Assembly: GCF_000382425.1 (NCBI RefSeq)
Contig: NZ_KB908291.1
Coordinates: 310,001 to 374,000, forward strand
Source: Empedobacter brevis NBRC 14943 = ATCC 43319
Lineage (GTDB): Bacteria > Bacteroidota > Bacteroidia > Flavobacteriales > Weeksellaceae
Direction: 5' to 3'
Length of the DNA stretch: 64,000 nucleotides
This document shows positions 1-64,000 of this stretch, piece by piece; position 1 is the stretch's first letter; the number at the start of each line of letters is the position of its first letter. Both the position numbers and the translations under genes were made by a program. A model generated the notes under the pieces. That model saw only the letters and a program-made list of their open reading frames with translations, was not told the DNA's origin and did not search any database.

Positions 1-245
1 CCGTACTTTGAAGTCCATTTAACGGAATTATCTCCCACATTTCCTGTACGATCCAAACCTCTTGGAAATACCCAAATATTCGCATCTATTTCGTCTTTCC
101 AATCCATAGAACGAGCGGTTATGACTGTATTGTCCGGACCTTTGTAGACAACTCTTGTACAAGCATCAAGTTTCGGAGACAATAAAAAAAGTAGGTTGGT
201 AGAGAATAATGTTAAAGTCAATTTACTTAAAAAAATCTTTTTCAT
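1..245 (-). CDS. Choloylglycine hydrolase / penicillin V acylase family protein (3' part missing)
   Basis: Reads off the left edge, so only the first 81 codons are visible. A hydrophobic signal peptide (residues 1-28) ends in LDA, directly followed by Cys29. In this Ntn-hydrolase family processing exposes a Cys as N-terminal nucleophile. Arg45 and Asp48 follow at +16 and +19, the same spacing as Cys2/Arg18/Asp21 in bile salt hydrolases, within the motif ARSMDW. The family cleaves linear amide bonds (bile salts, penicillin V, acyl-homoserine lactones); the substrate here cannot be told. A secreted or periplasmic location is inferred from the signal peptide. The start is the ATG at 245; I saw no better one upstream. 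Confidence 0.8.
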   Translation of the reverse strand, partial: MKKIFLSKLTLTLFSTNLLFLLSPKLDACTRVVYKGPDNTVITARSMDWKDEIDANIWVFPRGLDRTGNVGDNSVKWTSKY

Positions 246-456
246 TATTACGGGATTATTTGTTTGCATAAATTTAAGTATTATAATTGTTTTGTAACAT
301 ACTATTTTAGCAATATTCATTTTTTTGTAATCCAATAAAAATAATAAAAAGACTATTGCTCATTAACCGCTCTATTTTAAAATCGTTTGCTTATGGTTAA
401 TTCAACTCAATGAAAAGATGATAAAAATGGATTTTGCTTGATTTTCATAAAATAAA

Positions 457-484
457 AAAACGCTCCCAATTTGGGAGCGTTTTA
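457..484 (-). terminator. Intrinsic terminator downstream of pafA
   Basis: A perfect hairpin built on CGCTCCCAA/TTGGGAGCG, followed on the minus strand by a T-rich run. It lies 20 bp past the stop codon of the alkaline phosphatase gene. Confidence 0.8.
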
Positions 485-504
485 GAAATATATTTGTGAG
501 AAGA

Positions 505-2151
505 TTACTTTTGATTGACTACTTCAGAAATAGGTTCTCCTATGTTTCCGTTTGGTTCTTCAATATGCAACAAAGCAGCTAAAGTAGGAGCGATGTCTGT
601 CATGAAAACACGGTTATTGTTTTTTCCATGTTTAATTCCCCATCCCATTAAAACAAATGGAATATGCGCATCATAAGATCCCCATGTTCCGTGTGTTGTT
701 CCGCCAGAATTTTGTTTTCCTCCATACCACTGAGGTTCCAAAATATATGTTATTGCACCACTGCGTTTGCGATTAAAACCATTAATCATGCGTTCTTTGA
801 TAGTTGCAGGAATAGAAGCTTCTCCTATTTTGTCCATATCAGCGACAAAAGAAACACCATCTGTTTTTTGCATAAACTTAACAACTTCTTCTTTGATATT
901 CTCTTCATCTAATTTATTTTGTTCGATAATTTGATAATTCAAATGAACTTGATAGTTTGATAATGAACGGACAATATCGGCTGATTTAAATTTTTCCTGC
1001 AGTTTAGAATTCAATGCTTTTTTTACTTCTCCTGTAGGAAAATACCCGGCATTTCCTTTTTTATCTTGAAAATATTTAGGATTGTGAGCGCCTCCATGAT
1101 CCGCAGTTAAAAAAACTAAATATTGCCCTTTTCCAACTTTTTGATCCAGATGATTAAATAATTCTTCTAAATCTTTATCTAAACGTAAATAAGTATCCTC
1201 TGTCTCGATAGTGTTTGGTGAAAATTGGTGCCCGACATAATCTGTAGAAGAAAAACTGACAGCTAGAAAATCTGTAATTCCTTTCTCATTTTGACCTAAT
1301 TTTTCCTGATCAATAATTTCTATTGCGATATCTTTTGTCAAAGAATTTCCGAAAGGAGTAGAGCGAATTAAACCTAAACCATTCGTTTTCTTTAATGCTT
1401 TCAAATCATAAGGAAATTGCATTTTATCCAATCCTTTATAATTTTCGCGGTAGGAATTTCCGTCTTTTTCACTTTGTACATAGGTATCAATTGGATAAAG
1501 TGTATTCCATTTATCTAAATATTTTTCAGCAACTTTTTTATCATTGAATTTTTGTAACCATTTTGGCAATTCATTCATATAAAAAGTACTTGAAATCCAA
1601 TTTCCGGATTCTCCGTCAAACCAAAAAGCAGCATCAGCAAAATGACCAGCAGGTAAGATTCCTCCACGATCTTTTAAAGAAACACCAAAAACCTTTGAGC
1701 GGAAATTAGTTGCTAATTTTAATTGGTCTGTTACGGTAGATGTCAATAAATTTTTTGGTGACATTTTTCCGGCTTTAGAAGTTGTTCCTACACCATTTAC
1801 AGCGTCGTCTTGTGTACAATACATTTCTTGGCCAGTTGCTTGAATGATAAAATCATTTCCCGCGATTCCATGAACAGCAGGAACAGAACCTGTATATATA
1901 GTACTGTGGCCTATTGCTGTATAAGTAGGAATATATGGAATATATGTATTTTCGTTACTAAAACCTTCGTTTAACATACGGTTAAAACCTCCCTGAGAAT
2001 ACCGCTCTTGATAACGGTACAAATAATCCCAACGCATTTGATCGACAACAACACCAACTACTAATTTAGGACGATTAACTTCTTGTTGTGCATAAAGCGA
2101 CAAGCCTGCAAAAAGTCCTAAGACACTTAAAAAAGTCTTATTAAATCTCAT
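505..2151 (-). CDS. pafA: PafA-type alkaline phosphatase (phosphate-irrepressible, secreted)
   Basis: Hydrolyses phosphate monoesters outside the inner membrane and matches the PafA group of the alkaline phosphatase superfamily. With the start at 2151 the protein has 548 residues and a signal peptide ending LSLYAQ. Catalytic positions are visible: Asp37 (VVVDQMR), the Thr78 nucleophile (IPTYTAIGHS), Asn99 (GND), and Lys160/Arg162 (SLKDRGG). Metal ligands occur in STDYVGH, TADHGG and THGTWG. These match Thr79/Asn100/Lys162/Arg164 of the characterised Elizabethkingia enzyme. A longer ORF begins at 2196, but a -7 box at 2171-2178 lies inside that extension, so 2151 is preferred. The gene is monocistronic and ends at its own terminator. 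Confidence 0.93.
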   Translation of the reverse strand: MRFNKTFLSVLGLFAGLSLYAQQEVNRPKLVVGVVVDQMRWDYLYRYQERYSQGGFNRMLNEGFSNENTYIPYIPTYTAIGHSTIYTGSVPAVHGIAGNDFIIQATGQEMYCTQDDAVNGVGTTSKAGKMSPKNLLTSTVTDQLKLATNFRSKVFGVSLKDRGGILPAGHFADAAFWFDGESGNWISSTFYMNELPKWLQKFNDKKVAEKYLDKWNTLYPIDTYVQSEKDGNSYRENYKGLDKMQFPYDLKALKKTNGLGLIRSTPFGNSLTKDIAIEIIDQEKLGQNEKGITDFLAVSFSSTDYVGHQFSPNTIETEDTYLRLDKDLEELFNHLDQKVGKGQYLVFLTADHGGAHNPKYFQDKKGNAGYFPTGEVKKALNSKLQEKFKSADIVRSLSNYQVHLNYQIIEQNKLDEENIKEEVVKFMQKTDGVSFVADMDKIGEASIPATIKERMINGFNRKRSGAITYILEPQWYGGKQNSGGTTHGTWGSYDAHIPFVLMGWGIKHGKNNNRVFMTDIAPTLAALLHIEEPNGNIGEPISEVVNQK

Positions 2152-2170
2152 GTTTAAAATTTTACAACAA

Positions 2171-2198
2171 CAAATGTAATGATAAATTTTTGGCACAA
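2171..2198 (-). promoter_or_regulatory. Bacteroidota-type promoter of pafA
   Basis: On the minus strand TACATTTG (2171-2178) matches the TAnnTTTG -7 consensus. TTG at 2196-2198 lies 17 bp upstream, as the -33 element should. The expected transcription start is near 2164, leaving a leader of about 13 nt to the ATG at 2151. Confidence 0.6.
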
Positions 2199-2255
2199 TT
2201 TTAAATAATAATTAAAAAAATTAGTAAATTAAACAAAATCATAAAAAATAAAAGT

Positions 2256-2708
2256 ATGAGTGCAAAACCTGTAGAAATAATTGAGATTTTTGATACTTCA
2301 ATAGATAAAGTTTGGACTGCCTTAACGACAAAATCTGCTTTTGATAAATGGTATTTCGATATTGAAACATTTGTCCCTGAAGTTGGTTTTGATTTCGAAT
2401 TTTATGGAGGATCATATTTACATCATTGTAAAATTGTAGAAATAGAGCCAACTAAAAAGCTAGTTTACACATGGAAATATCCTGTTTATGAAGGAAATTC
2501 TATTGTGACGTTTAGATTAGAGGAATTGACAGATGAAATTGGTCCGCAAACAAAATTGACGTTAATTCATGAAGGAATTGAAACCTTTCCACCGGATGAT
2601 AAGAATTTCTCTCGTGAGAGTTTTGAAGCCGGTTGGACAGAAATTATTCGGATTAGTTTGAAAAATTATTTGGAAGGAAATTCAGAAGAAGATTCGAAAG
2701 TAGAGTAA
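2256..2708 (+). CDS. SRPBCC (START/AHSA1-like) domain protein
   Basis: A 150-residue single-domain protein with no signal peptide. It has the AHSA1-type N-terminal strand followed by the helix DKVWTALTTKSAFDKWYF, mid-protein strands around GGSYLHHCKIVEIEPTKKL, and the C-terminal helix SFEAGWTEIIRISLKNYLE that closes the hydrophobic cavity. Family members bind hydrophobic ligands or act in stress adaptation; the ligand here is unknown. It is divergent from pafA and ends in an acidic tail. Three further SRPBCC genes occur at 56.4-58.2 kb, so this is one paralogue among several. Confidence 0.85.
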   Translation: MSAKPVEIIEIFDTSIDKVWTALTTKSAFDKWYFDIETFVPEVGFDFEFYGGSYLHHCKIVEIEPTKKLVYTWKYPVYEGNSIVTFRLEELTDEIGPQTKLTLIHEGIETFPPDDKNFSRESFEAGWTEIIRISLKNYLEGNSEEDSKVE

Positions 2709-2714
2709 ATAAAA

Positions 2715-2738
2715 AAAGGAACTTCGTCAAGTTCCTTT
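2715..2738. terminator. Bidirectional terminator between the SRPBCC gene and the small membrane protein gene
   Basis: Stem AAAGGAACTT / AAGTTCCTTT with loop CGTC, flanked by A-rich and T-rich runs. It sits between two convergent genes and could serve both. Confidence 0.75.
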
Positions 2739-2759
2739 TATTTTTTCTATAATAACATA

Positions 2760-2966
2760 TTATTTTTTGAATAATACTGTGATTCCTTCCTGATTTGGTA
2801 AAATCGGACGAGGATCTTCTGCTGTTATTATTCCTGCTTTTTCTTTTCTTAAATTCGCAACCCAAAATGGAATCCAAGAGATAGCCATCGTTGCAAAGAA
2901 GATGATACCCCAGAATCCGCATAAAGCGATTGTTAAGAATAATAAGAAACCTAAAAATTGAATCAT
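2760..2966 (-). CDS. Small membrane protein of unknown function
   Basis: A 68-residue ORF. Residues 3-37 are strongly hydrophobic (one long or two short membrane segments), followed by a basic stretch (ANLRKEKAG) and a polar tail. I do not recognise a named family. The hydrophobic profile, the clean start, and the shared convergent terminator argue for a real gene. An overlapping ORF in another frame (2653-2922) has no such features and is rejected. Confidence 0.6.
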   Translation of the reverse strand: MIQFLGFLLFLTIALCGFWGIIFFATMAISWIPFWVANLRKEKAGIITAEDPRPILPNQEGITVLFKK

Positions 2967-3053
2967 GATTTTATTTTTATGTGATACAAACTTACTAAAT
3001 AAAAATTATAGAAATACTAACATTAATCACTTTTCTTTCATGAAACGATTTCT

Positions 3054-3061
3054 TAAATTTG
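3054..3061 (+). promoter_or_regulatory. -7 box (TAAATTTG) upstream of fumC
   Basis: A full match to TAnnTTTG, 38 bp before the fumC ATG. No clear TTG is visible at -33, so this is a candidate only. Confidence 0.4.
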
Positions 3062-3098
3062 TGAGATAAGTTAACAATTATAAATAACAAAATACAAA

Positions 3099-4496
3099 AT
3101 GGAATACAGAATTGAGAAAGACACCATGGGGGAAGTAAAAGTTCCTGCTGACAAGTATTGGGGTGCTCAAACAGAACGTTCTCGTAACAACTTTAAAATT
3201 GGCCCTGCTGCTTCTATGCCTCATGAGATTATAGAAGGGTTTGCTTATCTTAAAAAAGCTGCAGCATACGCAAATGCAGAATTAGGTGTTTTACCGGTTG
3301 AGAAAAGAGATGCTATTGCTGCTGTATGTGATGAAATCTTAGCTGGAAAATTAGATGATCAATTTCCATTAGTGATTTGGCAAACTGGTTCAGGAACACA
3401 ATCTAATATGAATGTGAATGAAGTTGTTGCTAACCGTGCTCAAGTGTTAGCCGGATTTAAAATTGGAGAAGGTGAACCGGTACTTAAAGCAAACGATGAC
3501 GTAAATAAATCTCAATCTTCTAATGATACTTTTCCAACAGGTATGCACATTGCAGCATACAAAGCTGTTGTTGAGGTTACAATTCCGGGTGTTGAACAAT
3601 TGCGTGATACTTTAGCTAAAAAGGCAGAAGAGTTTAAAAATGTAGTAAAAATCGGCCGTACTCATTTAATGGATGCAACTCCATTAACTTTAGGACAAGA
3701 AATTTCCGGATATGTTGCTCAATTAAATTATGGTTTAAAAGCCTTAAGAAATACATTAGCTCATTTATCAGAAGTCGCTTTAGGGGGAACTGCTGTAGGA
3801 ACAGGTTTAAATACTCCTGATGGCTATGATGTCGTTGTTGCGAAATATATTGCTGAATTTACAGGTCACCCATTTGTAACAGCTGAGAATAAGTTTGAAG
3901 CTTTAGCTGCTCACGATGCTATTGTAGAAACTCACGGTGCATTAAAACAATTGGCTGTTTCTTTAAACAAAATTGCAAATGATATTCGTATGTTAGCTTC
4001 TGGTCCTCGTTCAGGTATTGGAGAAATCCACATACCAGAGAATGAACCAGGTTCTTCTATCATGCCAGGAAAAGTAAATCCTACACAATGTGAGGCTTTA
4101 ACAATGGTTGCTGCTCAAGTTATGGGGAACGATGTTGCAATTACAATTGGTGGTACTCAAGGACATTATGAATTGAATGTTTTCAAACCGGTTATGGCTG
4201 CTAACTTCTTACAATCTGCAAGATTAATAGGAGATGCTTGTGTTTCTTTCGACGAGCATTGTGCACAAGGTATCGAGCCAAACTATACGCGTATCAAAGA
4301 ATTGGTTGACAACTCATTGATGTTGGTAACAGCTCTTAATACAAAGATTGGTTATTATAAAGCTGCTGAGATTGCTCAAACAGCACACAAAAATAACTCG
4401 ACGTTAAAGGAAACTGCAATTTCATTAGGATATGTAACTGCTGAAGAATTTGATGAATGGGTAAAACCGGAAGAAATGGTAGGTTCTTTAAAATAA
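3099..4496 (+). CDS. fumC: Class II fumarate hydratase
   Basis: Converts fumarate and malate reversibly in the TCA cycle, in the cytoplasm, as an iron-independent homotetramer. At 465 residues it has the usual family length. It carries the superfamily signature [11 protein letters not shown] at about residue 318 and the motif [16 protein letters not shown] near residue 187, which holds the active-site His. The N-terminus ([21 protein letters not shown]) is diagnostic for FumC rather than for aspartase or argininosuccinate lyase. It is monocistronic with its own terminator. Codon use is typical of the AT-rich backbone. Confidence 0.97.
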
Positions 4497-4520
4497 GAAT
4501 TCTTTTATATAATGAATTAA

Positions 4521-4544
4521 AAGAGGTTGCTTTAGCAATCTCTT
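4521..4544 (+). terminator. Terminator of fumC
   Basis: Stem AAGAGGTTGC / GCAATCTCTT with one G-U pair, followed by a run of seven Ts. Confidence 0.8.
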
Positions 4545-4613
4545 TTTTTGTTTTTTTATAGATTACATTTAAAATAATTAAGAAAAAATTCCTTTATTAG
4601 GTGGAAAAAATGT

Positions 4614-4629
4614 AACTTTAGTAAAAGTT
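4614..4629. promoter_or_regulatory. Candidate autoregulatory operator of the RES-Xre pair
   Basis: A perfect inverted repeat AACTTT-AGTA-AAAGTT located 8 bp before the antitoxin ATG. It overlaps a TAACTTTA sequence that resembles a -7 box. The position suits repression by the toxin-antitoxin complex; binding is inferred. Confidence 0.45.
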
Positions 4630-4636
4630 TAAAATT

Positions 4637-5071
4637 ATGGCAACAATAAAACTAAAAAATTACAAGCAAATAATTGATGAAATTCCTGAAGTAAACGATT
4701 TTACAAACGTTTATTTCTATGTCAATCGCTATAATATTGACCAAAAATACATCAAGTATTTGGATGATTTATCTGGTTTGAAAGATGAAATTATTTCAAA
4801 TTGGCTAAATATCACCACGCGTACATACCGAAATTATAAAACAAAAGATGTTTCGTTAAAAGACAATACAAAAGAACATATCGTTTTATTACTTTCATTG
4901 TATAAGCATGGAATAGAGGTTTTTGAGACGAAAGAAGAATTCGAAAAGTGGCTAACTGCTCCAAATATTTTATTGGATAAAAAAGCACCAATGGATTTTT
5001 TAGATACTGTTTCCGGTCTAAAATTCATTGACAATCGTTTAACGGCTATGGAATACGGAGAAAACGTCTAA
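4637..5071 (+). CDS. Xre/ParS-type antitoxin (DUF2384-like), RES-Xre module
   Basis: A 144-residue antitoxin. The N-terminal half contains the helix-turn-helix-like region (LDDLSGLKDEIISNWLNIT, then TRTYRNYKTK). The C-terminal half (residues 85-140; FETKEEFEKWLTAPNILLD, then the MDFLDTVSGLKFIDNRL block) is the toxin-binding antitoxin domain that precedes RES toxins. The RES toxin gene starts 2 nt after its stop codon, the standard antitoxin-first order. Autoregulation is likely through the dyad just upstream. The call rests on the pair: sequence and neighbour agree. Confidence 0.88.
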   Translation: MATIKLKNYKQIIDEIPEVNDFTNVYFYVNRYNIDQKYIKYLDDLSGLKDEIISNWLNITTRTYRNYKTKDVSLKDNTKEHIVLLLSLYKHGIEVFETKEEFEKWLTAPNILLDKKAPMDFLDTVSGLKFIDNRLTAMEYGENV

Positions 5072-5073
5072 GA

Positions 5074-5526
5074 ATGTTTGTCTACAATATTCGTAAAGCT
5101 AAATATGCAAAATCATTACAAGCTTCTGGAGTTGCCAACAGATGGAATAAAAATGATGAATTTGTTATATATACAGGTAGTTCGAGAGCGTTATCAACAT
5201 TAGAATTAGTGGTGCATAGAAGCGCAATTCGTATCGATAATTCATATAAATTATTAGTTATTGAAATAGACTGTAAAGAAGATGAGGTTTTTGAAGTTAA
5301 AAAAAACAAATTACCTAAAAACTGGCAGTCGGTAGAAGCTTATCCAAGATTACAGGAAATAGGCTCTGACTGGTACCAAGAGTTGAAGTATTTGGTGATG
5401 AAAGTACCCTCATCAATTATTCCAAAAGAGTTTAATTATTTAATTAATACCAAACACCCGGACTTTACAACAAAAGTAAAAATTAAAGAAGTTGAAGTTT
5501 ATCAGTGGGATGACAGATTATTATAA
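5074..5526 (+). CDS. RES-domain toxin
   Basis: A 150-residue RES domain. In studied members this fold depletes cellular NAD+. The family's conserved polar residues can be seen: Arg23 (GVANRWN), Tyr33 (VIYTGSS), Glu44 (STLELVVH) and a Ser in the C-terminal VPSSI segment. Length and domain boundaries are complete, so the toxin looks intact. It is translated with its antitoxin (2-nt gap) and closed by a strong hairpin terminator, so the module is an independent transcription unit. Confidence 0.88.
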   Translation: MFVYNIRKAKYAKSLQASGVANRWNKNDEFVIYTGSSRALSTLELVVHRSAIRIDNSYKLLVIEIDCKEDEVFEVKKNKLPKNWQSVEAYPRLQEIGSDWYQELKYLVMKVPSSIIPKEFNYLINTKHPDFTTKVKIKEVEVYQWDDRLL

Positions 5527-5569
5527 AGCCAAAAAATCGACTAAACATTAGTCGATTTTTTGGCTTTAT
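5523..5569. terminator. Strong bidirectional terminator after the RES toxin
   Basis: A 22-bp perfect stem running from ATAAAGCC to CGACTAA and back, with a 3-nt loop. It overlaps the toxin stop codon and lies between the toxin and the convergent copA gene. Confidence 0.85.
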
Positions 5570-5578
5570 CTATAAAAA

Positions 5579-8002
5579 TTAAATCTTTTTATACTTCAAT
5601 AATAAACTATTGGTTACAACACTCACGCTGCTCAAAGCCATTGCTGCTCCTGCAACCATAGGATCTAATAAAAATCCGTTGATAGGGTAAAGGGCACCTG
5701 CGGCAATCGGAATTCCAATTATATTGTAGATAAATGCCCAAAATAAATTTTGATGAATTGTTTTCACAGTTTGAATGGAAAGATTAATCGCATGATCAAT
5801 TTTTGTTAAATCTCCTCCGATCAAAGTTACTTCTGCCACATCAATTGCAATATCAGAACCATTTCCCATTGCAATTGAAACATCAGCTTGCGCCAGAGCT
5901 GCACTGTCATTAATACCATCACCAACCATCGCAACAATTTTACCTTTTTGTTGCAAATCTTTGATGATATTCATTTTGTCATTCGGCAAAGCATTGGCAA
6001 CGACTTGATCAATTCCTACTTGTTTAGCTATGGCATTGGCAGAGAATTCATTGTCGCCTGTAACCATCCAAACCTCAATTCCTTTTTCATGAAACGCTTT
6101 AATCGCTTCAACAGAAGTCGCTTTTATTTCGTCAGAAATACCAATTAACCCTAAGACTTTTTCATCATTACCAAAGAAAGACGTTGTATAATTTTTGTTT
6201 GAAAAATCTTGAATAGCTCGATTGACATCTTCATCAATTTGAAGGTTCAATTCATTGATCCAAGTTGTTTTTCCAACATAATAAGATTTATTTAATAGAT
6301 TAGATTTCAGACCTTTTCCAGAAACATCTTCAACTTTTAATTCAGGTAAAATGTCTTGTTTTCCAATATGTTCTGTAATTGCTTTTGCCAATGGGTGTTG
6401 TGAATTACTTTCGATGGTATAAAGGATGTTTTTTACTGAATCATCAAACCAAATTAGTTCCTGAACTTTAGGTTTTCCCTCAGTAATCGTCCCTGTTTTA
6501 TCCAGAATAATTGTATCAATTTTCTTTGCTAATTCCAGACTCTCAGCATTTTTTATTAAAATCCCTTGTTCAGCACCTTTTCCCATTCCAACCATAATTG
6601 CAGTTGGTGTAGCTAACCCAAGCGCACAAGGACATGCAATCACTAAAACTGTAATCATTGATAAAAGTGCCATTGTAAATGCATTTTCTTGTCCTAAAAT
6701 TAACCATGTAACAAATGTTAGAATTGCAATAATAATGACAATAGGAACAAAAATTCCAGCTATTTTATCAACCAGTTGTTGGACAGGAGCTTTACTACCT
6801 TGTGCATTTTTTACCGATTGAATAATTTGCGCTAACAGAGTGTCATTTCCAACTTTTAAAGCTTTGTATTGAAGAGGAGAGTTTTGATTTAATGTACCGG
6901 AAAAAACATTTTCATTGATGCTTTTTTCGACTGGAATGGGTTCACCTGTTAATGAACTTTCATCGATAAAAGATTCTCCAGAAACGATAATTCCATCAAC
7001 AGCAATTTTATCTCCGGGTTTTGCCAAGATCAAATCTCCAATCTGAACATCTTCAATCTTAGTTTCAATTTGATTTCCATCTTTTAAAATCAGAACAGTG
7101 TTAGGTTGTAAACCAATTAGTTTTTTGATGGCTTCGGAAGTATTGCCTTTAGCGCGCTCTTCCATCAATTTTCCAATTAAAATGAAAACAATGATTAATC
7201 CGGCAGCCTCAAAATAAGGATGAGCATGTAATCCTTTACTGTGCCAATATTGAGGAAACAGAGTATTAAACACACTAAAAATATACGCCACACCAGTACT
7301 TAGTGCTACCAAAGTATCCATATTAGCCGATTTGTTTTTCAATTGTTTCCAAGCACCAACGAAAAACTGTTGACCAAAAATGAATAGAATAGGGGTAGAA
7401 AGTGCCCACATAATATAATTACCATACGGCATATTCATAAAAAACATTCCGATGATAAAAAGGGGAACACCAAAAATTAAAGACCAAATTACTTTATTCT
7501 TTAGAGATTTATATTTTTCTTCATGAAGTTGCTCAATTTCTTTGTCTTGGTTTTTAGACTCATCAATAACCAAATCATAGCCCACTTCTATTAATGCATT
7601 TTTCAAATTCTCTGGGGTAGTCAGAGTAGGGATATATTCAATTTTTCCCATTCCATTCCCATAATTTACTTCCGCATTTACGACGCCGGGCTGACGTTTC
7701 AAATTGGCCTGTGAACTACTTGCACATGAAGCGCATGTCATATTAAGAACCGGATATGATTTTTCAATAGAATCAATTTTGAAATTATTTTGCTTTAAAA
7801 TTTCATAGACCTTGCCAATCGCTTTAGGCATTTTTTTTGCCGTAACTGAAACTGTTTTATTTTTTAAATCCACGAAGAAATCATCAATATTTTCAATTTC
7901 AGAAATCAATTGATTTAATTTAGCGACTTGTTGTTCAGTCTCTAAATTAAGGACAGGAATATAAAGTGTTTGTGCATTCATAACAGTAATTTTATAAGAC
8001 AA
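5579..8002 (-). CDS. copA: Copper-translocating P1B-type ATPase
   Basis: Exports monovalent copper across the inner membrane at the cost of ATP. The protein has 807 residues. Residues 1-80 resemble a heavy-metal-associated domain that lacks the metal-binding cysteines, followed by a canonical one (MTCASC, Cys90 and Cys93). Then come the transmembrane helices with the CPC motif at about residues 455-457 (VIACPCALG), the phosphorylation site DKTGT near 500, the HP motif (SQHPLAKAI) and the hinge GDGINDSAALA. CPC plus Cys-type N-terminal domain supports Cu(I). A later start at 7981 (MNAQTL) is possible. No copper regulator is adjacent. Confidence 0.93.
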   Translation of the reverse strand: MSYKITVMNAQTLYIPVLNLETEQQVAKLNQLISEIENIDDFFVDLKNKTVSVTAKKMPKAIGKVYEILKQNNFKIDSIEKSYPVLNMTCASCASSSQANLKRQPGVVNAEVNYGNGMGKIEYIPTLTTPENLKNALIEVGYDLVIDESKNQDKEIEQLHEEKYKSLKNKVIWSLIFGVPLFIIGMFFMNMPYGNYIMWALSTPILFIFGQQFFVGAWKQLKNKSANMDTLVALSTGVAYIFSVFNTLFPQYWHSKGLHAHPYFEAAGLIIVFILIGKLMEERAKGNTSEAIKKLIGLQPNTVLILKDGNQIETKIEDVQIGDLILAKPGDKIAVDGIIVSGESFIDESSLTGEPIPVEKSINENVFSGTLNQNSPLQYKALKVGNDTLLAQIIQSVKNAQGSKAPVQQLVDKIAGIFVPIVIIIAILTFVTWLILGQENAFTMALLSMITVLVIACPCALGLATPTAIMVGMGKGAEQGILIKNAESLELAKKIDTIILDKTGTITEGKPKVQELIWFDDSVKNILYTIESNSQHPLAKAITEHIGKQDILPELKVEDVSGKGLKSNLLNKSYYVGKTTWINELNLQIDEDVNRAIQDFSNKNYTTSFFGNDEKVLGLIGISDEIKATSVEAIKAFHEKGIEVWMVTGDNEFSANAIAKQVGIDQVVANALPNDKMNIIKDLQQKGKIVAMVGDGINDSAALAQADVSIAMGNGSDIAIDVAEVTLIGGDLTKIDHAINLSIQTVKTIHQNLFWAFIYNIIGIPIAAGALYPINGFLLDPMVAGAAMALSSVSVVTNSLLLKYKKI

Positions 8003-8084
8003 ATTTCAGAAGATTAGGGCAAGAAAGTATTATATAATTTGAGGTTAAAGTTACACCTTTTACTTGACTCATTTTTACCAATGA

Positions 8085-9407
8085 TTACGTTAGAATAATA
8101 TTAAATCTTTTTACGTCTTTATCTTGTTGATAATATAGATAACCTTTATGTGCTTCGATAATATTTTTAGAAAGTGTCAGGCCGATCCCTGCACCATCTT
8201 TTCGAGTTGTATAAAAGGGTAAAAATATTTTCGGCAAAATAGCTTCATCAATTAAATGACCGGAATCCTGAATGATTATCTGCAAGCGATTTTCTGTTTG
8301 TTTGCAGAAGATTTCTATTAATTTTGTTTCTACATTTTCTACCGAATAAATGGCATTTTTTATCAGGTTAATCATCACTTGTTCAAATTGAATTCGATCG
8401 ACATTTACCTTGACATTTGTTGAAATATGATTTTCAAATAGAACTTGTTTTTGATGAAATTCAGGAGAAAAAGATTGTTCAATACTTTGAATAATTTCAT
8501 TTAGATAATAAGTAGATTTAATCGGAGTTGGTAACATGGTCAATTGTCGGTATTGTTCTACAAATGTTTGCAAGTGCTGACTTCGATTCATAATTGTCTC
8601 TAAACTCAATCGGATATCATCATAATCGCTTTTATCCAAATTCTCATTTTCGAAATACATTTTTGTTGTATTTGCAAGCGAATGAATAGGCGTTAACGAA
8701 TTAATAATTTCGTGTGCGATAACCTTCATCACATTCATCCAAGCTTCTTTTTCAGTAGAATCTATCACACGTTGTATAGAATCTAAAAAGATAATATCAT
8801 ACTCATCATTTGTGATTTGAGCTTTTGTATTCTGAATTAAATAGGTTTGTCGTTCTTCTCCGTCAATTTGAATATCAATTGTTGTTTTTATATCCTCAAA
8901 TTCTTTCTCTTCTAACGTTTCACAAAATTGCGGAATAAATTTTTTTAAATAATTCCAGGAGCTTGATTTTGGAACACCAAAGATTTCTTGAAAATAGGCG
9001 TTCATAAATAAAATTTTTCGATCATCTGCTTCTCTTTTTAAAATTAGAAAACCGGATGAAACAGCATTTAACAGGTGATGATATAAAATTTCTTTTGATG
9101 AATTTAATGTGTGTTCCTCTTTTATTTTGTAATATAATTTAAGCGTCGAATTGTCTTTTTTAAATTGATTTTTTGAAATATTTAAGCTAAAGTCATTGTG
9201 TAATAAAGCATTTATAATTTTGTGATTTTTAGTGAGATAATTTTTAATAAATTGAATAATCTCAAAAAGAGAACCCATGCATACAATACATATAAAAGTT
9301 ACAGAAAACCAATATTGTTTGATGGTAAATAAAGCGAGTAAAAATAAGGAGAATGCTAAAAAAACAATCCTGTATACCAATGAAAAATAGAAACTGTTTT
9401 GCTTCAT
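8085..9407 (-). CDS. Sensor histidine kinase (NtrB/NtrY-like)
   Basis: A 440-residue membrane kinase. Two transmembrane segments fill residues 10-55, a PAS-like region follows around 105-175 (SSGFLILKR, ILFMNAYFQEIFGVP), then the phosphoacceptor helix IAHEIINSLTPIHSLAN with His near residue 230, the N box NLIKNAIYSVEN, and the G box GAGIGLTLSKNI. It is encoded 5 bp downstream of its response regulator, so the two form an operon and a cognate pair. The sensed signal is unknown. A role in controlling the divergent export operon is inferred from position and from the DNA sites between them. Confidence 0.9.
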   Translation of the reverse strand: MKQNSFYFSLVYRIVFLAFSLFLLALFTIKQYWFSVTFICIVCMGSLFEIIQFIKNYLTKNHKIINALLHNDFSLNISKNQFKKDNSTLKLYYKIKEEHTLNSSKEILYHHLLNAVSSGFLILKREADDRKILFMNAYFQEIFGVPKSSSWNYLKKFIPQFCETLEEKEFEDIKTTIDIQIDGEERQTYLIQNTKAQITNDEYDIIFLDSIQRVIDSTEKEAWMNVMKVIAHEIINSLTPIHSLANTTKMYFENENLDKSDYDDIRLSLETIMNRSQHLQTFVEQYRQLTMLPTPIKSTYYLNEIIQSIEQSFSPEFHQKQVLFENHISTNVKVNVDRIQFEQVMINLIKNAIYSVENVETKLIEIFCKQTENRLQIIIQDSGHLIDEAILPKIFLPFYTTRKDGAGIGLTLSKNIIEAHKGYLYYQQDKDVKRFNIILT

Positions 9408-9412
9408 AATTC

Positions 9413-10753
9413 TTAATTTGAAATGTTATACTTCTCTAATTTTCGATACAGAGCGGCACGGGAAACACCTAAATCTTCGGCTGTTTTACTAATATTTCCA
9501 TCAAAAAAATGTAGACGTTCTATGATTTTAGTTTTTTCAATTTCATTCAAATTGTGGCTTTTTTCTGTCGTTTTTTTAGGGATAAAATTCTCAAATCCTA
9601 GGTTTTCAATAGAAATTTGATTGTTTTCGGTTAGGATAACGGCTCGTTCAATTCTATTTTGAAGCTCTCGGATATTGCCATTCCATTTATAGTGTTCTAA
9701 TTGATTCACAATTGTTTCATCAATTGTTGGAATCTCCATTTCATACTTTTCGGCATAAACACTCAAAAAATAATGAATGAATGGTTGTATGTCTTCTTTT
9801 CTGTCATTTAAATTTGGCATGGTCACCGAAATAGTATTAATACGGTAATACAAATCTTCTCTAAAGCGACCTTGATGGACAGCTTCTTCTAAATTTGTAT
9901 TCGTTGCGACGATTATTCGAACATTTATTTGGCGGGGTTTAATTTCTCCTAATCGGATAATTTCTTTGTTTTGAATAACTTGCAATAGCTTAGCTTGTAA
10001 ATGAAGGGGGAGATTTCCAATTTCATCTAGAAAAATTGTTCCATTATTTGCGGCTTCAAAACGACCGACGGTATCTTCTTTAGCATCTGTAAATGCTCCT
10101 TTTTTATAACCAAATAATTCACTTTCAAATAGGTTTTCATTTAAAGAGCCTAAATCTACATGAACAAAATTTGCTGTATTTCGATTTGAATTTTGATGAA
10201 TAGATTTTGCCAAAATAGATTTTCCGGTTCCATTTTCACCTAAAATTAAAATGGTCGCATCAGTCTTTGCAATACGATTGGTTACTTTATATACTTTTTC
10301 AATGGCAGGAGAATTCCCTAAAAATAATGGTCTTTCCTTTGTCTCAGAAGTTTGTATTGCTTTTCTGTGTTGTTTGATGGCTTCTTTTATCAGTTCAACC
10401 AGCTTTTCGTTATCCCACGGTTTTAATAAATAGTCTACTGCACCCAATTTCAATCCTTCTACAGCAGTTTCTATACTTCCATATGAAGTCATCAAAATCA
10501 CTTTCGTTTTGGGTTGTAAATGTTGAATTTCTTTTAACCAGAAAATACCTTCTTTTCCGTCTTCATAACCTGTTCTAAAATTCATGTCCATAAGCACCAC
10601 ATCAATTTTATTTTCTACTAGAATTTGAGGAATTTTTTTTGGATCAGAACTGGTAATAATTGTTTCAAATTGACGTTTCAAAAGCAATTTACTTGCGATT
10701 AAAATTTCTTCTTGATCGTCTAATATTAAAATTGTCGCTTGCGTCTTCTTCAT
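9413..10753 (-). CDS. Sigma-54-dependent NtrC-family response regulator
   Basis: Three domains: receiver (residues 1-120, acidic pocket Asp12/Asp13, phosphorylation site Asp56 in VVLMDMN, Lys in LLKPW), AAA+ sigma-54 activation domain (Walker A GENGTGKS, the sigma-54 contact loop GAFTDA, Walker B GTIFLDEIG), and a C-terminal Fis-type helix-turn-helix (GNISKTAEDLGVSRAALYRKLEKY). The ORF can be extended to 10786, but that extension crosses the dyad at 10770-10785. Starts at 10753 or 10768 are more credible. It faces the HlyD/MacB operon, which carries a -24/-12 promoter, and is followed by its kinase. Confidence 0.92.
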   Translation of the reverse strand: MKKTQATILILDDQEEILIASKLLLKRQFETIITSSDPKKIPQILVENKIDVVLMDMNFRTGYEDGKEGIFWLKEIQHLQPKTKVILMTSYGSIETAVEGLKLGAVDYLLKPWDNEKLVELIKEAIKQHRKAIQTSETKERPLFLGNSPAIEKVYKVTNRIAKTDATILILGENGTGKSILAKSIHQNSNRNTANFVHVDLGSLNENLFESELFGYKKGAFTDAKEDTVGRFEAANNGTIFLDEIGNLPLHLQAKLLQVIQNKEIIRLGEIKPRQINVRIIVATNTNLEEAVHQGRFREDLYYRINTISVTMPNLNDRKEDIQPFIHYFLSVYAEKYEMEIPTIDETIVNQLEHYKWNGNIRELQNRIERAVILTENNQISIENLGFENFIPKKTTEKSHNLNEIEKTKIIERLHFFDGNISKTAEDLGVSRAALYRKLEKYNISN

Positions 10754-10769
10754 ATTTTGTTTGTTCATG

Positions 10770-10807
10770 TGTTCAATCCTGAACAATTAAGTGTTCATTA
10801 TCGGACA
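10770..10807. promoter_or_regulatory. Double-dyad enhancer (candidate binding site of the NtrC-type regulator)
   Basis: Dyad 1 is a perfect inverted repeat TGTTCA-ATCC-TGAACA (10770-10785). Dyad 2 is TGTTCA-TTAT-CGGACA (10792-10807), with two mismatches. Their starts are 22 bp apart, about two helical turns. They lie 63-101 bp upstream of the sigma-54 element, the usual arrangement for an enhancer bound by a regulator dimer pair. Confidence 0.6.
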
Positions 10808-10869
10808 ATTGATTGTTAAATCTATTTTCTAAGGCAATTCGTTTCAGTCTTTTAGAAAATAATAAATTT

Positions 10870-10886
10870 CAGGCACGTTTATTACG
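10870..10886 (+). promoter_or_regulatory. Sigma-54 (-24/-12) promoter of the export operon
   Basis: GGCACG at 10872-10877 matches the -24 core. TTAC at 10882-10885 stands at the -12 TTGC position. The GG and AC pairs are separated by 10 bp, the obligatory spacing. The only core mismatch is G to A in the -12 element. The predicted start is about 60 bp before the HlyD ATG at 10946. Confidence 0.6.
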
Positions 10887-10945
10887 TATTGATAATTAGT
10901 GAAATACAATAAAACACCTCGCTGTTTTGGTAAATTTAAGAAATA

Positions 10946-12199
10946 ATGGATACGAAAATCAAGCATAAAAATAAAAAATATAAACGCTTCGGATTATTGG
11001 TTGCAACGGTCGTCGTTCTCGGCGCGTCGAGTATTTATCTGATGAAACGACCTCGGACGTTAACCGTTAATATAAATGAATTGAGGATTAAAAATGTTTC
11101 GGAAGAAAATTTCGAAGATTTTGTGATTTTTCAGGCGCAAATAGAACCTATTAATTCAATCTTAATTAATGTGATTGAAGGTGGGTCTGTTCAGGAAATC
11201 TTTGTTGAGAATGGTGAAATGGTCACAAAAGGTTTACCTATCGCACGTTTATATAATCCAAATACAGAATTGAATTATTTGACACAGGAAACTGCTATTA
11301 TTGAACAAATGAATCAATTGAATGTATCGAAATTATCCATTCGAAATCAAGAATTGGATTTATCGAAAGATTTTGTCGCAATTGAGCACGATTACAATCA
11401 ATCGAAGCTAGATTTTGAATTGAATAAAAAATTATATGATCGAGAGGTTCTGGCAAAGAATGAATGGGAAAACACACAAGAAAAAATACGTTACCAGCAG
11501 GAAAGAAAAGCGATTATTCAGAAAAGTCTGATAAAAGAGCGTGAATCAAATACTATACAATTAAAGCAAATCAATGAAGCATTGGGGATTATGCAAAAAA
11601 GCCTGAAAACGCTTCGTCAAAATAAAAAGAATTTTTTGGTTTTAGCTCCTGAAACTGGTCGTTTAAGTTCTTTTGAAGCAAATTTAGGTCAATCATTAGA
11701 AGCCGGGAAAAGTATTGGTAAAGTAGATATTTTGAGTGGTTATAAACTGGTTGCAATGGTAGATGAATATTATTTGGATCGAATTCAGGAAAATCAATAC
11801 GGACAGATAGAGATGAAAGGAAAAACCATTAAGGTTAAAGTCACTAAAATATCTCCGGAAATTAAGAATGGAAAATTTAAAGCGGAATTGGAATTTATTG
11901 ACCAACTTCCTGAAAATTTGCAAGAAGGTTTATCCGTTGGTGTAAAACTGATATTATCGGAGAAAGAAAAGAAACTGGTTGTTCCGAAAGGTTCTTTTTA
12001 TGCCACAACACAAGGGAAATGGATTTTTGTTGTGAAAAATGATAAAGCTATAAGACGAAAGATTGAGTTAGGACGAGAGAATCCAACTGTTTATGAAGTC
12101 CTTTCGGGATTAAAAACAAATGAAAAAGTAATTATTTCCAATTACGAAGACTATAAAGAGGTACAAGAATTAACGATAAAAAATAATAACAATGATTAA
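10946..12199 (+). CDS. HlyD/RND-type periplasmic adaptor (membrane fusion protein)
   Basis: A 417-residue adaptor. A single transmembrane anchor (residues 16-34) is followed by the lipoyl/barrel-sandwich half (PINSILINVIEGGSVQEIFVENGE), a long coiled coil (about 100-220), the second lipoyl half (LAPETGRLSSFEANLGQSLEAG) and beta-barrel/membrane-proximal domains. It should link the inner-membrane ABC transporter to the outer-membrane channel encoded downstream. First gene of a five-gene operon; the last 8 nt overlap the ATPase gene. Expression probably depends on sigma-54 through the adjacent two-component system. The exported substrate is unknown. Confidence 0.88.
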   Translation: MDTKIKHKNKKYKRFGLLVATVVVLGASSIYLMKRPRTLTVNINELRIKNVSEENFEDFVIFQAQIEPINSILINVIEGGSVQEIFVENGEMVTKGLPIARLYNPNTELNYLTQETAIIEQMNQLNVSKLSIRNQELDLSKDFVAIEHDYNQSKLDFELNKKLYDREVLAKNEWENTQEKIRYQQERKAIIQKSLIKERESNTIQLKQINEALGIMQKSLKTLRQNKKNFLVLAPETGRLSSFEANLGQSLEAGKSIGKVDILSGYKLVAMVDEYYLDRIQENQYGQIEMKGKTIKVKVTKISPEIKNGKFKAELEFIDQLPENLQEGLSVGVKLILSEKEKKLVVPKGSFYATTQGKWIFVVKNDKAIRRKIELGRENPTVYEVLSGLKTNEKVIISNYEDYKEVQELTIKNNNND

Positions 12200-12902
12200 A
12201 ATAGAAAATCTATCAAAAATATTTGTCACAGAAGACATTCAAACACGAGCATTAAATGGAATTAATATGAATATTAATTCAGGAGAATTTGTATCGATAA
12301 TGGGACCATCCGGTTGTGGAAAGTCAACACTCTTAAATATTATTGGTTTACTGGATTCTTTTAATGAAGGAAGCTATGAGATTAATAATCAAGAAATGTC
12401 AACTGCCAATGAATCAAAACGTAGCGTCGTCCGTAAAGAAAACATTGGATTTATTTTTCAAAATTTCAATTTAATTGATGAGTTATCAGTTTATGATAAC
12501 ATCGAGTTACCACTAATTTATGCTAAAATAGCTGGGACTGAGCGTAAAAAACGTGTACAGGAAATTGCAGAGAAACTAAATATTGTTCATCGTTTGCAGC
12601 ATTATCCGCAGCAACTTTCAGGAGGACAACAACAACGTGTCGCTGTTGCACGTGCTTTGGTGATGAATCCTAAAATTATTTTAGCCGATGAACCGACAGG
12701 AAATTTGGATAGTACAAATGGAAACGAAGTAATGGAATTGTTGATGGATTTGCATGCGCAGGGTTCTACAATTTTAATGGTGACACATTCTGCTCATGAT
12801 GCGGCTTATTCTGAGAAAATCATTACGATGAAAGATGGAGAAATTCTTTCTGAGAAAATGAATCAAAAAAATGTAAATGTTTTTGAAAAGACTGAATTGT
12901 AA
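12192..12902 (+). CDS. ABC transporter ATPase, MacB/LolD-type
   Basis: A 236-residue nucleotide-binding subunit with Walker A GPSGCGKST (about 37-45), Q-loop FIFQNFNL, signature LSGGQQQRVAVARAL, Walker B IILADEPTGNLDS and the H-loop TH in VTHSAHD. Stand-alone ATPases of this type pair with FtsX/MacB-fold permeases, and such a permease is encoded two genes downstream. It begins within the HlyD stop region (ATG at 12192), which suggests translational coupling. It is likely the motor for macrolide- or lipopeptide-like export or for envelope signalling; the substrate is not indicated. Confidence 0.92.
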   Translation: MIKIENLSKIFVTEDIQTRALNGINMNINSGEFVSIMGPSGCGKSTLLNIIGLLDSFNEGSYEINNQEMSTANESKRSVVRKENIGFIFQNFNLIDELSVYDNIELPLIYAKIAGTERKKRVQEIAEKLNIVHRLQHYPQQLSGGQQQRVAVARALVMNPKIILADEPTGNLDSTNGNEVMELLMDLHAQGSTILMVTHSAHDAAYSEKIITMKDGEILSEKMNQKNVNVFEKTEL

Positions 12903-12923
12903 ACTTTAAATCTAAAAAAAATC

Positions 12924-13742
12924 ATGAAAAATTATATGTTTCTATTGTTCAGTTTGGTAACCATTTTATTAAACGCTCAAATTACGGAATCGCGAAATGT
13001 TTCAACTTTCAATGAAATTATTGGAAAATCAGGTGTTAACATTATTTATTATAATTCCGATTCTCCAAAAGTCATTGTCGAAACAGATAAAAGAGAGAAC
13101 TTGAACTACATTATCACTGCTATAAAAAATAATACTTTGGAAATAGCTGTTGATACTAAAAATCAACAGGATATAACGATTGCTAAAATTGACATTAAAG
13201 TTTATGGCCCGTCGTTGACTAAAGTTTCTATGAGTGCCGGTGCCAGAATTTCTTTTGAAGATAAAATGAAGACTGATCAACTTGAGATTAAGCAAACTTC
13301 GGGTGCTCAGGTTGTTTTTAAAGATATAAAAGCAAATGGAATAGAAATTAATTTGTCGTCAGGTGCTCAATTGAACGGAAATTTTTCTTCTACTACTATT
13401 TCATCTAAAATGAGTTCAGGTGCTGTTTGGAATTCAAAAATAAATTCGGAATATACAGCGATTAACATTTCAAGCGGAGCAAAAGCTACCTTAAAAGGAG
13501 AAACGGAACAATTGGCAATAAAAGCGACAAGCGGTTCTCATTCAGATTTAAAAAACGTGAAAACAACAGAAGCAAACTTAGTGGCAAGTAATGCTTCTTC
13601 AATTGCAAGCTGGGTGTCTCAAAAACTTTTAGTAGATGCGAATACAGCGAGCAACGTTACGATAAAAGGGTTACCAACTGATTTGACAGTTCAACGGGAT
13701 AAGTTGTCGAAGGTTTTGAATGAAAATGGGGACGTTTATTAA
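12924..13742 (+). CDS. Secreted GIN-domain protein (DUF2807, putative adhesin head)
   Basis: A 272-residue protein with a signal peptide ending LLNAQ. The rest is the repetitive right-handed beta-helix typical of DUF2807/GIN proteins: alternating strands and turns with recurring SAGA, SGAQ, SSGA and TSGS motifs from residue 95 to 220. It is inserted between the ATPase and permease genes, with 21- and 19-bp gaps, so it is part of the export operon. Such proteins are usually lone genes near regulators. Its place here suggests an exported or periplasmic partner of the transporter, which is inference. Confidence 0.8.
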   Translation: MKNYMFLLFSLVTILLNAQITESRNVSTFNEIIGKSGVNIIYYNSDSPKVIVETDKRENLNYIITAIKNNTLEIAVDTKNQQDITIAKIDIKVYGPSLTKVSMSAGARISFEDKMKTDQLEIKQTSGAQVVFKDIKANGIEINLSSGAQLNGNFSSTTISSKMSSGAVWNSKINSEYTAINISSGAKATLKGETEQLAIKATSGSHSDLKNVKTTEANLVASNASSIASWVSQKLLVDANTASNVTIKGLPTDLTVQRDKLSKVLNENGDVY

Positions 13743-13761
13743 TTTGAAAAATATCTAAATT

Positions 13762-16182
13762 ATGCTAAAAAATTGGTTCAAAATATATGTACACAACGCC
13801 ATCAAAAACAAAGGATTTACTTTTTTAACTATTCTTGGTTTAGCAATCGGAATTGCAGGTGTTATTTTCTCAACATTATACTGGAAAAATGAAACCAGTT
13901 ATAATGAATGGAACTCTAATAAGGACCGTATTTTTGAAACGTTAACTGGATTTCCTGTAGCAGGAGAAGTGTGGCCTACGAGTGTAGAACCATTGCCTCG
14001 TTACCTGAAGGAAAAATCGGATAAAATAGAAAGTTTCTGCTGGTTTGAAGGATGGTATGGACAGGAAACTTTTCATATAGGACAAAAGAAGGTTTATGTT
14101 GAAGGAATTGTGAGTACAGATCAAAAATTCTTTGATTTTATTCCATTTAAATTCACAAAAGGAAATGTAGCTGATTTTCGAAAAAATCAATATGGTGTTG
14201 CAATAGAGGAGAGTGAAGCAATCAAAATCTTTGGCAAAGAAAACCCTGTAGGGAAAATCTTGACAACATATGATGGAAGAAAGATGCCGGTTTATGGTGT
14301 TTTTAAAGCAGAAAAATACACAAGCTTTCAACCTAAAATGGTTATTTCTAATATTTATTCACGTTTGGAGGATATTAAGGATAACTGGGGAAATTATGGT
14401 TCAGGAGTATTTATAAAGCTTAAAAATCCTGCAGACAAACTAGAAGTAGAGAAGCTGGCTACACAATTATTTTATGAGAATAATACAGTTAAAAATGCGC
14501 AACGAGAAGGAGTTTCAGTAGAAGAATTTTCAAAGATATACGAACCTGTTAAAGTACAATTACAGCCTTTAAAAGATTCGAGGTTAAATGCCAAAGTTTC
14601 AAGACTTCCGGAAGGAATGGGAAATAAACTGTTTTTACAGATTAACCTGGGATTATCCTATTTGATTTTAATTTTATCCATCATCAATTATATTAACCTT
14701 TCCACTGCACAAGCAATTAGAAGAGCGAAAGAAGTAGGAATCAGAAAAGTGGTTGGAGCAACCAAACGAAATATTGTTGTCCAATTTATTGTAGAAACAA
14801 CCATCACAACTGTTTTGGCATTTTTGGTTGCTTTGGCTTTGGTTGAAGTAGGTTTGCCCGGTTATAATCAGCTGATTGATAAAAACCTGGAAATAGAAAT
14901 TATCCCGTTTATCCCATATCTTGTTGCGATTTTCATTGTAGTTGTGATGATTGCCGGAATTTTTCCTGCCATTTATGTGTCAAATTTTAAAGAGCTGAAC
15001 GTTTTAAAAGGGAATTTTTCAAGAAGTAAGAATGGAATTTGGTTACGAAACGCTATGTTGATTTTACAATTTTCAATTGCTACTTTTTTCATTGTAGGTG
15101 GAACTATTGTGATACAACAAATGCAATATTTAGGAAATAAAGATTTGGGATTTTCAGGAGATCAGGTGATTAGTATTCCGTTTAGAAGACAGGATTTAGG
15201 AGAAAATAAGTTCAATTTTTACAAAAGTTTCCAGCAAGATTTAGCAAAAATTAAAGGCGTACAAGGCATTAATGCAACGGCATTTAAGTTTGGTTCAGGA
15301 GGGGCATTATCCAACACAAGTTTTAGAGTAAAAGATAAACAATTGGTAACGGATAATATGGCGATTGACTTTGGCTTTCTAAACATGATGAAAATTGAAG
15401 TAAAAGAAGGACGGGATTTAGATACTAAAATCTCATCTGATACAATTTCCAGTGTTCTTATTAATGAAACGGCAAAAAAACATTTTGGGGAAACATTAAA
15501 GTTAAATGACGAGTTCGATTGGAATAATCAAAAATTAAAACTGGTTGGAGTAACAAAAGATTTTAATTTGGGAGAGCCACAGGCTAAGATTAGACCAATG
15601 ATGTTTTTTCATTTTAAAGTTGTACAGTGGATGCCTTCCAATCTTCAAAATATCCTGATTAAAGTAGACACGGAGCATACAAAAGAAACAATAGATAACA
15701 TTGAAACGTTTTGGAAAGCAAAAGTTGATAATGATTACCCGTTTGAATATGAATTTGTTGACAAGCAATTTGCCCGTTCGTATGAGAATTATACCAAACA
15801 AGAAAAAATGTTTAAGATTCTGAATGCAATTGTCATTACAATTGCTCTGTTTGGATTGTTTGCACTTTCATCTTATACCATCGAGCGTAAATACAAAGAA
15901 ATTGCGATTCGCAAAGTGTTGGGAGCTGAAACATCTTCTTTACTTAAAATCTTATCGAAACAATATGTTTATTTTGCAATTATCGGGTTTGTACTCGCTG
16001 TGGTTCCGAGTTATTTTTTCGTACAAAAATGGTTGGAAAACTTTGTTTATCGGATTGATATCTCGATCTGGGTTTACATTTTCGCCTTTGTATTACTACT
16101 TTGCTTAACGCTGATTGTTGTTTTGTTAAAAGCATATGCTGCTACACGGATTAACATTCTGAATTATTTAAAATACGAGTAA
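13762..16182 (+). CDS. MacB/FtsX-fold ABC transporter permease
   Basis: An 806-residue permease with two tandem MacB-PCD plus FtsX units. There is an N-terminal membrane helix (residues 20-40, TFLTILGLAIGIAGVIFS), a periplasmic core domain, three helices around 300-420, a central helix near 430-455, a second periplasmic domain, and three C-terminal helices. The FtsX motif appears twice (RAKEVGIRKVVGATK and RKYKEIAIRKVLGAE). This double form is common in Bacteroidota and uses the separate ATPase encoded upstream. It is likely the inner-membrane core of a tripartite pump or of a mechanotransmission system. Confidence 0.9.
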   Translation: MLKNWFKIYVHNAIKNKGFTFLTILGLAIGIAGVIFSTLYWKNETSYNEWNSNKDRIFETLTGFPVAGEVWPTSVEPLPRYLKEKSDKIESFCWFEGWYGQETFHIGQKKVYVEGIVSTDQKFFDFIPFKFTKGNVADFRKNQYGVAIEESEAIKIFGKENPVGKILTTYDGRKMPVYGVFKAEKYTSFQPKMVISNIYSRLEDIKDNWGNYGSGVFIKLKNPADKLEVEKLATQLFYENNTVKNAQREGVSVEEFSKIYEPVKVQLQPLKDSRLNAKVSRLPEGMGNKLFLQINLGLSYLILILSIINYINLSTAQAIRRAKEVGIRKVVGATKRNIVVQFIVETTITTVLAFLVALALVEVGLPGYNQLIDKNLEIEIIPFIPYLVAIFIVVVMIAGIFPAIYVSNFKELNVLKGNFSRSKNGIWLRNAMLILQFSIATFFIVGGTIVIQQMQYLGNKDLGFSGDQVISIPFRRQDLGENKFNFYKSFQQDLAKIKGVQGINATAFKFGSGGALSNTSFRVKDKQLVTDNMAIDFGFLNMMKIEVKEGRDLDTKISSDTISSVLINETAKKHFGETLKLNDEFDWNNQKLKLVGVTKDFNLGEPQAKIRPMMFFHFKVVQWMPSNLQNILIKVDTEHTKETIDNIETFWKAKVDNDYPFEYEFVDKQFARSYENYTKQEKMFKILNAIVITIALFGLFALSSYTIERKYKEIAIRKVLGAETSSLLKILSKQYVYFAIIGFVLAVVPSYFFVQKWLENFVYRIDISIWVYIFAFVLLLCLTLIVVLLKAYAATRINILNYLKYE

Positions 16183-16195
16183 ATTTTTTTCAAAA

Positions 16196-17485
16196 ATGGT
16201 TTCAAAATATATTTTAATAATGGTTGTGTTTTTCTCTTTTTTGGGAAAAGCACAACAATTAACCCTTGGAAATTGTTTAGAATCAGGAAGGGAGAACCAA
16301 CCTGATTTTAAAATTCAGTCAATAAAAATTGAACAAAAAAATAAAGTGAAACGCTCATTCGGAGCACAATTTTTACCGAATGTTGATGCTTCAATTTCAC
16401 ATGCGTATAGTTTTGGATCTTCAATTGATCCTTCAACAAATACAAGAGAACCATCTAATATTCAGTCAGATAATTTATCAATTAATGCACAGGTCAGCTT
16501 GTTTGACTTTTCGAAATGGAATCAAACAAAGATTCAAAATTTGGATATCGAACTTGAAAAAACGGAGTTAGAAACCATTCAAAATCAATTTGATTTATTG
16601 GTTTTAGGAAAATTCATGGCAGCTTTAGCTTTACAAGAATGGCAAAGAGTTTTGAAAAATCAGTTGGAGAATGCCCAAAGTCAATTGACAAGAATTTCGA
16701 AAGAAGTAGAAGAGGGGAAACGTCCGAAAAGTGATTTTTATGACATTCAGGTAATTTTTTTGCAAGAACAAAATGATTTAGAAAAATCAAAAAATGAAGA
16801 AATTATTGCCAAAACAGAATTGATTCAATTACTCAATATAAAAGTAGGTCAACCGGAGAATATTGAGCTGCAGCAACCGTTGTCAATAGAAATGACGGAA
16901 GATGAGTTCATTTATTCAAATTATCCTTCTCTTGTTAAATATGATATCAACGAAGAAAAACTGAATGAAGAATATAAACAATTGTACGGAAGGTATTTGC
17001 CAAATCTAATTTTAAATTATTCGTATGGAACATTTTATGCACAGAAAATTAAAAGTTTAGCCGATACAAATTTTCAATTTGAAAATCAATTAAAAGACAA
17101 TAAAAGCCAATACGTTGGTTTAAATCTTTCTATTCCGATTTATTCAAAAGGAAACAATATGCAGGAACGAGCATTAAAAAAAATAGAGTTAAAACTGAAT
17201 GCAGAATATAAGAACAAAGAAGAGAAGCGTTTGAAAGATTTAGTTGAAATGGAATTAAAAAAAATGAATTTGCTGCAAAATTTGACAGAATCCCTTCGAG
17301 AAATTGTTAAAGTATCCCAACAATCTTTCGAAACAACAGAAACAAAATACAAATTTGATAGAGTAGATGCTTCGGTTTATAAACTGGCTAAAAATCAAGT
17401 TTTGCAGGCAAATTATAATGAACTTAATAATACTTTAAGCCAACTTTTTATACAAAATCAATTGAAGCTATTGGCAAATGAATAA
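16196..17485 (+). CDS. TolC-family outer-membrane channel protein
   Basis: A 429-residue protein with a signal peptide ending LGKAQQ. Two alpha-helical repeats of the outer-membrane efflux type occur (around 25-215 and 225-425), with long amphipathic helices such as ERALKKIELKLNAEYKN. A beta segment (FLPNVDASISHAYSFG) is paired with YLPNLILNYSYGTFYA in the second half, a typical TolC duplication. It is the last gene of the operon, 13 bp after the permease. It completes an inner-membrane, periplasm and outer-membrane route together with the HlyD-type adaptor. Confidence 0.88.
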   Translation: MVSKYILIMVVFFSFLGKAQQLTLGNCLESGRENQPDFKIQSIKIEQKNKVKRSFGAQFLPNVDASISHAYSFGSSIDPSTNTREPSNIQSDNLSINAQVSLFDFSKWNQTKIQNLDIELEKTELETIQNQFDLLVLGKFMAALALQEWQRVLKNQLENAQSQLTRISKEVEEGKRPKSDFYDIQVIFLQEQNDLEKSKNEEIIAKTELIQLLNIKVGQPENIELQQPLSIEMTEDEFIYSNYPSLVKYDINEEKLNEEYKQLYGRYLPNLILNYSYGTFYAQKIKSLADTNFQFENQLKDNKSQYVGLNLSIPIYSKGNNMQERALKKIELKLNAEYKNKEEKRLKDLVEMELKKMNLLQNLTESLREIVKVSQQSFETTETKYKFDRVDASVYKLAKNQVLQANYNELNNTLSQLFIQNQLKLLANE

Positions 17486-17486
17486 T

Positions 17487-18383
17487 TTACCATTTTTCCT
17501 TCAATAACTTCTCTAACTGATCAATTTCTTCCTGGTACATAGTTTTCTTGCGTGTACCGAAATAAAGTGTATTTTCTACAGGATTTTGACCTTCCCAAAC
17601 GATTTTAATTTTTTTATTAGCCAAAGCATCAGAACATAAAAAATCCGGAACAATAGAAAACCCTGTATTATCACTTAAACATCGGATAATTGAACTAATA
17701 TTAGGAACAATATAATTTGGGCTAAAATCAGGATGCTCTCCGAAGTTTTTAGTCCAAAAGTTTCTTAAATGATCCATATCAGCAGCGGTACTGTACCATA
17801 ATTGCTGCTTCAATAAATCAGCAGCTTCCGAGATTTGAGCCTTTTTCATTAGTTTTTCAAGTTCGGAAGTATCTGTTTTATTTCCTGCAATCAAAACAAT
17901 TCGTTCTTTAGAGAATGGTTCGTACAAAATATTTTGCTGATTTCCTTTTTGTGGTGTAATAATCAAATCCAGCAATCCGTTGTCCAAATCGTGCTGCATT
18001 TGTGGATATTCGCCAAATTTTATAATCAGATTAAATGGTAGTTCTGCAATATGTTCTTCTAATGTGTACTGGAAAGTTTCAAAACACATTCCGACACTTA
18101 TTGTGACACGTTCATCTTGTGAACGTTTATGAAAATGCTGTTCACCGTTTTCTAGTTTTGTTAACGGATCAATGATAAAATTATAAAATATTTTCCCTTT
18201 TTCTGTTGGTACCATTTTACGTGCTGAACGATCAAATAATTTGGATCCTGTATAGGCTTCCAAAGAATTAAGATGTAGGCTAACACCTGGTTGAGAAATA
18301 AATAATTCTTGAGCCGCAGCCGATAATGTTCCGGTTTCGTATATTGCTTTAAAAGTTCGAAGCCATTCTAAATTCCAGTGCAT
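17487..18383 (-). CDS. LysR-family transcriptional regulator
   Basis: A 298-residue regulator. The N-terminal winged helix-turn-helix (residues 4-62; FKAIYETGTLSAAAQELFISQPGVSLHLNSLE) is followed by the linker helix and a two-lobe periplasmic-binding-like effector domain (about 90-290). It converges with the TolC gene (1-bp gap) and lies near mdaB and the monooxygenase gene, a frequent partner arrangement in which LysR proteins control quinone reductases. Here a ParB-like remnant separates them, so the link is inference. The inducer is unknown. Confidence 0.9.
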   Translation of the reverse strand: MHWNLEWLRTFKAIYETGTLSAAAQELFISQPGVSLHLNSLEAYTGSKLFDRSARKMVPTEKGKIFYNFIIDPLTKLENGEQHFHKRSQDERVTISVGMCFETFQYTLEEHIAELPFNLIIKFGEYPQMQHDLDNGLLDLIITPQKGNQQNILYEPFSKERIVLIAGNKTDTSELEKLMKKAQISEAADLLKQQLWYSTAADMDHLRNFWTKNFGEHPDFSPNYIVPNISSIIRCLSDNTGFSIVPDFLCSDALANKKIKIVWEGQNPVENTLYFGTRKKTMYQEEIDQLEKLLKEKW

Positions 18384-18415
18384 ATTCTATTTATATTTAA
18401 GTGTAAAATGTAGAG

Positions 18416-18803
18416 TTATATTTCATCATATGGTAAGTCATCAGGGTGTACACCAATATAATCCGGTTCTGGAAGCACTGGTAAGTGATATGCCTGAATA
18501 GACGTCAAACCTTCTAAAAGTGCTTTGACTACCCGGTGCATGCCATCCACTAATTTTCCGTCCGGACAAATAATAATGGGATAAACAAGATCAGCTTTGT
18601 TGACCAGTCGCATATGTTCTGAAATCGATCGACAAGTAGGAACATCTTTGTCATCATTGTACCAATATGATTCATCTAGTTCTCCGAATATCATTTAAAT
18701 TAATTTCTTGTGGAGGAATATTTTGTGTAAGTAAAATCAGTTTATCAACATCCCACGCACACAATTGATGATTAATCAACCGAAAATGATACTGTTTTCT
18801 CAT
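18416..18803 (-). pseudogene. ParB-like nuclease-domain protein, frameshifted
   Basis: Two overlapping frames make one gene. The first starts at 18803 and encodes 43 residues (WDVDKLILLTQNIPPQEINL), stopping after DIRRTR. The second, from 18694, continues with ELDESYWYNDD and the ParB-like core (PIIICPDGKLVDGMHRV), ending YIGVHPDDLPYDEI. Removing one base in the CTCCG run at about 18682-18685 would join them as DIRELDESYW, which reads like intact homologues. The gene is therefore either decayed or affected by a sequence error. The shorter downstream ORF alone would lack the N-terminal third of the domain. Confidence 0.7.
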
Positions 18804-18900
18804 TCTATAATTATTATGATACAAATATACAATTTAAATTATTTTTATAATTAAATATTATGATAGAAATTTGTACTGTCAATAATTAAAATAATACAAA

Positions 18901-19494
18901 ATGAAAATATTTATTATCAATGGTGGTCAAAAATTTGCACATTCCGGTGGAGCTTTCAATAATATGCTGAACAATTGGACAACAGATTTTTTGAAAGAAA
19001 AAGGAGTAGAATTTCGTGTAACGAATATTAACGATGAATTTGACGCTTTTGATGAAGTCGAAAACTTTAAATGGGCGGATACCATTATTTATCACTTTCC
19101 TGTTTGGTGGTTTCAGGTTCCGAATCGATTAAAGTATTACATCGATGAAGTTTTTACAGCCGGACATAACAACGGCGTTTATAAAAATGATGGACGTTCC
19201 CATACAAATCCTGATATAAATTATGGAACGGGAGGGTTGATGCACGGAAAAAAATATATGGTAAATACAACTTGGAATGCTCCGGAAACAGCTTTTACAA
19301 TGGAAGGAGAATTCTTTGATCAACATTCGGTAGATGAAGGTATTTTATTTGGGTTTCATAAAATGAATCAATTTGCAGCTTTAGAAAGAATAGATGGTTT
19401 TCATTTTCATGATTTAGAAAAAAATGCGACACACGAAAGAATAGATGCCTATGAAAAAATATACAAAGCACATTTAGAGCGTGTTATAGGATAA
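18901..19494 (+). CDS. mdaB: NAD(P)H:quinone reductase, MdaB-type
   Basis: A 197-residue flavodoxin-fold enzyme that reduces quinones by two electrons with FAD and NAD(P)H, protecting against redox cycling. Diagnostic segments are IINGGQKFAHSGG at the N-terminus, the quinone/flavin loop FPVWWFQVPNRLKYYIDEVF (about 63-82), and GKKYMVNTTWNAP. Length fits the MdaB family. It is followed after 18 bp by a small monooxygenase gene, the same order as mdaB-ygiN in enterobacteria, which supports a quinone redox role. Confidence 0.9.
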   Translation: MKIFIINGGQKFAHSGGAFNNMLNNWTTDFLKEKGVEFRVTNINDEFDAFDEVENFKWADTIIYHFPVWWFQVPNRLKYYIDEVFTAGHNNGVYKNDGRSHTNPDINYGTGGLMHGKKYMVNTTWNAPETAFTMEGEFFDQHSVDEGILFGFHKMNQFAALERIDGFHFHDLEKNATHERIDAYEKIYKAHLERVIG

Positions 19495-19512
19495 ATATTA
19501 AAAATTTAAACA

Positions 19513-19809
19513 ATGCATATTTACATTACAGCAATTATTAAGTCAAAACCGGTACATCAGGAAGAAGTTTATTCGGTTTTACAAAATATGGTTCGGGAAA
19601 CCAGAAAAGAACAAGCCTGTTTGTTGTATGATTTACATCAAGATTTAAAAGATAAGAATCAATTTATTTTCTATGAGATATGGGAAAATGAGGAAGGTCT
19701 ATATCTTCACAATCAACAAAATTATATCAAGGAATTTGGATATATAGTTTCAGAAAAATTACAGGAAACACCCCAAATTTATTTAACTAGAAAAATGCCT
19801 TATAATTAA
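19513..19809 (+). CDS. Antibiotic biosynthesis monooxygenase (ABM) domain protein, YgiN-like
   Basis: A 98-residue ferredoxin-like ABM domain (ITAIIKSKPVHQEEVYSVLQNMVRETRKEQACLLYDLHQD, with FIFYEIWENEEGLYLHNQ in the middle). The YgiN member oxidises quinols, so MdaB and this protein may form a quinone redox cycle. It is co-transcribed with mdaB. Its final codons (KMPYN) are part of the terminator hairpin. It is the last AT-rich backbone gene before the composition shift. Confidence 0.85.
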   Translation: MHIYITAIIKSKPVHQEEVYSVLQNMVRETRKEQACLLYDLHQDLKDKNQFIFYEIWENEEGLYLHNQQNYIKEFGYIVSEKLQETPQIYLTRKMPYN

Positions 19810-19818
19810 GGCATTTTT
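19791..19818 (+). terminator. Terminator overlapping the end of the ABM gene
   Basis: Stem AAAAATGCCTTA / TAAGGCATTTTT with loop TAAT. The stem includes the last codons and the stop. Confidence 0.75.
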
Positions 19819-19856
19819 TATTATTAATGTTTTTCTGTATCATATCTGGTGCAAAC

Positions 19857-20300
19857 CTATTTCCGTTTTAATTTTCCAATAAGGGAGAGCAGGGCTTTCC
19901 GGTTTTTGGCCTCGTGGTAAAACTTTGGCAGTTTTTCCAGCAGTGTAAAATGCGTTCGGTCTTTATGTTCGCGTAATGTCGCTCCGACATAGGCTTCGAG
20001 ATAATCGAGGTGTTCACCGTTATAGGCAAAAAATACGTCATTTTTAAACGGATGCTGCAACCACAGTTCGGCTCCGAAATAGCCGTGTGCTGCCATTTGC
20101 CAGTGCCCTTTTACCCCGAATACCGAAGTTTCGGTCGAGGTTTGTTTGTTATACCCGCAGCTGTCACAATACAGACGTGCCTGTTTTTCCTCGTAATGGA
20201 CTTTCGCGATGGCTTTTTTAGCACAGGCAGGACACACCACCCAGACTTCTGTATAGAAATAGGAAAGGGTTTTATTCTGATCGGTGAAGCGTTGGTTCAT
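19857..20300 (-). CDS. Zinc-ribbon protein of unknown function
   Basis: A 147-residue protein. A four-cysteine zinc ribbon is visible at about residues 23-48 (CPACAKKA and CDSCGYN). The C-terminal part is an uncharacterised conserved-looking region (GYFGAELWLQHPF, then FFAYNGEHLDYLEAYVGATLREHKD). It resembles TFIIB-type zinc-ribbon proteins annotated in flavobacteria, with no known activity. This gene marks the left start of the richer-G+C accessory block. It is codirectional with the secreted-protein genes upstream, with a 14-bp gap. Confidence 0.65.
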   Translation of the reverse strand: MNQRFTDQNKTLSYFYTEVWVVCPACAKKAIAKVHYEEKQARLYCDSCGYNKQTSTETSVFGVKGHWQMAAHGYFGAELWLQHPFKNDVFFAYNGEHLDYLEAYVGATLREHKDRTHFTLLEKLPKFYHEAKNRKALLSLIGKLKRK

Positions 20301-20314
20301 TCAGCACATATTTT

Positions 20315-20827
20315 TTACCAGTCAACCGTTATGCCGCCAATACGTCTAACCGCATCAACCCGCACATTATTATCCATTTTTCGCACATAAAGATAAAGAT
20401 AGTCTTCATTTTTTCTGTAATCTTTATATTTGTTTCTGGAACGATATACTTTTTGTTTTTCGTTTGATTCTTCGGGAAGTGATACATAATGTTCTTCCAT
20501 TATCCGTATTATTTCATCGTACTGATTCCCGTCGAGCAGCAATTTTTCCATCGAAAGAAACTGGTTGTAATAAACCGTGAAGTGGACATAGTCATGGTTC
20601 TTTATTTTACTGCAATTGTAGCGGAAATATAGCGCCAACATATCATTGTACTTGGGTATAGAATTATCTTTTTCCGTACACCCCAGTTCGCGGAGTATTT
20701 TGTCGCCGTCTTCAATTGTACTGTAGGGGACTTCTAAAATTTTCAGAAAATCTTTTTTATTTATTTTTTGTGCATTCGCTGTTCCCAATCCAAGGAATAG
20801 AGCGAGTAGTATAAGGAATTGTTTCAT
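20315..20827 (-). CDS. Secreted protein of unknown function
   Basis: 170 residues with a clear signal peptide (LILLALFLGLGTANAQ). The mature part is mixed alpha/beta and Lys/Tyr-rich, with two cysteines (around residues 50 and 72). I recognise no domain. The signal peptide and its DNA closely resemble those of the neighbouring gene at 20833-21234, while the mature parts do not, which suggests a recombined or duplicated leader. It belongs to a run of small secreted proteins transcribed leftwards. Confidence 0.65.
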   Translation of the reverse strand: MKQFLILLALFLGLGTANAQKINKKDFLKILEVPYSTIEDGDKILRELGCTEKDNSIPKYNDMLALYFRYNCSKIKNHDYVHFTVYYNQFLSMEKLLLDGNQYDEIIRIMEEHYVSLPEESNEKQKVYRSRNKYKDYRKNEDYLYLYVRKMDNNVRVDAVRRIGGITVDW

Positions 20828-20832
20828 GATTT

Positions 20833-21234
20833 TTATTTTTTAGGATTAACGAATTTAAAATCGAAATCAGAGCCGGTAAAAAGTATTTTTTTATCTTTTT
20901 GATATTTTGCTGTATATGCCAGCTCTTCTTCTCTGTCCAGCTCTACTGAACGTAGCCAAACTTCTCCTCTCCCAAATGTTGCCACGCCATCGATTCCCAT
21001 TTTCTTTTTTACGTAATCTTTTAGATATGCTGTGAATTGATTGTGTATCTCATGACGTACTTCCGAGTTATCCGCATTTTCAACTTGTATGGTAACAATA
21101 GGGGTGAATACGGCTGTTTTCGCATCCGAAGTATTGATAAAATTGTAGATGTAAAAGGTATTAAATTTTTCATTCTGCGCATTCGCCATTCCCAATCCAA
21201 GAAATAAGACGAGTAGTGTGAGTAGTTTTTTCAT
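20833..21234 (-). CDS. Secreted protein of unknown function
   Basis: 133 residues with signal peptide LLTLLVLFLGLGMANAQ. The mature domain (about 113 residues) looks alpha/beta: FTPIVTIQVENADNSEVRHE, then QFTAYLKDYVKKKMGIDG, then EELAYTAKYQKDKK. No family is recognised. It lies 5 bp upstream of the next secreted-protein gene and 9 bp downstream of the 288-residue gene, so probably one operon. Its leader is a near copy of that of the 20315-20827 gene. Confidence 0.62.
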   Translation of the reverse strand: MKKLLTLLVLFLGLGMANAQNEKFNTFYIYNFINTSDAKTAVFTPIVTIQVENADNSEVRHEIHNQFTAYLKDYVKKKMGIDGVATFGRGEVWLRSVELDREEELAYTAKYQKDKKILFTGSDFDFKFVNPKK

Positions 21235-21243
21235 GGTTTTTAG

Positions 21244-22110
21244 TTATTGCTTTTGTAAAGTACTTGTATTACTGCTACCATTGTTAAATGAAACATTTAT
21301 ACCGATACCAAGCCATCCTTTACCTTGGTATTTCCATTTATAATTATTCTGGTCGTTTTGACTAATATTATCAAAACCATACGTTAAGGCAAGATTTATG
21401 TTTCCTGTTAGGTGGATTAATAACCCTGTATTAATCGTAAATGCACTTACATTTGTTGATTCTTGTGTAATACTATTAGAGTCGTCTAATTTTATACTTG
21501 CAAGTCCAAAACCTAGAATAGGTTCTAAAGCAAAGCCATTTTCGATTTTTCTATTCCATCGAATTTTTGCCCCTAAATTAGCCCCAAGGTTTACATTGGC
21601 ATCAAATGAAAAACTACTAAATCTAAGTTTAAAAGGAATTGTATAAACACCAACTCTATATTCTATCCTGTTATAAAGAATTGAAACATTAGTACTAAAA
21701 ACATCTTTTGGTAATGAATACTGTATGTTTTTAATTTTTTGCCTTTTATTAGATGGATTAGAAGAGTCATTAGATTTAACGTGTGCACTATCTATTTCTT
21801 TAAGTTGGTGATTATTTATTAGGCGTTCTTCATCTTCTTTCTTGAATAGTCCGAAAGTAAAAAAAACAGTATCATTTTCAATTTTATTTACTTTTATATA
21901 ATAAGAAGTTCCCTCCAATAAATAGGCTATCTTTTCTTTAAGTGAAGCATTATATGATTCAGCATTACTGTTCAATTTTTTGGTAACATTCGTAGAAATA
22001 TTATTAAAATAGTAATTTCCTTTTTCTTTTATCTCTACTTGTTCCTGTCCCCAAGCCACTCCTGTACATAACAAAAGGGGCAATACTAAATGGTGTAAAA
22101 GTGTTCTCAT
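21244..22110 (-). CDS. Secreted protein with a probable outer-membrane beta-barrel C-terminus
   Basis: 288 residues with a signal peptide ending GVAWGQ. Residues 20-135 are polar and Asn/Lys-rich. From about 145 onwards alternating hydrophobic strands appear (EYRVGVYTIPFKLRF, SFDANVNLGANLGAKIRW, GFALEPILGFGLASIKL, INLALTYGFDN, GWLGIGINVSFN), typical of a small 8-strand outer-membrane barrel. The Ser/Thr/Asn-rich tail is unusual. No named family is recognised. The gene is more AT-rich than its neighbours. It probably belongs to the same leftward operon. Confidence 0.6.
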   Translation of the reverse strand: MRTLLHHLVLPLLLCTGVAWGQEQVEIKEKGNYYFNNISTNVTKKLNSNAESYNASLKEKIAYLLEGTSYYIKVNKIENDTVFFTFGLFKKEDEERLINNHQLKEIDSAHVKSNDSSNPSNKRQKIKNIQYSLPKDVFSTNVSILYNRIEYRVGVYTIPFKLRFSSFSFDANVNLGANLGAKIRWNRKIENGFALEPILGFGLASIKLDDSNSITQESTNVSAFTINTGLLIHLTGNINLALTYGFDNISQNDQNNYKWKYQGKGWLGIGINVSFNNGSSNTSTLQKQ

Positions 22111-22148
22111 AGCTTTAATTTTTATAGGTTATTATGTTTTATCGTATT

Positions 22149-22712
22149 CTAATGCGCATTCCAGACAGTTTGGGGAATTACATCGGTACAAGGGCAGGTA
22201 GACGGATCTTCTAAAAACGATTTAAGCGTTACAATCACACTTGCTACATATTCGTTGGCGCCCTGTTCGTTATACGTACATTTTACAAGTGCTGCTGCAC
22301 CGCAGAATGTCCATACCTGTGCATTGAGCTCGTCTTCTCCCGAAAGCGTAAGGTATTTGGTATACAACGGGCAATTTGCTATGCTGTCCGCAAGTACTTC
22401 ATCCGTACTATTCCCGGAATAGGTAAACTGGTATTCTGTCCCGCCTTTTTTACCCGTATAATATTCTTGCGCACCCGTTACTTTCAGGTAATAATCGGCA
22501 TATTTGGGTTCGGTATGATAGTACATATTACCGCCCGAACTACGGTATAGGTTCACTTTATTGGGTTCTGTCAGCGTGATGTCGTTTCCTTCCTGGCTTA
22601 CCGAAACGGTATAATAGCCATCGGCAGAGGTATAAAGTCCGGCGGTTAAGGTCTGGGCATTTACCATAAAAGCTGCCCACAACAGGAAATAAAAAAGAAA
22701 TAGTTTTTTCAT
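22149..22712 (-). CDS. Secreted protein of unknown function
   Basis: 187 residues from the ATG at 22712 (MKKLFLFYFLLWAAFMVNAQ signal peptide); an upstream ATG at 22733 would add seven non-signal residues. The mature part is rich in Tyr, Thr and Gly and predicted beta (LTAGLYTSADGYYTVSVSQEG). Four cysteines in the second half may form disulfides (ANCPL, WTFCGA, VKCTY, TCPCTD). No family is recognised. It is divergent from the PAS-LuxR regulator gene, with a direct-repeat site between them. Confidence 0.6.
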   Translation of the reverse strand: MKKLFLFYFLLWAAFMVNAQTLTAGLYTSADGYYTVSVSQEGNDITLTEPNKVNLYRSSGGNMYYHTEPKYADYYLKVTGAQEYYTGKKGGTEYQFTYSGNSTDEVLADSIANCPLYTKYLTLSGEDELNAQVWTFCGAAALVKCTYNEQGANEYVASVIVTLKSFLEDPSTCPCTDVIPQTVWNAH

Positions 22713-22807
22713 GGTTAAGGGGTTTAGGTTCATCCTTCCGGACTTTACAGAACTGTTTTGTATAAAGTTCCCTATTTTGGAACGATTAAAAAATACCTCA
22801 ATCGTAG

Positions 22808-22841
22808 TATTTTTAAGATTATTTTAACTATTTTTAAGATT
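22808..22841. promoter_or_regulatory. Direct-repeat site in front of the PAS-LuxR gene
   Basis: Two identical 13-mers TATTTTTAAGATT at 22808-22820 and 22829-22841, 21 bp apart (two helical turns). They are in the divergent intergenic region 15-48 bp before the LuxR ATG. Binding by the adjacent regulator is inferred. Confidence 0.45.
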
Positions 22842-22855
22842 CAAAACAATGGTTT

Positions 22856-23626
22856 ATGAAGCCCGTAAAACATATTCTGAATGCTATATGGGACCAGTAC
22901 CCGGATGCGATTGCAGACCGTTACCAGGCCGTAAAAGTTCCCAATATGGAACGGCTGTTTGGTGATATTTTTGTGCCCGGCAGTTATTATTATTACGTAT
23001 TGGATATCGTAAACAGTACGCTGAGTCATTTTCATCCGCAGCTACTTGCACTGCACGGTCTCGAAAGTTACCCCCTGCATTTAAAAGAAATTATTGATTT
23101 GATTCACCCCGATGACCTCGCCTTTGTAACAGAAGCCGAAGCCTGGTCATTTAAAAAAATAAACGAAATAGGAACAGAACACCTGCTGAATCTGAAATCG
23201 GGCTACTGTTTCCGGATGAAAACGGCAGACGACAGCTACCAGTTGTTCCACCACCAGGCTATACATACGGCACATGACGATAACGGCAAGCTGGTGCAGG
23301 CCGTAAACATCCATACCAATATTCACCATATCACGGAAAAAAATAATTATACGGTGACGGTAACCGGGATTAACCAGCGGACAGATTTTTACCAGGAAAC
23401 GCTTAAACCGGCGTTGCTTCCCGATAACGTGGGAGAGCGCCTGACCAAACGCGAACTCGAAATCTTTATGCTGCTGCTGAAAGGGTATTCTGATAAAGAA
23501 ATTGCGTCGCTCTTATTCCTGTCGTACCATACTGTTCGGACGCATCACAAAAATATCCTGAAAAAAACACGGTCGAAAAGCAGTTTCGATCTGCTGAAAC
23601 GCAGCCTGGAAAACGGGTATTTGTAA
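22856..23626 (+). CDS. PAS-like plus LuxR-type HTH transcriptional regulator
   Basis: A 256-residue regulator. The N-terminal 180 residues look like a PAS fold (LDIVNSTLSHFHPQLLALHG, then IDLIHPDDLAFV, then the FRMKTADDSYQLFHHQAI strand set). The C-terminal GerE helix-turn-helix is clear (LTKRELEIFMLLLKGYSDKE, then SYHTVRTHHKNILKKTRS, about 193-250). No receiver domain is present, so it is a one-component regulator. The stop codon TAA directly abuts a palindromic repeat. It may control itself or the divergent secreted-protein gene through the direct repeats upstream. Confidence 0.85.
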   Translation: MKPVKHILNAIWDQYPDAIADRYQAVKVPNMERLFGDIFVPGSYYYYVLDIVNSTLSHFHPQLLALHGLESYPLHLKEIIDLIHPDDLAFVTEAEAWSFKKINEIGTEHLLNLKSGYCFRMKTADDSYQLFHHQAIHTAHDDNGKLVQAVNIHTNIHHITEKNNYTVTVTGINQRTDFYQETLKPALLPDNVGERLTKRELEIFMLLLKGYSDKEIASLLFLSYHTVRTHHKNILKKTRSKSSFDLLKRSLENGYL

Positions 23627-23648
23627 GCCCACGATTTAAATCGTGGGC
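23627..23648. repeat. Palindrome copy 1 (type A, CACGATTT half)
   Basis: A perfect 22-bp palindrome, GCCCACGATTT plus its reverse complement. It lies between the convergent luxR and hxlR genes and starts at the base after the luxR stop. A partial second half (GTTTAAATCGGG) follows. Confidence 0.9.
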
Positions 23649-23669
23649 GAATGTTTAAATCGGGAGATA

Positions 23670-24023
23670 TTAGATTTTTTGATGTTCTTCGCCCCATTTT
23701 TCCAGTTCTTTAATGACAGGTTTTAAGGCATAGCCAATAGCCGTCAGCTCATATTCCACACGAGGCGGTACTTCTGCATAAACAGTGCGTTTAACTATTT
23801 TGTTTTCTTCTAATTTTCTGAGTTGAAGTGTCAGCATTCTTTCCGTTATTGTTGGAAGCTTCTTTCTGAGTTCTCCAAATCGTAGTTTTCCGTTTAACAG
23901 ATAACAACAAATTCCCAATGTCCATTGTCCGCCAATAATATTCGCAGCATATACTTCCGGACATTCCTCTGTCAACGCCAGCTTATTGGCATAATTTGTT
24001 GATGTTTTCTTTATTTTTGACAT
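23670..24023 (-). CDS. HxlR-family transcriptional regulator
   Basis: A 117-residue winged-helix regulator with the HxlR hallmark CPEVYAANIIGGQWTLGICCYLLNG split around Cys18, then LRFGELRKKLPTITERMLTLQLRKLEENKIVKRTVY, and the wing PPRVEYELTAIG. Proteins of this family sense quinones or aldehydes, often through the N-terminal Cys, and repress a divergent oxidoreductase gene. Here a flavodoxin-fold NAD(P)H oxidoreductase is divergent 98 bp away, with a dyad between them, so that is the likely target. Confidence 0.9.
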   Translation of the reverse strand: MSKIKKTSTNYANKLALTEECPEVYAANIIGGQWTLGICCYLLNGKLRFGELRKKLPTITERMLTLQLRKLEENKIVKRTVYAEVPPRVEYELTAIGYALKPVIKELEKWGEEHQKI

Positions 24024-24051
24024 TACTTACATTTTTTATAGTACCATACAA

Positions 24052-24066
24052 TAGGTAGCTTACCTA
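24052..24066. promoter_or_regulatory. Candidate HxlR operator
   Basis: A perfect inverted repeat TAGGTA-GCT-TACCTA in the divergent hxlR/oxidoreductase region. It lies 22 bp upstream of the -7 box of the rightward gene and 29 bp from the hxlR start. Confidence 0.5.
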
Positions 24067-24087
24067 CAAAAATAAGGTATAATGAAG

Positions 24088-24095
24088 TACTTTTG
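24088..24095 (+). promoter_or_regulatory. -7 box (TACTTTTG) of the NAD(P)H oxidoreductase gene
   Basis: An exact TAnnTTTG match, 26 bp before the ATG at 24122 and downstream of the candidate HxlR operator. Confidence 0.5.
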
Positions 24096-24121
24096 TTTTG
24101 TTATTCTTTTTTTGATACAAT

Positions 24122-24652
24122 ATGAACACATTAGTCATTGTTATTCACCCCGATATTGAAAATTCAGCAATTAATAAACGATGGATTGCAGTGCTGAATA
24201 AATACCCTGAAAAATTTTATGTGCATCAATTGCATAAAGTTTATCCCGATGAAAAGATTGATGTTTCCGCCGAACAAAAATTGATAGAAGCCTATGACAA
24301 GATCGTGTTTCAGTTTCCTTTTTATTGGTTCAATTGCCCTCCGTTTTTCAAAAAATGGTTAGATGAAGTCCTGACGTATGGCTGGGCTTACGGAAGTGGA
24401 AGTGGTTACAAGGTTTCCAATAAGAAAATTGCTTTGGCAATCTCGGTCGGAATTGATGAAAAGGAATATGGACAGGCAGGTAAATACAACTATTCTTTAG
24501 CGCAGTTAACAGCGCCTTTTGAACTTACTTTTGAATATATAAAAGCAGATTACCGTCCGTTTTTTGCGTACTACGGGATAGAGCTGAACGCATCAGAGGA
24601 GTGGATTGAAAAAAGTGTTCCCAAATACCTTGACTTTTTGAATGCGTTGTAG
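24122..24652 (+). CDS. Flavodoxin-fold NAD(P)H oxidoreductase (KefF/quinone reductase-like)
   Basis: A 176-residue single-domain enzyme. The N-terminal strand and flavin loop read LVIVIHPDIENSAINKRW. The family motif FQFPFYWFNCPPFFKKWLDEVL (about 61-82) forms the flavin/quinone site, followed by TYGWAYGSGSGY and a C-terminal helix (PKYLDFLNAL). It probably reduces quinones or nitroaromatics with FMN/FAD. Pairing with a divergent HxlR gene fits an electrophile-responsive detoxification unit. It is distinct from the mdaB gene at 18.9 kb. Confidence 0.85.
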   Translation: MNTLVIVIHPDIENSAINKRWIAVLNKYPEKFYVHQLHKVYPDEKIDVSAEQKLIEAYDKIVFQFPFYWFNCPPFFKKWLDEVLTYGWAYGSGSGYKVSNKKIALAISVGIDEKEYGQAGKYNYSLAQLTAPFELTFEYIKADYRPFFAYYGIELNASEEWIEKSVPKYLDFLNAL

Positions 24653-24654
24653 TT

Positions 24655-24890
24655 TTTGTCTGTTTATTTTTACCTGAAATAACCCACAGAAAGTACAAAT
24701 TATCACGTGTTTTTTCGGTCTCTGTGTACATTATTTTCTCCCGCTGATGCCACTGATCTTCGCTGATGTTTTTATTTTACAATTTTTTCTGCGTTTATTT
24801 GCGTGATCTGCGGGCTATTATTTTTCTCCCTCTGATAGCGCAAATTTTCGCTGATTAGAAATAGCGCACGTTTCGGATTTTCTGTCATAG
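24655..24890 (-). repeat. Degenerate copies of the 108-bp repeat family
   Basis: This gap carries the same words as the array at 44.1-44.5 kb, mostly in reverse orientation: CTCCCGCTGATG, CTTCGCTGATG, TCTGCGTTTATTTGCGTGAT, ATCTGCGGG and TTTTCGCTGATTAG. About two decayed units are present. No gene is visible. Confidence 0.6.
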
Positions 24891-24933
24891 CCTGTATTCC
24901 AATCTTTGCAATAGAATTTTAAAACAAAAAACC

Positions 24934-25691
24934 ATGCAAAGATTTAAAGACAAGTACGCGCTTATCACAGGCGGTACAAACGGAATGGGGTTTGCTACTG
25001 CCCGGCAATTCATCCATGAAGGCGGAAAAGTAATCATCACGGGGCGAAGTGCCGAAACGGTAAACAACGCTGTATACCGCTTAGGAACAAATGCGTCCGG
25101 TATCGTATCCAATGCAGGAAATATGAAAGATGTACTGCTTTTGCAGGAACAGGTAAAGCAATACTCCGATAGCATTGATGTGCTGTTTGTGAATGCGGGT
25201 TACGGAAAGTTTGCATCGGTTGAAGCTACGGATGAAGCCCTTTTTGACGAGCTGTTTAACACGTTGGTAAAAGGTCCCTTTTTCACCGTTCAGCAAATCC
25301 TGCCGCTGATGAAAAAAGGAAGTACAATTGTATTCAATACCTCGATGGTAACGGGAATGGGCATGCAAAATTTCGCGGTTTATTCTGCCGCAAAATCAGC
25401 CGTTCAATCCTTCATTAAAACGTTTGCTGCGGAGTTTACCGAAAAAGGCATTCTCGGGTAAATGGTATTAATCCGGGACACATCAAAACCAATATTTTCA
25501 ACAATACAGGGTTGAATGCGGAACAAATAGAAGGAGCTATTCAAAACATTATTCCTACTATTCCGTTCAAACGATTGGGTGAACCTGCCGAAATAGCCCA
25601 TGCGGTTTTATTTCTGGCATCGCAGGAGGCGTCATACATTCATGGAACCGAATTAACAGTGGACGCGGGAATTTCAGTAATCAGATGTTAA
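24934..25691 (+). pseudogene. Short-chain dehydrogenase/reductase (SDR), frameshifted
   Basis: The first frame gives 175 residues of a classical SDR: NAD(P) motif TGGTNGMGFA, NAG in the strand VLFVNAGYG, catalytic Ser (NTSMVTGMG) and YSAAK. It then stops after EKGILG at 25461. Downstream, the frame starting at about 25455 continues [15 protein letters not shown] and runs to the usual SDR C-terminus ([20 protein letters not shown], then GTELTVDAG) ending at 25691. Expected sequence at the joint is [12 protein letters not shown]. An indel in ATTCTCGGG at 25450-25458 explains the break. The truncated product would lack the substrate loop and C-terminal helices. Confidence 0.82.
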
Positions 25692-25858
25692 GACAAAAAG
25701 GACAAACTACGGATTGGAAAATCCCCGGTTTTGAAATTCCTACTGGGAATGAAGACTCGAGAAAATATTTATTTTTTTATTATTTCTTTGGGAATTGAAT
25801 TATCTTAGGGATTGTCAATTATCAGGCATATCAACCTGACCAATTCATACCGGAGTAT

Positions 25859-26704
25859 ATGAAAAAGTTTGCATTAATGGGGTTTTTAGTGATTTCTTGT
25901 GCGGTCTACAGCCAGACGCCAAAGACGGATATAAAAACCGAAAAGGAAAATACGGAACCTTATTTTGATTACTACCGCGATTTTCAAAACTATGCTACCA
26001 ATAAAAGTAGCAGGTACCGCGAATTGTACGATAAGTATACGGTAGTAGATTCGGTCTCTGTCTATCACAAGATGCTCCGGAAACCCGAAGAATATCCGTC
26101 GCCTTGTTACGAGGTTGCAGGGGATGGGACGGCCAGAATGGGAATGGCGTATCATTATACGTTTCTGTTACAATTGTTTTATAAGCGGCTGAGCTGCCTG
26201 AAAGACGGAAGTAAGCTAGACCCTGATTTTATGAAATATGAGGCCTACGATGCTTTTCGGAACGAGACCACCAGGGAGGCTATTGAACTGCTAGAGCTTT
26301 ATGAAAAGAAGCGGATAGGGGATGATGAGCTGGACGCTTTATTTGAGCGCGCCAAAACGTATTTTAAAGACGGATTTTATACGCATTCAAATGCGCTATT
26401 CAGTTTTTTGGCAACTGTAGATGAATCCTACCGTGAAGCGGCTATAAACAATGTGGGTTTGTCTTTTTACCACAAAAAAGCGTACAAAAAAGCGCTGAAT
26501 TATTTTGAGTATGCGATTACCTTATACCCGGAAAGTTATCTGGGGTATTTAAATGCAGGTGCCGCTAAAAGTCATCTTCCGGTCGATTTGGGTGATGAAA
26601 ACCAAAGTATTTACTACTTTAAAAAAGCGTATGAGCTGGCGCCGGATAATCCGAATGTGATAAACAATTACAAAAATGCCTTAAAGGGGCGGTTGACGCC
26701 ATAA
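25859..26704 (+). CDS. Secreted TPR-repeat protein
   Basis: 281 residues with signal peptide LMGFLVISCAVYSQ. The central part is helical. Clear tetratricopeptide units are present at about 165-275 (FERAKTYFKDGFYTHSNALF, AAINNVGLSFYHKKAYKKAL, YLGYLNAGAAKSHLPVDLG, SIYYFKKAYELAPDNPNVIN). Such proteins scaffold complexes in the periplasm; the partner is unknown. The stop codon overlaps the extended arm of palindrome copy 2. It follows the SDR remnant and is probably transcribed alone. Confidence 0.75.
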   Translation: MKKFALMGFLVISCAVYSQTPKTDIKTEKENTEPYFDYYRDFQNYATNKSSRYRELYDKYTVVDSVSVYHKMLRKPEEYPSPCYEVAGDGTARMGMAYHYTFLLQLFYKRLSCLKDGSKLDPDFMKYEAYDAFRNETTREAIELLELYEKKRIGDDELDALFERAKTYFKDGFYTHSNALFSFLATVDESYREAAINNVGLSFYHKKAYKKALNYFEYAITLYPESYLGYLNAGAAKSHLPVDLGDENQSIYYFKKAYELAPDNPNVINNYKNALKGRLTP

Positions 26705-26740
26705 CATCTTGCCCACGATTTAAATCGTGGGCAAGATGTT
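26703..26740. repeat. Palindrome copy 2 (type A with 8-nt complementary arms)
   Basis: Core at 26711-26732, flanked by AACATCTT and its complement AAGATGTT, giving a perfect 38-bp palindrome. It lies between convergent genes and overlaps the TPR stop codon. The family-3 repeat begins at the next base. Confidence 0.9.
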
Positions 26741-26880
26741 TGCGTGAGGGATAGCAACGGCATCCTTTTGTGAAACGGAGTGAAGTAAAAGATACAGTAT
26801 AACCAAATAGCGAACAACTAAATGTTGTTTGATATGAAGGTTACGAACGAAGTTCTGCCGGCCCGCAGGGACACGCCCTA
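26741..26880 (+). repeat. Family-3 repeat, copy 1 (about 140 bp)
   Basis: Starts TGCGTGAGGGATAGCAACGG and ends GGGACACGCCCT. The same ends occur in reverse orientation at 38825-38955. The outer 33 nt differ by one base between copies; the middle is more diverged. No coding content is visible. Confidence 0.75.
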
Positions 26881-26887
26881 AGGTTGA

Positions 26888-27526
26888 TTATTTACTTGCT
26901 TTTTTAGTTAATAATGCGATTTCCATTACTCGTTTATAGAAGTCTTCATACGCTTCTTTTTTATATGCTGTCCGCATTGCTCTGAGAACGTCTGAAGCGT
27001 TAAATCCGCACCATTCCCAGAGCATGGTGTCAAAGTTGTATTTGAGCATTTGCGTTTCGACTTCTGTTCGTAAAGATTTTATTTGGTCAGCTGTCAACCC
27101 GTAATTCTCTAAAATTTTTGTCAACTTATGGTCTGTTTCCGGTGTAAATTCGGTGTCTAAAAACGGCTCAAGTATCCATTCCCAAATCATGGGGCGCTCA
27201 ACAGTTTTTATGTTGTGTTTCGACGCAAATTCTTTAAGTTCCGTTTTCTTTTCAGCAGGCAGAAAAATCAACTCGTTACCAAGTCTGCATGTCGGCGGAT
27301 AGGAGGTGTAGTCGATGTCTTCGATTTGATTTGTTTTAAAAATGGATTGCTGATACGCGACAGAAGGCTCGAAAGGGTAGTTGTCGATTTTTAAAAAGGT
27401 ATCTCCAATGGTAAGTTGTCCCATAGAAACAAATAATTCGGCCGCTTCTGATTTTGAAGTGCTAAATAACCGCCAGCTATTGCCCGGCTTGTTGTTTCTA
27501 CTGAAAAGTAGTTTTATAAATTTCAT
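26888..27526 (-). CDS. Protein of unknown function
   Basis: 212 residues, no signal peptide or membrane segment. The N-terminal half looks like a small beta domain (LTIGDTFLKIDNYPFEP, then IEDIDYTSYPPTCRLGNELIFLP), which may read residues from a membrane-associated partner. The C-terminal half is helical (TDHKLTKILENYGLTADQIKSL and EDFYKRVMEIALL). I recognise no family. It is codirectional with the membrane protein gene upstream, with a 31-bp gap. G+C is moderate. Confidence 0.6.
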   Translation of the reverse strand: MKFIKLLFSRNNKPGNSWRLFSTSKSEAAELFVSMGQLTIGDTFLKIDNYPFEPSVAYQQSIFKTNQIEDIDYTSYPPTCRLGNELIFLPAEKKTELKEFASKHNIKTVERPMIWEWILEPFLDTEFTPETDHKLTKILENYGLTADQIKSLRTEVETQMLKYNFDTMLWEWCGFNASDVLRAMRTAYKKEAYEDFYKRVMEIALLTKKASK

Positions 27527-27557
27527 GTTTCTTTGCCTGCTTATGCTGTTTTATTTC

Positions 27558-28064
27558 TCAGGAACGGTAGCGATGATAATATTCCGTCACCAGGGTTTGC
27601 ATGTCCTGAAAACTGATGTCGAGTTCGTCGGCGTTCAGTGGAAAACCGTTTTCTATGATAATTTTGCGGGACTGTGGATTGGTCACTTTAGCCGCATAGC
27701 GCTGCGGATCGGTGAATGTCATCAGCAGCTGGTTGGTGTTGTATACTTTTGCGGGCTGAATGGATTGTATGTCCTGCCATTGAACGCGGCCCAGTTTACG
27801 GCCAAGCGGAGTACCGAGGAAAAGCAGTCCGTTGTTATCCAATTCGAGTCCTGTGCGGTTTTTGCTCATCATGTTCAGAATTCCGGCGATAAGCAGAACA
27901 ATCCCGGCAAGCAGTAGTCCGCTAAACAGGACGGCATAGGTGACTTTTACCGGGTTGGTAAGCAGGATAATCGTGAGCATACCACCTGAAAACAGGGTTA
28001 AGAGGATGGCTCTCAACAGGAGTTTCAACCTTTTTTTTGGATTGAAAAGAACGGTTTTTTTCAT
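27558..28064 (-). CDS. STM3941-family membrane protein
   Basis: 168 residues. Two transmembrane helices (about 13-36 and 42-64) are followed by a cytosolic PH-like beta domain (LELDNNGLLFLG, VQWQDIQSIQPAKVY, RKIIIENGFPLNADELDISFQDMQ split at position 140). This layout matches the STM3941 family of small membrane proteins with unknown role. It may be in an operon with the downstream unknown gene. Palindrome copy 3 lies immediately upstream. Confidence 0.65.
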   Translation of the reverse strand: MKKTVLFNPKKRLKLLLRAILLTLFSGGMLTIILLTNPVKVTYAVLFSGLLLAGIVLLIAGILNMMSKNRTGLELDNNGLLFLGTPLGRKLGRVQWQDIQSIQPAKVYNTNQLLMTFTDPQRYAAKVTNPQSRKIIIENGFPLNADELDISFQDMQTLVTEYYHRYRS

Positions 28065-28086
28065 GATGGTGTTTTATTTCATTGGC

Positions 28087-28133
28087 TTTAGCCCATGGTT
28101 TAAACCATGGACTAAAGGTTTAAACCGTGGGCC
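28087..28133. repeat. Palindrome copy 3 (type C plus a partial second copy)
   Basis: TTTAGCCCATGG and its complement around TTTAAA form a 30-bp palindrome (28087-28116) with one mismatch. A second, incomplete half-palindrome (GGTTTAAACCGTGGGCC) follows at 28117-28133. Located after the 3' end of the aspartyl protease gene. Confidence 0.85.
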
Positions 28134-28140
28134 AGATGTA

Positions 28141-29025
28141 TTACACGTTTTTCTTTTTATCGATATAGGCGTCGTGATACAGCTTGTTGGGTTTCATGTA
28201 AATGACATTGTTTTGAAAATCGAAAAAGGTATTGAACCGTTTTAAAACTTCATTGCCGAGAATATGAATATTAACGCCTTTCATGGGTTTGTGGGAAGTT
28301 ACCTGCTGAACAGGGACATTTTCCAGTTCATAATCCCCGATTTTCAACCGTTCAAGGTTAGAAGTAATCACAGGTATTTCATTGCCCTGCGCGCCTTTCA
28401 TGATGACTTTTTTGATTTCTTCCATTTGTTCGAAAGGAAAATTGCCTTCTTTCATCAAATCATCATCCAGCATAGCTGTCCGCTGATAACCGGTATCGAA
28501 CAAAAACGAACTTTTGACTTCAACTCCGTTTTGAATAAGGGTACTTTCTACCGAGAAAACATTGTTAAAAAAGTGGATATTGAGCTTTGTATATGTAGGG
28601 TCGTTTACGACATCATCCGGCATTTTATCGCCCACCACCAGTATGTTTTTATCGTAATTGAGCTCAACAATCTGGCCGTTAAAGAAATCCCAGCCAAATC
28701 TACCGTCTGTCCCGTGTCCCGCTAACTGCGCATCGTACACTTTTGTTTGGTAATCACTTTTACCAATGTTCAGGTTATACAGCGTATGGTATAGTTTGGG
28801 TGCTGCTTTCAGTTTGTTTTTCAGGGTTTCATTGGTCAGCACCAATTCAGATGTCCCCGTATCAAAGTTAAGATTCAGTGTATCCAGCTTATTAAAAACC
28901 GCTTTAACATAAATGGTATTGTGTTCGTTAATAACCAGCGGAATGGTATCGTTTACCGTATTTTGTGCAAAAGCGCTACCCGCTGCAAGCGTGGAAAGAA
29001 GAAGTAAAAAAGTTTGTTTTCTCAT
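28141..29025 (-). CDS. Secreted retropepsin-like aspartyl protease-fold protein
   Basis: 294 residues with signal peptide LLLLSTLAAGSAFAQ. Two DTG motifs in duplicated half-domains (LNLNFDTGTSELVLT near residue 54 and SSFLFDTGYQRTAML near 180) mark a pepsin/retropepsin fold with an active-site Asp in each lobe. The rest fits beta-rich lobes. It is probably a periplasmic or secreted peptidase; substrate unknown. Both ends of the gene are next to palindrome copies (3 and 4). Confidence 0.75.
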   Translation of the reverse strand: MRKQTFLLLLSTLAAGSAFAQNTVNDTIPLVINEHNTIYVKAVFNKLDTLNLNFDTGTSELVLTNETLKNKLKAAPKLYHTLYNLNIGKSDYQTKVYDAQLAGHGTDGRFGWDFFNGQIVELNYDKNILVVGDKMPDDVVNDPTYTKLNIHFFNNVFSVESTLIQNGVEVKSSFLFDTGYQRTAMLDDDLMKEGNFPFEQMEEIKKVIMKGAQGNEIPVITSNLERLKIGDYELENVPVQQVTSHKPMKGVNIHILGNEVLKRFNTFFDFQNNVIYMKPNKLYHDAYIDKKKNV

Positions 29026-29077
29026 TATTTTTTTGGGTTAAAAAGTTATTTCATATCGTGTAATTCTTTTGGCATGA

Positions 29078-29119
29078 AACATCTTTAGTCCAAGGTTTAA
29101 ACCATGGGTTAAAGATGTT
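29078..29119. repeat. Palindrome copy 4 (degenerate core, 10-nt complementary arms)
   Basis: Arms AACATCTTTA and TAAAGATGTT enclose a diverged core (GTCCAAGGTTT, then AAACCATGGGT). The arms pair perfectly although the core has mismatches, and they share AACATCTT with copy 2. Confidence 0.75.
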
Positions 29120-29185
29120 CCTGTCAATTAAAATCCAATGACCAATTTACAATTATTTTGAATATCTCGTTTTATAAATGCGATG

Positions 29186-30349
29186 CTAGAACCCGTTTTT
29201 CTTTTTGGCGGTCAGCACGGTATGTAGTTCAAATGCTGTTTCTGAGGTTTTATACGTCACGCTGAATGTTTTGATATCGTCGAAGTTTGTTTTGATAAGT
29301 TGTGTTTTCAAATCATTCAGGTCATGGTAGTTAAAATAAACTCTTCCGGCGACACCCGTTTTAAAATCAGACTGTTCCGGGCTGCCTGCTACAAAACTCA
29401 GGTACAGCAAACCATTGTCGTATAACAGGTTGTAAGCATCGGCAATCAGTTTGTTACTTTCTGTTTGCGACAAATAGGGCAGGCAAAATCCGCCTATAAT
29501 ACTGTCATATTTAGTATCAAGTGTATGTATATTCCGGCTGTCCATAACCGCAAAATGCGCTGTAGGGTTATTTCGCCTGGCAAGTTCAATCATATTGGGC
29601 GCAATGTCAATTCCGAAAATATCAAAGTCAGGACGTTGTGACAACAGGTATTTTGTAATGTTGCCGGGACCGCAGCCGATTTCCAGTAATTTTGCTTTTT
29701 GTTTGTGAACAGAAGTACAGATATAATCGTAAGTGTCGTTATACAAATCCATGTCCATGAATTTGTTTTGGTAGACTGAAGCAATTTTGTTCCAGGTATC
29801 AAATGTTTCTTTGTTTTTGTCCATTTGCCCACGATTTAAATCGTGGGTTAAAGATTCAATTTTATATTTCACGGCAGGTTGTCCGTCCAGCTCAATATCC
29901 TTTTCATATGCGAGCCCTATTTTTTCCAAAACATGTATAGAAGCAGTATTTTCTTTCATGGCGCGTCCCACAATTTGTTTCAGATGAAGCGTTTCAAAAC
30001 CATAAGCCAAACACGCCTGTGCGCTTTCAGTCGCATAACCCTTGTTCCATTCTTCCTCGAAAAAGCGGAATCCGATATCAGTTTCATTTTCCATTTCGTC
30101 ATATTTCAGTCCGCACCAGCCCACAAATTGCATCGATTCTTTTACCATAACAGCCCATCTTCCGTAACCGTTTCGTTTGTAATCCTCATAATCTTCAAGG
30201 AATTTACGGGTTTCCTTTATGCTTTCAAAAGCCACATTTCCCGTATATTTTATGACATTCGGATTCAGGTTTAGCCTATAAAAGTCTTCCGCATCATCCG
30301 GATGCAGTTCCCTCAAAAAAAGCCGGTTGGTTTCTGTAATTTTCTTCAT
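29186..30349 (-). CDS. GNAT acetyltransferase and SAM methyltransferase joined by a palindrome-encoded linker
   Basis: 387 residues in one open frame. Residues 1-166 are a complete RimJ/RimL-type GNAT domain (TNRLFLRELHPDDAEDF, FFEEEWNKGYATESAQ, ENTASIHVLEKIGL). Residues 176-387 are a complete class I methyltransferase (LEIGCGPGNITKYLL, FDIFGIDIAPNMIELA, IIGGFCLPYL) with its own ATG at 29824. The joining residues 168-174 (THDLNRG) are translated from palindrome copy 5. The likely history is two genes whose separating stop was lost when the palindrome arrived; the methyltransferase may still start at 29824. Substrates are unknown. An intended two-domain enzyme is less likely. Confidence 0.75.
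   Translation of the reverse strand: MKKITETNRLFLRELHPDDAEDFYRLNLNPNVIKYTGNVAFESIKETRKFLEDYEDYKRNGYGRWAVMVKESMQFVGWCGLKYDEMENETDIGFRFFEEEWNKGYATESAQACLAYGFETLHLKQIVGRAMKENTASIHVLEKIGLAYEKDIELDGQPAVKYKIESLTHDLNRGQMDKNKETFDTWNKIASVYQNKFMDMDLYNDTYDYICTSVHKQKAKLLEIGCGPGNITKYLLSQRPDFDIFGIDIAPNMIELARRNNPTAHFAVMDSRNIHTLDTKYDSIIGGFCLPYLSQTESNKLIADAYNLLYDNGLLYLSFVAGSPEQSDFKTGVAGRVYFNYHDLNDLKTQLIKTNFDDIKTFSVTYKTSETAFELHTVLTAKKKNGF
29827..29848. repeat. Palindrome copy 5, inside the GNAT-methyltransferase frame
   Basis: A type A palindrome with one terminal mismatch (GGGT end). It ends 2 bp before the methyltransferase ATG on the minus strand and is read in an open frame. Confidence 0.9.
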
Positions 30350-30400
30350 CTTAAATGGTTAGATAAATTTAATGCTGCTAATTTACCAAAACCTCTTTTA

Positions 30401-30441
30401 ACCCAAGGTTTAAACATTCGCCCACGGTTTAAACCGTGGGC
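30401..30441. repeat. Palindrome copy 6 (type B plus a partial copy), left flank of the transposase
   Basis: A perfect 22-bp palindrome GCCCACGGTTT plus complement at 30420-30441, preceded by the partial unit ACCCAAGGTTTAAAC (30401-30415). It lies 46 bp before the transposase ATG, in a divergent intergenic region. Confidence 0.9.
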
Positions 30442-30487
30442 TATGGTTAAATATTTTTTGCGTAAATTTGGGATAAGCCTGAAAATA

Positions 30488-30919
30488 ATGTCACATTCTT
30501 TTCATAAAATATTGATTCACGCCATCTGGTCGACAAAAAACCGGGCGGCCTTCATTTGGCCCGAAATAGAAGCAACGGTTTATCAGTTTATGAAAGAACA
30601 GTTCACGAATCAGGACTGTCTGCCACTCATTATCAACGGAATTCCCGACCACGTGCATTGTTTGTTTTTTCTGAACCCCGCGAAAAGCATTGCAGAAGTC
30701 ATTAAACAGGTAAAAGGAAGTACATCGCACTATATCAATCAGCAAAATTTTATGACTGAAAAATTTTCATGGCAAACAGGGTACGCAGCATTCTCGGTAA
30801 GTGAATCGGTGAAAAACAAAATATTTGAATACATCAAAAACCAGAAAGCACACCACAGAAAAATAACCTTTGAACAGGAATACCAGGATTTTTTAGCGTT
30901 TTATAAACCCACGATTTAA
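30488..30919 (+). CDS. Y1/HUH transposase, RAYT-like (REP-associated tyrosine transposase)
   Basis: 143 residues from the ATG at 30488. A longer frame from 30302 runs through palindrome copy 6 and is rejected. The Y1-transposase features are PDHVHCLF (HUH pair, near residues 57-60), SIAEVIKQVKGSTSHYIN, WQTGYAAFSVSES and the C-terminal Tyr helix YIKNQKAHH. There is no OrfB/TnpB gene beside it and no IS200-type subterminal hairpin pair, but palindromes of one family lie on each side. The last codons and stop (KPTI-stop) are read from a half palindrome. In proteobacteria such proteins cut and join REP palindromes; the same role here is inferred. Confidence 0.8.
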   Translation: MSHSFHKILIHAIWSTKNRAAFIWPEIEATVYQFMKEQFTNQDCLPLIINGIPDHVHCLFFLNPAKSIAEVIKQVKGSTSHYINQQNFMTEKFSWQTGYAAFSVSESVKNKIFEYIKNQKAHHRKITFEQEYQDFLAFYKPTI

Positions 30920-30989
30920 ATATTAACGGACAATTTTAGCCCATGGTTTAAATATCTTGCCCATGGTTTAAACCGTGGGCAAGATATTT
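30906..30989. repeat. Palindrome copy 7 cluster, right flank of the transposase
   Basis: Three units: a half palindrome CCCACGATTTAAAT that encodes the transposase stop (30908-30921), a half unit GCCCATGGTTTAAAT (30939-30953), and a full mixed B/C palindrome (30959-30980) with complementary arms AAATATCTT/AAGATATTT reaching 30989. The right arm overlaps the stop codon of the convergent deiminase gene. Confidence 0.88.
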
Positions 30990-32139
30990 ATTTCGGTTGC
31001 TGCTGCGTGACACAATGCACCATTCCGCCATTTTCATACAGGTTGCGGACATCTATTCCTACAACCGTTCTGTCAGGATACAATGTTTGAATCATCGCAT
31101 TAGCCACCGCATCATTCGGGTCGTTGTAATTCGGCACCAGTACTTTCGTATTCGCGATATAATAGTTGATATACGATCCTTTATAACCCAAATTCGTTCC
31201 GTCCGTCTTTTTCACATTGTTTTGTGTCAACGGGATTTTTAAAAAAGTGTAAGGCATACCGTTTTTATTTTTTGCGGCATAAAGTTTATCTATATCACTG
31301 TCCGGCACCTGCCATTCCGCCAGGTCATCGTCGTTCATCGTAACAATAGTAGTCGGGTTGGCAAACCGTGCAAAACCATCAATGTGCATATCCGTAATAT
31401 CAAGTCCGGCTTTGCCGTCCAGCCAGATAAAATGCGTAACACCTAAGTATTTCGTAAATATTTTTTCAGCTTCCGCCTGTGTCATTCCCGGGTTCCGGTT
31501 AGCATTCAGAATAGAGCTTTTACACGCCATTAACGTCCCGTTACCGTCAATTTCGACACTTCCGCCTTCGTTAATCATGGTTTCGTTCAGGTTGATAACC
31601 GTTCTGTTCTGGTCAGCTCCGATTTTTGCCGGAATCAGGTCACAGTTTTCAAACCCGATAGGATAACCCGAATCGTCATCCGTTTTTTCGCCCCAGCCGT
31701 TAAAGCCCCAGTCCTGGATCACCAGGTTACCGCTCGCATCTTTTGTATAAATCGGGCCATTGTCCCGTATCCAGACATCATCCGTTTTATAAATTTTAAA
31801 ATCAACATTCGTCAATGCAACACCTGCCTGATTTAATAACTTCACAATACGCTGTTTTTCCGTTTCGTTGTAGGCGATAATATGCACCTTTTCACTTGTC
31901 ACCAGTTCCTTTGTCATGGCCACCCATGTCGGGTCCAGACTGTTGCGGTAAGCCGTTCCGTACTGGTACTGATGCGGCCATTGCAGCCATGTACCTTCGT
32001 GCGGTGCCGATTCTTCGAGCATGGTGTAAACAATGGTGTTGGGTTGAATGGTATCGGTACCATCCGTTAGGTCCGTTGGCGTACACGAACATAAAATAGC
32101 AGGGATTAATAAGGACATCATCATTTTCTTTTTTTGCAT
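30988..32139 (-). CDS. Agmatine deiminase / peptidylarginine deiminase-family lipoprotein
   Basis: 383 residues. A lipoprotein-type signal (MSLLIPAILCSC, Cys18 or near) suggests export and lipidation, unlike cytosolic agmatine deiminases. The deiminase fold motifs are present: EGTWLQWPH, DDVWIRDNGP, MINEGGSVEIDG, DITDMHIDGFARF and the C-terminal nucleophile region NGGMVHCVTQQQP with the catalytic Cys. Porphyromonas-type exported deiminases act on peptide arginine, while agmatine enzymes make N-carbamoylputrescine; which applies here is open. It lies downstream of an AraC-GyrI regulator gene in the same orientation. Confidence 0.82.
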   Translation of the reverse strand: MQKKKMMMSLLIPAILCSCTPTDLTDGTDTIQPNTIVYTMLEESAPHEGTWLQWPHQYQYGTAYRNSLDPTWVAMTKELVTSEKVHIIAYNETEKQRIVKLLNQAGVALTNVDFKIYKTDDVWIRDNGPIYTKDASGNLVIQDWGFNGWGEKTDDDSGYPIGFENCDLIPAKIGADQNRTVINLNETMINEGGSVEIDGNGTLMACKSSILNANRNPGMTQAEAEKIFTKYLGVTHFIWLDGKAGLDITDMHIDGFARFANPTTIVTMNDDDLAEWQVPDSDIDKLYAAKNKNGMPYTFLKIPLTQNNVKKTDGTNLGYKGSYINYYIANTKVLVPNYNDPNDAVANAMIQTLYPDRTVVGIDVRNLYENGGMVHCVTQQQPK

Positions 32140-32188
32140 GATTCATTTGTTTTTTGACAGGACAAAAGTAGCCCGTCAAATTTTTGTA

Positions 32189-32211
32189 AAGTTGTCCGGA
32201 ATTGACAACTT
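32189..32211. promoter_or_regulatory. Inverted repeat between the AraC-GyrI gene and the deiminase gene
   Basis: AAGTTGTC and GACAACTT separated by 7 bp. It touches the AraC-GyrI stop codon and lies 50-72 bp upstream of the deiminase start on the minus strand. An operator for the deiminase gene is possible; there is no T run for a terminator. Confidence 0.4.
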
Positions 32212-33034
32212 ACTGCAAAGGCAGCAAAATATACGTGAGCTGCGTTTCCAGTTCACTACTATTGGCAGCATACTTTTCATACTGTTCAATAATAGGAGCA
32301 GGGGAGAACTCTAAATCCGAATCAAAAATCCAGCGGGAGTAAATCTTTGCATACGTAGTATCTATGGTTTCATAACTCCCTTTATGCGTAAAACGGGCAT
32401 ACCGCCCGCCCAGTATCGTTTTCGACGGCAGTTTTTTATGCCGTGCCTGCATCGTCGCACAAGCATCGTACCGGCAGTTGATAGCCGTTTTAATCAGCGG
32501 CTCATCGGCTATCACACCAAAATACGCTACATTGGAACCGGGAAAATCATACTGCATAAACCGTTCCCATAATACTTCAATAGCTTCATTTTCATAATCC
32601 GCCTGAATACTTTGATAATACACTTCAACAGGTTCAAGATAAACAATTTCGGGTTGTAGCAAGCTTTCGGAAGTTGTCGGAACGAGTTCAGGTCCGCACA
32701 GCAATTGCGCTTTATGGGCGCGGGCTTCTTTGGGCGAAATACCAAAATGCTGTTTAAACGCTTTGGAAAAAGAAGCAATAGAAGCAAAGCCCACCTCAAG
32801 ACCGATAGACGTAAGGTTTTCTTTAGTATAAAGAATCCGTTTATAAGCGTTTTCCACCTTTAGCCGTTGCTGAAAAGCACCAATAGTTTCGCCGCAGCTG
32901 TATTTAAAAATACGCTGAATATTCCGGTACGAATAATGGGAAATAGCTTCCAGATCCTTTACCGCAATAGGCTGATCATAATGTTTTTCCACAAAATGAA
33001 TCACCCTGTAAATACAATTCAGCTGGTCTTCCAT
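32210..33034 (-). CDS. AraC-family regulator with GyrI-like effector domain
   Basis: 274 residues. The AraC double helix-turn-helix is N-terminal (residues 10-105; VKDLEAISHYSYRNIQRIFK, then SIGLEVGFASIASFSKAFKQHFGISPKEARA split at 85). A GyrI/BmrR-like ligand-binding domain follows at about 120-272 (YLEPVEVYYQSIQADYENEA, ILGGRYARFTHKGSYETID). This is the Rob/MarA-GyrI architecture of drug- or metabolite-responsive activators. The deiminase gene follows downstream in the same direction, making it a plausible target. Confidence 0.87.
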   Translation of the reverse strand: MEDQLNCIYRVIHFVEKHYDQPIAVKDLEAISHYSYRNIQRIFKYSCGETIGAFQQRLKVENAYKRILYTKENLTSIGLEVGFASIASFSKAFKQHFGISPKEARAHKAQLLCGPELVPTTSESLLQPEIVYLEPVEVYYQSIQADYENEAIEVLWERFMQYDFPGSNVAYFGVIADEPLIKTAINCRYDACATMQARHKKLPSKTILGGRYARFTHKGSYETIDTTYAKIYSRWIFDSDLEFSPAPIIEQYEKYAANSSELETQLTYILLPLQ

Positions 33035-33093
33035 ACCATGCGATTTTCAGTTTCCTGTTTAGATTAACTAAAATACGATTTTTCTGTGGACAT

Positions 33094-33135
33094 TCGGGAG
33101 AAAAAGAAGTCCCGCAGATAAACGCAGAAATAAAG
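33094..33135 (+). repeat. Fragment of the 108-bp repeat family
   Basis: AAGAAGTCCCGCAGATAAACGC with adjoining ATTCGGGAGAAA matches the words of the 44.1-44.5 kb array. It is directly next to palindrome copy 8. Confidence 0.5.
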
Positions 33136-33136
33136 T

Positions 33137-33176
33137 CCCTCTTTAGCCCACGATTTAAATCGTGGGCTAAAGAGGG
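33137..33176. repeat. Palindrome copy 8 (type A with 9-nt arms)
   Basis: A perfect 40-bp palindrome: core at 33146-33167 with complementary arms CCCTCTTTA/TAAAGAGGG. Lies between the divergent AraC-GyrI and arsR genes. Confidence 0.9.
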
Positions 33177-33236
33177 GCGCGGGTGAAAAAACACCATCAG
33201 AAAATAAAACACAAAAAATTTTTGCATCTCCAGTTA

Positions 33237-33254
33237 ATATCGTAATATTGCGAT
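33237..33254. promoter_or_regulatory. Candidate ArsR operator 1
   Basis: ATCG-TAATATTG-CGAT, an imperfect 16-bp inverted repeat at 33239-33254 overlapping the first possible arsR start codon. A related sequence precedes the next gene at 33622. Confidence 0.5.
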
Positions 33255-33600
33255 GTTAAATACAAACGCTATGGGACTTACAAAATCAGAAATATTCACA
33301 GCAGAGCAAAATACACTGGCATCGTTATTTAAGGTTTTGGGACATCCGGCCCGAATAGCCATTCTGCAATATATTATCAATCAGAAAACCTGTATCTGCA
33401 ACGATTTGGTTGATGAATTAGGCTTGGCACAGGCCACCATTTCGCAACACCTGAAAGAATTAAAAAACACCGGTATCATACAGGGAACCATTGAAGGAAA
33501 ATCCGTTTGTTACTGTATCGACGAAAAAAAATGGAACGAAATACAAACCCTCTTCAATACATTCTTTGAGCAGGAAGTAAACGTAAAAAAATGTTGTTAA
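33253..33600 (+). CDS. arsR: ArsR-family metalloregulator
   Basis: 115 residues. The winged helix covers about 20-95 (LFKVLGHPARIAILQYIINQ, LVDELGLAQATISQHLKELK). Cys residues in NQKTCICNDL at the start of the recognition region (Cys49 and Cys51 or near) suit As(III) binding, and a C-terminal CC pair adds thiols. First gene of a five-gene arsenic operon. The start at 33253 overlaps a candidate operator; the internal ATG at 33271 is an alternative that would leave the operator upstream. Confidence 0.9.
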   Translation: MLNTNAMGLTKSEIFTAEQNTLASLFKVLGHPARIAILQYIINQKTCICNDLVDELGLAQATISQHLKELKNTGIIQGTIEGKSVCYCIDEKKWNEIQTLFNTFFEQEVNVKKCC

Positions 33601-33621
33601 ACACATTTTTTATACCCTTTA

Positions 33622-33641
33622 ATATCGTTATATCGCAATAT
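33622..33641. promoter_or_regulatory. Candidate ArsR operator 2
   Basis: ATATCGTTATATCGCAATAT, similar to operator 1, in the 60-bp gap between arsR and the DUF6428 gene. It could allow separate derepression of the downstream genes. Confidence 0.4.
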
Positions 33642-33660
33642 ATCAATACAAAATAATCAT

Positions 33661-34125
33661 ATGAAACTATCAGAAATTAAAGCCATCCTGCCAACTACAG
33701 ACCGTGTAGATTTCCAGTTCGAAAACGGAACATTCGTACCGGAACACTTTCACGTGACAGAAGTAGGACAAATAACCAAACATTTTATCGACTGCGGCGG
33801 CGTAATCCGTACCGAAAAAGTAGTGAACTTCCAGTTGTGGAATGCCGACGATTTCGAACACCGCTTAAAACCCGGCAAATTGTTAAACATCATCAGGCTG
33901 TCTGAAGAAAAATTAGGCGTAGAAGATGCAGAGATAGAAGTAGAGTACCAGGGCGAAACAATCGGGAAATACGATTTGGAATTTAACGGGAAACATTTTC
34001 TGCTGAAAAACAAGCAAACCGCCTGCCTGGCACAAGATGCCTGCGGTATTCCTGCCGCTAAACAAAAAGTGAAATTATCTGAACTGAACAATACGTGCTG
34101 CACACCGGATTCCGGATGTTGTTAA
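33661..34125 (+). CDS. DUF6428-family protein in the arsenic operon
   Basis: 154 residues, cytosolic, mostly beta (VDFQFENGTFVPEHFHVTEV, KHFIDCGGVIRTEKVVNFQL, AEIEVEYQGETIGKYDLEF). Matches the uncharacterised DUF6428 family often placed beside arsR in Bacteroidota. A Cys-rich tail (TACLAQDACG, then NNTCCTPDSGCC) gives at least six thiols near the C-terminus and could bind As(III) or another thiophilic metal, which would fit a chaperone or sink role. That function is inference. Confidence 0.75.
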   Translation: MKLSEIKAILPTTDRVDFQFENGTFVPEHFHVTEVGQITKHFIDCGGVIRTEKVVNFQLWNADDFEHRLKPGKLLNIIRLSEEKLGVEDAEIEVEYQGETIGKYDLEFNGKHFLLKNKQTACLAQDACGIPAAKQKVKLSELNNTCCTPDSGCC

Positions 34126-34143
34126 CCTAAAACAGAAGACAAA

Positions 34144-34764
34144 ATGGAACATTTTAACCGAAAAGCCCACTGGGAAAACATTTACGAAAACAAACCGCTG
34201 GAAACCGTAAGCTGGTACCAGCCCAACCCGGAAACGTCACTGAATTTTGTAAAACAGTTGGCACTACCGAAAGATGCTAAAATTATTGATATCGGTGGGG
34301 GCGATAGCCTTTTTGCGGATTACCTGCTTGATATGGGCTATGAAAATATTACCGTATTGGATATTTCCGAAGCCGCTATTGAACGGGCAAAGAAAAGACT
34401 GGAACATAACGCCGGTAAAATAAAATGGGTGGTAACCGATGTGATGGATTTCCAGCCAGCAGAACAGTATGATTTCTGGCACGACAGGGCGGCATTTCAC
34501 TTTCTGACCGCTGCGGAGGAAATAACGCATTATACCGCTGTCACGGCTAAAGCAGTTGCCCAAAACGGTATCATGGTTGTCGGGACTTTTTCGGAACAGG
34601 GACCGGTAAAATGCAGCGGTATTGACATTAAACAATATTCAGCAGCCACCTTAACCCGTTTATTTCAGGACACTTTTGATAAAATAAACTGTTTCACTGT
34701 TCAACACACCACACCATTCGACACCATTCAGGATTTTGTGTTTTGCAGTTTCCGAAAAAAATAA
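34144..34764 (+). CDS. Class I SAM-dependent methyltransferase in the arsenic operon
   Basis: 206 residues. SAM-binding motif IIDIGGGDSLFADYLLDMG (about 46-64), acidic residue in VLDISEAAIERAK, and motif FWHDRAAFHFL after strand four. The N-terminus (HWENIYENKPLETVSWYQPN) is typical of thiopurine-methyltransferase-like small-molecule enzymes. It lacks the spaced cysteines of classical ArsM, so arsenite methylation should not be assumed, but its place between the DUF6428 gene and arsC suggests a role in arsenic or thiol metabolism. Confidence 0.8.
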   Translation: MEHFNRKAHWENIYENKPLETVSWYQPNPETSLNFVKQLALPKDAKIIDIGGGDSLFADYLLDMGYENITVLDISEAAIERAKKRLEHNAGKIKWVVTDVMDFQPAEQYDFWHDRAAFHFLTAAEEITHYTAVTAKAVAQNGIMVVGTFSEQGPVKCSGIDIKQYSAATLTRLFQDTFDKINCFTVQHTTPFDTIQDFVFCSFRKK

Positions 34765-34774
34765 CCACCAAAAT

Positions 34775-35404
34775 ATGTACCCTCTTATCTCGGCAACCAT
34801 TGCACAATTAAAATTGCAGTCCGTCAGCGAAACACGTAAAAAGACCCTGCAACCGCTTATTGATATTATACAGGAAAAAGTAAACCGTCAGGACACCATC
34901 AACCTTACTTTTATCTGTACCCATAATTCCCGCAGAAGCCATCTGGCACAGGTTTGGGCGCAGACAGCCGCAGCCTGTTTCAATATTCCGCGTGTCTGCT
35001 GTTATTCAGGCGGCACAGAAGAAACCGCATTATTTCCAAAAGTAGCGGAAACATTAAGCCGCCAGGGATTTACAATTTCCGGAATAGCAGATACACATAA
35101 TCCCGTATACGCCATCAAATATGGCGATAACACATTGCCTGTCATAGGTTTTTCCAAAAAGTACGACCATTCTTTCAATCCCGTAGCCGCATTTATAGCA
35201 GTAATGACCTGTTCGCAGGCCGACGACGGCTGTCCTTTTATTGCCGGAGCAGAGAAGAGGATACCCATTACGTATGACGACCCGAAAATGTCAGACCATA
35301 CACCCGAACAAACAAAAGTATATGAAGAACGAAGTTTACAGATAGCAGCAGAAATGATATACGTCTTTTCACAAATAAACCCTAAACCATGCAGCCCAAA
35401 TTAA
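34775..35404 (+). CDS. arsC: Arsenate reductase, low-molecular-weight phosphatase family
   Basis: 209 residues from the ATG at 34775; a longer frame from 34736 overlaps the upstream gene out of frame and is rejected. The P-loop FICTHNSRRSHLAQ (CX5R) gives the nucleophilic Cys near residue 47. The C-terminal part has MTCSQADDGCPFIAGAEKR with two further Cys, then ITYDDPK with the conserved Asp-Pro. This is the thioredoxin-type arsenate reductase variant common in Bacteroidota. Reduces As(V) to As(III) for export by the Acr3 gene product that overlaps by 16 bp. Confidence 0.88.
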   Translation: MYPLISATIAQLKLQSVSETRKKTLQPLIDIIQEKVNRQDTINLTFICTHNSRRSHLAQVWAQTAAACFNIPRVCCYSGGTEETALFPKVAETLSRQGFTISGIADTHNPVYAIKYGDNTLPVIGFSKKYDHSFNPVAAFIAVMTCSQADDGCPFIAGAEKRIPITYDDPKMSDHTPEQTKVYEERSLQIAAEMIYVFSQINPKPCSPN

Positions 35405-36408
35405 AATTTCCCGATAATTACCTTACCCTGTGGATATTCCTTGCCATGGCAGTAGGAGTGGCATTAGGACATTTCTTTCCGGGTATTTCAAAAATAACCA
35501 ATAGCTTATCTGTCGGTACAACAAACATTCCGCTGGCTGCCGGGCTTATCCTGATGATGTACCCGCCCCTGGCAAAAGTAGAGTACAGCTTATTGCCTAA
35601 AGCATTAAAAGATAAAAAAGTCATCGGCATTTCGCTGCTGCTCAACTGGATAATCGGCACACTGCTGATGTTCGGGTTAGCCGTTTTATTTTTGCGTAAC
35701 GAACCCGGCTATATGAGCGGGTTAATCCTGATAGGACTGGCGCGGTGCATTGCCATGGTTATAGTGTGGAGCGACCTTGCAAAAGGAAATCGGGAATACA
35801 CCGCCTTACTCGTGGCGCTGAACAGCATCTTTCAGGTTATCAGTTACAGCTTTTTCGTCTGGCTCTTCATCAACGTCATTCCCGCTAAATTAGGCCTGCC
35901 CGGGTTTAATGTCAGCGTATCGATAAAAAACGTAGCACAAAGCGTTGCCATCTACCTTGGAATTCCCTTTTTAGCAGGCTTTCTGAGCCGTTACCTGCTG
36001 GTAAAACGAAAAGGCTTAGATTGGTACAACCGCAAATTTATACCCCGTATAGCTCCCGTTACACTATACGCATTATTGTTTACCATTGTACTGATGTTCA
36101 GCCTGAAAGGCGACAAAATCTTAGAACTGCCCATGGATGTTCTAAAAGTAGCCATTCCCCTGATCATCTATTTTATACTGATGTTTTTGGTAAGCTTCTT
36201 TATCAATAAATCCATGAAAGTACCGTACGATAAAAATGCATCCATCGCTTTTACCGCCACAGGAAACAATTTCGAACTGGCTATTGCCGTATTCGGACTC
36301 CATTCACAACAGGCATTTATCGGTGTAATCGGGCCATTGGTAGAAGTACCCGTACTAATCCTTTTAGTCAGAGTAAGTTTGTGGTTAAAAAAGAAATACT
36401 ACAGCTAA
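35389..36408 (+). CDS. arsB: Acr3-family arsenite efflux transporter
   Basis: 339 residues with ten predicted membrane helices, the usual Acr3 length and topology. Conserved segments: LILMMYPPLAKVEY in helix 2, the Cys-containing LARCIAMVIVWSDLAKG (Cys120, essential in studied members), FTATGNNFELAIAVFG and the VIGPLVEVPVLI end. Exports As(III) using the membrane potential. Start overlaps arsC by 16 bp, so the two are translationally coupled. Last gene of the arsenic operon; palindrome copy 9 lies 38 bp further on. Family nomenclature would also allow acr3. Confidence 0.93.
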   Translation: MQPKLKFPDNYLTLWIFLAMAVGVALGHFFPGISKITNSLSVGTTNIPLAAGLILMMYPPLAKVEYSLLPKALKDKKVIGISLLLNWIIGTLLMFGLAVLFLRNEPGYMSGLILIGLARCIAMVIVWSDLAKGNREYTALLVALNSIFQVISYSFFVWLFINVIPAKLGLPGFNVSVSIKNVAQSVAIYLGIPFLAGFLSRYLLVKRKGLDWYNRKFIPRIAPVTLYALLFTIVLMFSLKGDKILELPMDVLKVAIPLIIYFILMFLVSFFINKSMKVPYDKNASIAFTATGNNFELAIAVFGLHSQQAFIGVIGPLVEVPVLILLVRVSLWLKKKYYS

Positions 36409-36446
36409 AAATAGAATTGCTAAAACCGGTAAACCTTTCGTCCATA

Positions 36447-36468
36447 GCCCACGGTTTAAACCGTGGGC
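36447..36468. repeat. Palindrome copy 9 (type B)
   Basis: A perfect 22-bp palindrome GCCCACGGTTT plus complement between convergent acr3 and the Crp-type gene. It begins at the base after the TAA stop of the Crp gene, the same junction as at copy 1. Confidence 0.9.
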
Positions 36469-37029
36469 TTATATATTTTTCAAACCCCGGTTCAGGCTGC
36501 GTACCGAAACCCCAAGATAAGCCGCCATATCCTCTTTCGATAGTTTAATCGACTGCTTCGTTTGCAAATCCAGAAGTTTAGTCAGGCTGTGTTCAATTGT
36601 GTACAGCTGTTGGTACGATGCACGGCTAGACGTATTCACAATACGTTCCGCAAAAACATTCAGCAAAATACCGTTAAGTCCAATATCTCTTTTCAGAAGC
36701 GACTCAAAATAAGACACCGAAAACGCATACACCGTTACATCCGTCATGGCCTCAATCGTACACAGACAGGGAATATTCCGGATAAATTCAATTTCGCCGA
36801 TAATTTCACCCTTGCCCAGAAACTCCAGTATATACTCCTTTTCATTTCCCTCCGTAAAAAAACATTTCGTAATTCCTTCCTTAACAAGCATTACTTTAGA
36901 CGCCGCCTCATCCTGGTTCAGCAATCGCTGTCCTTTGGCATACTGCTTCATAACAATTGCTTCTTTGCGTTCCTGCTGCTCGTAAAGCATTTCCGCATAA
37001 GCTAAAAATGACTGATTCGTTCGTAACAT
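36469..37029 (-). CDS. Crp/Fnr-family transcriptional regulator
   Basis: 186 residues from the ATG at 37029 (an in-frame extension to 37086 is possible but adds a basic tail). A cyclic-nucleotide-binding-like beta roll (about 30-125; QYAKGQRLLNQDEAASKVML, ILEFLGKGEIIGEIEFI) and a C-terminal winged helix (SIKLSKEDMAAYLGVSVRSL). The cNMP phosphate cassette is not canonical, so another signal or none is likely. Neighbours give no clear target. Confidence 0.83.
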   Translation of the reverse strand: MLRTNQSFLAYAEMLYEQQERKEAIVMKQYAKGQRLLNQDEAASKVMLVKEGITKCFFTEGNEKEYILEFLGKGEIIGEIEFIRNIPCLCTIEAMTDVTVYAFSVSYFESLLKRDIGLNGILLNVFAERIVNTSSRASYQQLYTIEHSLTKLLDLQTKQSIKLSKEDMAAYLGVSVRSLNRGLKNI

Positions 37030-37118
37030 ATTCTCCCGGGACAAATGTCCTTTTTTAACGTATTTCTCTTGCCGAAATTTACACAAAAAAACAGAAGAAA
37101 CACCAAATAATTAGCAAG

Positions 37119-37811
37119 ATGAAAACAAAAATCACAACCATAGCCTTTGATGCAGACGACACCCTGTGGGTAAACGAACCCTATTTCCAGCAAGCCGAAA
37201 AACAATTCTGTCATTTACTCGAAGATTACCTGCCGCAGCATACCATATCACAAGAACTGTTTAAAACCGAAATGAACAACCTGCACCTTTACGGTTACGG
37301 AATAAAAGGCTTTGTATTGTGCATGATAGAAACCGCAAGCCGCATTTCAAACCAAACCCTGACACTGGAATTTGCCGACAACATCATTGCCATCGGGCAC
37401 GAACTCCTTCAGAAACCCATCGAACTGCTTCCCGGTGTAGAAAAAACATTAGAACAACTCAAAGGAAAATACAACCTCATTGTAGCCACAAAAGGCGATT
37501 TACTCGACCAGGAACGAAAATTAAAAAACTCCGGACTCGAAAATTATTTCCATCATATCGAAATCATGAGCGATAAAAAACCGGGCGATTATCAGAAACT
37601 ACTGAAACACCTCGATTGCCGGCCGGAACATTTCCTGATGCTCGGAAACTCCATCAAATCAGACATCCTGCCCATTCTCGAACTCGGCGGTTTTGGCGGA
37701 CACATTCCCTACCACGTAACATGGACACACGAACAACACGAACCCAAGCTACAGCACGACCGTTTCCTGGAACTAAAAAGCATCGACCATATTATCCATT
37801 ATTTAAAATAA
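37119..37811 (+). CDS. HAD-superfamily hydrolase
   Basis: 230 residues. Motif I is FDADDTLW with Asp11 (nucleophile) and Asp13; motif II is the Thr in LIVATKGD; motif III is the Lys of MSDKKPGDY; motif IV is MLGNSIKSDI. A helical cap fills about 18-95. This is a phosphoglycolate phosphatase-like HAD; the substrate is unknown. Divergent from the Crp-type gene (promoter region about 90 bp). The stop codon is directly followed by palindrome copy 10. Third-position C is frequent, as in the rest of this part of the block. Confidence 0.87.
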   Translation: MKTKITTIAFDADDTLWVNEPYFQQAEKQFCHLLEDYLPQHTISQELFKTEMNNLHLYGYGIKGFVLCMIETASRISNQTLTLEFADNIIAIGHELLQKPIELLPGVEKTLEQLKGKYNLIVATKGDLLDQERKLKNSGLENYFHHIEIMSDKKPGDYQKLLKHLDCRPEHFLMLGNSIKSDILPILELGGFGGHIPYHVTWTHEQHEPKLQHDRFLELKSIDHIIHYLK

Positions 37812-37812
37812 A

Positions 37813-37866
37813 ACTTTTCGCCCACATAGCCCGCGGTTTAAACCGTGGGCTATGTGGGCGAAAAGT
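37813..37866. repeat. Palindrome copy 10 (54 bp, longest)
   Basis: Core GCCCGCGGTTT/AAACCGTGGGC at 37829-37850 has one mismatch. Complementary 16-nt arms ACTTTTCGCCCACATA/TATGTGGGCGAAAAGT extend it to 54 bp. The arm itself contains a second GCCCACA word. Confidence 0.9.
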
Positions 37867-37894
37867 AAAATGTATCCGTTTTTCATTAAAATGT
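37866..37894 (+). promoter_or_regulatory. Direct-repeat activator site upstream of the AraC gene at 37950
   Basis: TAAAATGT at 37866-37873 and 37887-37894, 21 bp apart, each followed by a TC- and T-rich tail. The same pair with the same spacing precedes the hydrolase gene at 42014. It starts exactly 55 bp before the -7 box at 37921. Confidence 0.6.
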
Positions 37895-37920
37895 TTCTAT
37901 CTTTAAAAAAACAAAGCCCC

Positions 37921-37928
37921 TATTTTTG
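37921..37928 (+). promoter_or_regulatory. -7 box (TATTTTTG) of the AraC gene at 37950
   Basis: An exact TAnnTTTG match, 21 bp before the ATG. No TTG at -33, as expected if an activator bound to the upstream repeats recruits polymerase. Confidence 0.55.
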
Positions 37929-37949
37929 TAGCAGCATAATACACCCAAA

Positions 37950-38813
37950 ATGGCCCATAAAATATTCAGCATACGAGAATTTGCCGCCTACCTTAACGTT
38001 CCGGCACCCGCAAACGAAGACCTGCTTATCATCAGTTATGAAGACTATAACGACATCCGCCTGCAGTCCGATACCGTTACCATAGACTTTTACCTGCTCG
38101 CCATAAAACCACCGTTAGAACGAAAATTCAAAACCACCCAATTTCTCGAAGACCAGGCCAAATCCTATATGTATGTCGACTGCCCGCAGAACAACCTCAA
38201 CTGGGACATCAACACCCCCGATGCCGGTTACAACATCCTCGTCAGTTCCCGTTACGTCAACAAACTCGCCAAAGACTATAACTTTGTCCACTACAACAAC
38301 CACGAAGCCCTTTTTCTCACACACGAAGAAGAAGCCATCCTGTGGGATTTGTACCAAAAAGCCTATAACGAATTCCGGAAAAACCAGTATTCAAAAGACA
38401 TCATCATATCGTACATCGCGCTCATCCTGTCCTACACACAAGTATTCTACGACCGCCAGTTCGATACCAGAACCGGCATGTACAACACCGTTATCGATAA
38501 TTTCTACACCGCCCTGAAAAACTATTTCGACAAAAAAGAAAACGTTACCGGAATCCCTTCCGTGGCCTATTTTGCCGGAAAAGCCAACCTGTCGCCCAAC
38601 TATTTCGGCGACCTCATCAAACACTTCACCGGCGAATCACCCATCGAACACATCCACAACTATATCCTCAAACAGGCAAAAGACAAACTAAAAAACACCA
38701 CACTATCCATCAGCGAAATCTCCTACAGCCTAGGGTTCGACTACCCCAACTATTTCGCCCGTTTCTTCCGCAAAAAAACAGGCATGTCGCCAAAAACATT
38801 CAGAGGACTATAA
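37950..38813 (+). CDS. AraC-family transcriptional regulator
   Basis: 287 residues. N-terminal cupin-like sensing domain (about 1-150; TVTIDFYLLAIKPPLERKF, SYMYVDCPQNNLNW) and C-terminal double helix-turn-helix (about 185-287; GIPSVAYFAGKANLSPNYFG, ISEISYSLGFDYPNYFARFF, KTGMSPKTFRG). Upstream direct repeats with fixed geometry to the -7 box suggest positive autoregulation, and the identical arrangement before the alpha/beta hydrolase gene at 42014 points to that gene as a target. G+C and C-ending codons are high here. Confidence 0.88.
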   Translation: MAHKIFSIREFAAYLNVPAPANEDLLIISYEDYNDIRLQSDTVTIDFYLLAIKPPLERKFKTTQFLEDQAKSYMYVDCPQNNLNWDINTPDAGYNILVSSRYVNKLAKDYNFVHYNNHEALFLTHEEEAILWDLYQKAYNEFRKNQYSKDIIISYIALILSYTQVFYDRQFDTRTGMYNTVIDNFYTALKNYFDKKENVTGIPSVAYFAGKANLSPNYFGDLIKHFTGESPIEHIHNYILKQAKDKLKNTTLSISEISYSLGFDYPNYFARFFRKKTGMSPKTFRGL

Positions 38814-38824
38814 ATCACTCATAG

Positions 38825-38955
38825 TAGGGCGTGTCCCTTTGCACGTCAGCACCTGCACAACAACCCGTTCCCCAAAAGCAAAGGGCCGGGCTATCCGCTA
38901 TATCTTTTGCTCCGCAGCGCTTCACAAAAGGATGCCGCTGCTATCCCTCACGCAA
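38825..38955 (-). repeat. Family-3 repeat, copy 2 (about 130 bp, inverted relative to copy 1)
   Basis: Begins AGGGCGTGTCCC and ends with the complement of TGCGTGAGGGATAGCAGCGG, matching the ends of 26741-26880 in reverse orientation. Also contains TATATCTTTTGCTCCGC. Non-coding. Palindrome copy 11 lies 17 bp further on. Confidence 0.75.
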
Positions 38956-38972
38956 CACCTTTAACCCTTTTA

Positions 38973-38994
38973 ACCCACGGTTTCAACCGTGGGC
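38973..38994. repeat. Palindrome copy 11 (centre TTTCAA)
   Basis: ACCCACGGTTTCAACCGTGGGC: a type B copy with one changed base in the centre and one at the left end. Located next to the family-3 repeat, as copy 2 is. Confidence 0.85.
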
Positions 38995-39031
38995 GAAAGA
39001 AAAAAAACTTCAGCAAACCGGAATAACGGAC

Positions 39032-39064
39032 TTCACAACAAAACAATTTGAACTTCACAACAAA
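39032..39064 (+). promoter_or_regulatory. Direct-repeat site upstream of the AraC gene at 39117
   Basis: TTCACAACAAA at 39032-39042 and 39054-39064, 22 bp apart. The second unit and the spacer (CAAAACAATTTGA) recur at 39953-39985. The spacer word AAACAATTT starts 45 bp before the -7 box at 39086. Confidence 0.6.
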
Positions 39065-39085
39065 GTAAAGCACCGGTAAAATGTA

Positions 39086-39093
39086 TAAATTTG
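39086..39093 (+). promoter_or_regulatory. -7 box (TAAATTTG) of the AraC gene at 39117
   Basis: An exact TAnnTTTG match, 24 bp before the ATG at 39117. It lies inside the longer frame starting at 39081, which argues against that start. Confidence 0.55.
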
Positions 39094-39116
39094 TATACAG
39101 GCAAAACAACAGAAAA

Positions 39117-39944
39117 ATGAGTACACAGCAAGACGCACCCTTACAAACCATCAGCTATTCCGATATATTCCTTTCGTGTTTTTCCGAAAGCGGTACACAC
39201 TGCGTGCATTCCAAACCAGAACACGTTTTACTATATTTGTACTCGGGCGAACAAGTAATAGTAGATCAAAACAAAAAAATAACGATAAAAGCAGGAGAAT
39301 GCGCCTTTATCCGCCGCGACCACCATCTGAAAATGTACAAAAACAGTAAAGGACAAGCATTGTACAAAGGCATTTCATTGGTTTTTCAACGAAACATATT
39401 ACGGGAATTTTACAGTAAAATGAACAAATCGGAAATTCCGGGCAACGTAAAAATTTCCGATAAAAGCGTTTTCAGGTTACAGCCAACCCCCGCGATAGAA
39501 AGCTTGTTTCAATCACTAACTCCCTATTTTAACAGCAATATAAAACCAACAGAAGCAGTCACACAACTAAAATTATTAGAAGGCATTCACGCCCTGCTAA
39601 ACAACAATGAACAACTCTACCCGGTACTGTTCGACTTTACCGACCCTTGGAAAATAGACATTTTAGAGTTTCTGAATAATAACTATACAGACGACCTTAC
39701 AATGACACAAATTGCATCCTTCACAGGACGAAGCTTAGCCACATTCAAACGAGATTTCAAAAAAATAAGCAGCCTCACACCTCAAAAATGGGTCATAAAA
39801 AAGCGCCTTGAAATGGCATATATCAAGCTAAAAGAAGATAACAAAAAAGTACAGGACGTTTGCTCAGAAGTCGGCTTTAAAAACCTTTCACATTTCTCTG
39901 TCGCATTCAAAAAGCAATACGGTATTTCCCCTGCAGATATTTAA
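39117..39944 (+). CDS. AraC-family transcriptional regulator
   Basis: 275 residues from the ATG at 39117; a frame from 39081 begins upstream of the -7 box and is rejected. N-terminal cupin-like domain (VLLYLYSGEQVIVDQNKKIT, GECAFIRRDHHLKMYK) and C-terminal double helix-turn-helix (LTMTQIASFTGRSLATFKRD, VQDVCSEVGFKNLSHFSVAF, QYGISPADI). Resembles ExsA-like or stress-type AraC proteins. The flanking direct repeats imply control of itself and of the acetyltransferase gene downstream. Confidence 0.88.
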   Translation: MSTQQDAPLQTISYSDIFLSCFSESGTHCVHSKPEHVLLYLYSGEQVIVDQNKKITIKAGECAFIRRDHHLKMYKNSKGQALYKGISLVFQRNILREFYSKMNKSEIPGNVKISDKSVFRLQPTPAIESLFQSLTPYFNSNIKPTEAVTQLKLLEGIHALLNNNEQLYPVLFDFTDPWKIDILEFLNNNYTDDLTMTQIASFTGRSLATFKRDFKKISSLTPQKWVIKKRLEMAYIKLKEDNKKVQDVCSEVGFKNLSHFSVAFKKQYGISPADI

Positions 39945-39952
39945 TACTGATC

Positions 39953-39985
39953 CTTACAGCAAAACAATTTGAGCCTCACAACAAA
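39953..39985 (+). promoter_or_regulatory. Second copy of the AraC(39117) site, upstream of the acetyltransferase gene
   Basis: CTTACAGCAAA and CTCACAACAAA, 22 bp apart, with the same spacer as at 39032-39064; 24 of 26 bases match across the spacer and second half. A TAATTTTA sequence (7 of 8 to the -7 box) starts at 40007, the same 45-bp offset from AAACAATTT as in the first copy. Confidence 0.6.
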
Positions 39986-40040
39986 ACCGTTTTGAAGCTT
40001 TGTCTTTAATTTTACAACGTAAATGTAAATAAACAAGACA

Positions 40041-40607
40041 ATGCAGACAACCTCTATTTTTAAACGGTTACAAAACGGTGAAACCATTTCACCAAACGAC
40101 CCCGAAGCCTATAAAATGCGCGAAGCCGCTTTTGCTACAAAACAACTACTTGTTCAGATGAACAATACAGCCGACCCTTACGAAATAAGAAATATAATAA
40201 GCAGAATTACAGGTTCAGAAATTGATGAAAGCGTTACCTTGTTTACACCCTTCTACATCAATTACGGAAAACATACCAAAATAGGCAAAAACGTCTTCAT
40301 CAATTTTGACTGCACATTTTTAGATTTGGGTGGTATTACCATAGAAGACAATGTACTCATAGCTCCAAAAGTAAGCCTGCTATCCGAAGGACATCCCACA
40401 AACCCCGAAAACAGGCACGCACTTGTTCCAAAACCTATCCACATTAAAAAAAATGCCTGGATTGGAGCAGGAGCAACTATTCTACAAGGTGTAACCATAG
40501 GCGAAAATGCCATAGTAGCTGCTGGTGCTGTTGTTTCAAAAGACGTTCCCGATAATACCATTGTTGGTGGTATTCCTGCAAAAAACATTAAAACCATCGC
40601 CCGTTAA
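40041..40607 (+). CDS. Hexapeptide-repeat O-acetyltransferase (maltose/galactoside acetyltransferase-like)
   Basis: 188 residues. N-terminal helical segment ([20 protein letters not shown], about 10-30) as in Maa/LacA, then the left-handed beta helix with hexapeptide repeats (about 65-180; [20 protein letters not shown] split at 83, [56 protein letters not shown]). The catalytic His lies in [10 protein letters not shown]. Transfers acetyl from acetyl-CoA to a sugar or other small acceptor. Likely controlled by the upstream AraC protein. Confidence 0.88.
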
Positions 40608-40685
40608 TCATCGCAAATTACGAGTAAAAATTCGCGATAATCCGAAACATCAGCAAAAAAATAACAACACAAACACATTAAAAAA

Positions 40686-41735
40686 ATGAAAAAACTAGGC
40701 ATATTAACCATCGCAATCCTGCTGTTTACAGGACAGTCTTATGCACAAAACAAAAATACAGAAAACATGAACAGCACCACAAAAACAGAGCACTATACAT
40801 TTGAGTTGAGTAATAAAGTAACACGTCAAAAAGTAACTTTCAAAAATCGTTACGGAATTACATTGACGGCAGATTTATACCTTCCGAAAAAACAAAATAA
40901 TGAACCTTTACCGGCACTTGCCATCAGTGGCCCTTTCGGAGCCGTAAAAGAACAGTCATCAGGTTTGTATGCTAATCAAATGGCCGAACGAGGTTTTATA
41001 ACATTGGCATTTGACCCGTCTTATACCGGCGAAAGCGGAGGAGAACCGCGTAACGTTGCATCGCCCGACATCAACACCGAAGATTTTAGTGCAGCAGTTG
41101 ACTTTCTGGGCACACAGAAAAACGTTGACCGAAACAAAATTGGTATCATCGGTATCTGTGGTTGGGGAGGTTTTGCCCTGAATACCACAGCCATTGACAA
41201 ACGTATAAAAGCAGTAGCCACAACAAGTATGTACGATATGACACGCGTTATGTCAAAAGGTTATAACGATACCACAACATTAGAACAACGTACCGAAATG
41301 TTAGTACAATTAGGTCAACAACGATGGAAAGATGCTGAAGCAGAAACATTCCACGCAGGACAGCTATTAAATCCGGAAAAACTAAAAGGCGACGAACCAC
41401 AATTTGTAAAAGACTATCACGATTATTACCGTACACCAAGAGGATTCCACGAAAGCTCATTAAATTCAACAGGCGCTTGGAATGCAACCAATCCATTGTC
41501 ATTTATGAATATGCCCATTTTAACCTATATTAAAGAGATTTTACCTCGACCAATATTAATTATTGCAGGAGAAAATGCACATTCCCGCTATTTCAGTGAA
41601 GACGCTTACAAAATGGCTTCCGAACCAAAAGAGCTCATGATTATTCCCGGAGCTGTTCACGTAGACTTATACGATAAAGTAACTAGTATTCCGTTCAGCA
41701 AATTAGAAACATTCTTTACAACACATTTAAAATAA
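40686..41735 (+). CDS. Secreted alpha/beta hydrolase with a Cys-type nucleophile elbow
   Basis: 349 residues with signal peptide LTIAILLFTGQSYAQ. Alpha/beta hydrolase core: oxyanion region ISGPFGAVKEQSSG, nucleophile elbow GIIGICGWGG with Cys in place of Ser (as in the YcjY/dienelactone-hydrolase-like group), acid GENAHSR region and His in PGAVHVDLYD. Acts on an unknown ester or lactone outside the cytoplasm. It is 78 bp after the acetyltransferase gene and may share its transcript. G+C drops compared with 37-39 kb, so its origin may differ. Confidence 0.85.
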   Translation: MKKLGILTIAILLFTGQSYAQNKNTENMNSTTKTEHYTFELSNKVTRQKVTFKNRYGITLTADLYLPKKQNNEPLPALAISGPFGAVKEQSSGLYANQMAERGFITLAFDPSYTGESGGEPRNVASPDINTEDFSAAVDFLGTQKNVDRNKIGIIGICGWGGFALNTTAIDKRIKAVATTSMYDMTRVMSKGYNDTTTLEQRTEMLVQLGQQRWKDAEAETFHAGQLLNPEKLKGDEPQFVKDYHDYYRTPRGFHESSLNSTGAWNATNPLSFMNMPILTYIKEILPRPILIIAGENAHSRYFSEDAYKMASEPKELMIIPGAVHVDLYDKVTSIPFSKLETFFTTHLK

Positions 41736-41831
41736 CAACAAAATAATCTGAACCATAAAAATAGACATCCGTAAAATCTGCCAGATAGAAATCAGCAAAA
41801 AATTTTCGTTGAAAAAATAGTAAATACATTA

Positions 41832-41860
41832 AAAAAAGCAGCTCAAAAAGCTGCTTTTTT
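41832..41860 (+). terminator. Terminator downstream of the secreted hydrolase gene
   Basis: Stem AAAAAAGCAGCT / AGCTGCTTTTTT with a 5-nt loop, about 97 bp after the stop codon. Confidence 0.8.
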
Positions 41861-41880
41861 ATTTCCTGTAACGCTATCCG

Positions 41881-41909
41881 TAAAATGTCTCTTTTATAGG
41901 GTAAAATGT
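41881..41909 (+). promoter_or_regulatory. Direct-repeat site upstream of the hydrolase gene at 42014
   Basis: TAAAATGT at 41881-41888 and 41902-41909 (both within GTAAAATGTCTC words), 21 bp apart. Identical spacing and 55-bp offset to the -7 box as in front of the AraC gene at 37950. Confidence 0.6.
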
Positions 41910-41935
41910 CTCCTTTTCAGGAAGAAGCTCCACAC

Positions 41936-41943
41936 TACCTTTG
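41936..41943 (+). promoter_or_regulatory. -7 box (TACCTTTG) of the hydrolase gene at 42014
   Basis: An exact TAnnTTTG match, 55 bp after the start of the first TAAAATGT repeat and 70 bp before the ATG. No -33 TTG. Confidence 0.55.
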
Positions 41944-42013
41944 ACCTATCAAAAAAAAGTAATAACTTAATAACAAGAGAAATAAGAAAGTAGTCACCAC
42001 AAAAAAGAAAACA

Positions 42014-43033
42014 ATGGAAAATCAAATCAATTTGGCAGGAATGGAACATCAGCCAACTGCTACCGCAAGAATGTCTAAAGAACTACTGGAAACAGCCAAA
42101 AAACAAATGGACGAAATTTCAGAAGAAGATTACGCCAAAATTATGGGCATGGTCAATGTCTGCAAAAGAGAATGGCGCAGCATCCTGCACAAAACACCCG
42201 ACGATTACGGCATGACAGGGTGGGAAGATATATATTTCCCGGCAGACGATGGCGTACCCCTTAGCGGCTGGTATATTCCGGCAAAAGGAGGCGAAAGCGA
42301 CAAACTGATTATTTTCAACCACGCCCTGCCAATGTCACGTGCCGGTTTCCAGGGACACCTAGGCTTACCATGGAGCAGCTTTACAGATATCGAAATCGAC
42401 TTCGTCTATCAAATGAAAATCCTGACAGATACCGGTTATAACGTATTAGCCTACGATTTACGAAACCACGGCCAGAGTGGTGCAGCCAACGGAGGTATGA
42501 GCGGTATCGGCCAGCTCGAATGGCGTGACTGCGTAGGCGTAAAAAAATATGTCGACCAGCACCCGAGATTAAGCAAAATGAAAGTAGCATTATTCAACCA
42601 GTGCTTAGGAGCCATTTCACAATGGGTAGCCTTAGACAAACATCCCGAACTGTTCAAAAACGTAAAATGCTTCTGCAGTCCGTTAGTACCGAATATGGCA
42701 GCCATTTTTCAGGCCTTCACAGAACCGTTAGGCGTATCACAATACATGGAACTGCTTGATTTCGAATTATTAAAAGCAGGTGGTTTTTCACGCGAAGAAA
42801 TGGATCCTAAAAAATACGTGAAAAATGTAACCATGCCCCTTCTAATGTGGCAGGTAGAACACGACACATGGACAAAAAACCCGGAAACAGACCAGGCCAC
42901 ATTCGACGCCATTCCCGGAAAAGACAAAGAACTCATTTGGATAGACAGCACACTGCGTTTCAAAGACGGGTACAATTACTTCGGAAGAACACCCGAAAAA
43001 GCATTGGCTTTCTTAAACAAACACATGAGCTGA
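42014..43033 (+). CDS. Alpha/beta hydrolase with a Cys-type nucleophile elbow
   Basis: 339 residues, no signal peptide. N-terminal helical extension (about 1-70), then the hydrolase core: LIIFNHALPMSRAGFQGHLG (oxyanion), YDLRNHGQSGAANGG, elbow ALFNQCLGAISQW with Cys where Ser is usual, and late acid/His region (MPLLMWQVEHDTWTK). A Cys in the elbow occurs in some homologous families; substrate unknown. Promoter structure copies that of the AraC gene at 37950. It converges with mscS, and the two 3' ends share palindrome copy 12. Confidence 0.82.
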   Translation: MENQINLAGMEHQPTATARMSKELLETAKKQMDEISEEDYAKIMGMVNVCKREWRSILHKTPDDYGMTGWEDIYFPADDGVPLSGWYIPAKGGESDKLIIFNHALPMSRAGFQGHLGLPWSSFTDIEIDFVYQMKILTDTGYNVLAYDLRNHGQSGAANGGMSGIGQLEWRDCVGVKKYVDQHPRLSKMKVALFNQCLGAISQWVALDKHPELFKNVKCFCSPLVPNMAAIFQAFTEPLGVSQYMELLDFELLKAGGFSREEMDPKKYVKNVTMPLLMWQVEHDTWTKNPETDQATFDAIPGKDKELIWIDSTLRFKDGYNYFGRTPEKALAFLNKHMS

Positions 43034-43052
43034 TTGCCATAAAACACCTTTC

Positions 43053-43100
43053 GCCCACGGTTTAAACCTTTTCTTTTCGCCCATGGTTTAAACCATGGGC
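43053..43100. repeat. Palindrome copy 12 (partial plus full type C)
   Basis: Partial unit GCCCACGGTTTAAACC (43053-43068) followed by a perfect type C palindrome GCCCATGGTTT plus complement (43079-43100). The full copy encodes the last codons and stop of mscS. Confidence 0.9.
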
Positions 43101-43981
43101 TTTTGTTTCAATACATCAGAAAGAGATTCACCCCCTTTAATCCCAAAATCTAACGTTCGGATAGGGAACGGAATCATAATAGTATTGGCATCATAAGCCG
43201 ATTTAATATATTTAATCGCGTCACTTACCGCCTTAAGATACGTCGGTTGGTCAGTAGCCGTAATCCAGAAATAAATCGTATAATCAATAGAACTGTCGCC
43301 AAAAGCATTATAAAAAAGATGGATAGGTTCATTGGCATCTAACGTGCTGACCTTTTCAATAGCATTTTTGGTAATCGCCTCCACCTGTTCCAGATCCTCA
43401 CCGTACGAAATGCCCACCTGCAAATCAATCCGTCGCCGGCCCAGAGTCGTATAGTTAATCAGCGTATTCTGAAAAATTTCTTTATTAGGAATAATCACCA
43501 TTTGCCCCTGGAAAGTACGAATAATCGTATTCCGAATATTAATCATCATAACAACCCCCATCTGGTTATTACTTTGAATAATATCACCAACTTTCAAAGG
43601 CCGGTTAAAAGTCAGAAATATACCGGAAACAAAATTAGCCGCAATATCCTGAAAAGCAAACGCAAACCCCAAACTCAAAATACCCGCACCGGCAAGCAGA
43701 GAAGTAACCGCTTTTTGAAGATTAAGAATATTTAACGTAATAAAAAGAACAATACCGACATAAAAAACATACAAAACAGACGTAAACAAATTCGCCACAC
43801 TCGGATAACGGATTATTTTGCCCATCAGCTTTTCCGTCAGTTTTTTAAGATGAGCCGTCAGCCAGAGACCAATAACCAGCACAACAGCCGCAAGCAAAAT
43901 ATTAGGAAGCATCCCAATCAAATCCTGTAGCCAGAGATTCAGTTTATCCGTAACAATATCATAAGCCTTTTCAAAATCCAT
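43088..43981 (-). CDS. Small-conductance mechanosensitive channel (MscS family)
   Basis: 297 residues. Three transmembrane helices in the N-terminal 100 residues, then the pore-lining TM3 (AVTSLLAGAGILSLGFAFAF, QDIAANFVSGIF), the MscS beta domain (KVGDIIQSNNQMGVVMMINI, MVIIPNKEIFQNTLINYT) and the C-terminal alpha/beta domain. Opens under membrane tension to release osmolytes. The last three residues (PMV) and stop are read from palindrome copy 12, so the native C-terminus has probably been replaced or trimmed. Confidence 0.9.
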   Translation of the reverse strand: MDFEKAYDIVTDKLNLWLQDLIGMLPNILLAAVVLVIGLWLTAHLKKLTEKLMGKIIRYPSVANLFTSVLYVFYVGIVLFITLNILNLQKAVTSLLAGAGILSLGFAFAFQDIAANFVSGIFLTFNRPLKVGDIIQSNNQMGVVMMINIRNTIIRTFQGQMVIIPNKEIFQNTLINYTTLGRRRIDLQVGISYGEDLEQVEAITKNAIEKVSTLDANEPIHLFYNAFGDSSIDYTIYFWITATDQPTYLKAVSDAIKYIKSAYDANTIMIPFPIRTLDFGIKGGESLSDVLKQKPMV

Positions 43982-44093
43982 GAGTATCTGTTTAATTCAT
44001 AATTATTTATATAACTACAATATATGAAAATTATCACAATAAAATGAGGTACCCCGTAGCAAATCACGCAGATAAACACCGTGAAAAAAATAA

Positions 44094-44530
44094 GTCCCGC
44101 AGATTACGCAGATAAACGCAGACTTAATCGTTTCTGTGAACATCCGTGGAATCTGTAAGCAAAAAAACATCAGCGAGAATCAGTGGGAGAAAAATAAACC
44201 CCGCAGATTACGCAGATAAGCGCAGACTTAATCATTTCCGTGTACATCCGTGAAATCTGTAAGCAAAAAAACATCAGCGAAAATCCGCGACATCAGCGGG
44301 AGAAAATAAGTCCCGCAAATCACGCAGATAAGCACAGAAAAGACTGCTGAATATATCTGTAGAATCCGTTAGAAAATAAATCAGCGAGAATCAGCGCTAT
44401 CCGCGGGAGAAAAAGAAGTCCCGCAGATTACGCAGATAAGCGCAGACTTAATCATTTCCGTGTACATTCGTGAAATCTGTGAGAGAAAAAAAAAAAAAAT
44501 CAGCGAGAATCAGCGGCATCAGCGGGAGAA
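44094..44530 (+). repeat. Tandem array of four ~108-bp repeat units (family 2)
   Basis: Units start at 44094, 44199, 44310 and 44419 (GTCCCGCAGATTACGCAGAT or close; periods 105, 111 and 109) and end near TCAGCGGGAG. A partial unit precedes at about 44053. Within each unit the start and the end are imperfect inverted repeats (CCCGCAGATTACGCAGAT versus the complement of the TCAGCGAGAATCAGCGGG end), so each could fold on itself. The 657-bp gap 43982-44638 between mscS and the oxidoreductase gene holds nothing else that I can see. Single decayed members occur at 24.7, 33.1, 46.46 and 48.17 kb. Confidence 0.8.
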
Positions 44531-44638
44531 TATTTTCCGTAAACACCCGTAAAACATTTGAAAAAAAAGAGATATACAATTGATTATAAATCATTATTAA
44601 AAAATATTTTTTTATTTTTAATAGATAAAACCCGATAC

Positions 44639-45304
44639 ATGAAATCAACCCTTAAAGTAATCATCACAGGCGCAACCGGAATGGTAGGCGAGGGCATATT
44701 ACAAGAATGCCTGACCAACCCTGAAGTAGAAAAAATCCTGCTGATTAACCGTAAACCAAGCGGGTATTCCCATCCGAAGATAGAAGAAATCATCCATCCC
44801 GATTTAAGCGACATTTCGTCCCTTTCCGAAAAAGTAACCGGGTACGATGCCTGCTATTTCTGCGCAGGCGTCTCCTCAGTCGGCATGAACGAAGAACAAT
44901 ACACAAAAGTAACCTACGACCTCACATTGGGGTTTGCGAAAACACTTGCAGCACTCAACCCGCAGATGACCTTTTGCTATGTATCCGGTGCCAGTACAGA
45001 CAGCACCGAAAAAGGCAAACAAATGTGGGCGCGCGTAAAAGGAAAAACAGAAAACGATTTGATGCAACTGCCCTTTAAAGCCGTTTATAATTTCCGCCCC
45101 GCCTTTATGAAACCCTCCAAAGGAGCAAAAAACGTCAAAGGACTTTTCAAAGTCATCAACACACTATATCCCGTTTTCAGATTATTCAGTACCACCTATT
45201 TTCTGACACTGGAAGAAGTCGGAAAAGCCATGATAAAAGCAACAACAAACGGGTATTCTAAACCCGTTCTGGAAGTAAAAGACATTGCAGCATTATCAAA
45301 ATAA
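44639..45304 (+). CDS. NAD(P)-binding oxidoreductase (atypical SDR / YwnB-like)
   Basis: 221 residues from the ATG at 44639; the longer frame from 44558 begins within AT-rich leader sequence and is rejected. Rossmann motif VIITGATGMVGEGILQECL (about 6-24), then LLINRKPSG, a ligand region CYFCAGVSSVGMNEEQYTKV and FCYVSGASTDSTEKGKQMWA in the middle. Typical of the NmrA/HTATIP2-like atypical SDRs acting as reductases or redox sensors. Monocistronic between repeat array and palindrome copy 13. Confidence 0.82.
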   Translation: MKSTLKVIITGATGMVGEGILQECLTNPEVEKILLINRKPSGYSHPKIEEIIHPDLSDISSLSEKVTGYDACYFCAGVSSVGMNEEQYTKVTYDLTLGFAKTLAALNPQMTFCYVSGASTDSTEKGKQMWARVKGKTENDLMQLPFKAVYNFRPAFMKPSKGAKNVKGLFKVINTLYPVFRLFSTTYFLTLEEVGKAMIKATTNGYSKPVLEVKDIAALSK

Positions 45305-45352
45305 AAGAAAATCCATGATAAAAGCCCGGCAGATAACTAATGCACAATATTA

Positions 45353-45374
45353 GCCTATGGTTTAAACCATGGGC
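45353..45374. repeat. Palindrome copy 13 (type C)
   Basis: GCCTATGGTTT/AAACCATGGGC, one mismatch, in the 111-bp gap between codirectional genes. Confidence 0.85.
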
Positions 45375-45415
45375 TGTGAGAGGAAAAAAATAAAAACTAA
45401 AAAACCAACACACCT

Positions 45416-46423
45416 ATGCATACCGGAAAACGATACACCCCCTGGCAGTTCATGAAATGGACACTTCAAGATACCATCTGGCTGCTGCTCATTGCAGCCG
45501 TGCCAACCGTATTGTATTATTTTGGCTGGACATTTCTTTCCCTGCCGTGGCAGCCTGTCGCAATATTAGGAACCGCATTGGCCTTTATCGTCGGGTTCAA
45601 AAACAACGCCAGCTACGGCAGATTATGGGAAGCAAGACAAATATACGGCGCCGTGATTAACGACAGCCGCAGCTTTGCCTTTACACTTCGCGATGCCATA
45701 GGCGGCAAAGAAAACAAAACCGTCCGCAAAATGTTTTACCGTCATTTCGCATGGCTTACAGCCCTTCGTTTCCAGCTGAGAGAAGCACGTTCGTGGGAAA
45801 ATACCAACCGAAGACAAAACCGGAAATTTAAAAAAGGCCGGTACAGCATTCCCGAATGGGAAACCAAGCTGGACGACGAACTCAAAAAATACCTGTCAGA
45901 CGACGAATTACAATACATTTTATCCAAAAAAAACAGAGCAACCCAGCTTATTGCCCTGCAATCCGAAAACATTGCCGGATTAAAAAGAGACGGCATCATC
46001 AGCGATATACAATGGATGGAATTGCAGCAATGCATTACACGACTGATAGACGATCAGGGAAAAGCAGAACGCATCAAAAATTTTCCCTATCCCCGCAATT
46101 TTGCATCCATAGCCACCTATCTGATGTTTGTCTTCGTTTTCCTGTTGCCATTCGGACTCCTGAAAGAATACAGCGCACTCGGAAACGGAACCTTTCTTGA
46201 AGGATACACCATTTGGCTCAATATCCCATTCTCCGCAATGATAACGTGGGGATTCCATACATTAGATACCGTAGGCGAAAGTTCCGTAAACCCGTTTGAA
46301 GGCAGCGCCAATGACATTCCCGTGACACAAATCAGCCGGATGCTCGAAATCGAGATGAAAGAAATGTTAGATGAAAAAGAACTCCCCGAACCCATCGTAG
46401 CAGAACACAATATTTTAATGTAG
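45416..46423 (+). CDS. Bestrophin-family membrane protein
   Basis: 335 residues matching bacterial bestrophins (UPF0187), pentameric chloride or cation channels. N-terminal amphipathic start (WQFMKWTLQDTIWLLLIAAV), two early helices, the segment VGFKNNASYGRLWEARQIYG, a charged cytosolic middle (RQNRKFKKGRYSIPEWETKL), and C-terminal helices with NFASIATYLMFVFVFLLPFG and SVNPFEGSANDIPVTQISRM. No adjacent regulator. It is 123 bp upstream of the antiporter gene, with palindrome copy 14 in between. Confidence 0.87.
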   Translation: MHTGKRYTPWQFMKWTLQDTIWLLLIAAVPTVLYYFGWTFLSLPWQPVAILGTALAFIVGFKNNASYGRLWEARQIYGAVINDSRSFAFTLRDAIGGKENKTVRKMFYRHFAWLTALRFQLREARSWENTNRRQNRKFKKGRYSIPEWETKLDDELKKYLSDDELQYILSKKNRATQLIALQSENIAGLKRDGIISDIQWMELQQCITRLIDDQGKAERIKNFPYPRNFASIATYLMFVFVFLLPFGLLKEYSALGNGTFLEGYTIWLNIPFSAMITWGFHTLDTVGESSVNPFEGSANDIPVTQISRMLEIEMKEMLDEKELPEPIVAEHNILM

Positions 46424-46458
46424 GTGCTGTCACAAGGTCACGTAACAAGAGAAAAAAT

Positions 46459-46482
46459 AGCCCGCAAATCACGCAGATAAAC
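46459..46482 (+). repeat. Fragment of the 108-bp repeat family
   Basis: AGCCCGCAAATCACGCAGAT followed by AAACGC, matching the start of the array units. Next to palindrome copy 14. Confidence 0.5.
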
Positions 46483-46492
46483 GCAATCGTTA

Positions 46493-46514
46493 GCCCATGG
46501 TTTAAACCATGGAC
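46493..46514. repeat. Palindrome copy 14 (type C)
   Basis: GCCCATGGTTT/AAACCATGGAC, one terminal mismatch, between the bestrophin and antiporter genes. Confidence 0.85.
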
Positions 46515-46546
46515 TCCGGGAAAAAAAATAAAAACAGTAAAAAAAT

Positions 46547-48130
46547 ATGGTAGAACATTTCATATTCTATTTAGCATTAGTACTCGTCATTATCGGAGCA
46601 ATAATGTTAGCCAACAAACTAAAAATAGCCTATCCCATTTTACTGGTAGTCGCCGGATTACTTATCAGCTTTATACCCGGTATTCCCGCTATAAAAATTG
46701 AACCCGAACTCATTTTCATCATATTCCTGCCGCCACTTTTGTATGAAGCCGCCTTTGCCGTTTCGTGGAAAGAAATGTGGAAACTACGGCGTATCATCAC
46801 CAATTTTGCCTTCGTTGTTGTATTCCTTACCGCCCTGTCCGTCGCCTTTGTAGCCAATTCCTTTATCCCGGGCTTTTCGCTCGCACTTGGTTTTGTACTC
46901 GGAGGCATTGTATCACCGCCAGATGCTGTAAGCGCCGGAGCCATTCTGAAATTCGTCAAAGTACCCAAAAACCTCGCGACACTATTAGAAGGCGAAAGCC
47001 TTTTCAACGACGCTTCCTCCCTTATTATTTTCCGTTTCGCAATGGTCGCCGTTGCCACAGGACAATTCATCTGGCTGGATGCTGCACTTAGTTTCGGCTG
47101 GATGCTCGTTGGAGGAATAGGTTTAGGGGTCCTTATCGCCATTATTTTCCTGAAAGTCCATAAAACCTTTCCCACCGATGTCAACATGGATACCGTACTC
47201 AGCCTTGTGGCACCTTATATCATGTACATTGCAGCAGAAGAAGTACACGCTTCGGGCGTACTGGCCGTGGTAAGCGGCGGATTATTCCTGTCCGTAAGAC
47301 GACACGAATTCCTGCGGAGCTCCGAATCGCGGTTAAGAGGAGCCAACGTATGGCAAAGCTTTGCTTTCCTGATTAACGGAATCGTCTTCCTGCTTATCGG
47401 ACTCGATTTACCCGAAATTATGAAAGGATTAAGCAACGAAGGTATCAGCCTGTCACAAGCCATCGGTTATGGCCTACTTGTAACCGCTATATTGATTTTA
47501 GTCCGTTTTCTCGCTGCTTTTGCCGCCGTATTTGTGACCCTGGTCATGCGGAATTTCATCAACGTAGCCGATGCCAATCCCGGAATGAAAGCCCCGTTAT
47601 TATTAGGCTGGACAGGAATGCGGGGTGTGGTTTCATTAGCAGCAGCCTTATCCATTCCCGTAACCATGGACAACGGCCAGGCATTTCCGCACCGCGACCT
47701 CATACTCTTTATCACCTTTGTCGTTATCTTAGTCACCCTGATTGTACAGGGACTGACATTGCCCGCATTAATTAAAAAATTAAAATTTTCCACACACAGC
47801 AACAACCATCTGTCTGAAGAAGAAACAGAAAACCTGCTGAGAAGAGGAATACGTCATGCCGCATTTACCCATCTGGATACCCATCATACCCATAGAAAAG
47901 AAGAAAATGAATATTTCCGCAAACTGATGGACCGCCTGGAACAAGAAGACAAAGACGATTCAGTACATAAACTGTCGGACGAAGCCAAAGAAATCTATTT
48001 CGAAACACTCGAAGAACAACGAAAATGGCTACGCGAAGAAAACCGTAACAATCCGAAAATAGACGAAGAAATCGTACGGCATTACCTTCTGAAACTAGAC
48101 CTGGAAGAAGAACGGTTGCGAATAGGGTAG
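46547..48130 (+). CDS. Na+/H+ antiporter, CPA1 family
   Basis: 527 residues. Twelve or thirteen membrane helices fill about 1-415, with the ion-binding motif FNDASSLIIF in helix 5 (the ND pair) after EGESL, and the PPDAVSAGAILK loop before it. The GMRGVVSLAAALSIP segment near 370 is conserved. A charged cytosolic tail (about 420-527; THRKEENEYFRKLMDRLEQE) is typical of YjcE/NhaP-like proteins. Moves Na+ (or K+) out against H+ for pH and salt balance. Confidence 0.92.
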   Translation: MVEHFIFYLALVLVIIGAIMLANKLKIAYPILLVVAGLLISFIPGIPAIKIEPELIFIIFLPPLLYEAAFAVSWKEMWKLRRIITNFAFVVVFLTALSVAFVANSFIPGFSLALGFVLGGIVSPPDAVSAGAILKFVKVPKNLATLLEGESLFNDASSLIIFRFAMVAVATGQFIWLDAALSFGWMLVGGIGLGVLIAIIFLKVHKTFPTDVNMDTVLSLVAPYIMYIAAEEVHASGVLAVVSGGLFLSVRRHEFLRSSESRLRGANVWQSFAFLINGIVFLLIGLDLPEIMKGLSNEGISLSQAIGYGLLVTAILILVRFLAAFAAVFVTLVMRNFINVADANPGMKAPLLLGWTGMRGVVSLAAALSIPVTMDNGQAFPHRDLILFITFVVILVTLIVQGLTLPALIKKLKFSTHSNNHLSEEETENLLRRGIRHAAFTHLDTHHTHRKEENEYFRKLMDRLEQEDKDDSVHKLSDEAKEIYFETLEEQRKWLREENRNNPKIDEEIVRHYLLKLDLEEERLRIG

Positions 48131-48164
48131 TGTGCGCAATAAACCCGCATCCACACAGAGAATT

Positions 48165-48216
48165 GTTTACATGAACATCAGCGAGAATCCGCGGGAGAGA
48201 AATAACAGCCCGCACA
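48165..48216 (+). repeat. Fragment of the 108-bp repeat family
   Basis: ACATCAGCGAGAATCCGCGGGAG corresponds to the unit end and CAGCCCGCACACG to a decayed start. It lies in the gap before the WYL regulator gene. Confidence 0.5.
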
Positions 48217-48271
48217 CGAAATCCTGAGACCAATCTATTTTGTACATTTGACCCGAGCATAAAACAAGAAC

Positions 48272-48976
48272 ATGGCCGATAACGATACCAAACGACTTTC
48301 CAGGTTAACCGCAATCTTAACCCAATTGCAGACAAAACGACTTTTGACAGCCGCCGAATTAGCCGAACGCTTCTCCGTCAGCAAACGAACAATATACCGC
48401 GACATCAAAGCACTGGAACAAGCCGGAGTTCCCGTATTGACAGAAGAAGGCAAAGGCTACACCCTGATGGATGGTTACCGCATTCCGGCCGTTATGTTTA
48501 CCGAAAGCGAAGCCAATGCCCTGATTACCGCAGAGCAGCTGGTCGTAAAAAACAAAGATGCCTCTTTTGTACAAGCCTATACCGATGCCATCAGCAAAAT
48601 AAAATCCGTATTGCGCCACAACACCAAAGACAAAGCCAATTTACTGTCGAGCCGTATCCTGTCGAGACAAAATACAGCCAACCAGACCACGAGCAATAAC
48701 CTCTCGACCCTTCAGCTGGCCCTGACCAATTTCAATCTCGTCAAACTCCATTATTATTCCCCGGACAACAACCAAACCACAGAACGTACCGTAGAACCTT
48801 TTGCCATTTATACTACACAGGAAAACTGGCTGCTCATTGCATTCTGCAGGCTCAGAAACGATTACAGAGCATTCCGGTTAGACCGTATTCAGAATTTATC
48901 CGTACTCCACCAGACATTTGAACCACATACCATCACTTTCGAAGACTATATTGCACGCGTCAGCAAAAATTGCTGA
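48272..48976 (+). CDS. HTH-WYL domain transcriptional regulator (YafY-like)
   Basis: 234 residues. HTH_11 winged helix at about 8-62 (RLTAILTQLQTKRLLTAAEL, ERFSVSKRTIYRDIKALEQA) and WYL domain at about 140-230 (LVKLHYYSPDNNQTTERTVE, WLLIAFCRLRNDYRAFRLDR). WYL proteins sense small ligands or nucleic acid; the ligand is unknown. The three following genes (hypothetical, YdeI-like, GyrI-like) are codirectional and closely spaced, and such YafY genes are often placed with them, so they may form one regulated group. Confidence 0.87.
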   Translation: MADNDTKRLSRLTAILTQLQTKRLLTAAELAERFSVSKRTIYRDIKALEQAGVPVLTEEGKGYTLMDGYRIPAVMFTESEANALITAEQLVVKNKDASFVQAYTDAISKIKSVLRHNTKDKANLLSSRILSRQNTANQTTSNNLSTLQLALTNFNLVKLHYYSPDNNQTTERTVEPFAIYTTQENWLLIAFCRLRNDYRAFRLDRIQNLSVLHQTFEPHTITFEDYIARVSKNC

Positions 48977-49044
48977 TACCCTTGCCATAGGGTTGTCTTT
49001 TGCCGGGTCTATTTTTGCATCAGAACAAATAAAAAAAGTAAAAA

Positions 49045-49674
49045 ATGATTCGAAAAAGTCACCGGAGCGCAAAAGCCATGGAGTTTACACACTTCAGAAA
49101 AAAAGAAACCGTCACAGACGATGCGCTATTATTTGCCGCGTTAGCATTTGAAACCGCGATAACCGCGCAAAGCGGGTTGATTTTTCACTGCCTGGTTCGA
49201 AATTACGACAATGAATACGCCAACGTCCTGTTTGGTGAGTCACTGCAAGACCTTAAAAACCTTGCGAATACGTTTGGACATCTGCCCGAAGTTACCCGGT
49301 TTTTTGAGCTGATAGACCCGCAAAGTGTTCATATAGAATACCACGAAATACAACAAGACAATTTTAAAGTTCCGGAAGGGTTTTCATGTATCGAAAAAGG
49401 AACCTTTACGCTGGTAAAAGAAGAAGACGCTGACAGTTTGCCGCGCCTATCAGAAAATATCGAAAAAGAATACCTTAATAAATTCCATAACACAAAAGCC
49501 CATTTTACAGGCAGAGTAGGCGATAAGCTCTTTTCAGAAATCACCATAGGGCAGACACTTGCCCAAACCAAACAAATCTGTATGGGGTATTTCGACAACC
49601 CGTTTTGTATGGAACTGCTGAACAAAGCCGATAAAGAGACCATGAACCTTGATTTCTGGTACGTGATGGCATAA
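49045..49674 (+). CDS. Protein of unknown function
   Basis: 209 residues; an internal ATG at 49078 is an alternative start that removes the basic first 11 residues. No signal peptide or membrane helix. Region 20-65 is hydrophobic-helical (DALLFAALAFETAITAQSG, LVRNYDNEYANVLFGESLQD), the middle is acidic, and the C-terminal half repeats FTGRVGDKLF and ICMGYFDNPFCMELLNKADK. I recognise no family. 68 bp after the WYL gene and 14 bp before the YdeI-like gene, so probably co-transcribed. Confidence 0.6.
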   Translation: MIRKSHRSAKAMEFTHFRKKETVTDDALLFAALAFETAITAQSGLIFHCLVRNYDNEYANVLFGESLQDLKNLANTFGHLPEVTRFFELIDPQSVHIEYHEIQQDNFKVPEGFSCIEKGTFTLVKEEDADSLPRLSENIEKEYLNKFHNTKAHFTGRVGDKLFSEITIGQTLAQTKQICMGYFDNPFCMELLNKADKETMNLDFWYVMA

Positions 49675-49688
49675 AAATTATATCAGAT

Positions 49689-50162
49689 ATGACCGAAGAA
49701 CGACTACTGACAGACAAAACAGCTGTACTGGAAAAATTCAGGGGAAAAGGAGGGTGGACTTTTGTACGTCTTCCCGAAATCGCGCCGAAAAAAAACAGTC
49801 CTTTTGGCTGGGTAAGAGTCCGCGGTACCATTGACCATTACAAAATCAGGAGCTACCATTTACAGTCGATGGGAAACGGAATGTTATTCCTTCCCGTTAA
49901 AGCCGGCATCCGCAATACCCTCAAAAAACAGGCAGGCGATATTGTCCGTATCATCCTGTATGAAGACAACACACCGACCGAAATACCGGAAGAGCTAAAA
50001 CATTGCCTGCAGGATGTTCCCGGTGTTTACGAAGCTTTTTTGTCGTATTCCAACGGTGAAAAAAAGACCCTCATCAACTGGATTTATACGGCAAAAACAG
50101 ACAAAACCAAAGTAGAGCGAATTGTAAAAACAATCAACGAAATTCATCAAAAAATAAAATAG
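49689..50162 (+). CDS. DUF1905 / YdeI-like protein
   Basis: 157 residues. N-terminal DUF1905 beta domain (WTFVRLPEIAPKK, GWVRVRGTIDHYKIRSYHLQ, FLPVKAGIRNTLKKQAGDIV) and C-terminal helical YdeI/OmpD-associated part (EELKHCLQDVPGVYEAFLSY, EKKTLINWIYTAKTDKTKVE, ERIVKTINEIHQKIK). YdeI proteins have been linked to bacteriocin or antimicrobial-peptide tolerance; the mechanism is not known. Another YdeI-type gene occurs at 58.2 kb. Gap of 5 bp to the next gene. Confidence 0.78.
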   Translation: MTEERLLTDKTAVLEKFRGKGGWTFVRLPEIAPKKNSPFGWVRVRGTIDHYKIRSYHLQSMGNGMLFLPVKAGIRNTLKKQAGDIVRIILYEDNTPTEIPEELKHCLQDVPGVYEAFLSYSNGEKKTLINWIYTAKTDKTKVERIVKTINEIHQKIK

Positions 50163-50167
50163 AAAAC

Positions 50168-50638
50168 ATGAACACCATCACCATCAAAACACAGCACATC
50201 GTCGGTATTTCCGTACGAACAACCAATGAAAACGGACAGGCAGCCAAAGATATTGAGGCCTTATGGCAACAATTCCGGAGCGAAGACATTCAGCACCAGA
50301 TTCCAAACAAAATCAGCGACGATATCTATGCCGTGTACACCGATTATGAAAGCGATTTCACCCGGCCGTATACCACCCTTATCGGACTACCGGTAAGCAC
50401 ACTGGACAACATTCCCCAAGGCATGACCGGCATAACCATTGAAACCGATGTTTACCAGCAATTTACATCCAAAGGCAAAATGCCGGAAGCCGTTGTAAAC
50501 ACCTGGCTCGACATATGGAGCGATAAAGCATTTAACCAAAAACGCGCCTATCATGCCGATTTTACCGTACACGGCAAAAAATACCACGACGGCGACCAGG
50601 CTGAAGTAGAAACCTTTATTTCCCTAAAAAGAACATAA
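50168..50638 (+). CDS. GyrI-like small-molecule-binding protein
   Basis: 156 residues of an AraC-effector-binding (GyrI/SOUL-type) domain without DNA-binding part: ITIKTQHIVGISVRTTNENG, LWQQFRSEDIQHQIPNKISD, DIYAVYTDYESDFTRPYTTL, WLDIWSDKAFNQKRAYHADF and a final beta strand. Stand-alone GyrI domains bind or hydrolyse hydrophobic drugs or metabolites. Last gene of the WYL group; palindrome copy 15 begins 2 bp after its stop. Last gene of the richer-G+C block. Confidence 0.82.
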   Translation: MNTITIKTQHIVGISVRTTNENGQAAKDIEALWQQFRSEDIQHQIPNKISDDIYAVYTDYESDFTRPYTTLIGLPVSTLDNIPQGMTGITIETDVYQQFTSKGKMPEAVVNTWLDIWSDKAFNQKRAYHADFTVHGKKYHDGDQAEVETFISLKRT

Positions 50639-50640
50639 TT

Positions 50641-50674
50641 TTTTCCACCCGCGGGTGAAACCGTGGGTGGAAAA
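50641..50674. repeat. Palindrome copy 15 (diverged, with 10-nt arms)
   Basis: Arms TTTTCCACCC / GGGTGGAAAA around a diverged centre (GCGGGTGAAACCGT). Last member of the family and the right edge of its range; beyond it base composition falls. The rest of the gap to 50913 shows no gene. Confidence 0.65.
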
Positions 50675-50913
50675 TGTACCGGTGCTGAATAGCTTGATAA
50701 GCGAAGAACAGCTAACAAATGACTAGAGCTCTGATATATTTTCTTAATAAATAACCTTATTATAGAGTCTACAAACGATTTGTTTTTACCCGTCTTTTTT
50801 AGTATATTAGTCATTGACAGAGAAATATGGACAACCCTATTTTATATGAATTGTATTGTTTTTTCTGTCATCATATCCATGACTTAGTAATAAATTTTAA
50901 AACCAGATAAAAA

Positions 50914-51987
50914 ATGAATACTAAATTAAAAGAACTCAAAAACATCACTTCAAATTGTTGCGTTACGATTATCTTACATACACATCGGACAAGACCGGAT
51001 AACAATAAAGATCCGCTTTTGCTTAAAAATCTGGTAAAAGAGGCAGAAGAACGGCTATTCGCTCAGCAAAATAAAAAAGAGGCAGAACTAATCATTCGTC
51101 GTATCCATGAATTAACGGATACGATTGACCACAATCACAACCAGGAAAGTCTGATTCTTTTTGTAAACGAAACGATTGCTGAATACATAAGATTACCTGT
51201 CGAAGTAGAAGATCAAGTCGTAATTGACACGACCTTTGCTACCAGAAATCTGTTAAGATCGTTGCAAATGGATACTTCTTATTTCGTCTTATTAATCAGT
51301 CAGCAAAAATCTCGCTTAATTGAAGCATTTAATGATAAAGTAGTAGCGGAAGAGAGTAATTCGTTCCCGATAGAAAACGATCAGTTTTACCCTGTCAGCA
51401 AGGCCGAAAAATCTAATGCCAACCGACAAACCAATCTGATAGCAGAATTTTACAACCGTATAGACAAAATTGTTAACGACATTCGAAAAACAGCACCTTA
51501 CCCTGTATTAATTTGCGCCGAAGAAGCCCAATATTATGAATATCTTAAAATTGCGGATGAAAAGCAAAGTATCTTTTCTACTTTTCTGAATGGAAACAGG
51601 TTAGATCAAAAAGCGCACGCGATCGTATCAGATGCTTGGAAAATTGTGAAGCAAGATAAAACAGATAGCAATAATGCACGTTTGGATGAATTAGAAAAAG
51701 CGGTGGACAGTGGTAACTTCTTAAGTGATACAAATGATATTTGGCAAGCCATTAAACAAGGGCGAGTACAAACTATTTTTGTAGAACAAGGGAAATTTCA
51801 ACCGGCAGTATTAGAAAATGATTTGATTACTTATGTAAACGGAGAACGTCTCACAGATGCGAATGTAATAGACGATATTTATGGTGAATTGATTGATGCT
51901 AATATGAACTATGGTGGTGATGTTGTATTCTTACCTAAAGGAAAATTGGATCAATTTAATGGTCTTGGTGTGATTACAAGGTATTAA
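50914..51987 (+). CDS. Archaeo-eukaryotic release-factor-like protein (baeRF3-type)
   Basis: 357 residues, cytosolic. Consistent with the bacterial aeRF1-like baeRF3 family: N-terminal domain (about 1-140; VTIILHTHRTRPDNNKDPLL, ESLILFVNETIAEYIRLPVE), a central Pelota/eRF1 domain-2-like part (YFVLLISQQKSRLIEAFNDK), and a domain-3-like C-terminus (IWQAIKQGRVQTIFVEQGKF). It ends GGDVVFLPKGKL. The family's function is not established; ribosome rescue or stress translation is inferred from the fold. First gene of the AT-rich backbone on the right side. AT-rich leader without clear promoter. Confidence 0.75.
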   Translation: MNTKLKELKNITSNCCVTIILHTHRTRPDNNKDPLLLKNLVKEAEERLFAQQNKKEAELIIRRIHELTDTIDHNHNQESLILFVNETIAEYIRLPVEVEDQVVIDTTFATRNLLRSLQMDTSYFVLLISQQKSRLIEAFNDKVVAEESNSFPIENDQFYPVSKAEKSNANRQTNLIAEFYNRIDKIVNDIRKTAPYPVLICAEEAQYYEYLKIADEKQSIFSTFLNGNRLDQKAHAIVSDAWKIVKQDKTDSNNARLDELEKAVDSGNFLSDTNDIWQAIKQGRVQTIFVEQGKFQPAVLENDLITYVNGERLTDANVIDDIYGELIDANMNYGGDVVFLPKGKLDQFNGLGVITRY

Positions 51988-52062
51988 AGAAAATAATTTC
52001 AACAAAAATTAAAATTTTAATTAACTTATTAAAAAGCAGATGTCTCAAAATTATTCAATCAA

Positions 52063-52632
52063 ATGAGCGAAATTCTAAAAGAACAATTTCTAAAAATCAT
52101 CCGGATATCAGATGAAGAGTTTGATTATATTTTGGGACATTTTAGTTACAAAAAATTCAGGAAGCATCAGTTTTTGGTGCAGGACGGGCAAGATGTTATG
52201 TTTGATTATTTTTTGCTTTCAGGCTGTGTGAAATCGTATTACAGTGATGAAAACGGGAAAATACATATTTTACTATTTGCAGTAAAAGATTGGTGGATTA
52301 CGGATTACGAAGGCTACTATAACCAAAAAAAGGCGATCGTCAATATTGATTGTATAGAAGATACAGAAGTGTTATGTCTGAGCAACGACAACAGGGAAAA
52401 ACTGTGCCGTGAGTTTCACCAGATCGAACATTTTTTCAGAAAGAAAACCAATCGCCGGAACGTCGCTTTACAAAACCGTATCCTTTCTTTACTTAGTAGC
52501 AATGCCAAAGAACGGTATGAAAAATTTATCCGAGAGTATCCGTCCCTTACACAGAAACTACCAAAACACATTTTAGCGTCTTATCTGGGCGTTACCCGCG
52601 AAACACTTAGTCGGCTTTATTCCCCCAAGTAA
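52063..52632 (+). CDS. Crp/Fnr-family transcriptional regulator
   Basis: 189 residues: beta-roll sensor (about 20-110; FRKHQFLVQDGQDVMFDYFL, IHILLFAVKDWWITDYEGYY) and winged helix at the C-terminus (KHILASYLGVTRETLSRLYS). Lacks the cAMP-binding cassette. Upstream of a YceI gene and a nitronate monooxygenase gene in the same direction. A perfect inverted repeat GTAAG-TC-CTTAC at 52662-52673, between it and the YceI gene, may be its operator. Confidence 0.87.
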   Translation: MSEILKEQFLKIIRISDEEFDYILGHFSYKKFRKHQFLVQDGQDVMFDYFLLSGCVKSYYSDENGKIHILLFAVKDWWITDYEGYYNQKKAIVNIDCIEDTEVLCLSNDNREKLCREFHQIEHFFRKKTNRRNVALQNRILSLLSSNAKERYEKFIREYPSLTQKLPKHILASYLGVTRETLSRLYSPK

Positions 52633-52661
52633 TTTGATCTGCATCACATTTTTTTTGTGCG

Positions 52662-52673
52662 GTAAGTCCTTAC
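52662..52673. promoter_or_regulatory. Short dyad before the YceI gene
   Basis: GTAAG-TC-CTTAC, 56 bp upstream of the YceI ATG and directly after the Crp-type gene. Weak evidence by itself; position suits an operator. Confidence 0.3.
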
Positions 52674-52728
52674 TTTTCGGTGTTAATATGTAGAATTTTG
52701 ACTTGTACAACATTAAAAACAAAAGACA

Positions 52729-53250
52729 ATGACAACATTCAATATTCAGCCAGCGAGCAGTACCGTCAATTGGACGGGCAAAAAGATCTTAGGACTACAC
52801 ACAGGAACAATTAATATCAAAAACGGATTTCTTCTTTTTGAGAATAATCTGTTGAATGACGGTGAAATTGTGATTGATATGACAAGCATCATCATTACAG
52901 ATATTGCAGATAAATCTGTTTACAAAGAGTTTTTCGACCATTTGAACAACGATGATTTTTTTGCCGTTGATCAATTTAAAACCGCTTCGCTAAAAATTAC
53001 AAATAGTGAAAAAATAAACGAACAGTATAAAATTTTCGGAGATCTGACCATAAAAGACATTACACATCCCGTCAAATTTGTGGCTACCATCGAAATATTT
53101 ACCGATTTTGTCCATGCTTTGGGTGAAATCAAAATCGACAGAACATTGTACAATATAAAGTACGGATCGGGAAAATTTATTTCTAATCTGGGAGATAAAT
53201 TAATTTACGATGAGTTTGTGTTACAATTCAAATTAGTGGGTCAAAAATAA
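52729..53250 (+). CDS. YceI-family protein (no signal peptide)
   Basis: 173 residues of a YceI/lipocalin-like beta barrel that holds an isoprenoid: FNIQPASSTVNWTGKKILGL, GEIVIDMTSIIITDIADKSV, HLNNDDFFAVDQFKTASLKI, FGDLTIKDITHPVKFVATIE. Most YceI proteins are periplasmic; this one starts directly with the barrel, so a cytosolic location is likely. 12 bp before the nitronate monooxygenase gene: probably one operon. The ligand is unknown. Confidence 0.87.
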   Translation: MTTFNIQPASSTVNWTGKKILGLHTGTINIKNGFLLFENNLLNDGEIVIDMTSIIITDIADKSVYKEFFDHLNNDDFFAVDQFKTASLKITNSEKINEQYKIFGDLTIKDITHPVKFVATIEIFTDFVHALGEIKIDRTLYNIKYGSGKFISNLGDKLIYDEFVLQFKLVGQK

Positions 53251-53262
53251 AACGGAATAACG

Positions 53263-54333
53263 ATGTGGACAAATACAAAATTTACACGACTTTCAGGCAT
53301 TGATCTGCCAATTGTTCAAGGGCCTTTTGGTGGAAAAATTTCTGCTGTCAAATTGACTTCCATTGTTTCCAATTCTGGAGGATTAGGTTCTTATGGTTGT
53401 CAGCCTTTTTATGCCAATGAAATGGTTGATATTTCAAAAGAAATACGAAAAAATACGGACAAACCTTTCAATCTCAATCTTTGGGTAAAAGATCAGGATG
53501 ATGATGTCGAAGACTTTGATGAAAATGCTTTCCGGGAAGTCATGCAAATCTTTCAACCGTATTTTGATGAAACAGGTGCAGAAGCTCCAACATTTCCTTT
53601 ACCGGAGAGCCCTTCCTTTGAAAATCAGATCGAAGCTATTTTTGAGATAAAACCGGCTGTTTTTAGTTTTGTGTACGGGATTCCTTCTTCTGATATTTTA
53701 GAGAAATGCCGGAAACTGAACATTAAAACTGTGGGTACGGCAACTACTTTGGATGAAGCCATTGCGATTGAAAATGCAGGTGTAGATATGGTAATTGCGA
53801 CGGGATTTGACGCAGGAGGTCATCGCGTTTCATTTTTAGAAGATCCCGAGGAGAGTCTGATCGGTATATTTTCACTGATCCCGCAGGTTGCCGATCATGT
53901 GAAGATACCCATTATAGCCGCAGGTGGTATTGCAGATGCACGAGGCGTGAAGGCTTCATTTGCATTGGGAGCCGACGCCGTACAGATAGGAACTGCATTT
54001 TTGGCTACGCAAGAATCCGGCACAAGCCATATTCACCGGGAAAAATTATTTTCCAAAGAAGCGCGTTACACCACATTGACCAAAGTCTTTACAGGCAGAT
54101 TGTCGCGCGGAATCAAGAATAGATTGACAGAAGAATTGAAAGAGTTCCAAAATAAATTTGCTCCGTATCCATTACAAGGGAAAATCGTAGGGCAATTGGG
54201 CGCATATCCTGCAAATACGGTGTCTAATCCGGAACTAAAATCATTTTGGTCAGGTCAAATTGCGCCGATATTAAAATATCATCATGCAAAAGAATTGATA
54301 GAAAGTATTGTCAACGAAATGAACAAATTCTGA
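53263..54333 (+). CDS. Nitronate monooxygenase (2-nitropropane dioxygenase family)
   Basis: 356 residues, FMN-binding TIM barrel. Segments: LPIVQGPFGGKISAVKLTSI (N-terminal), NSGGLGSYG, FDAGGHRVSFL (family signature), IIAAGGIADARGVKASFALG and ADAVQIGTAFLATQESG binding the FMN phosphate. Oxidises alkyl nitronates such as propionate-3-nitronate with O2. The insertion around DQDDDVEDFDENAFREV is longer than in short members. Downstream of the YceI gene in the same operon. Confidence 0.88.
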   Translation: MWTNTKFTRLSGIDLPIVQGPFGGKISAVKLTSIVSNSGGLGSYGCQPFYANEMVDISKEIRKNTDKPFNLNLWVKDQDDDVEDFDENAFREVMQIFQPYFDETGAEAPTFPLPESPSFENQIEAIFEIKPAVFSFVYGIPSSDILEKCRKLNIKTVGTATTLDEAIAIENAGVDMVIATGFDAGGHRVSFLEDPEESLIGIFSLIPQVADHVKIPIIAAGGIADARGVKASFALGADAVQIGTAFLATQESGTSHIHREKLFSKEARYTTLTKVFTGRLSRGIKNRLTEELKEFQNKFAPYPLQGKIVGQLGAYPANTVSNPELKSFWSGQIAPILKYHHAKELIESIVNEMNKF

Positions 54334-54394
54334 TCATTCAACCTTTTGTAGCAAATCGATCTTAAAAGTAATTTTATCAAATCGTTCAGCATAA

Positions 54395-54419
54395 AAAATC
54401 CAGCTTTAAGCTGGATTTT
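54395..54419. terminator. Bidirectional terminator between the NMO and CocE genes
   Basis: Stem AAAATCCAGCTT / AAGCTGGATTTT with flanking A and T runs; lies between convergent genes. Confidence 0.8.
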
Positions 54420-54420
54420 A

Positions 54421-56274
54421 TTATTTATTTAAAACAGGAATTTCGATAAACGAATCATGGTAAATTCGCTGTGTTTGTCTCAGGAAATCTTTTGCTGTGG
54501 CTTCATACACATTCATAAATTGTTGCGGATTCCGATCAGCCAAAGGAAACCAGGTATTCTGCACCTGAATCATAATACGATGTCCTTTTTTAAACGTGTG
54601 ACCAACATCAGGCATTGTATACGTTACACTTATTTTCTGATTTGGAATCATGGCTTCCGGTTTTTCAAAACTGTTACGGTATTTCCCGCGCATAATCTCG
54701 GCGCGAATCAAATTTTGATAACCAGCCATTAACTTTTCATTAAACTTCGGAGTATCTTCCGGATAAACATCAATCAATTTTACAACATAATCTACATCAG
54801 TTCCTGTTGATGATACAAATAAATGGTTAATAACAGGACCGGTAACTGTGATATCTTCAGTTAAAACATCTGTTTGGTAAACCATGACATCAGGGCGTGT
54901 AGATGCAAAGCGTTGATCATCTACCATATATTCTCTCGAACGTGTTTCTAAGACTCCTTCTTGATAGGGAACGGGATGATTTGGATCAGAAACATATTCA
55001 TCAAAAGTAGCTGTATTTGCTTGATTAAAAGTTATTTTACCATTGCTCTGCAAAAACATTTTCTTTGTTGAACTATTTTTTGGAGGCCATGTTTCAAATT
55101 GTTTCCATTCGTTAGACCCTGTGATAAATATCCGGGCTTCTGTTGGTTTAAAATCTCCTTTGTCTTTTAAATAATAATTAAAAAAAGGTAATTCTATTTG
55201 TTGTTGATAGTATTCTCCTGTCGCAGAACCAAATTGCATATCACCAAAGGTATCTCCTTTTGCACGAACCCAACCACCATGAAACCATGGTCCTGCAACC
55301 AAGATATTTGTAGCATTAGGATTCTGCTTCTCAATTGCTTTATACGTTTCGAACGCTCCGTAAGCATCTTCTGCATCAAAGAAACCTCCAACTGTCATTA
55401 CAGCAGGTTTCACATATTTAAGATGAGGCAACGGATTTCGATCTTGCCAGAATTGATCATAATCCGGATGAGCAAATAAATCGTTATAAAATTTTATGTT
55501 ATCCTGAAAATAAGTGTTTTTTAATTCCTTAACAGAACCTCCTTCCAAATAAAAACGATAATTGTCTTTTATCGGATACTCAAAAGATTTTGGTCCTTTA
55601 TCCGGTGTAATTGGCTGCGGACGTTTAACACCAAATGAAGACATAAATTTGAAAGAATCATTCAAAAATAATACACCATTGTGATGGAAATCATCGCCTA
55701 AATACCAATTCGTAACCGGAGCTTGGGGAGAAACTGCTTTTAATGTAGGATGTGAATTAATTAAACTCATTGTCGAATAAAAACCCGGATAAGAAATTCC
55801 ATAAATCCCTGCTTTTTGATTGTAATTTTTCATATTTTTTGACAACCATTCCAACGTATCATAGGTGTCAGTCGCTTCGTCAATTGCCTTTTTACTTTTT
55901 GATTTATTTACAGGCCGTACATCTTCAAATTCTCCTTCACTCATCCATCTTCCCCGAACATCCTGGTAAACAAAAATGAACCCTTCGCGCATTTCAGCAG
56001 GGAAATTTCCGAGTGATTTTTTATATGCATCGGCACCATATGGTGCAACAGTATAAGGTGTACGGTTTAATAGGACCGGGTAGTTCTTCAATTTATCCTT
56101 TGGCATATAGATGGCTGTAAATAATTTTGTTCCATCCCGCATCGGAATCAATTGCTCGATTTTGTCATAATGCTGTCTCACATAGAGAGAATCTGCTTTT
56201 ACATCTTGTGCAAAGCTCAATCCACTCATCAAAACAAAACTTAGCAGCGTTAATTTTGGGGTAATTTTCTTCAC
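54421..56274 (-). CDS. Secreted CocE/NonD-family hydrolase
   Basis: 617 residues with signal peptide LLSFVLMSGLSFAQ. Alpha/beta hydrolase of the X-Pro dipeptidyl-peptidase/CocE/glutaryl-7-ACA acylase group: PMRDGTKLFTAIYMPKD, nucleophile elbow GIYGISYPGFYSTMS (Ser), AGPWFHGGW (His region), and the C-terminal jelly-roll domain (DQRFASTRPDVMVYQTDVLT, GHRIMIQVQNTWFPLADRNP). Cleaves an ester or amide in the periplasm or outside; beta-lactam acylase and peptide-ester activities are known in the family. Monocistronic. Confidence 0.9.
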   Translation of the reverse strand: MKKITPKLTLLSFVLMSGLSFAQDVKADSLYVRQHYDKIEQLIPMRDGTKLFTAIYMPKDKLKNYPVLLNRTPYTVAPYGADAYKKSLGNFPAEMREGFIFVYQDVRGRWMSEGEFEDVRPVNKSKSKKAIDEATDTYDTLEWLSKNMKNYNQKAGIYGISYPGFYSTMSLINSHPTLKAVSPQAPVTNWYLGDDFHHNGVLFLNDSFKFMSSFGVKRPQPITPDKGPKSFEYPIKDNYRFYLEGGSVKELKNTYFQDNIKFYNDLFAHPDYDQFWQDRNPLPHLKYVKPAVMTVGGFFDAEDAYGAFETYKAIEKQNPNATNILVAGPWFHGGWVRAKGDTFGDMQFGSATGEYYQQQIELPFFNYYLKDKGDFKPTEARIFITGSNEWKQFETWPPKNSSTKKMFLQSNGKITFNQANTATFDEYVSDPNHPVPYQEGVLETRSREYMVDDQRFASTRPDVMVYQTDVLTEDITVTGPVINHLFVSSTGTDVDYVVKLIDVYPEDTPKFNEKLMAGYQNLIRAEIMRGKYRNSFEKPEAMIPNQKISVTYTMPDVGHTFKKGHRIMIQVQNTWFPLADRNPQQFMNVYEATAKDFLRQTQRIYHDSFIEIPVLNK

Positions 56275-56448
56275 GTGTTATTCAATTTTACAATGTTATA
56301 AATGTAAGAAGTTTTCCGTTTTTATAAATAAATAACGCTTTTTTCTTAAGAAGATTTATCAATCGACAAACTTTTGATGATTATTTTGAATGAAATAAAA
56401 AATCTAACCATTTTTTTGATTAAATTAGTTAGCCAAAATCATAACCAC

Positions 56449-56895
56449 ATGAAGCTAACCGCAAAAGCTGCTATTCAAATTCAAAAACCGCGAAGCGAAG
56501 TTTTTGAAGCAATCATTAATCCTTCTCAAATGAATCAATATTTTATTGCATCTTCTTCCGGGAGGATTGAAACGGGTAAAAGTATTGAATGGAAATTTCC
56601 TGAATTTGATGATATTTTTCCTGTCACGGGAGGAGAGATCAAACAAGACGAATACATTTCGTTTGATTGGAGTGGAGGCATTGATGATATGCTGGTTGAA
56701 ATATTTCTGGAGAAAGGAGAAAACGACTCAACCATTGTCAAAGTTATTGAACATGAGATGAATGATGATGAAGCCGGAATAAAACAAACCACGGGACAAA
56801 CAGAAGGTTGGGCAAATTTTTTAGCTTGTTTAAAAGCTTACCTCGAATATGGAATCAATTTACGCAAAGGAGCATTTGATTTTATGAATTCTTAA
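56449..56895 (+). CDS. SRPBCC domain protein 1 of the small-protein operon
   Basis: 148 residues from the ATG at 56449; the longer frame from 56374 adds a hydrophobic leader without support. SRPBCC fold with KAAIQIQKPRSEVFEAIINP, SSSGRIETGKSIEWKFPEFD, ISFDWSGGIDDMLVEIFLEK and the closing helix TEGWANFLACLKAYLEYGIN. Ligand unknown. First of eight tightly packed genes (gaps 16, 4, 4, 14, -1, 3 and 27 bp). Confidence 0.83.
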   Translation: MKLTAKAAIQIQKPRSEVFEAIINPSQMNQYFIASSSGRIETGKSIEWKFPEFDDIFPVTGGEIKQDEYISFDWSGGIDDMLVEIFLEKGENDSTIVKVIEHEMNDDEAGIKQTTGQTEGWANFLACLKAYLEYGINLRKGAFDFMNS

Positions 56896-56911
56896 TAACT
56901 AACCACTAAAA

Positions 56912-57337
56912 ATGATAAGAATGATCACAATCGAAACAAGTATAAACGCACCTATAGATAAAGTTTGGCAGGCATTCAATTCTCCTGAAGATATTGTAAA
57001 ATGGAATCAAGCTTCGGATGATTGGCATTGCCCAAAAGCAGAAAATAATCTGGCAGTTGGAGGAAATCTGAAGAGTACAATGGCTGCTAAGGACGGAAGT
57101 TTTCAATTTGAATTTGAAGCTAAATATGACGAAATTATTCCAAATCAATTTATTCGCTACTACATTGCAGATGGACGTAAAGTCGAAATTAATTTTCATG
57201 AAGAAAATAATTTGACAAAAATCACAGAAAAGTTTGAACCGGAAAATCAAAATTCAATAGAGATGCAACAGCAAGGCTGGCAGGCTATTTTGGATAACTT
57301 CAAACGCTATGTAGAATCAAAAGCGCTAAAAAAATAG
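56912..57337 (+). CDS. SRPBCC domain protein 2 of the small-protein operon
   Basis: 141 residues (or 138 from 56921). SRPBCC/AHSA1 fold: ITIETSINAPIDKVWQAFNS, EDIVKWNQASDDWHCPKAEN, FEAKYDEIIPNQFIRYYIAD and the C-terminal helix QQGWQAILDNFKRYVESKAL. Similar to proteins annotated as activators of Hsp90-like or polyketide cyclase-like; function unassigned. Confidence 0.83.
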   Translation: MIRMITIETSINAPIDKVWQAFNSPEDIVKWNQASDDWHCPKAENNLAVGGNLKSTMAAKDGSFQFEFEAKYDEIIPNQFIRYYIADGRKVEINFHEENNLTKITEKFEPENQNSIEMQQQGWQAILDNFKRYVESKALKK

Positions 57338-57341
57338 AAAA

Positions 57342-57734
57342 ATGGAAGAAAGTAAAACAAAAATTGGTCAGGTTGTCTGGGCTGATCTGACCGTTGAAAA
57401 TTCAGATGAATTAAAAGATTTTTACAAAGAAGTCATTGGTTGGGAGGTGAAAAATGTAGCAATGAAAGATGGTGAGGACGAATACAATGATTATGCAATG
57501 ATGTCATCGCAGGATGAAGCTGCCGGCGGAGTATGTACAAAACGAGGTGTCAACAAAGGAATTCCTTCGCAATGGATTATGTATATCAGTGTAAAAAATG
57601 TGTCGGAAAGTTTGGAAAAAGCCTTAGAATTGGGAGGGAAATCTGTTCATGAAATCAAGAATAAAGAAGGGAAATTACAATTTGTAATTGTAGAAGATCC
57701 TGCAGGAGCTGTTTTTGGATTAGCAAATACCTAA
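57342..57734 (+). CDS. VOC (glyoxalase/bleomycin resistance) family protein
   Basis: 130 residues, two beta-alpha-beta-beta-beta modules: VVWADLTVENSDELKDFYKE, EVIGWEVKNVAMKDGEDEYN and QWIMYISVKNVSESLEKALE, with the end FVIVEDPAGAVFGLANT. VOC proteins bind metals and act as lyases, dioxygenases or antibiotic-binding proteins. Metal-ligand residues are not obvious here, so a binding role is possible. 4-bp gaps to both neighbours. Confidence 0.83.
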   Translation: MEESKTKIGQVVWADLTVENSDELKDFYKEVIGWEVKNVAMKDGEDEYNDYAMMSSQDEAAGGVCTKRGVNKGIPSQWIMYISVKNVSESLEKALELGGKSVHEIKNKEGKLQFVIVEDPAGAVFGLANT

Positions 57735-57738
57735 AATT

Positions 57739-58191
57739 ATGAAAAAATTATCGTTCACAGAGATTATTTATGCACAGCCAAAATATGTGCATAAAGTCAT
57801 GTTAGCTCCGGATTCATATAGAATTTGGACAAAACCTTTTAGTGAAACTTCAGATTATAAAGGAGATTGGTCGGAGGGATCAACTGTTTATTTTACATCA
57901 GAAAATGAACATGGAACTTCCGGAATTATTTCAGAAATTGAAGAAAATAAAATAGGAGAGTCCATCAAAATGCGCCATATCGGAATGCTAAAAAATGGAC
58001 GGGAAATTTATGAAGGTCCTGAAATTGATTCATGGAAGAACGCAGAAGAGAGTTATAAATTTGACAATGTTGAAGGGCATACTCGACTAACATGTTCGGT
58101 ACAAATTGATGAAAATATTGATTCAGAAACCGAAATGAGACACATGTGGTTGAATGCATTGCGAAGTTTAAAAGAAATTTGTGAGGATTAA
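57739..58191 (+). CDS. SRPBCC domain protein 3 of the small-protein operon
   Basis: 150 residues, SRPBCC fold: FTEIIYAQPKYVHKVMLAPD, YRIWTKPFSETSDYKGDWSE, YFTSENEHGTSGIISEIEEN and the helix MRHMWLNALRSLKEICED at the end. A common flavobacterial neighbour of VOC and DUF1801 genes. Ligand unknown. Confidence 0.82.
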   Translation: MKKLSFTEIIYAQPKYVHKVMLAPDSYRIWTKPFSETSDYKGDWSEGSTVYFTSENEHGTSGIISEIEENKIGESIKMRHIGMLKNGREIYEGPEIDSWKNAEESYKFDNVEGHTRLTCSVQIDENIDSETEMRHMWLNALRSLKEICED

Positions 58192-58205
58192 TTTAGTGAA
58201 AATTT

Positions 58206-59135
58206 ATGTCAGAAAACGTTGCAACCATTGATGAATATATTGCCGGATTTGAAAAGGATCAACAACAAATTTTAAAAAATGTCCGAAAAATTATCCATCA
58301 AACAGCTCCCGAAGCACACGAAACAATTAATTATAAAATGCCAACATTTCGTTTGAATGGGAATCTGATTCATTTTGCACTATTTAAAAATCATTTAGGA
58401 ATCTATCCCGGAGCCGAAGCAATAGAACATTTTAAACATGATTTAATCGGTTATAAAACCTCAAAAGGAGCCATCCAATTTCCTTTAAATAAAGTTTTAC
58501 CAGAAAAATTACTAAAGGAAATTGTACTGTATAAAGTCGATTTGATGAAAAATCAAAAAGCCGGAGAATGGACAAAATACAATGGAAATTGGACAGAAGC
58601 CAACGAGAAAATTCAACAAATTGTCAATGAAACTGAATTGGTAAAAGAATTTAAATGGGGTGGAGATGTCTACACCTTCAACAAGAAAAATGTTTTGGCT
58701 TTCAGTGGATTTAAACATCATTTTGCCTTATGGTTTCATAATGGTGTCTTATTAACGGATTCCTACAATGTGTTGGTGAATGCGAATGAAGCAAAAACGA
58801 AAGCTTTGCGTCAATGGCGTTTCAATTCTGCAGAAGATATCGATGTCAAAAAAGTAAAAGAATATGTACTGGAAGCTATTCGGTTAGTGAAAGAAGGGAA
58901 AGAAATTAAACCTGAAAAATCAGCTCCAAAAGAAGTGAGTGGCATTTTGAAAGATACTTTAGATCAAGACATTAAACTATTTACTTCATTCAAAACTTTA
59001 ACTCCCGGAAAACAAAAAGAATACATCGAATACATTGAAGAAGCCAAACAAGAAAAAACAAAAATTTCTCGGATAGAAAAAATAAAACCCTTAATTTTAG
59101 AAGGAAAAGGGTTGAATGATAAATACAGAAAATAA
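58206..59135 (+). CDS. DUF1801-YdeI fusion protein
   Basis: 309 residues. The first half is a DUF1801 domain (about 5-110; TIDEYIAGFEKDQQQILKNV, YKMPTFRLNGNLIHFALFKN, HLGIYPGAEAIEHFKHDLIG). A second DUF1801-like part follows (about 130-240; VKEFKWGGDVYTFNKKNVLA, FSGFKHHFALWFHNGVLL), then a YdeI helical tail (about 250-309; KLFTSFKTLTPGKQKEYIEY, EKTKISRIEKIKPLILEGKG). These families look like small-molecule-binding folds with unknown activity. Overlaps the next gene by one base (TAATG). Confidence 0.82.
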   Translation: MSENVATIDEYIAGFEKDQQQILKNVRKIIHQTAPEAHETINYKMPTFRLNGNLIHFALFKNHLGIYPGAEAIEHFKHDLIGYKTSKGAIQFPLNKVLPEKLLKEIVLYKVDLMKNQKAGEWTKYNGNWTEANEKIQQIVNETELVKEFKWGGDVYTFNKKNVLAFSGFKHHFALWFHNGVLLTDSYNVLVNANEAKTKALRQWRFNSAEDIDVKKVKEYVLEAIRLVKEGKEIKPEKSAPKEVSGILKDTLDQDIKLFTSFKTLTPGKQKEYIEYIEEAKQEKTKISRIEKIKPLILEGKGLNDKYRK

Positions 59136-59599
59136 TGCAATACGATGTACCAAATTTAGAAGAATATTTTGAACATATTCCTGAAGATCGAAAGGAAACA
59201 ATGCAGAAATTGTATGAAACATTGAAAACAAATTTGCCAAAAGGGTTTCAAGAAGAAATTAGTTACGGTCATATTGGTTTTGTTGTTCCTCATTCGCTCT
59301 ATCCAAATGGTTATCATTGTGACCCAAAGTTACCTTTACCTTTTATCAACCTTGCTTCACAAAAGAATTTCATTGCATTATATCATATGGGAATTTACAT
59401 GGATAATCAATTATTAAATTGGTTTATTGAAGAATATCCAAAACATTCGAAACGAAAATTGGATATGGGAAAAAGCTGTATTCGCTTCAAAAAGACGGAT
59501 AAAATTCCGTTCGATTTAATTGGTGAATTAGCAACAAAAGTTACCCCGCAGCAATGGATAGATAATTACGAAAAAGTATTACTTACCCGAAAAAAATAA
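59135..59599 (+). CDS. DUF1801 protein
   Basis: 154 residues. NLEEYFEHIPEDRKETMQKL, EEISYGHIGFVVPHSLYPNG, INLASQKNFIALYHMGIYMD and RKLDMGKSCIRFKKTDKIPF are typical of single-domain DUF1801 proteins. Function unknown. Translationally coupled to the preceding fusion gene; 3 bp before the DUF2461 gene. Confidence 0.83.
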   Translation: MQYDVPNLEEYFEHIPEDRKETMQKLYETLKTNLPKGFQEEISYGHIGFVVPHSLYPNGYHCDPKLPLPFINLASQKNFIALYHMGIYMDNQLLNWFIEEYPKHSKRKLDMGKSCIRFKKTDKIPFDLIGELATKVTPQQWIDNYEKVLLTRKK

Positions 59600-59602
59600 A
59601 GC

Positions 59603-60259
59603 ATGTCAGAAATAGTGAAATTTCTAAAAAAATTACAGAAAAATAATAACCGTGAATGGTTTACAGCACATAAACCTGAATTTGATACAGCTAAGGCTGA
59701 AGCAGATTTAATTTTTAATAAAATTTATCAGGAATTAAGTAAAAAGGAAGAACTAGAACCTTTAAAAATTTACAGAATTTACAGAGATGTTCGTTTCTCT
59801 CATGATAAAACACCATATAAATCACATTTTTCTGCCCAAACAGGGCGCAAAAAACCTCATCATAGAGGCGGATATTATTTTCATATTCAACCCGATCATT
59901 GTTTTATTGGTATTGGTTTTTGGGGACCGGAGCGAGATGACTTATTAAGAATTAGAAAAGACATTGAAGCTTCGGATGAATTGGAAAAAATTCTGCAATC
60001 AAAATCAATACAAAAAGAATTTGGAGAGATGCAAGGAGAAGAAGTAAAATCCGCTCCAAAAGGTTTTTCTAAAGAGCATGAACGCATCGAATTATTAAGA
60101 AAAAAGCAATATTTATTCATCAAAAATTTTACTGATGATGAAGTTTTAGCACATGATTTTCCTCAAAAAGTTGTTAAATCAATTCAGGTTCTTCAACCCT
60201 TTTTAGATTATATGACCGAAGTGCTAACCACAGATGAAAATGGTCAACCATTATATTAA
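59603..60259 (+). CDS. DUF2461 protein
   Basis: 218 residues of the DUF2461 family: FLKKLQKNNNREWFTAHKPE (N-terminal signature), IYRIYRDVRFSHDKTPYKSH, FSAQTGRKKPHHRGGYYFHI, CFIGIGFWGPERDDLLRIRK. The conserved RDVRFSxDKxPYK motif and basic residues suggest binding of an anionic ligand; no activity is known. Confidence 0.87.
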   Translation: MSEIVKFLKKLQKNNNREWFTAHKPEFDTAKAEADLIFNKIYQELSKKEELEPLKIYRIYRDVRFSHDKTPYKSHFSAQTGRKKPHHRGGYYFHIQPDHCFIGIGFWGPERDDLLRIRKDIEASDELEKILQSKSIQKEFGEMQGEEVKSAPKGFSKEHERIELLRKKQYLFIKNFTDDEVLAHDFPQKVVKSIQVLQPFLDYMTEVLTTDENGQPLY

Positions 60260-60286
60260 AACTATCAATCACAAAAATTACAAGTT

Positions 60287-60733
60287 ATGGCTAAAGTACA
60301 CGCTTATTTAAATTTTAACGGAGATTGCGAACAAGCATTCAAGTTTTACGAAACCGTTTTTGATACACAAAATACCGGGGTGCATAGAATGGGTGATATA
60401 CCACCTAGTCCAGATTTTCAAGTACCTGAAAGTGCAAAAGAAAAGGTAATGCATACTGCTTTATTTATCAATGAATCGACAATGATTATGGGATCTGATG
60501 TTGTTGAAGAATTTGGGCAAAAATATGTGCAGGGAAATAATGTTTATGTTATGCTGGATACTGGCTCTGCAGAAGAAGCAAAAAAATTATTCGATCGATT
60601 ATCTGTCAATGCCAAAGTAATGGAAATGCCTTTAGGTGAACAGTTTTTTGCTGAATTGTTTTCATCTTTTGTGGATCAATTTGGTATTCCATGGATGATT
60701 CATTTCGAAGGAAATAAAGCGCAACCGATGTAA
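60287..60733 (+). CDS. PhnB-like VOC protein
   Basis: 148 residues. KVHAYLNFNGDCEQAFKFYE at the start, HTALFINESTMIMGSDVVEE, NNVYVMLDTGSAEEAKKLFD, FSSFVDQFGIPWMIHFEGNK at the end are diagnostic of the PhnB/3-demethylubiquinone-9 3-methyltransferase-like VOC group. Despite the name, a phosphonate role is not implied. Last gene of the operon. Confidence 0.87.
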   Translation: MAKVHAYLNFNGDCEQAFKFYETVFDTQNTGVHRMGDIPPSPDFQVPESAKEKVMHTALFINESTMIMGSDVVEEFGQKYVQGNNVYVMLDTGSAEEAKKLFDRLSVNAKVMEMPLGEQFFAELFSSFVDQFGIPWMIHFEGNKAQPM

Positions 60734-60747
60734 TCGTATGAAAAATA

Positions 60748-60777
60748 AAAAAAGCTTCAATTTTTTGAAGCTTTTTT
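60748..60777. terminator. Bidirectional terminator between the PhnB-like gene and trmD
   Basis: Stem AAAAAGCTTCAA / TTGAAGCTTTTT with flanking A and T runs, overlapping the trmD stop region. Confidence 0.8.
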
Positions 60778-61463
60778 TATTTTAATCTTTTTTCTAACAA
60801 ATCTGGTCGGCGCTCTTTTGTTCGTTCAACCGCTTGTTCGTGTAACCATTCTTCAATTTTAGGAAAATTACCAGACAGCAAAACTTCGGGTACTTTATGG
60901 CCTTTATACTCTGCCGGGCGTGTATAAATGGGTGGCGCTAATAAATCATCCTGAAACGAATCAGAAAGAGCAGAAGTCTCATCTCCAATAACACCGGGAA
61001 TCAAACGGATAATAGAATCGGCTAAAATAATTGCTCCAAATTCTCCTCCGGAAAGTACATAATCGCCAATGGAAATTTCGCGTGTTACATACATATCACG
61101 AATACGTTGATCAATCCCTTTGTAATGTCCGCAAATCATCATTAAATTACCTTTCAATGATAAATCATTTGCAATCGTTTGATTAAGCGTTTCTCCATCA
61201 GGTGTCAAATAAATAATTTCATCATATTCATGTTCCTCTTTTAATTTTGAAATCATTTTGTCTAAAGGCTCGCACATGATAACCATTCCGGATGTTCCTC
61301 CATAAGGATAATCGTCAACATGTCTGTAACGGCCTTTGCCAAATTCTCTCAAATCATGTACATGAATTTCAGCCAAACCTTTTTCTTGCGCTCGTTTCAT
61401 AATTGAGGCTGAAAAAGGGCTCACCAATAATTCTGGTAAAACTGTGATAATATCTATTCGCAT
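60777..61463 (-). CDS. trmD: tRNA (guanine37-N1)-methyltransferase
   Basis: 228 residues, the usual TrmD length. Methylates G37 of tRNAs with SAM in the cytoplasm and prevents +1 frameshifting. N-terminal [40 protein letters not shown], and the deep trefoil-knot SAM site [20 protein letters not shown] with [20 protein letters not shown]. The tail ([12 protein letters not shown]-like, here [14 protein letters not shown]) is typical. It stands alone, not in the usual rpsP-rimM-trmD-rplS context. Its -7 box almost abuts the ATG. Confidence 0.95.
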
Positions 61464-61467
61464 CTTG

Positions 61468-61499
61468 CAAAGATATTTGTTTAGCTACGTTTGCGCAAA
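61468..61499 (-). promoter_or_regulatory. Promoter of trmD
   Basis: On the minus strand TATCTTTG (61468-61475) with TTTG at 61496-61499 20 bp upstream. The -7 box ends 5 bp before the ATG, so the transcript may start at or within the start codon (leaderless). Confidence 0.55.
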
Positions 61500-61620
61500 T
61501 TTGTATTTATTTTTTAAAAACGATAGATAAAAAAAAAATGCAATTTAGAAGATCAATACCACATTAAATAAATGAAATAGAATTGATATTATTCATTAGA
61601 CTAAATCAAATGAAAACAAG

Positions 61621-61628
61621 TAAATTTG
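61621..61628 (+). promoter_or_regulatory. -7 box (TAAATTTG) upstream of hemB
   Basis: Exact TAnnTTTG match, 19 bp before the ATG at 61648. No clear -33 TTG at proper spacing. Confidence 0.4.
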
Positions 61629-61647
61629 TAGTAAAATTTTATAAAAA

Positions 61648-62640
61648 ATGTTTATATATAACAGACATAGAAGACTTCGTAAGAATGAATCTATTCGTAG
61701 TATGGTTCGTGAAAATCATTTATCACCAAACGATTTTATTTTACCAATTTTTGTGGCTGAAGGTGAGGGTGTGAAAGAAGAAATTGCTGCAATGCCTGGT
61801 ATTTACCGCCATTCTATTGATAATACAGTAAAGGAGGTAAAAGAGATTTGGGATTTAGGAATTAAATCTGTTAATGTATATTGTAAAGTTAGCGATCATT
61901 TAAAAGATAACACTGGGAAAGAAGCGTGGAATCCGAATGGACTGATGCAGAATACCATCAAAGCCATTAAAGATGCGGTTCCTGAAATGATTGTAATGCC
62001 TGACGTTGCATTGGATCCTTTTTCAATTTATGGGCATGACGGAATCATCAAAAACGGAGAAATTGTCAATGATGAAACAGTTGAGGCGTTGGTAAAAATG
62101 ACCTTGTCTCATGCTGAAGCCGGAGCTGACTTTGTTGCACCATCAGATATGATGGACGGACGAATAGGAGCGATGCGTATGGCTTTAGAAGAAAATGGTT
62201 ACCATAATGTTGGAATTATGACGTATGCAGCAAAATATGCATCCTCTTTTTATGGACCATTCCGTACTGCTTTAGATTCTGCACCTGTTGATACACAAGA
62301 TATCCCAAAAGATAAAAAAACGTATCAAATGGATTTTCATAATTCAGAGGAAGCCTTACGTGAAGCAATTGCTGATGTAGAAGAGGGCGCTGATATTTTG
62401 ATGGTAAAACCGGGTATGGCTTATTTAGATATCGTAAAACTAATAAAAGATAATTTACAAGTTCCTGTATCTGTTTATCAGGTTTCCGGAGAATATGCCA
62501 TGATAAAGGCTGCTGCAGAAAAAGGGTGGATTGATCACGATAAAATAATGTTAGAGACATTGACATGCTTTAAAAGAGCAGGAGCTAATTTGATTTCAAC
62601 TTATTTTGCAAAAGATGCTGCACGACTATTAAATGAATAA
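61648..62640 (+). CDS. hemB: Delta-aminolevulinic acid dehydratase (porphobilinogen synthase)
   Basis: 330 residues. Joins two 5-aminolevulinate molecules to porphobilinogen in haem synthesis. N-terminal RRLRKNESIRSMVRENHLSP; catalytic Schiff-base lysines in YAAKYASSFYGPFR (Lys196) and LMVKPGMAYLDIVK (Lys254); YQVSGEYAMIKAA near the C-terminus. A classical three-Cys zinc site is not evident in the stretch VALDPFSIYGHDG, suggesting the Mg-type enzyme. Monocistronic with its own terminator. Confidence 0.96.
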   Translation: MFIYNRHRRLRKNESIRSMVRENHLSPNDFILPIFVAEGEGVKEEIAAMPGIYRHSIDNTVKEVKEIWDLGIKSVNVYCKVSDHLKDNTGKEAWNPNGLMQNTIKAIKDAVPEMIVMPDVALDPFSIYGHDGIIKNGEIVNDETVEALVKMTLSHAEAGADFVAPSDMMDGRIGAMRMALEENGYHNVGIMTYAAKYASSFYGPFRTALDSAPVDTQDIPKDKKTYQMDFHNSEEALREAIADVEEGADILMVKPGMAYLDIVKLIKDNLQVPVSVYQVSGEYAMIKAAAEKGWIDHDKIMLETLTCFKRAGANLISTYFAKDAARLLNE

Positions 62641-62650
62641 TAATAAAGAA

Positions 62651-62679
62651 AAAAGAACCACTTTGAAAGTGGTTCTTTT
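62651..62679. terminator. Bidirectional terminator after hemB
   Basis: AAAAGAACCACTTT paired with AAAGTGGTTCTTTT, T run following; between convergent hemB and the small secreted-protein gene. Confidence 0.8.
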
Positions 62680-62680
62680 T

Positions 62681-63043
62681 TTAAAGCGTATAGCTAATCA
62701 TTTTTGTTCTAAACTGCTGTTTTTCTAACGTAGAAAGCAAATATTTTTGCTCGGCTAAAGCTTGCTCTTTTTTGTGGTAATTTTTCTCATACCCCGTCTG
62801 AATCTCTTTTAAAGACGAGATCGAACCGTTCTTTAACAAGTAATTCTGGAATGTTGTATACCTATCCGCCAACTTTCCATAAATCTCCTTACTTTCGAGA
62901 TCTGCTTCATAAATATCCGTTACAAAAACTTCATTATTTTGTCCATAAGCAATGGAAAAAAAATAATACGTTTGATTATTCTTTGTTTGACTGAAAACCA
63001 CCCCAGCAACAAAGAATAGAAATAATACTAAACCTTTTTTCAT
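62681..63043 (-). CDS. Secreted protein of unknown function
   Basis: 120 residues with signal peptide LVLFLFFVAGVVFSQ. The mature part has a short beta segment (TYYFFSIAYGQNNEVFVTDI) and a Lys/Gln-rich C-terminal helix (SLKEIQTGYEKNYHKKEQAL) likely to form a coiled coil. No family recognised. Divergent from ffh. Confidence 0.65.
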   Translation of the reverse strand: MKKGLVLFLFFVAGVVFSQTKNNQTYYFFSIAYGQNNEVFVTDIYEADLESKEIYGKLADRYTTFQNYLLKNGSISSLKEIQTGYEKNYHKKEQALAEQKYLLSTLEKQQFRTKMISYTL

Positions 63044-63131
63044 TCAACCAAAATTTGAGTGCACAATTTAATTATAAAAATTTAATTAAGAGCCTTATTG
63101 TGTAATTTTATATAATTCGGTATAAATTTTT

Positions 63132-63139
63132 TATATTTG
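63132..63139 (+). promoter_or_regulatory. -7 box (TATATTTG) of ffh
   Basis: Exact TAnnTTTG match, 20 bp before the ffh ATG. No -33 TTG at typical spacing. Confidence 0.45.
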
Positions 63140-63159
63140 CGGTATAAAATTGACTCAAA

Positions 63160-64000
63160 ATGTTTCAAAATCTTCAGGATAAATTAGATAAGGCACTACA
63201 TACTTTAAAAGGAAAAGGACAAATTACTGAAATTAATGTTGCAGAAACAGTAAAAGAAGTGCGTAGAGCACTTGTTGATGCCGATGTTAGTTATAAAGTT
63301 GCTAAAGATTTTACAAATACGGTAAAAGAAAAGGCTTTAGGAGAAAACGTAATCACATCTCTGAATCCTGGACAATTAATGGTAAAAATTGTTCACGATG
63401 AATTAGCAAAATTAATGGGAGGTGAGGTAGTAGAACTTCAAATAGAAGCGAATCCTACAATTATTTTGATTGCTGGTTTACAAGGTTCCGGTAAAACAAC
63501 TTTTTCCGGAAAATTAGCTAATTTCCTTAAAACGAAGAAAAATAAAAAAGTATTGCTAGTTGCAGGTGACGTTTATCGCCCGGCCGCTATCAATCAATTG
63601 CAGGTTTTAGGAGAGCAAATTGGTGTTGATGTATATGCTGATTTAGAAAATAAAAATCCTGTTGAAATTGCTCAAGCAGCGATTGCTCAAGCAAAACAAA
63701 ATGGAAACAATGTCATTATAGTCGATACTGCTGGTCGTTTAGCAATTGATGAGCAAATGATGGATGAAATTCGCCGCGTTCATCAAACTGTCAACCCAAC
63801 CGAAACTTTGTTTGTTGTCGATTCTATGACTGGGCAAGATGCGGTAAATACTGCAAAAGCATTCAACGAAGTTTTAAATTACAATGGGGTTGTACTTACA
63901 AAATTAGATGGAGATACTCGTGGTGGAGCTGCTTTAACGATTAGAACTGTTGTCGATAAACCAATTAAGTTTATCTCGACTGGTGAAAAGATGGAAGCTT
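63160..64000 (+). CDS. ffh: Signal recognition particle protein Ffh (3' part missing)
   Basis: 280 codons are visible before the window ends. N domain (LQDKLDKALHTLKGKGQITE, VRRALVDADVSYKVAKDF) and G domain: P-loop GLQGSGKTTFSGKLA (about 106-120), GDVYRPAA, DTAGRLA, TKLDGDTRGGAAL. The M domain that binds signal peptides and SRP RNA lies beyond the window. Targets membrane and secreted proteins co-translationally. A TATATTTG box at 63132-63139 lies 20 bp before the ATG. Confidence 0.96.
   Translation, partial: MFQNLQDKLDKALHTLKGKGQITEINVAETVKEVRRALVDADVSYKVAKDFTNTVKEKALGENVITSLNPGQLMVKIVHDELAKLMGGEVVELQIEANPTIILIAGLQGSGKTTFSGKLANFLKTKKNKKVLLVAGDVYRPAAINQLQVLGEQIGVDVYADLENKNPVEIAQAAIAQAKQNGNNVIIVDTAGRLAIDEQMMDEIRRVHQTVNPTETLFVVDSMTGQDAVNTAKAFNEVLNYNGVVLTKLDGDTRGGAALTIRTVVDKPIKFISTGEKMEA

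Follow-up and report, generated by a model that had tools for sequence, protein, structure and literature searches.

The locus considered here raises the question of how a GNAT acetyltransferase gene and a methyltransferase gene came to be encoded as a single protein. Gene fusion is a main route to multidomain proteins, and the DNA event that underlies it is rarely visible. At this locus, the joint of the fusion is still recognisable as a repeat of a putatively mobile kind.

The fusion is a single open reading frame of 387 codons without internal stops, located at 29186-30349 on the minus strand of the window (the whole stretch of 64,000 nucleotides that was analysed, from Empedobacter brevis). 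Pfam profiles identified a full-length Acetyltransf_3 domain at residues 9-146 (profile positions 1-137 of 138) and a full-length Methyltransf_25 domain at residues 222-313 of the fused ORF, confirming the preliminary description, which had placed two complete enzymes in one 387-codon frame. The GNAT part comprises residues 1-166 (29852-30349, minus strand), and the methyltransferase part (29186-29824, minus strand) retains its own ATG at 29822-29824. Between them lie the nine linker residues LTHDLNRGQ (29825-29851, minus strand), encoded by a palindrome with its core CCCACGATTTAAATCGTGGG at 29828-29847 and by the immediate flanks of that core. The codons across the joint are GAA TCT TTA ACC CAC GAT TTA AAT CGT GGG CAA ATG GAC, translated as ...IES-LTHDLNRGQ-MD..., and the core is thus read in frame, in agreement with the earlier assignment of THDLNRG to what was numbered palindrome copy 5. 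The methyltransferase ATG begins 3 nt past the 20-bp core, or 2 nt past it, as originally given, if the GGGC end is included. Frame translation likewise bore out the claim that on either strand the palindrome unit is open in two of three frames, reading (A/T)HDLNRG and PRFKSW, and supplies TAA in the third. A second in-frame example in the preliminary description was not counted; the in-gene copies at 33147 and 38974 sit in short ORFs (82-83 aa) that probably are not real genes.

Relatives of the two genes indicated what the unfused state looks like. Among 320 genomes of the family, with the fused genome counted in both cases, the methyltransferase was present in 23 and the GNAT in 60; a scan of a species-genome collection yielded 55 methyltransferase loci, of which the last few are distant. 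Sequence was readable at 73 methyltransferase loci, a set that includes the fused locus and some loci duplicated between the two collections, and at every one but the fused locus an in-frame stop lay no more than 47 codons upstream with no GNAT between. An ATG stood at aligned residue 1 in 56 of the 73, close relatives among them; the same residue is internal in the fusion. The GNAT relatives, 62-76% identical in direct comparison, typically end within ~10 codons of residue 165, where the palindrome begins. No GNAT of this kind adjoined the methyltransferase at any of the relatives' loci in the 320 family genomes and the species-genome scan, and the two methyltransferase loci that do have a GNAT relative have it more than 1 kb away. 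Fused relatives were found in none of the 320 family genomes and at none of the 55 loci of the species-genome scan, and no plasmid record covered 80% of the query, leaving the fused gene known from one genome only. Separate genes are thus the rule, fusion is so far unique to this genome, and the palindrome occupies exactly the place where the GNAT stop is expected. As the preliminary description had anticipated, loci without the palindrome carry two separate genes with a stop between them. In another member of the family (L139, 1980-2040), the GNAT relative has lost its stop, and its open frame continues into a second GNAT with no palindrome there; simple loss of a stop is thus another route to read-through fusion at the end of this gene.

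The palindrome at the joint is one copy of a small family of REP-like hairpins. With up to 3 mismatches allowed, the window contained 16 matches compared to 0.04 expected, and with up to 2 mismatches the genome (3.79 Mb in 28 contigs; 324 kb of sequence was read around the window) contained 31 copies compared to 0 for a reversed control, from which we conclude that the family is not a product of chance. Allowing up to 4 mismatches raised the number to 36. All 31 copies fell within positions 333,628-487,734 of contig 1, a single 154-kb stretch that begins at window position 23628 and has a local GC content of 0.40-0.44 against a background of ~0.32. The 13 sister genomes of the same genus had no copy at up to 1 mismatch, and they also lack the methyltransferase and the MscS-like channel gene that was tested. 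The simplest reading of these patterns is that pieces of the 154-kb stretch were acquired from a palindrome-bearing donor; the fusion may be older than that transfer. Within the core, pairing was kept through two-sided exchanges: the fifth pair changes from C-G to T-A and the seventh from G-C to A-T. Pairing at some positions of the outer flanks also exceeded that in shuffled controls. Both observations fit a hairpin whose structure is maintained. Another repeat family, built of units of ~104 nt (GCAGATTACGCAGATAAGCGCAGA, ATCAGCGAGAATCAGCGG), forms an array at window 44059-44533 and is scattered at 33095-33133, 46452-46487 and 48174-48205.

Immediately beside the fusion lies a gene for a Y1 (IS200-like) transposase of 143 aa (30488-30919, plus strand; Pfam Y1_Tnp) with the motifs DHVH, WQ and YIKNQKAHH. 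It scored 70.1 bits with the NCBIfam IS200 model (cut-off 55) and 33.7 bits with REP_Tyr_transpos, below the cut-off of 80, and it is the sole close copy in the genome. A longer ORF of 205 aa from 30302 was set aside as a probable mis-start, its homologues aligning from 30488. Palindromes surround the gene: a half and a full palindrome lie upstream (30396-30446), a half palindrome, CCCACGATTTAA, encodes the last residues and the stop of the transposase (KPTI*; 30908-30919, plus strand), and a further half and full palindrome (the latter at 30960-30979) lie downstream (30935-30985). In other genomes, homologues of the transposase at 51-60% identity have palindromes on their flanks that are related but differ in sequence, and at several of them these form arrays of alternating inverted units; the three motifs recur in the homologues at L174, L175, L177, L178 and L180. 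The long arrays that flank the homologues at L176, L177 and L178 consist of two different palindromes alternating at regular spacing, resembling BIMEs or REPINs. The homologue at L174 (1501-1887; 60% identity) contains an in-frame TGA before its end and is flanked by palindromes of yet another sequence, CCAACGATTAAAATCGTTGG. Across the genus g35, palindromes of this related type were present in 7 of 9 transposase-bearing genomes compared to 2 of 15 transposase-negative ones, an association with a Fisher p of ~0.003 that was worked by hand and ignores shared descent. Since the p value carries that limit and one transposase-negative g35 genome holds 13 palindrome copies, we regard a partnership of palindrome and transposase as likely only; the palindrome was probably spread by the neighbouring transposase.

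The positions of the 36 copies relative to genes were far from uniform. Genes were called by ORF length, so the position of any single start or stop is somewhat uncertain. Only 2 of the 36 overlapped a gene by more than 12 nt, though the stretch is 82% coding. Eleven lay within 10 nt of a stop, compared to 4.3 expected for random placement in spacers (none of 2000 draws gave as many), and one lay within 10 nt of a start, compared to 4.0 expected. Copies therefore keep out of genes and are concentrated at stop codons. The frame containing TAA is used at the MscS-like channel gene (43088-43981, minus strand), where the palindrome at 43080-43099 supplies the last residues and the stop (KPMV*), and in the half copy that ends the transposase, while an open frame is used at the fusion; one repeat family has in one region had three outcomes, namely the stop of a channel gene, the stop of its own transposase and read-through between two enzymes. 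The copy at 33147-33166 lies between divergent AraC-type and ArsR-type regulator genes. A stop was supplied inside the core at one of the 11 stop-near copies, and gene-to-gene read-through occurred at 1 of the 36. The general proposal that insertion near a stop creates fusions thus describes a rare outcome, with 11 of 36 copies near stops.

Besides joining the two frames, the palindrome may influence where translation of the methyltransferase starts. As RNA, the palindrome core had a predicted folding energy of -11.4 kcal/mol. For the methyltransferase leader, taken from -30 to +20, the value in the fusion was -12.8 kcal/mol, the strongest of 51, and the leaders of 50 methyltransferase relatives had a median of -1.95 and a next strongest value of -7.1 kcal/mol. 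On this folding model, independent starts of the methyltransferase should be hindered by a hairpin that closes three bases ahead of the ATG, whereas ribosomes coming from the GNAT would open it and carry on in frame. Because the hairpin abuts that ATG, the enzyme is probably made mainly as the fusion, which is the expected main product, with free methyltransferase expected to be minor.

We consider the following origin of the fusion to be probable. A small family of REP-type hairpins, probably dependent on the neighbouring IS200-like (Y1, HuH) transposase, would have placed its copies chiefly in spacers and at gene ends, and one of these copies would have replaced or interrupted the end of the GNAT gene. 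With the TAA-bearing frame out of register, the palindrome would be translated as the linker, which would run in frame into the start of the methyltransferase gene. The same hairpin would occlude the start codon of the methyltransferase, which would be made chiefly as a C-terminal fusion to the GNAT; alternatively, translational coupling might operate, with GNAT ribosomes melting the hairpin. There was no empty site for comparison, as palindrome and methyltransferase are both missing in the 13 sister genomes, and a GNAT next to the methyltransferase without the palindrome was not found in any genome searched. Since recombination would give the same product, we treat insertion as a putative event. 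An empty site can be reconstructed by guesswork as a TAA-ATG junction that received the element CTTTAACCC...GGGC. This agrees with the sequence and yet is not claimed, the boundaries of the element being ambiguous.

Recombination would have joined a palindrome copy after the GNAT gene to one before the methyltransferase gene by deletion or exchange, with one palindrome left at the joint. That GNAT and methyltransferase are not neighbours in any relative searched would be accounted for in this way, as would a region that looks mosaic and acquired, and copies just past stops, of the kind needed on the GNAT side, are common. The methyltransferase side is harder to supply, since copies seldom lie within 10 nt of a start and a donor copy directly against the ATG would be unusual; the reciprocal product was also not seen. 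On balance, we think it rather unlikely that the fusion arose by such an exchange. A different concern is that the open frame is a genomic accident, with GNAT and methyltransferase made separately, or that it reflects a single-base assembly or sequencing error. With one base fewer in the TTT run before the palindrome, the joint would read GAA TCT TAA and the genes would be separate; the fusion therefore rests on one base of one assembly. The GNAT would then end as KIES, just where its relatives stop, and the methyltransferase family has its conserved start at the internal ATG. However, three consecutive T do not make a typical error site, and the same CTTTAA flank is found at other palindrome copies. 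Separate production is disfavoured by the hairpin beside the ATG, and internal initiation would not end the GNAT at its own stop. An accident or error of this kind is, in our estimation, improbable.

It is also conceivable that the fusion is an adaptive two-domain enzyme under selection for joint activity, as the completeness of both domains and the intact frame would allow. Against this, there was no second example in the 320 family genomes or among the 55 species-genome loci, and a shared pathway is made less likely by the lack of linkage between the two genes elsewhere. We hold this explanation to be very improbable. Placement of a hairpin copy at the GNAT end by the probably Y1-dependent family remains our preferred origin, and the locus is apparently a single instance of a gene fusion produced by mobile DNA. 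Of wider reach is a candidate repeat partner for a transposase subclass described without one. We suggest tentatively, as somewhat less likely than not, that each Bacteroidota transposase of subclass 1.2 might carry its own REP-like palindromes, which, open in two frames and with a stop in the third, would act as gene-end modules that terminate genes or join them in frame.

Several features of this system are shared with REPtrons (RAYT/TnpA_REP; PMC2817692, PMC3733652, PMC6006769), namely hairpins of 20-40 bp with many copies in spacers and an adjoining Y1 transposase flanked by palindrome copies. REPs lie near 3' ends, where they often provide stop codons, and REPs inside ORFs are already known (PMC3733652); copies near 3' ends, sometimes giving stop codons or lying inside ORFs, are common to both systems. 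In contrast to REPtrons, the palindrome described here showed no GT[AG]G foot, most listed copies having the feet TTAG, TTCG, CTTG, ATAG or TTAA; atypical hairpin feet also occur in subclass 2.6 and class 3 (PMC6006769). The REPtron transposase has the class 2 signature Y---NP, whereas the transposase here is of class 1.2 (YIKNQKxHH), and the copies here are confined to one 154-kb region. Because the GT[AG]G foot and a class 2 transposase are both missing, we call the set REP-like. Subclass 1.2 of TnpA_Y1 occurs in Cyanobacteria and Bacteroidetes, has the motifs DH[IV]H, WQ and YIKNQKEHH-like (Y---Q--HH) in a protein of ~148 aa, and is listed without REPs (PMC6006769), a lack that is a reported property of the subclass and not a defining motif. 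Our transposase agrees with it in its DHVH, WQ and YIKNQKAHH motifs, its short protein (143 aa), its single copy and its presence in Bacteroidota, and differs in that palindromes surround the gene, are dispersed beyond it and also surround several homologues.

Other mobile repeats are also translated within genes. Rickettsia palindromic elements (Ogata 2000, 2002; described in PMC10969869 and PMC2229807) are likewise palindromic repeats read in frame within a gene. They are ~100-150 bp long and lie inside single genes, whereas here a 20-bp core contributes to nine residues and joins two genes. In ORF fusions derived from MITEs (ERIC, YPAL, Correia; PMC2229807), a small mobile element is similarly translated in frame with its neighbour, but these mostly append an element-derived peptide to one ORF, whereas here the element is a linker between two enzymes. 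The less usual feature of the present locus, of which a limited literature search returned no case, is that two complete enzymes are linked almost entirely by a 20-bp repeat.
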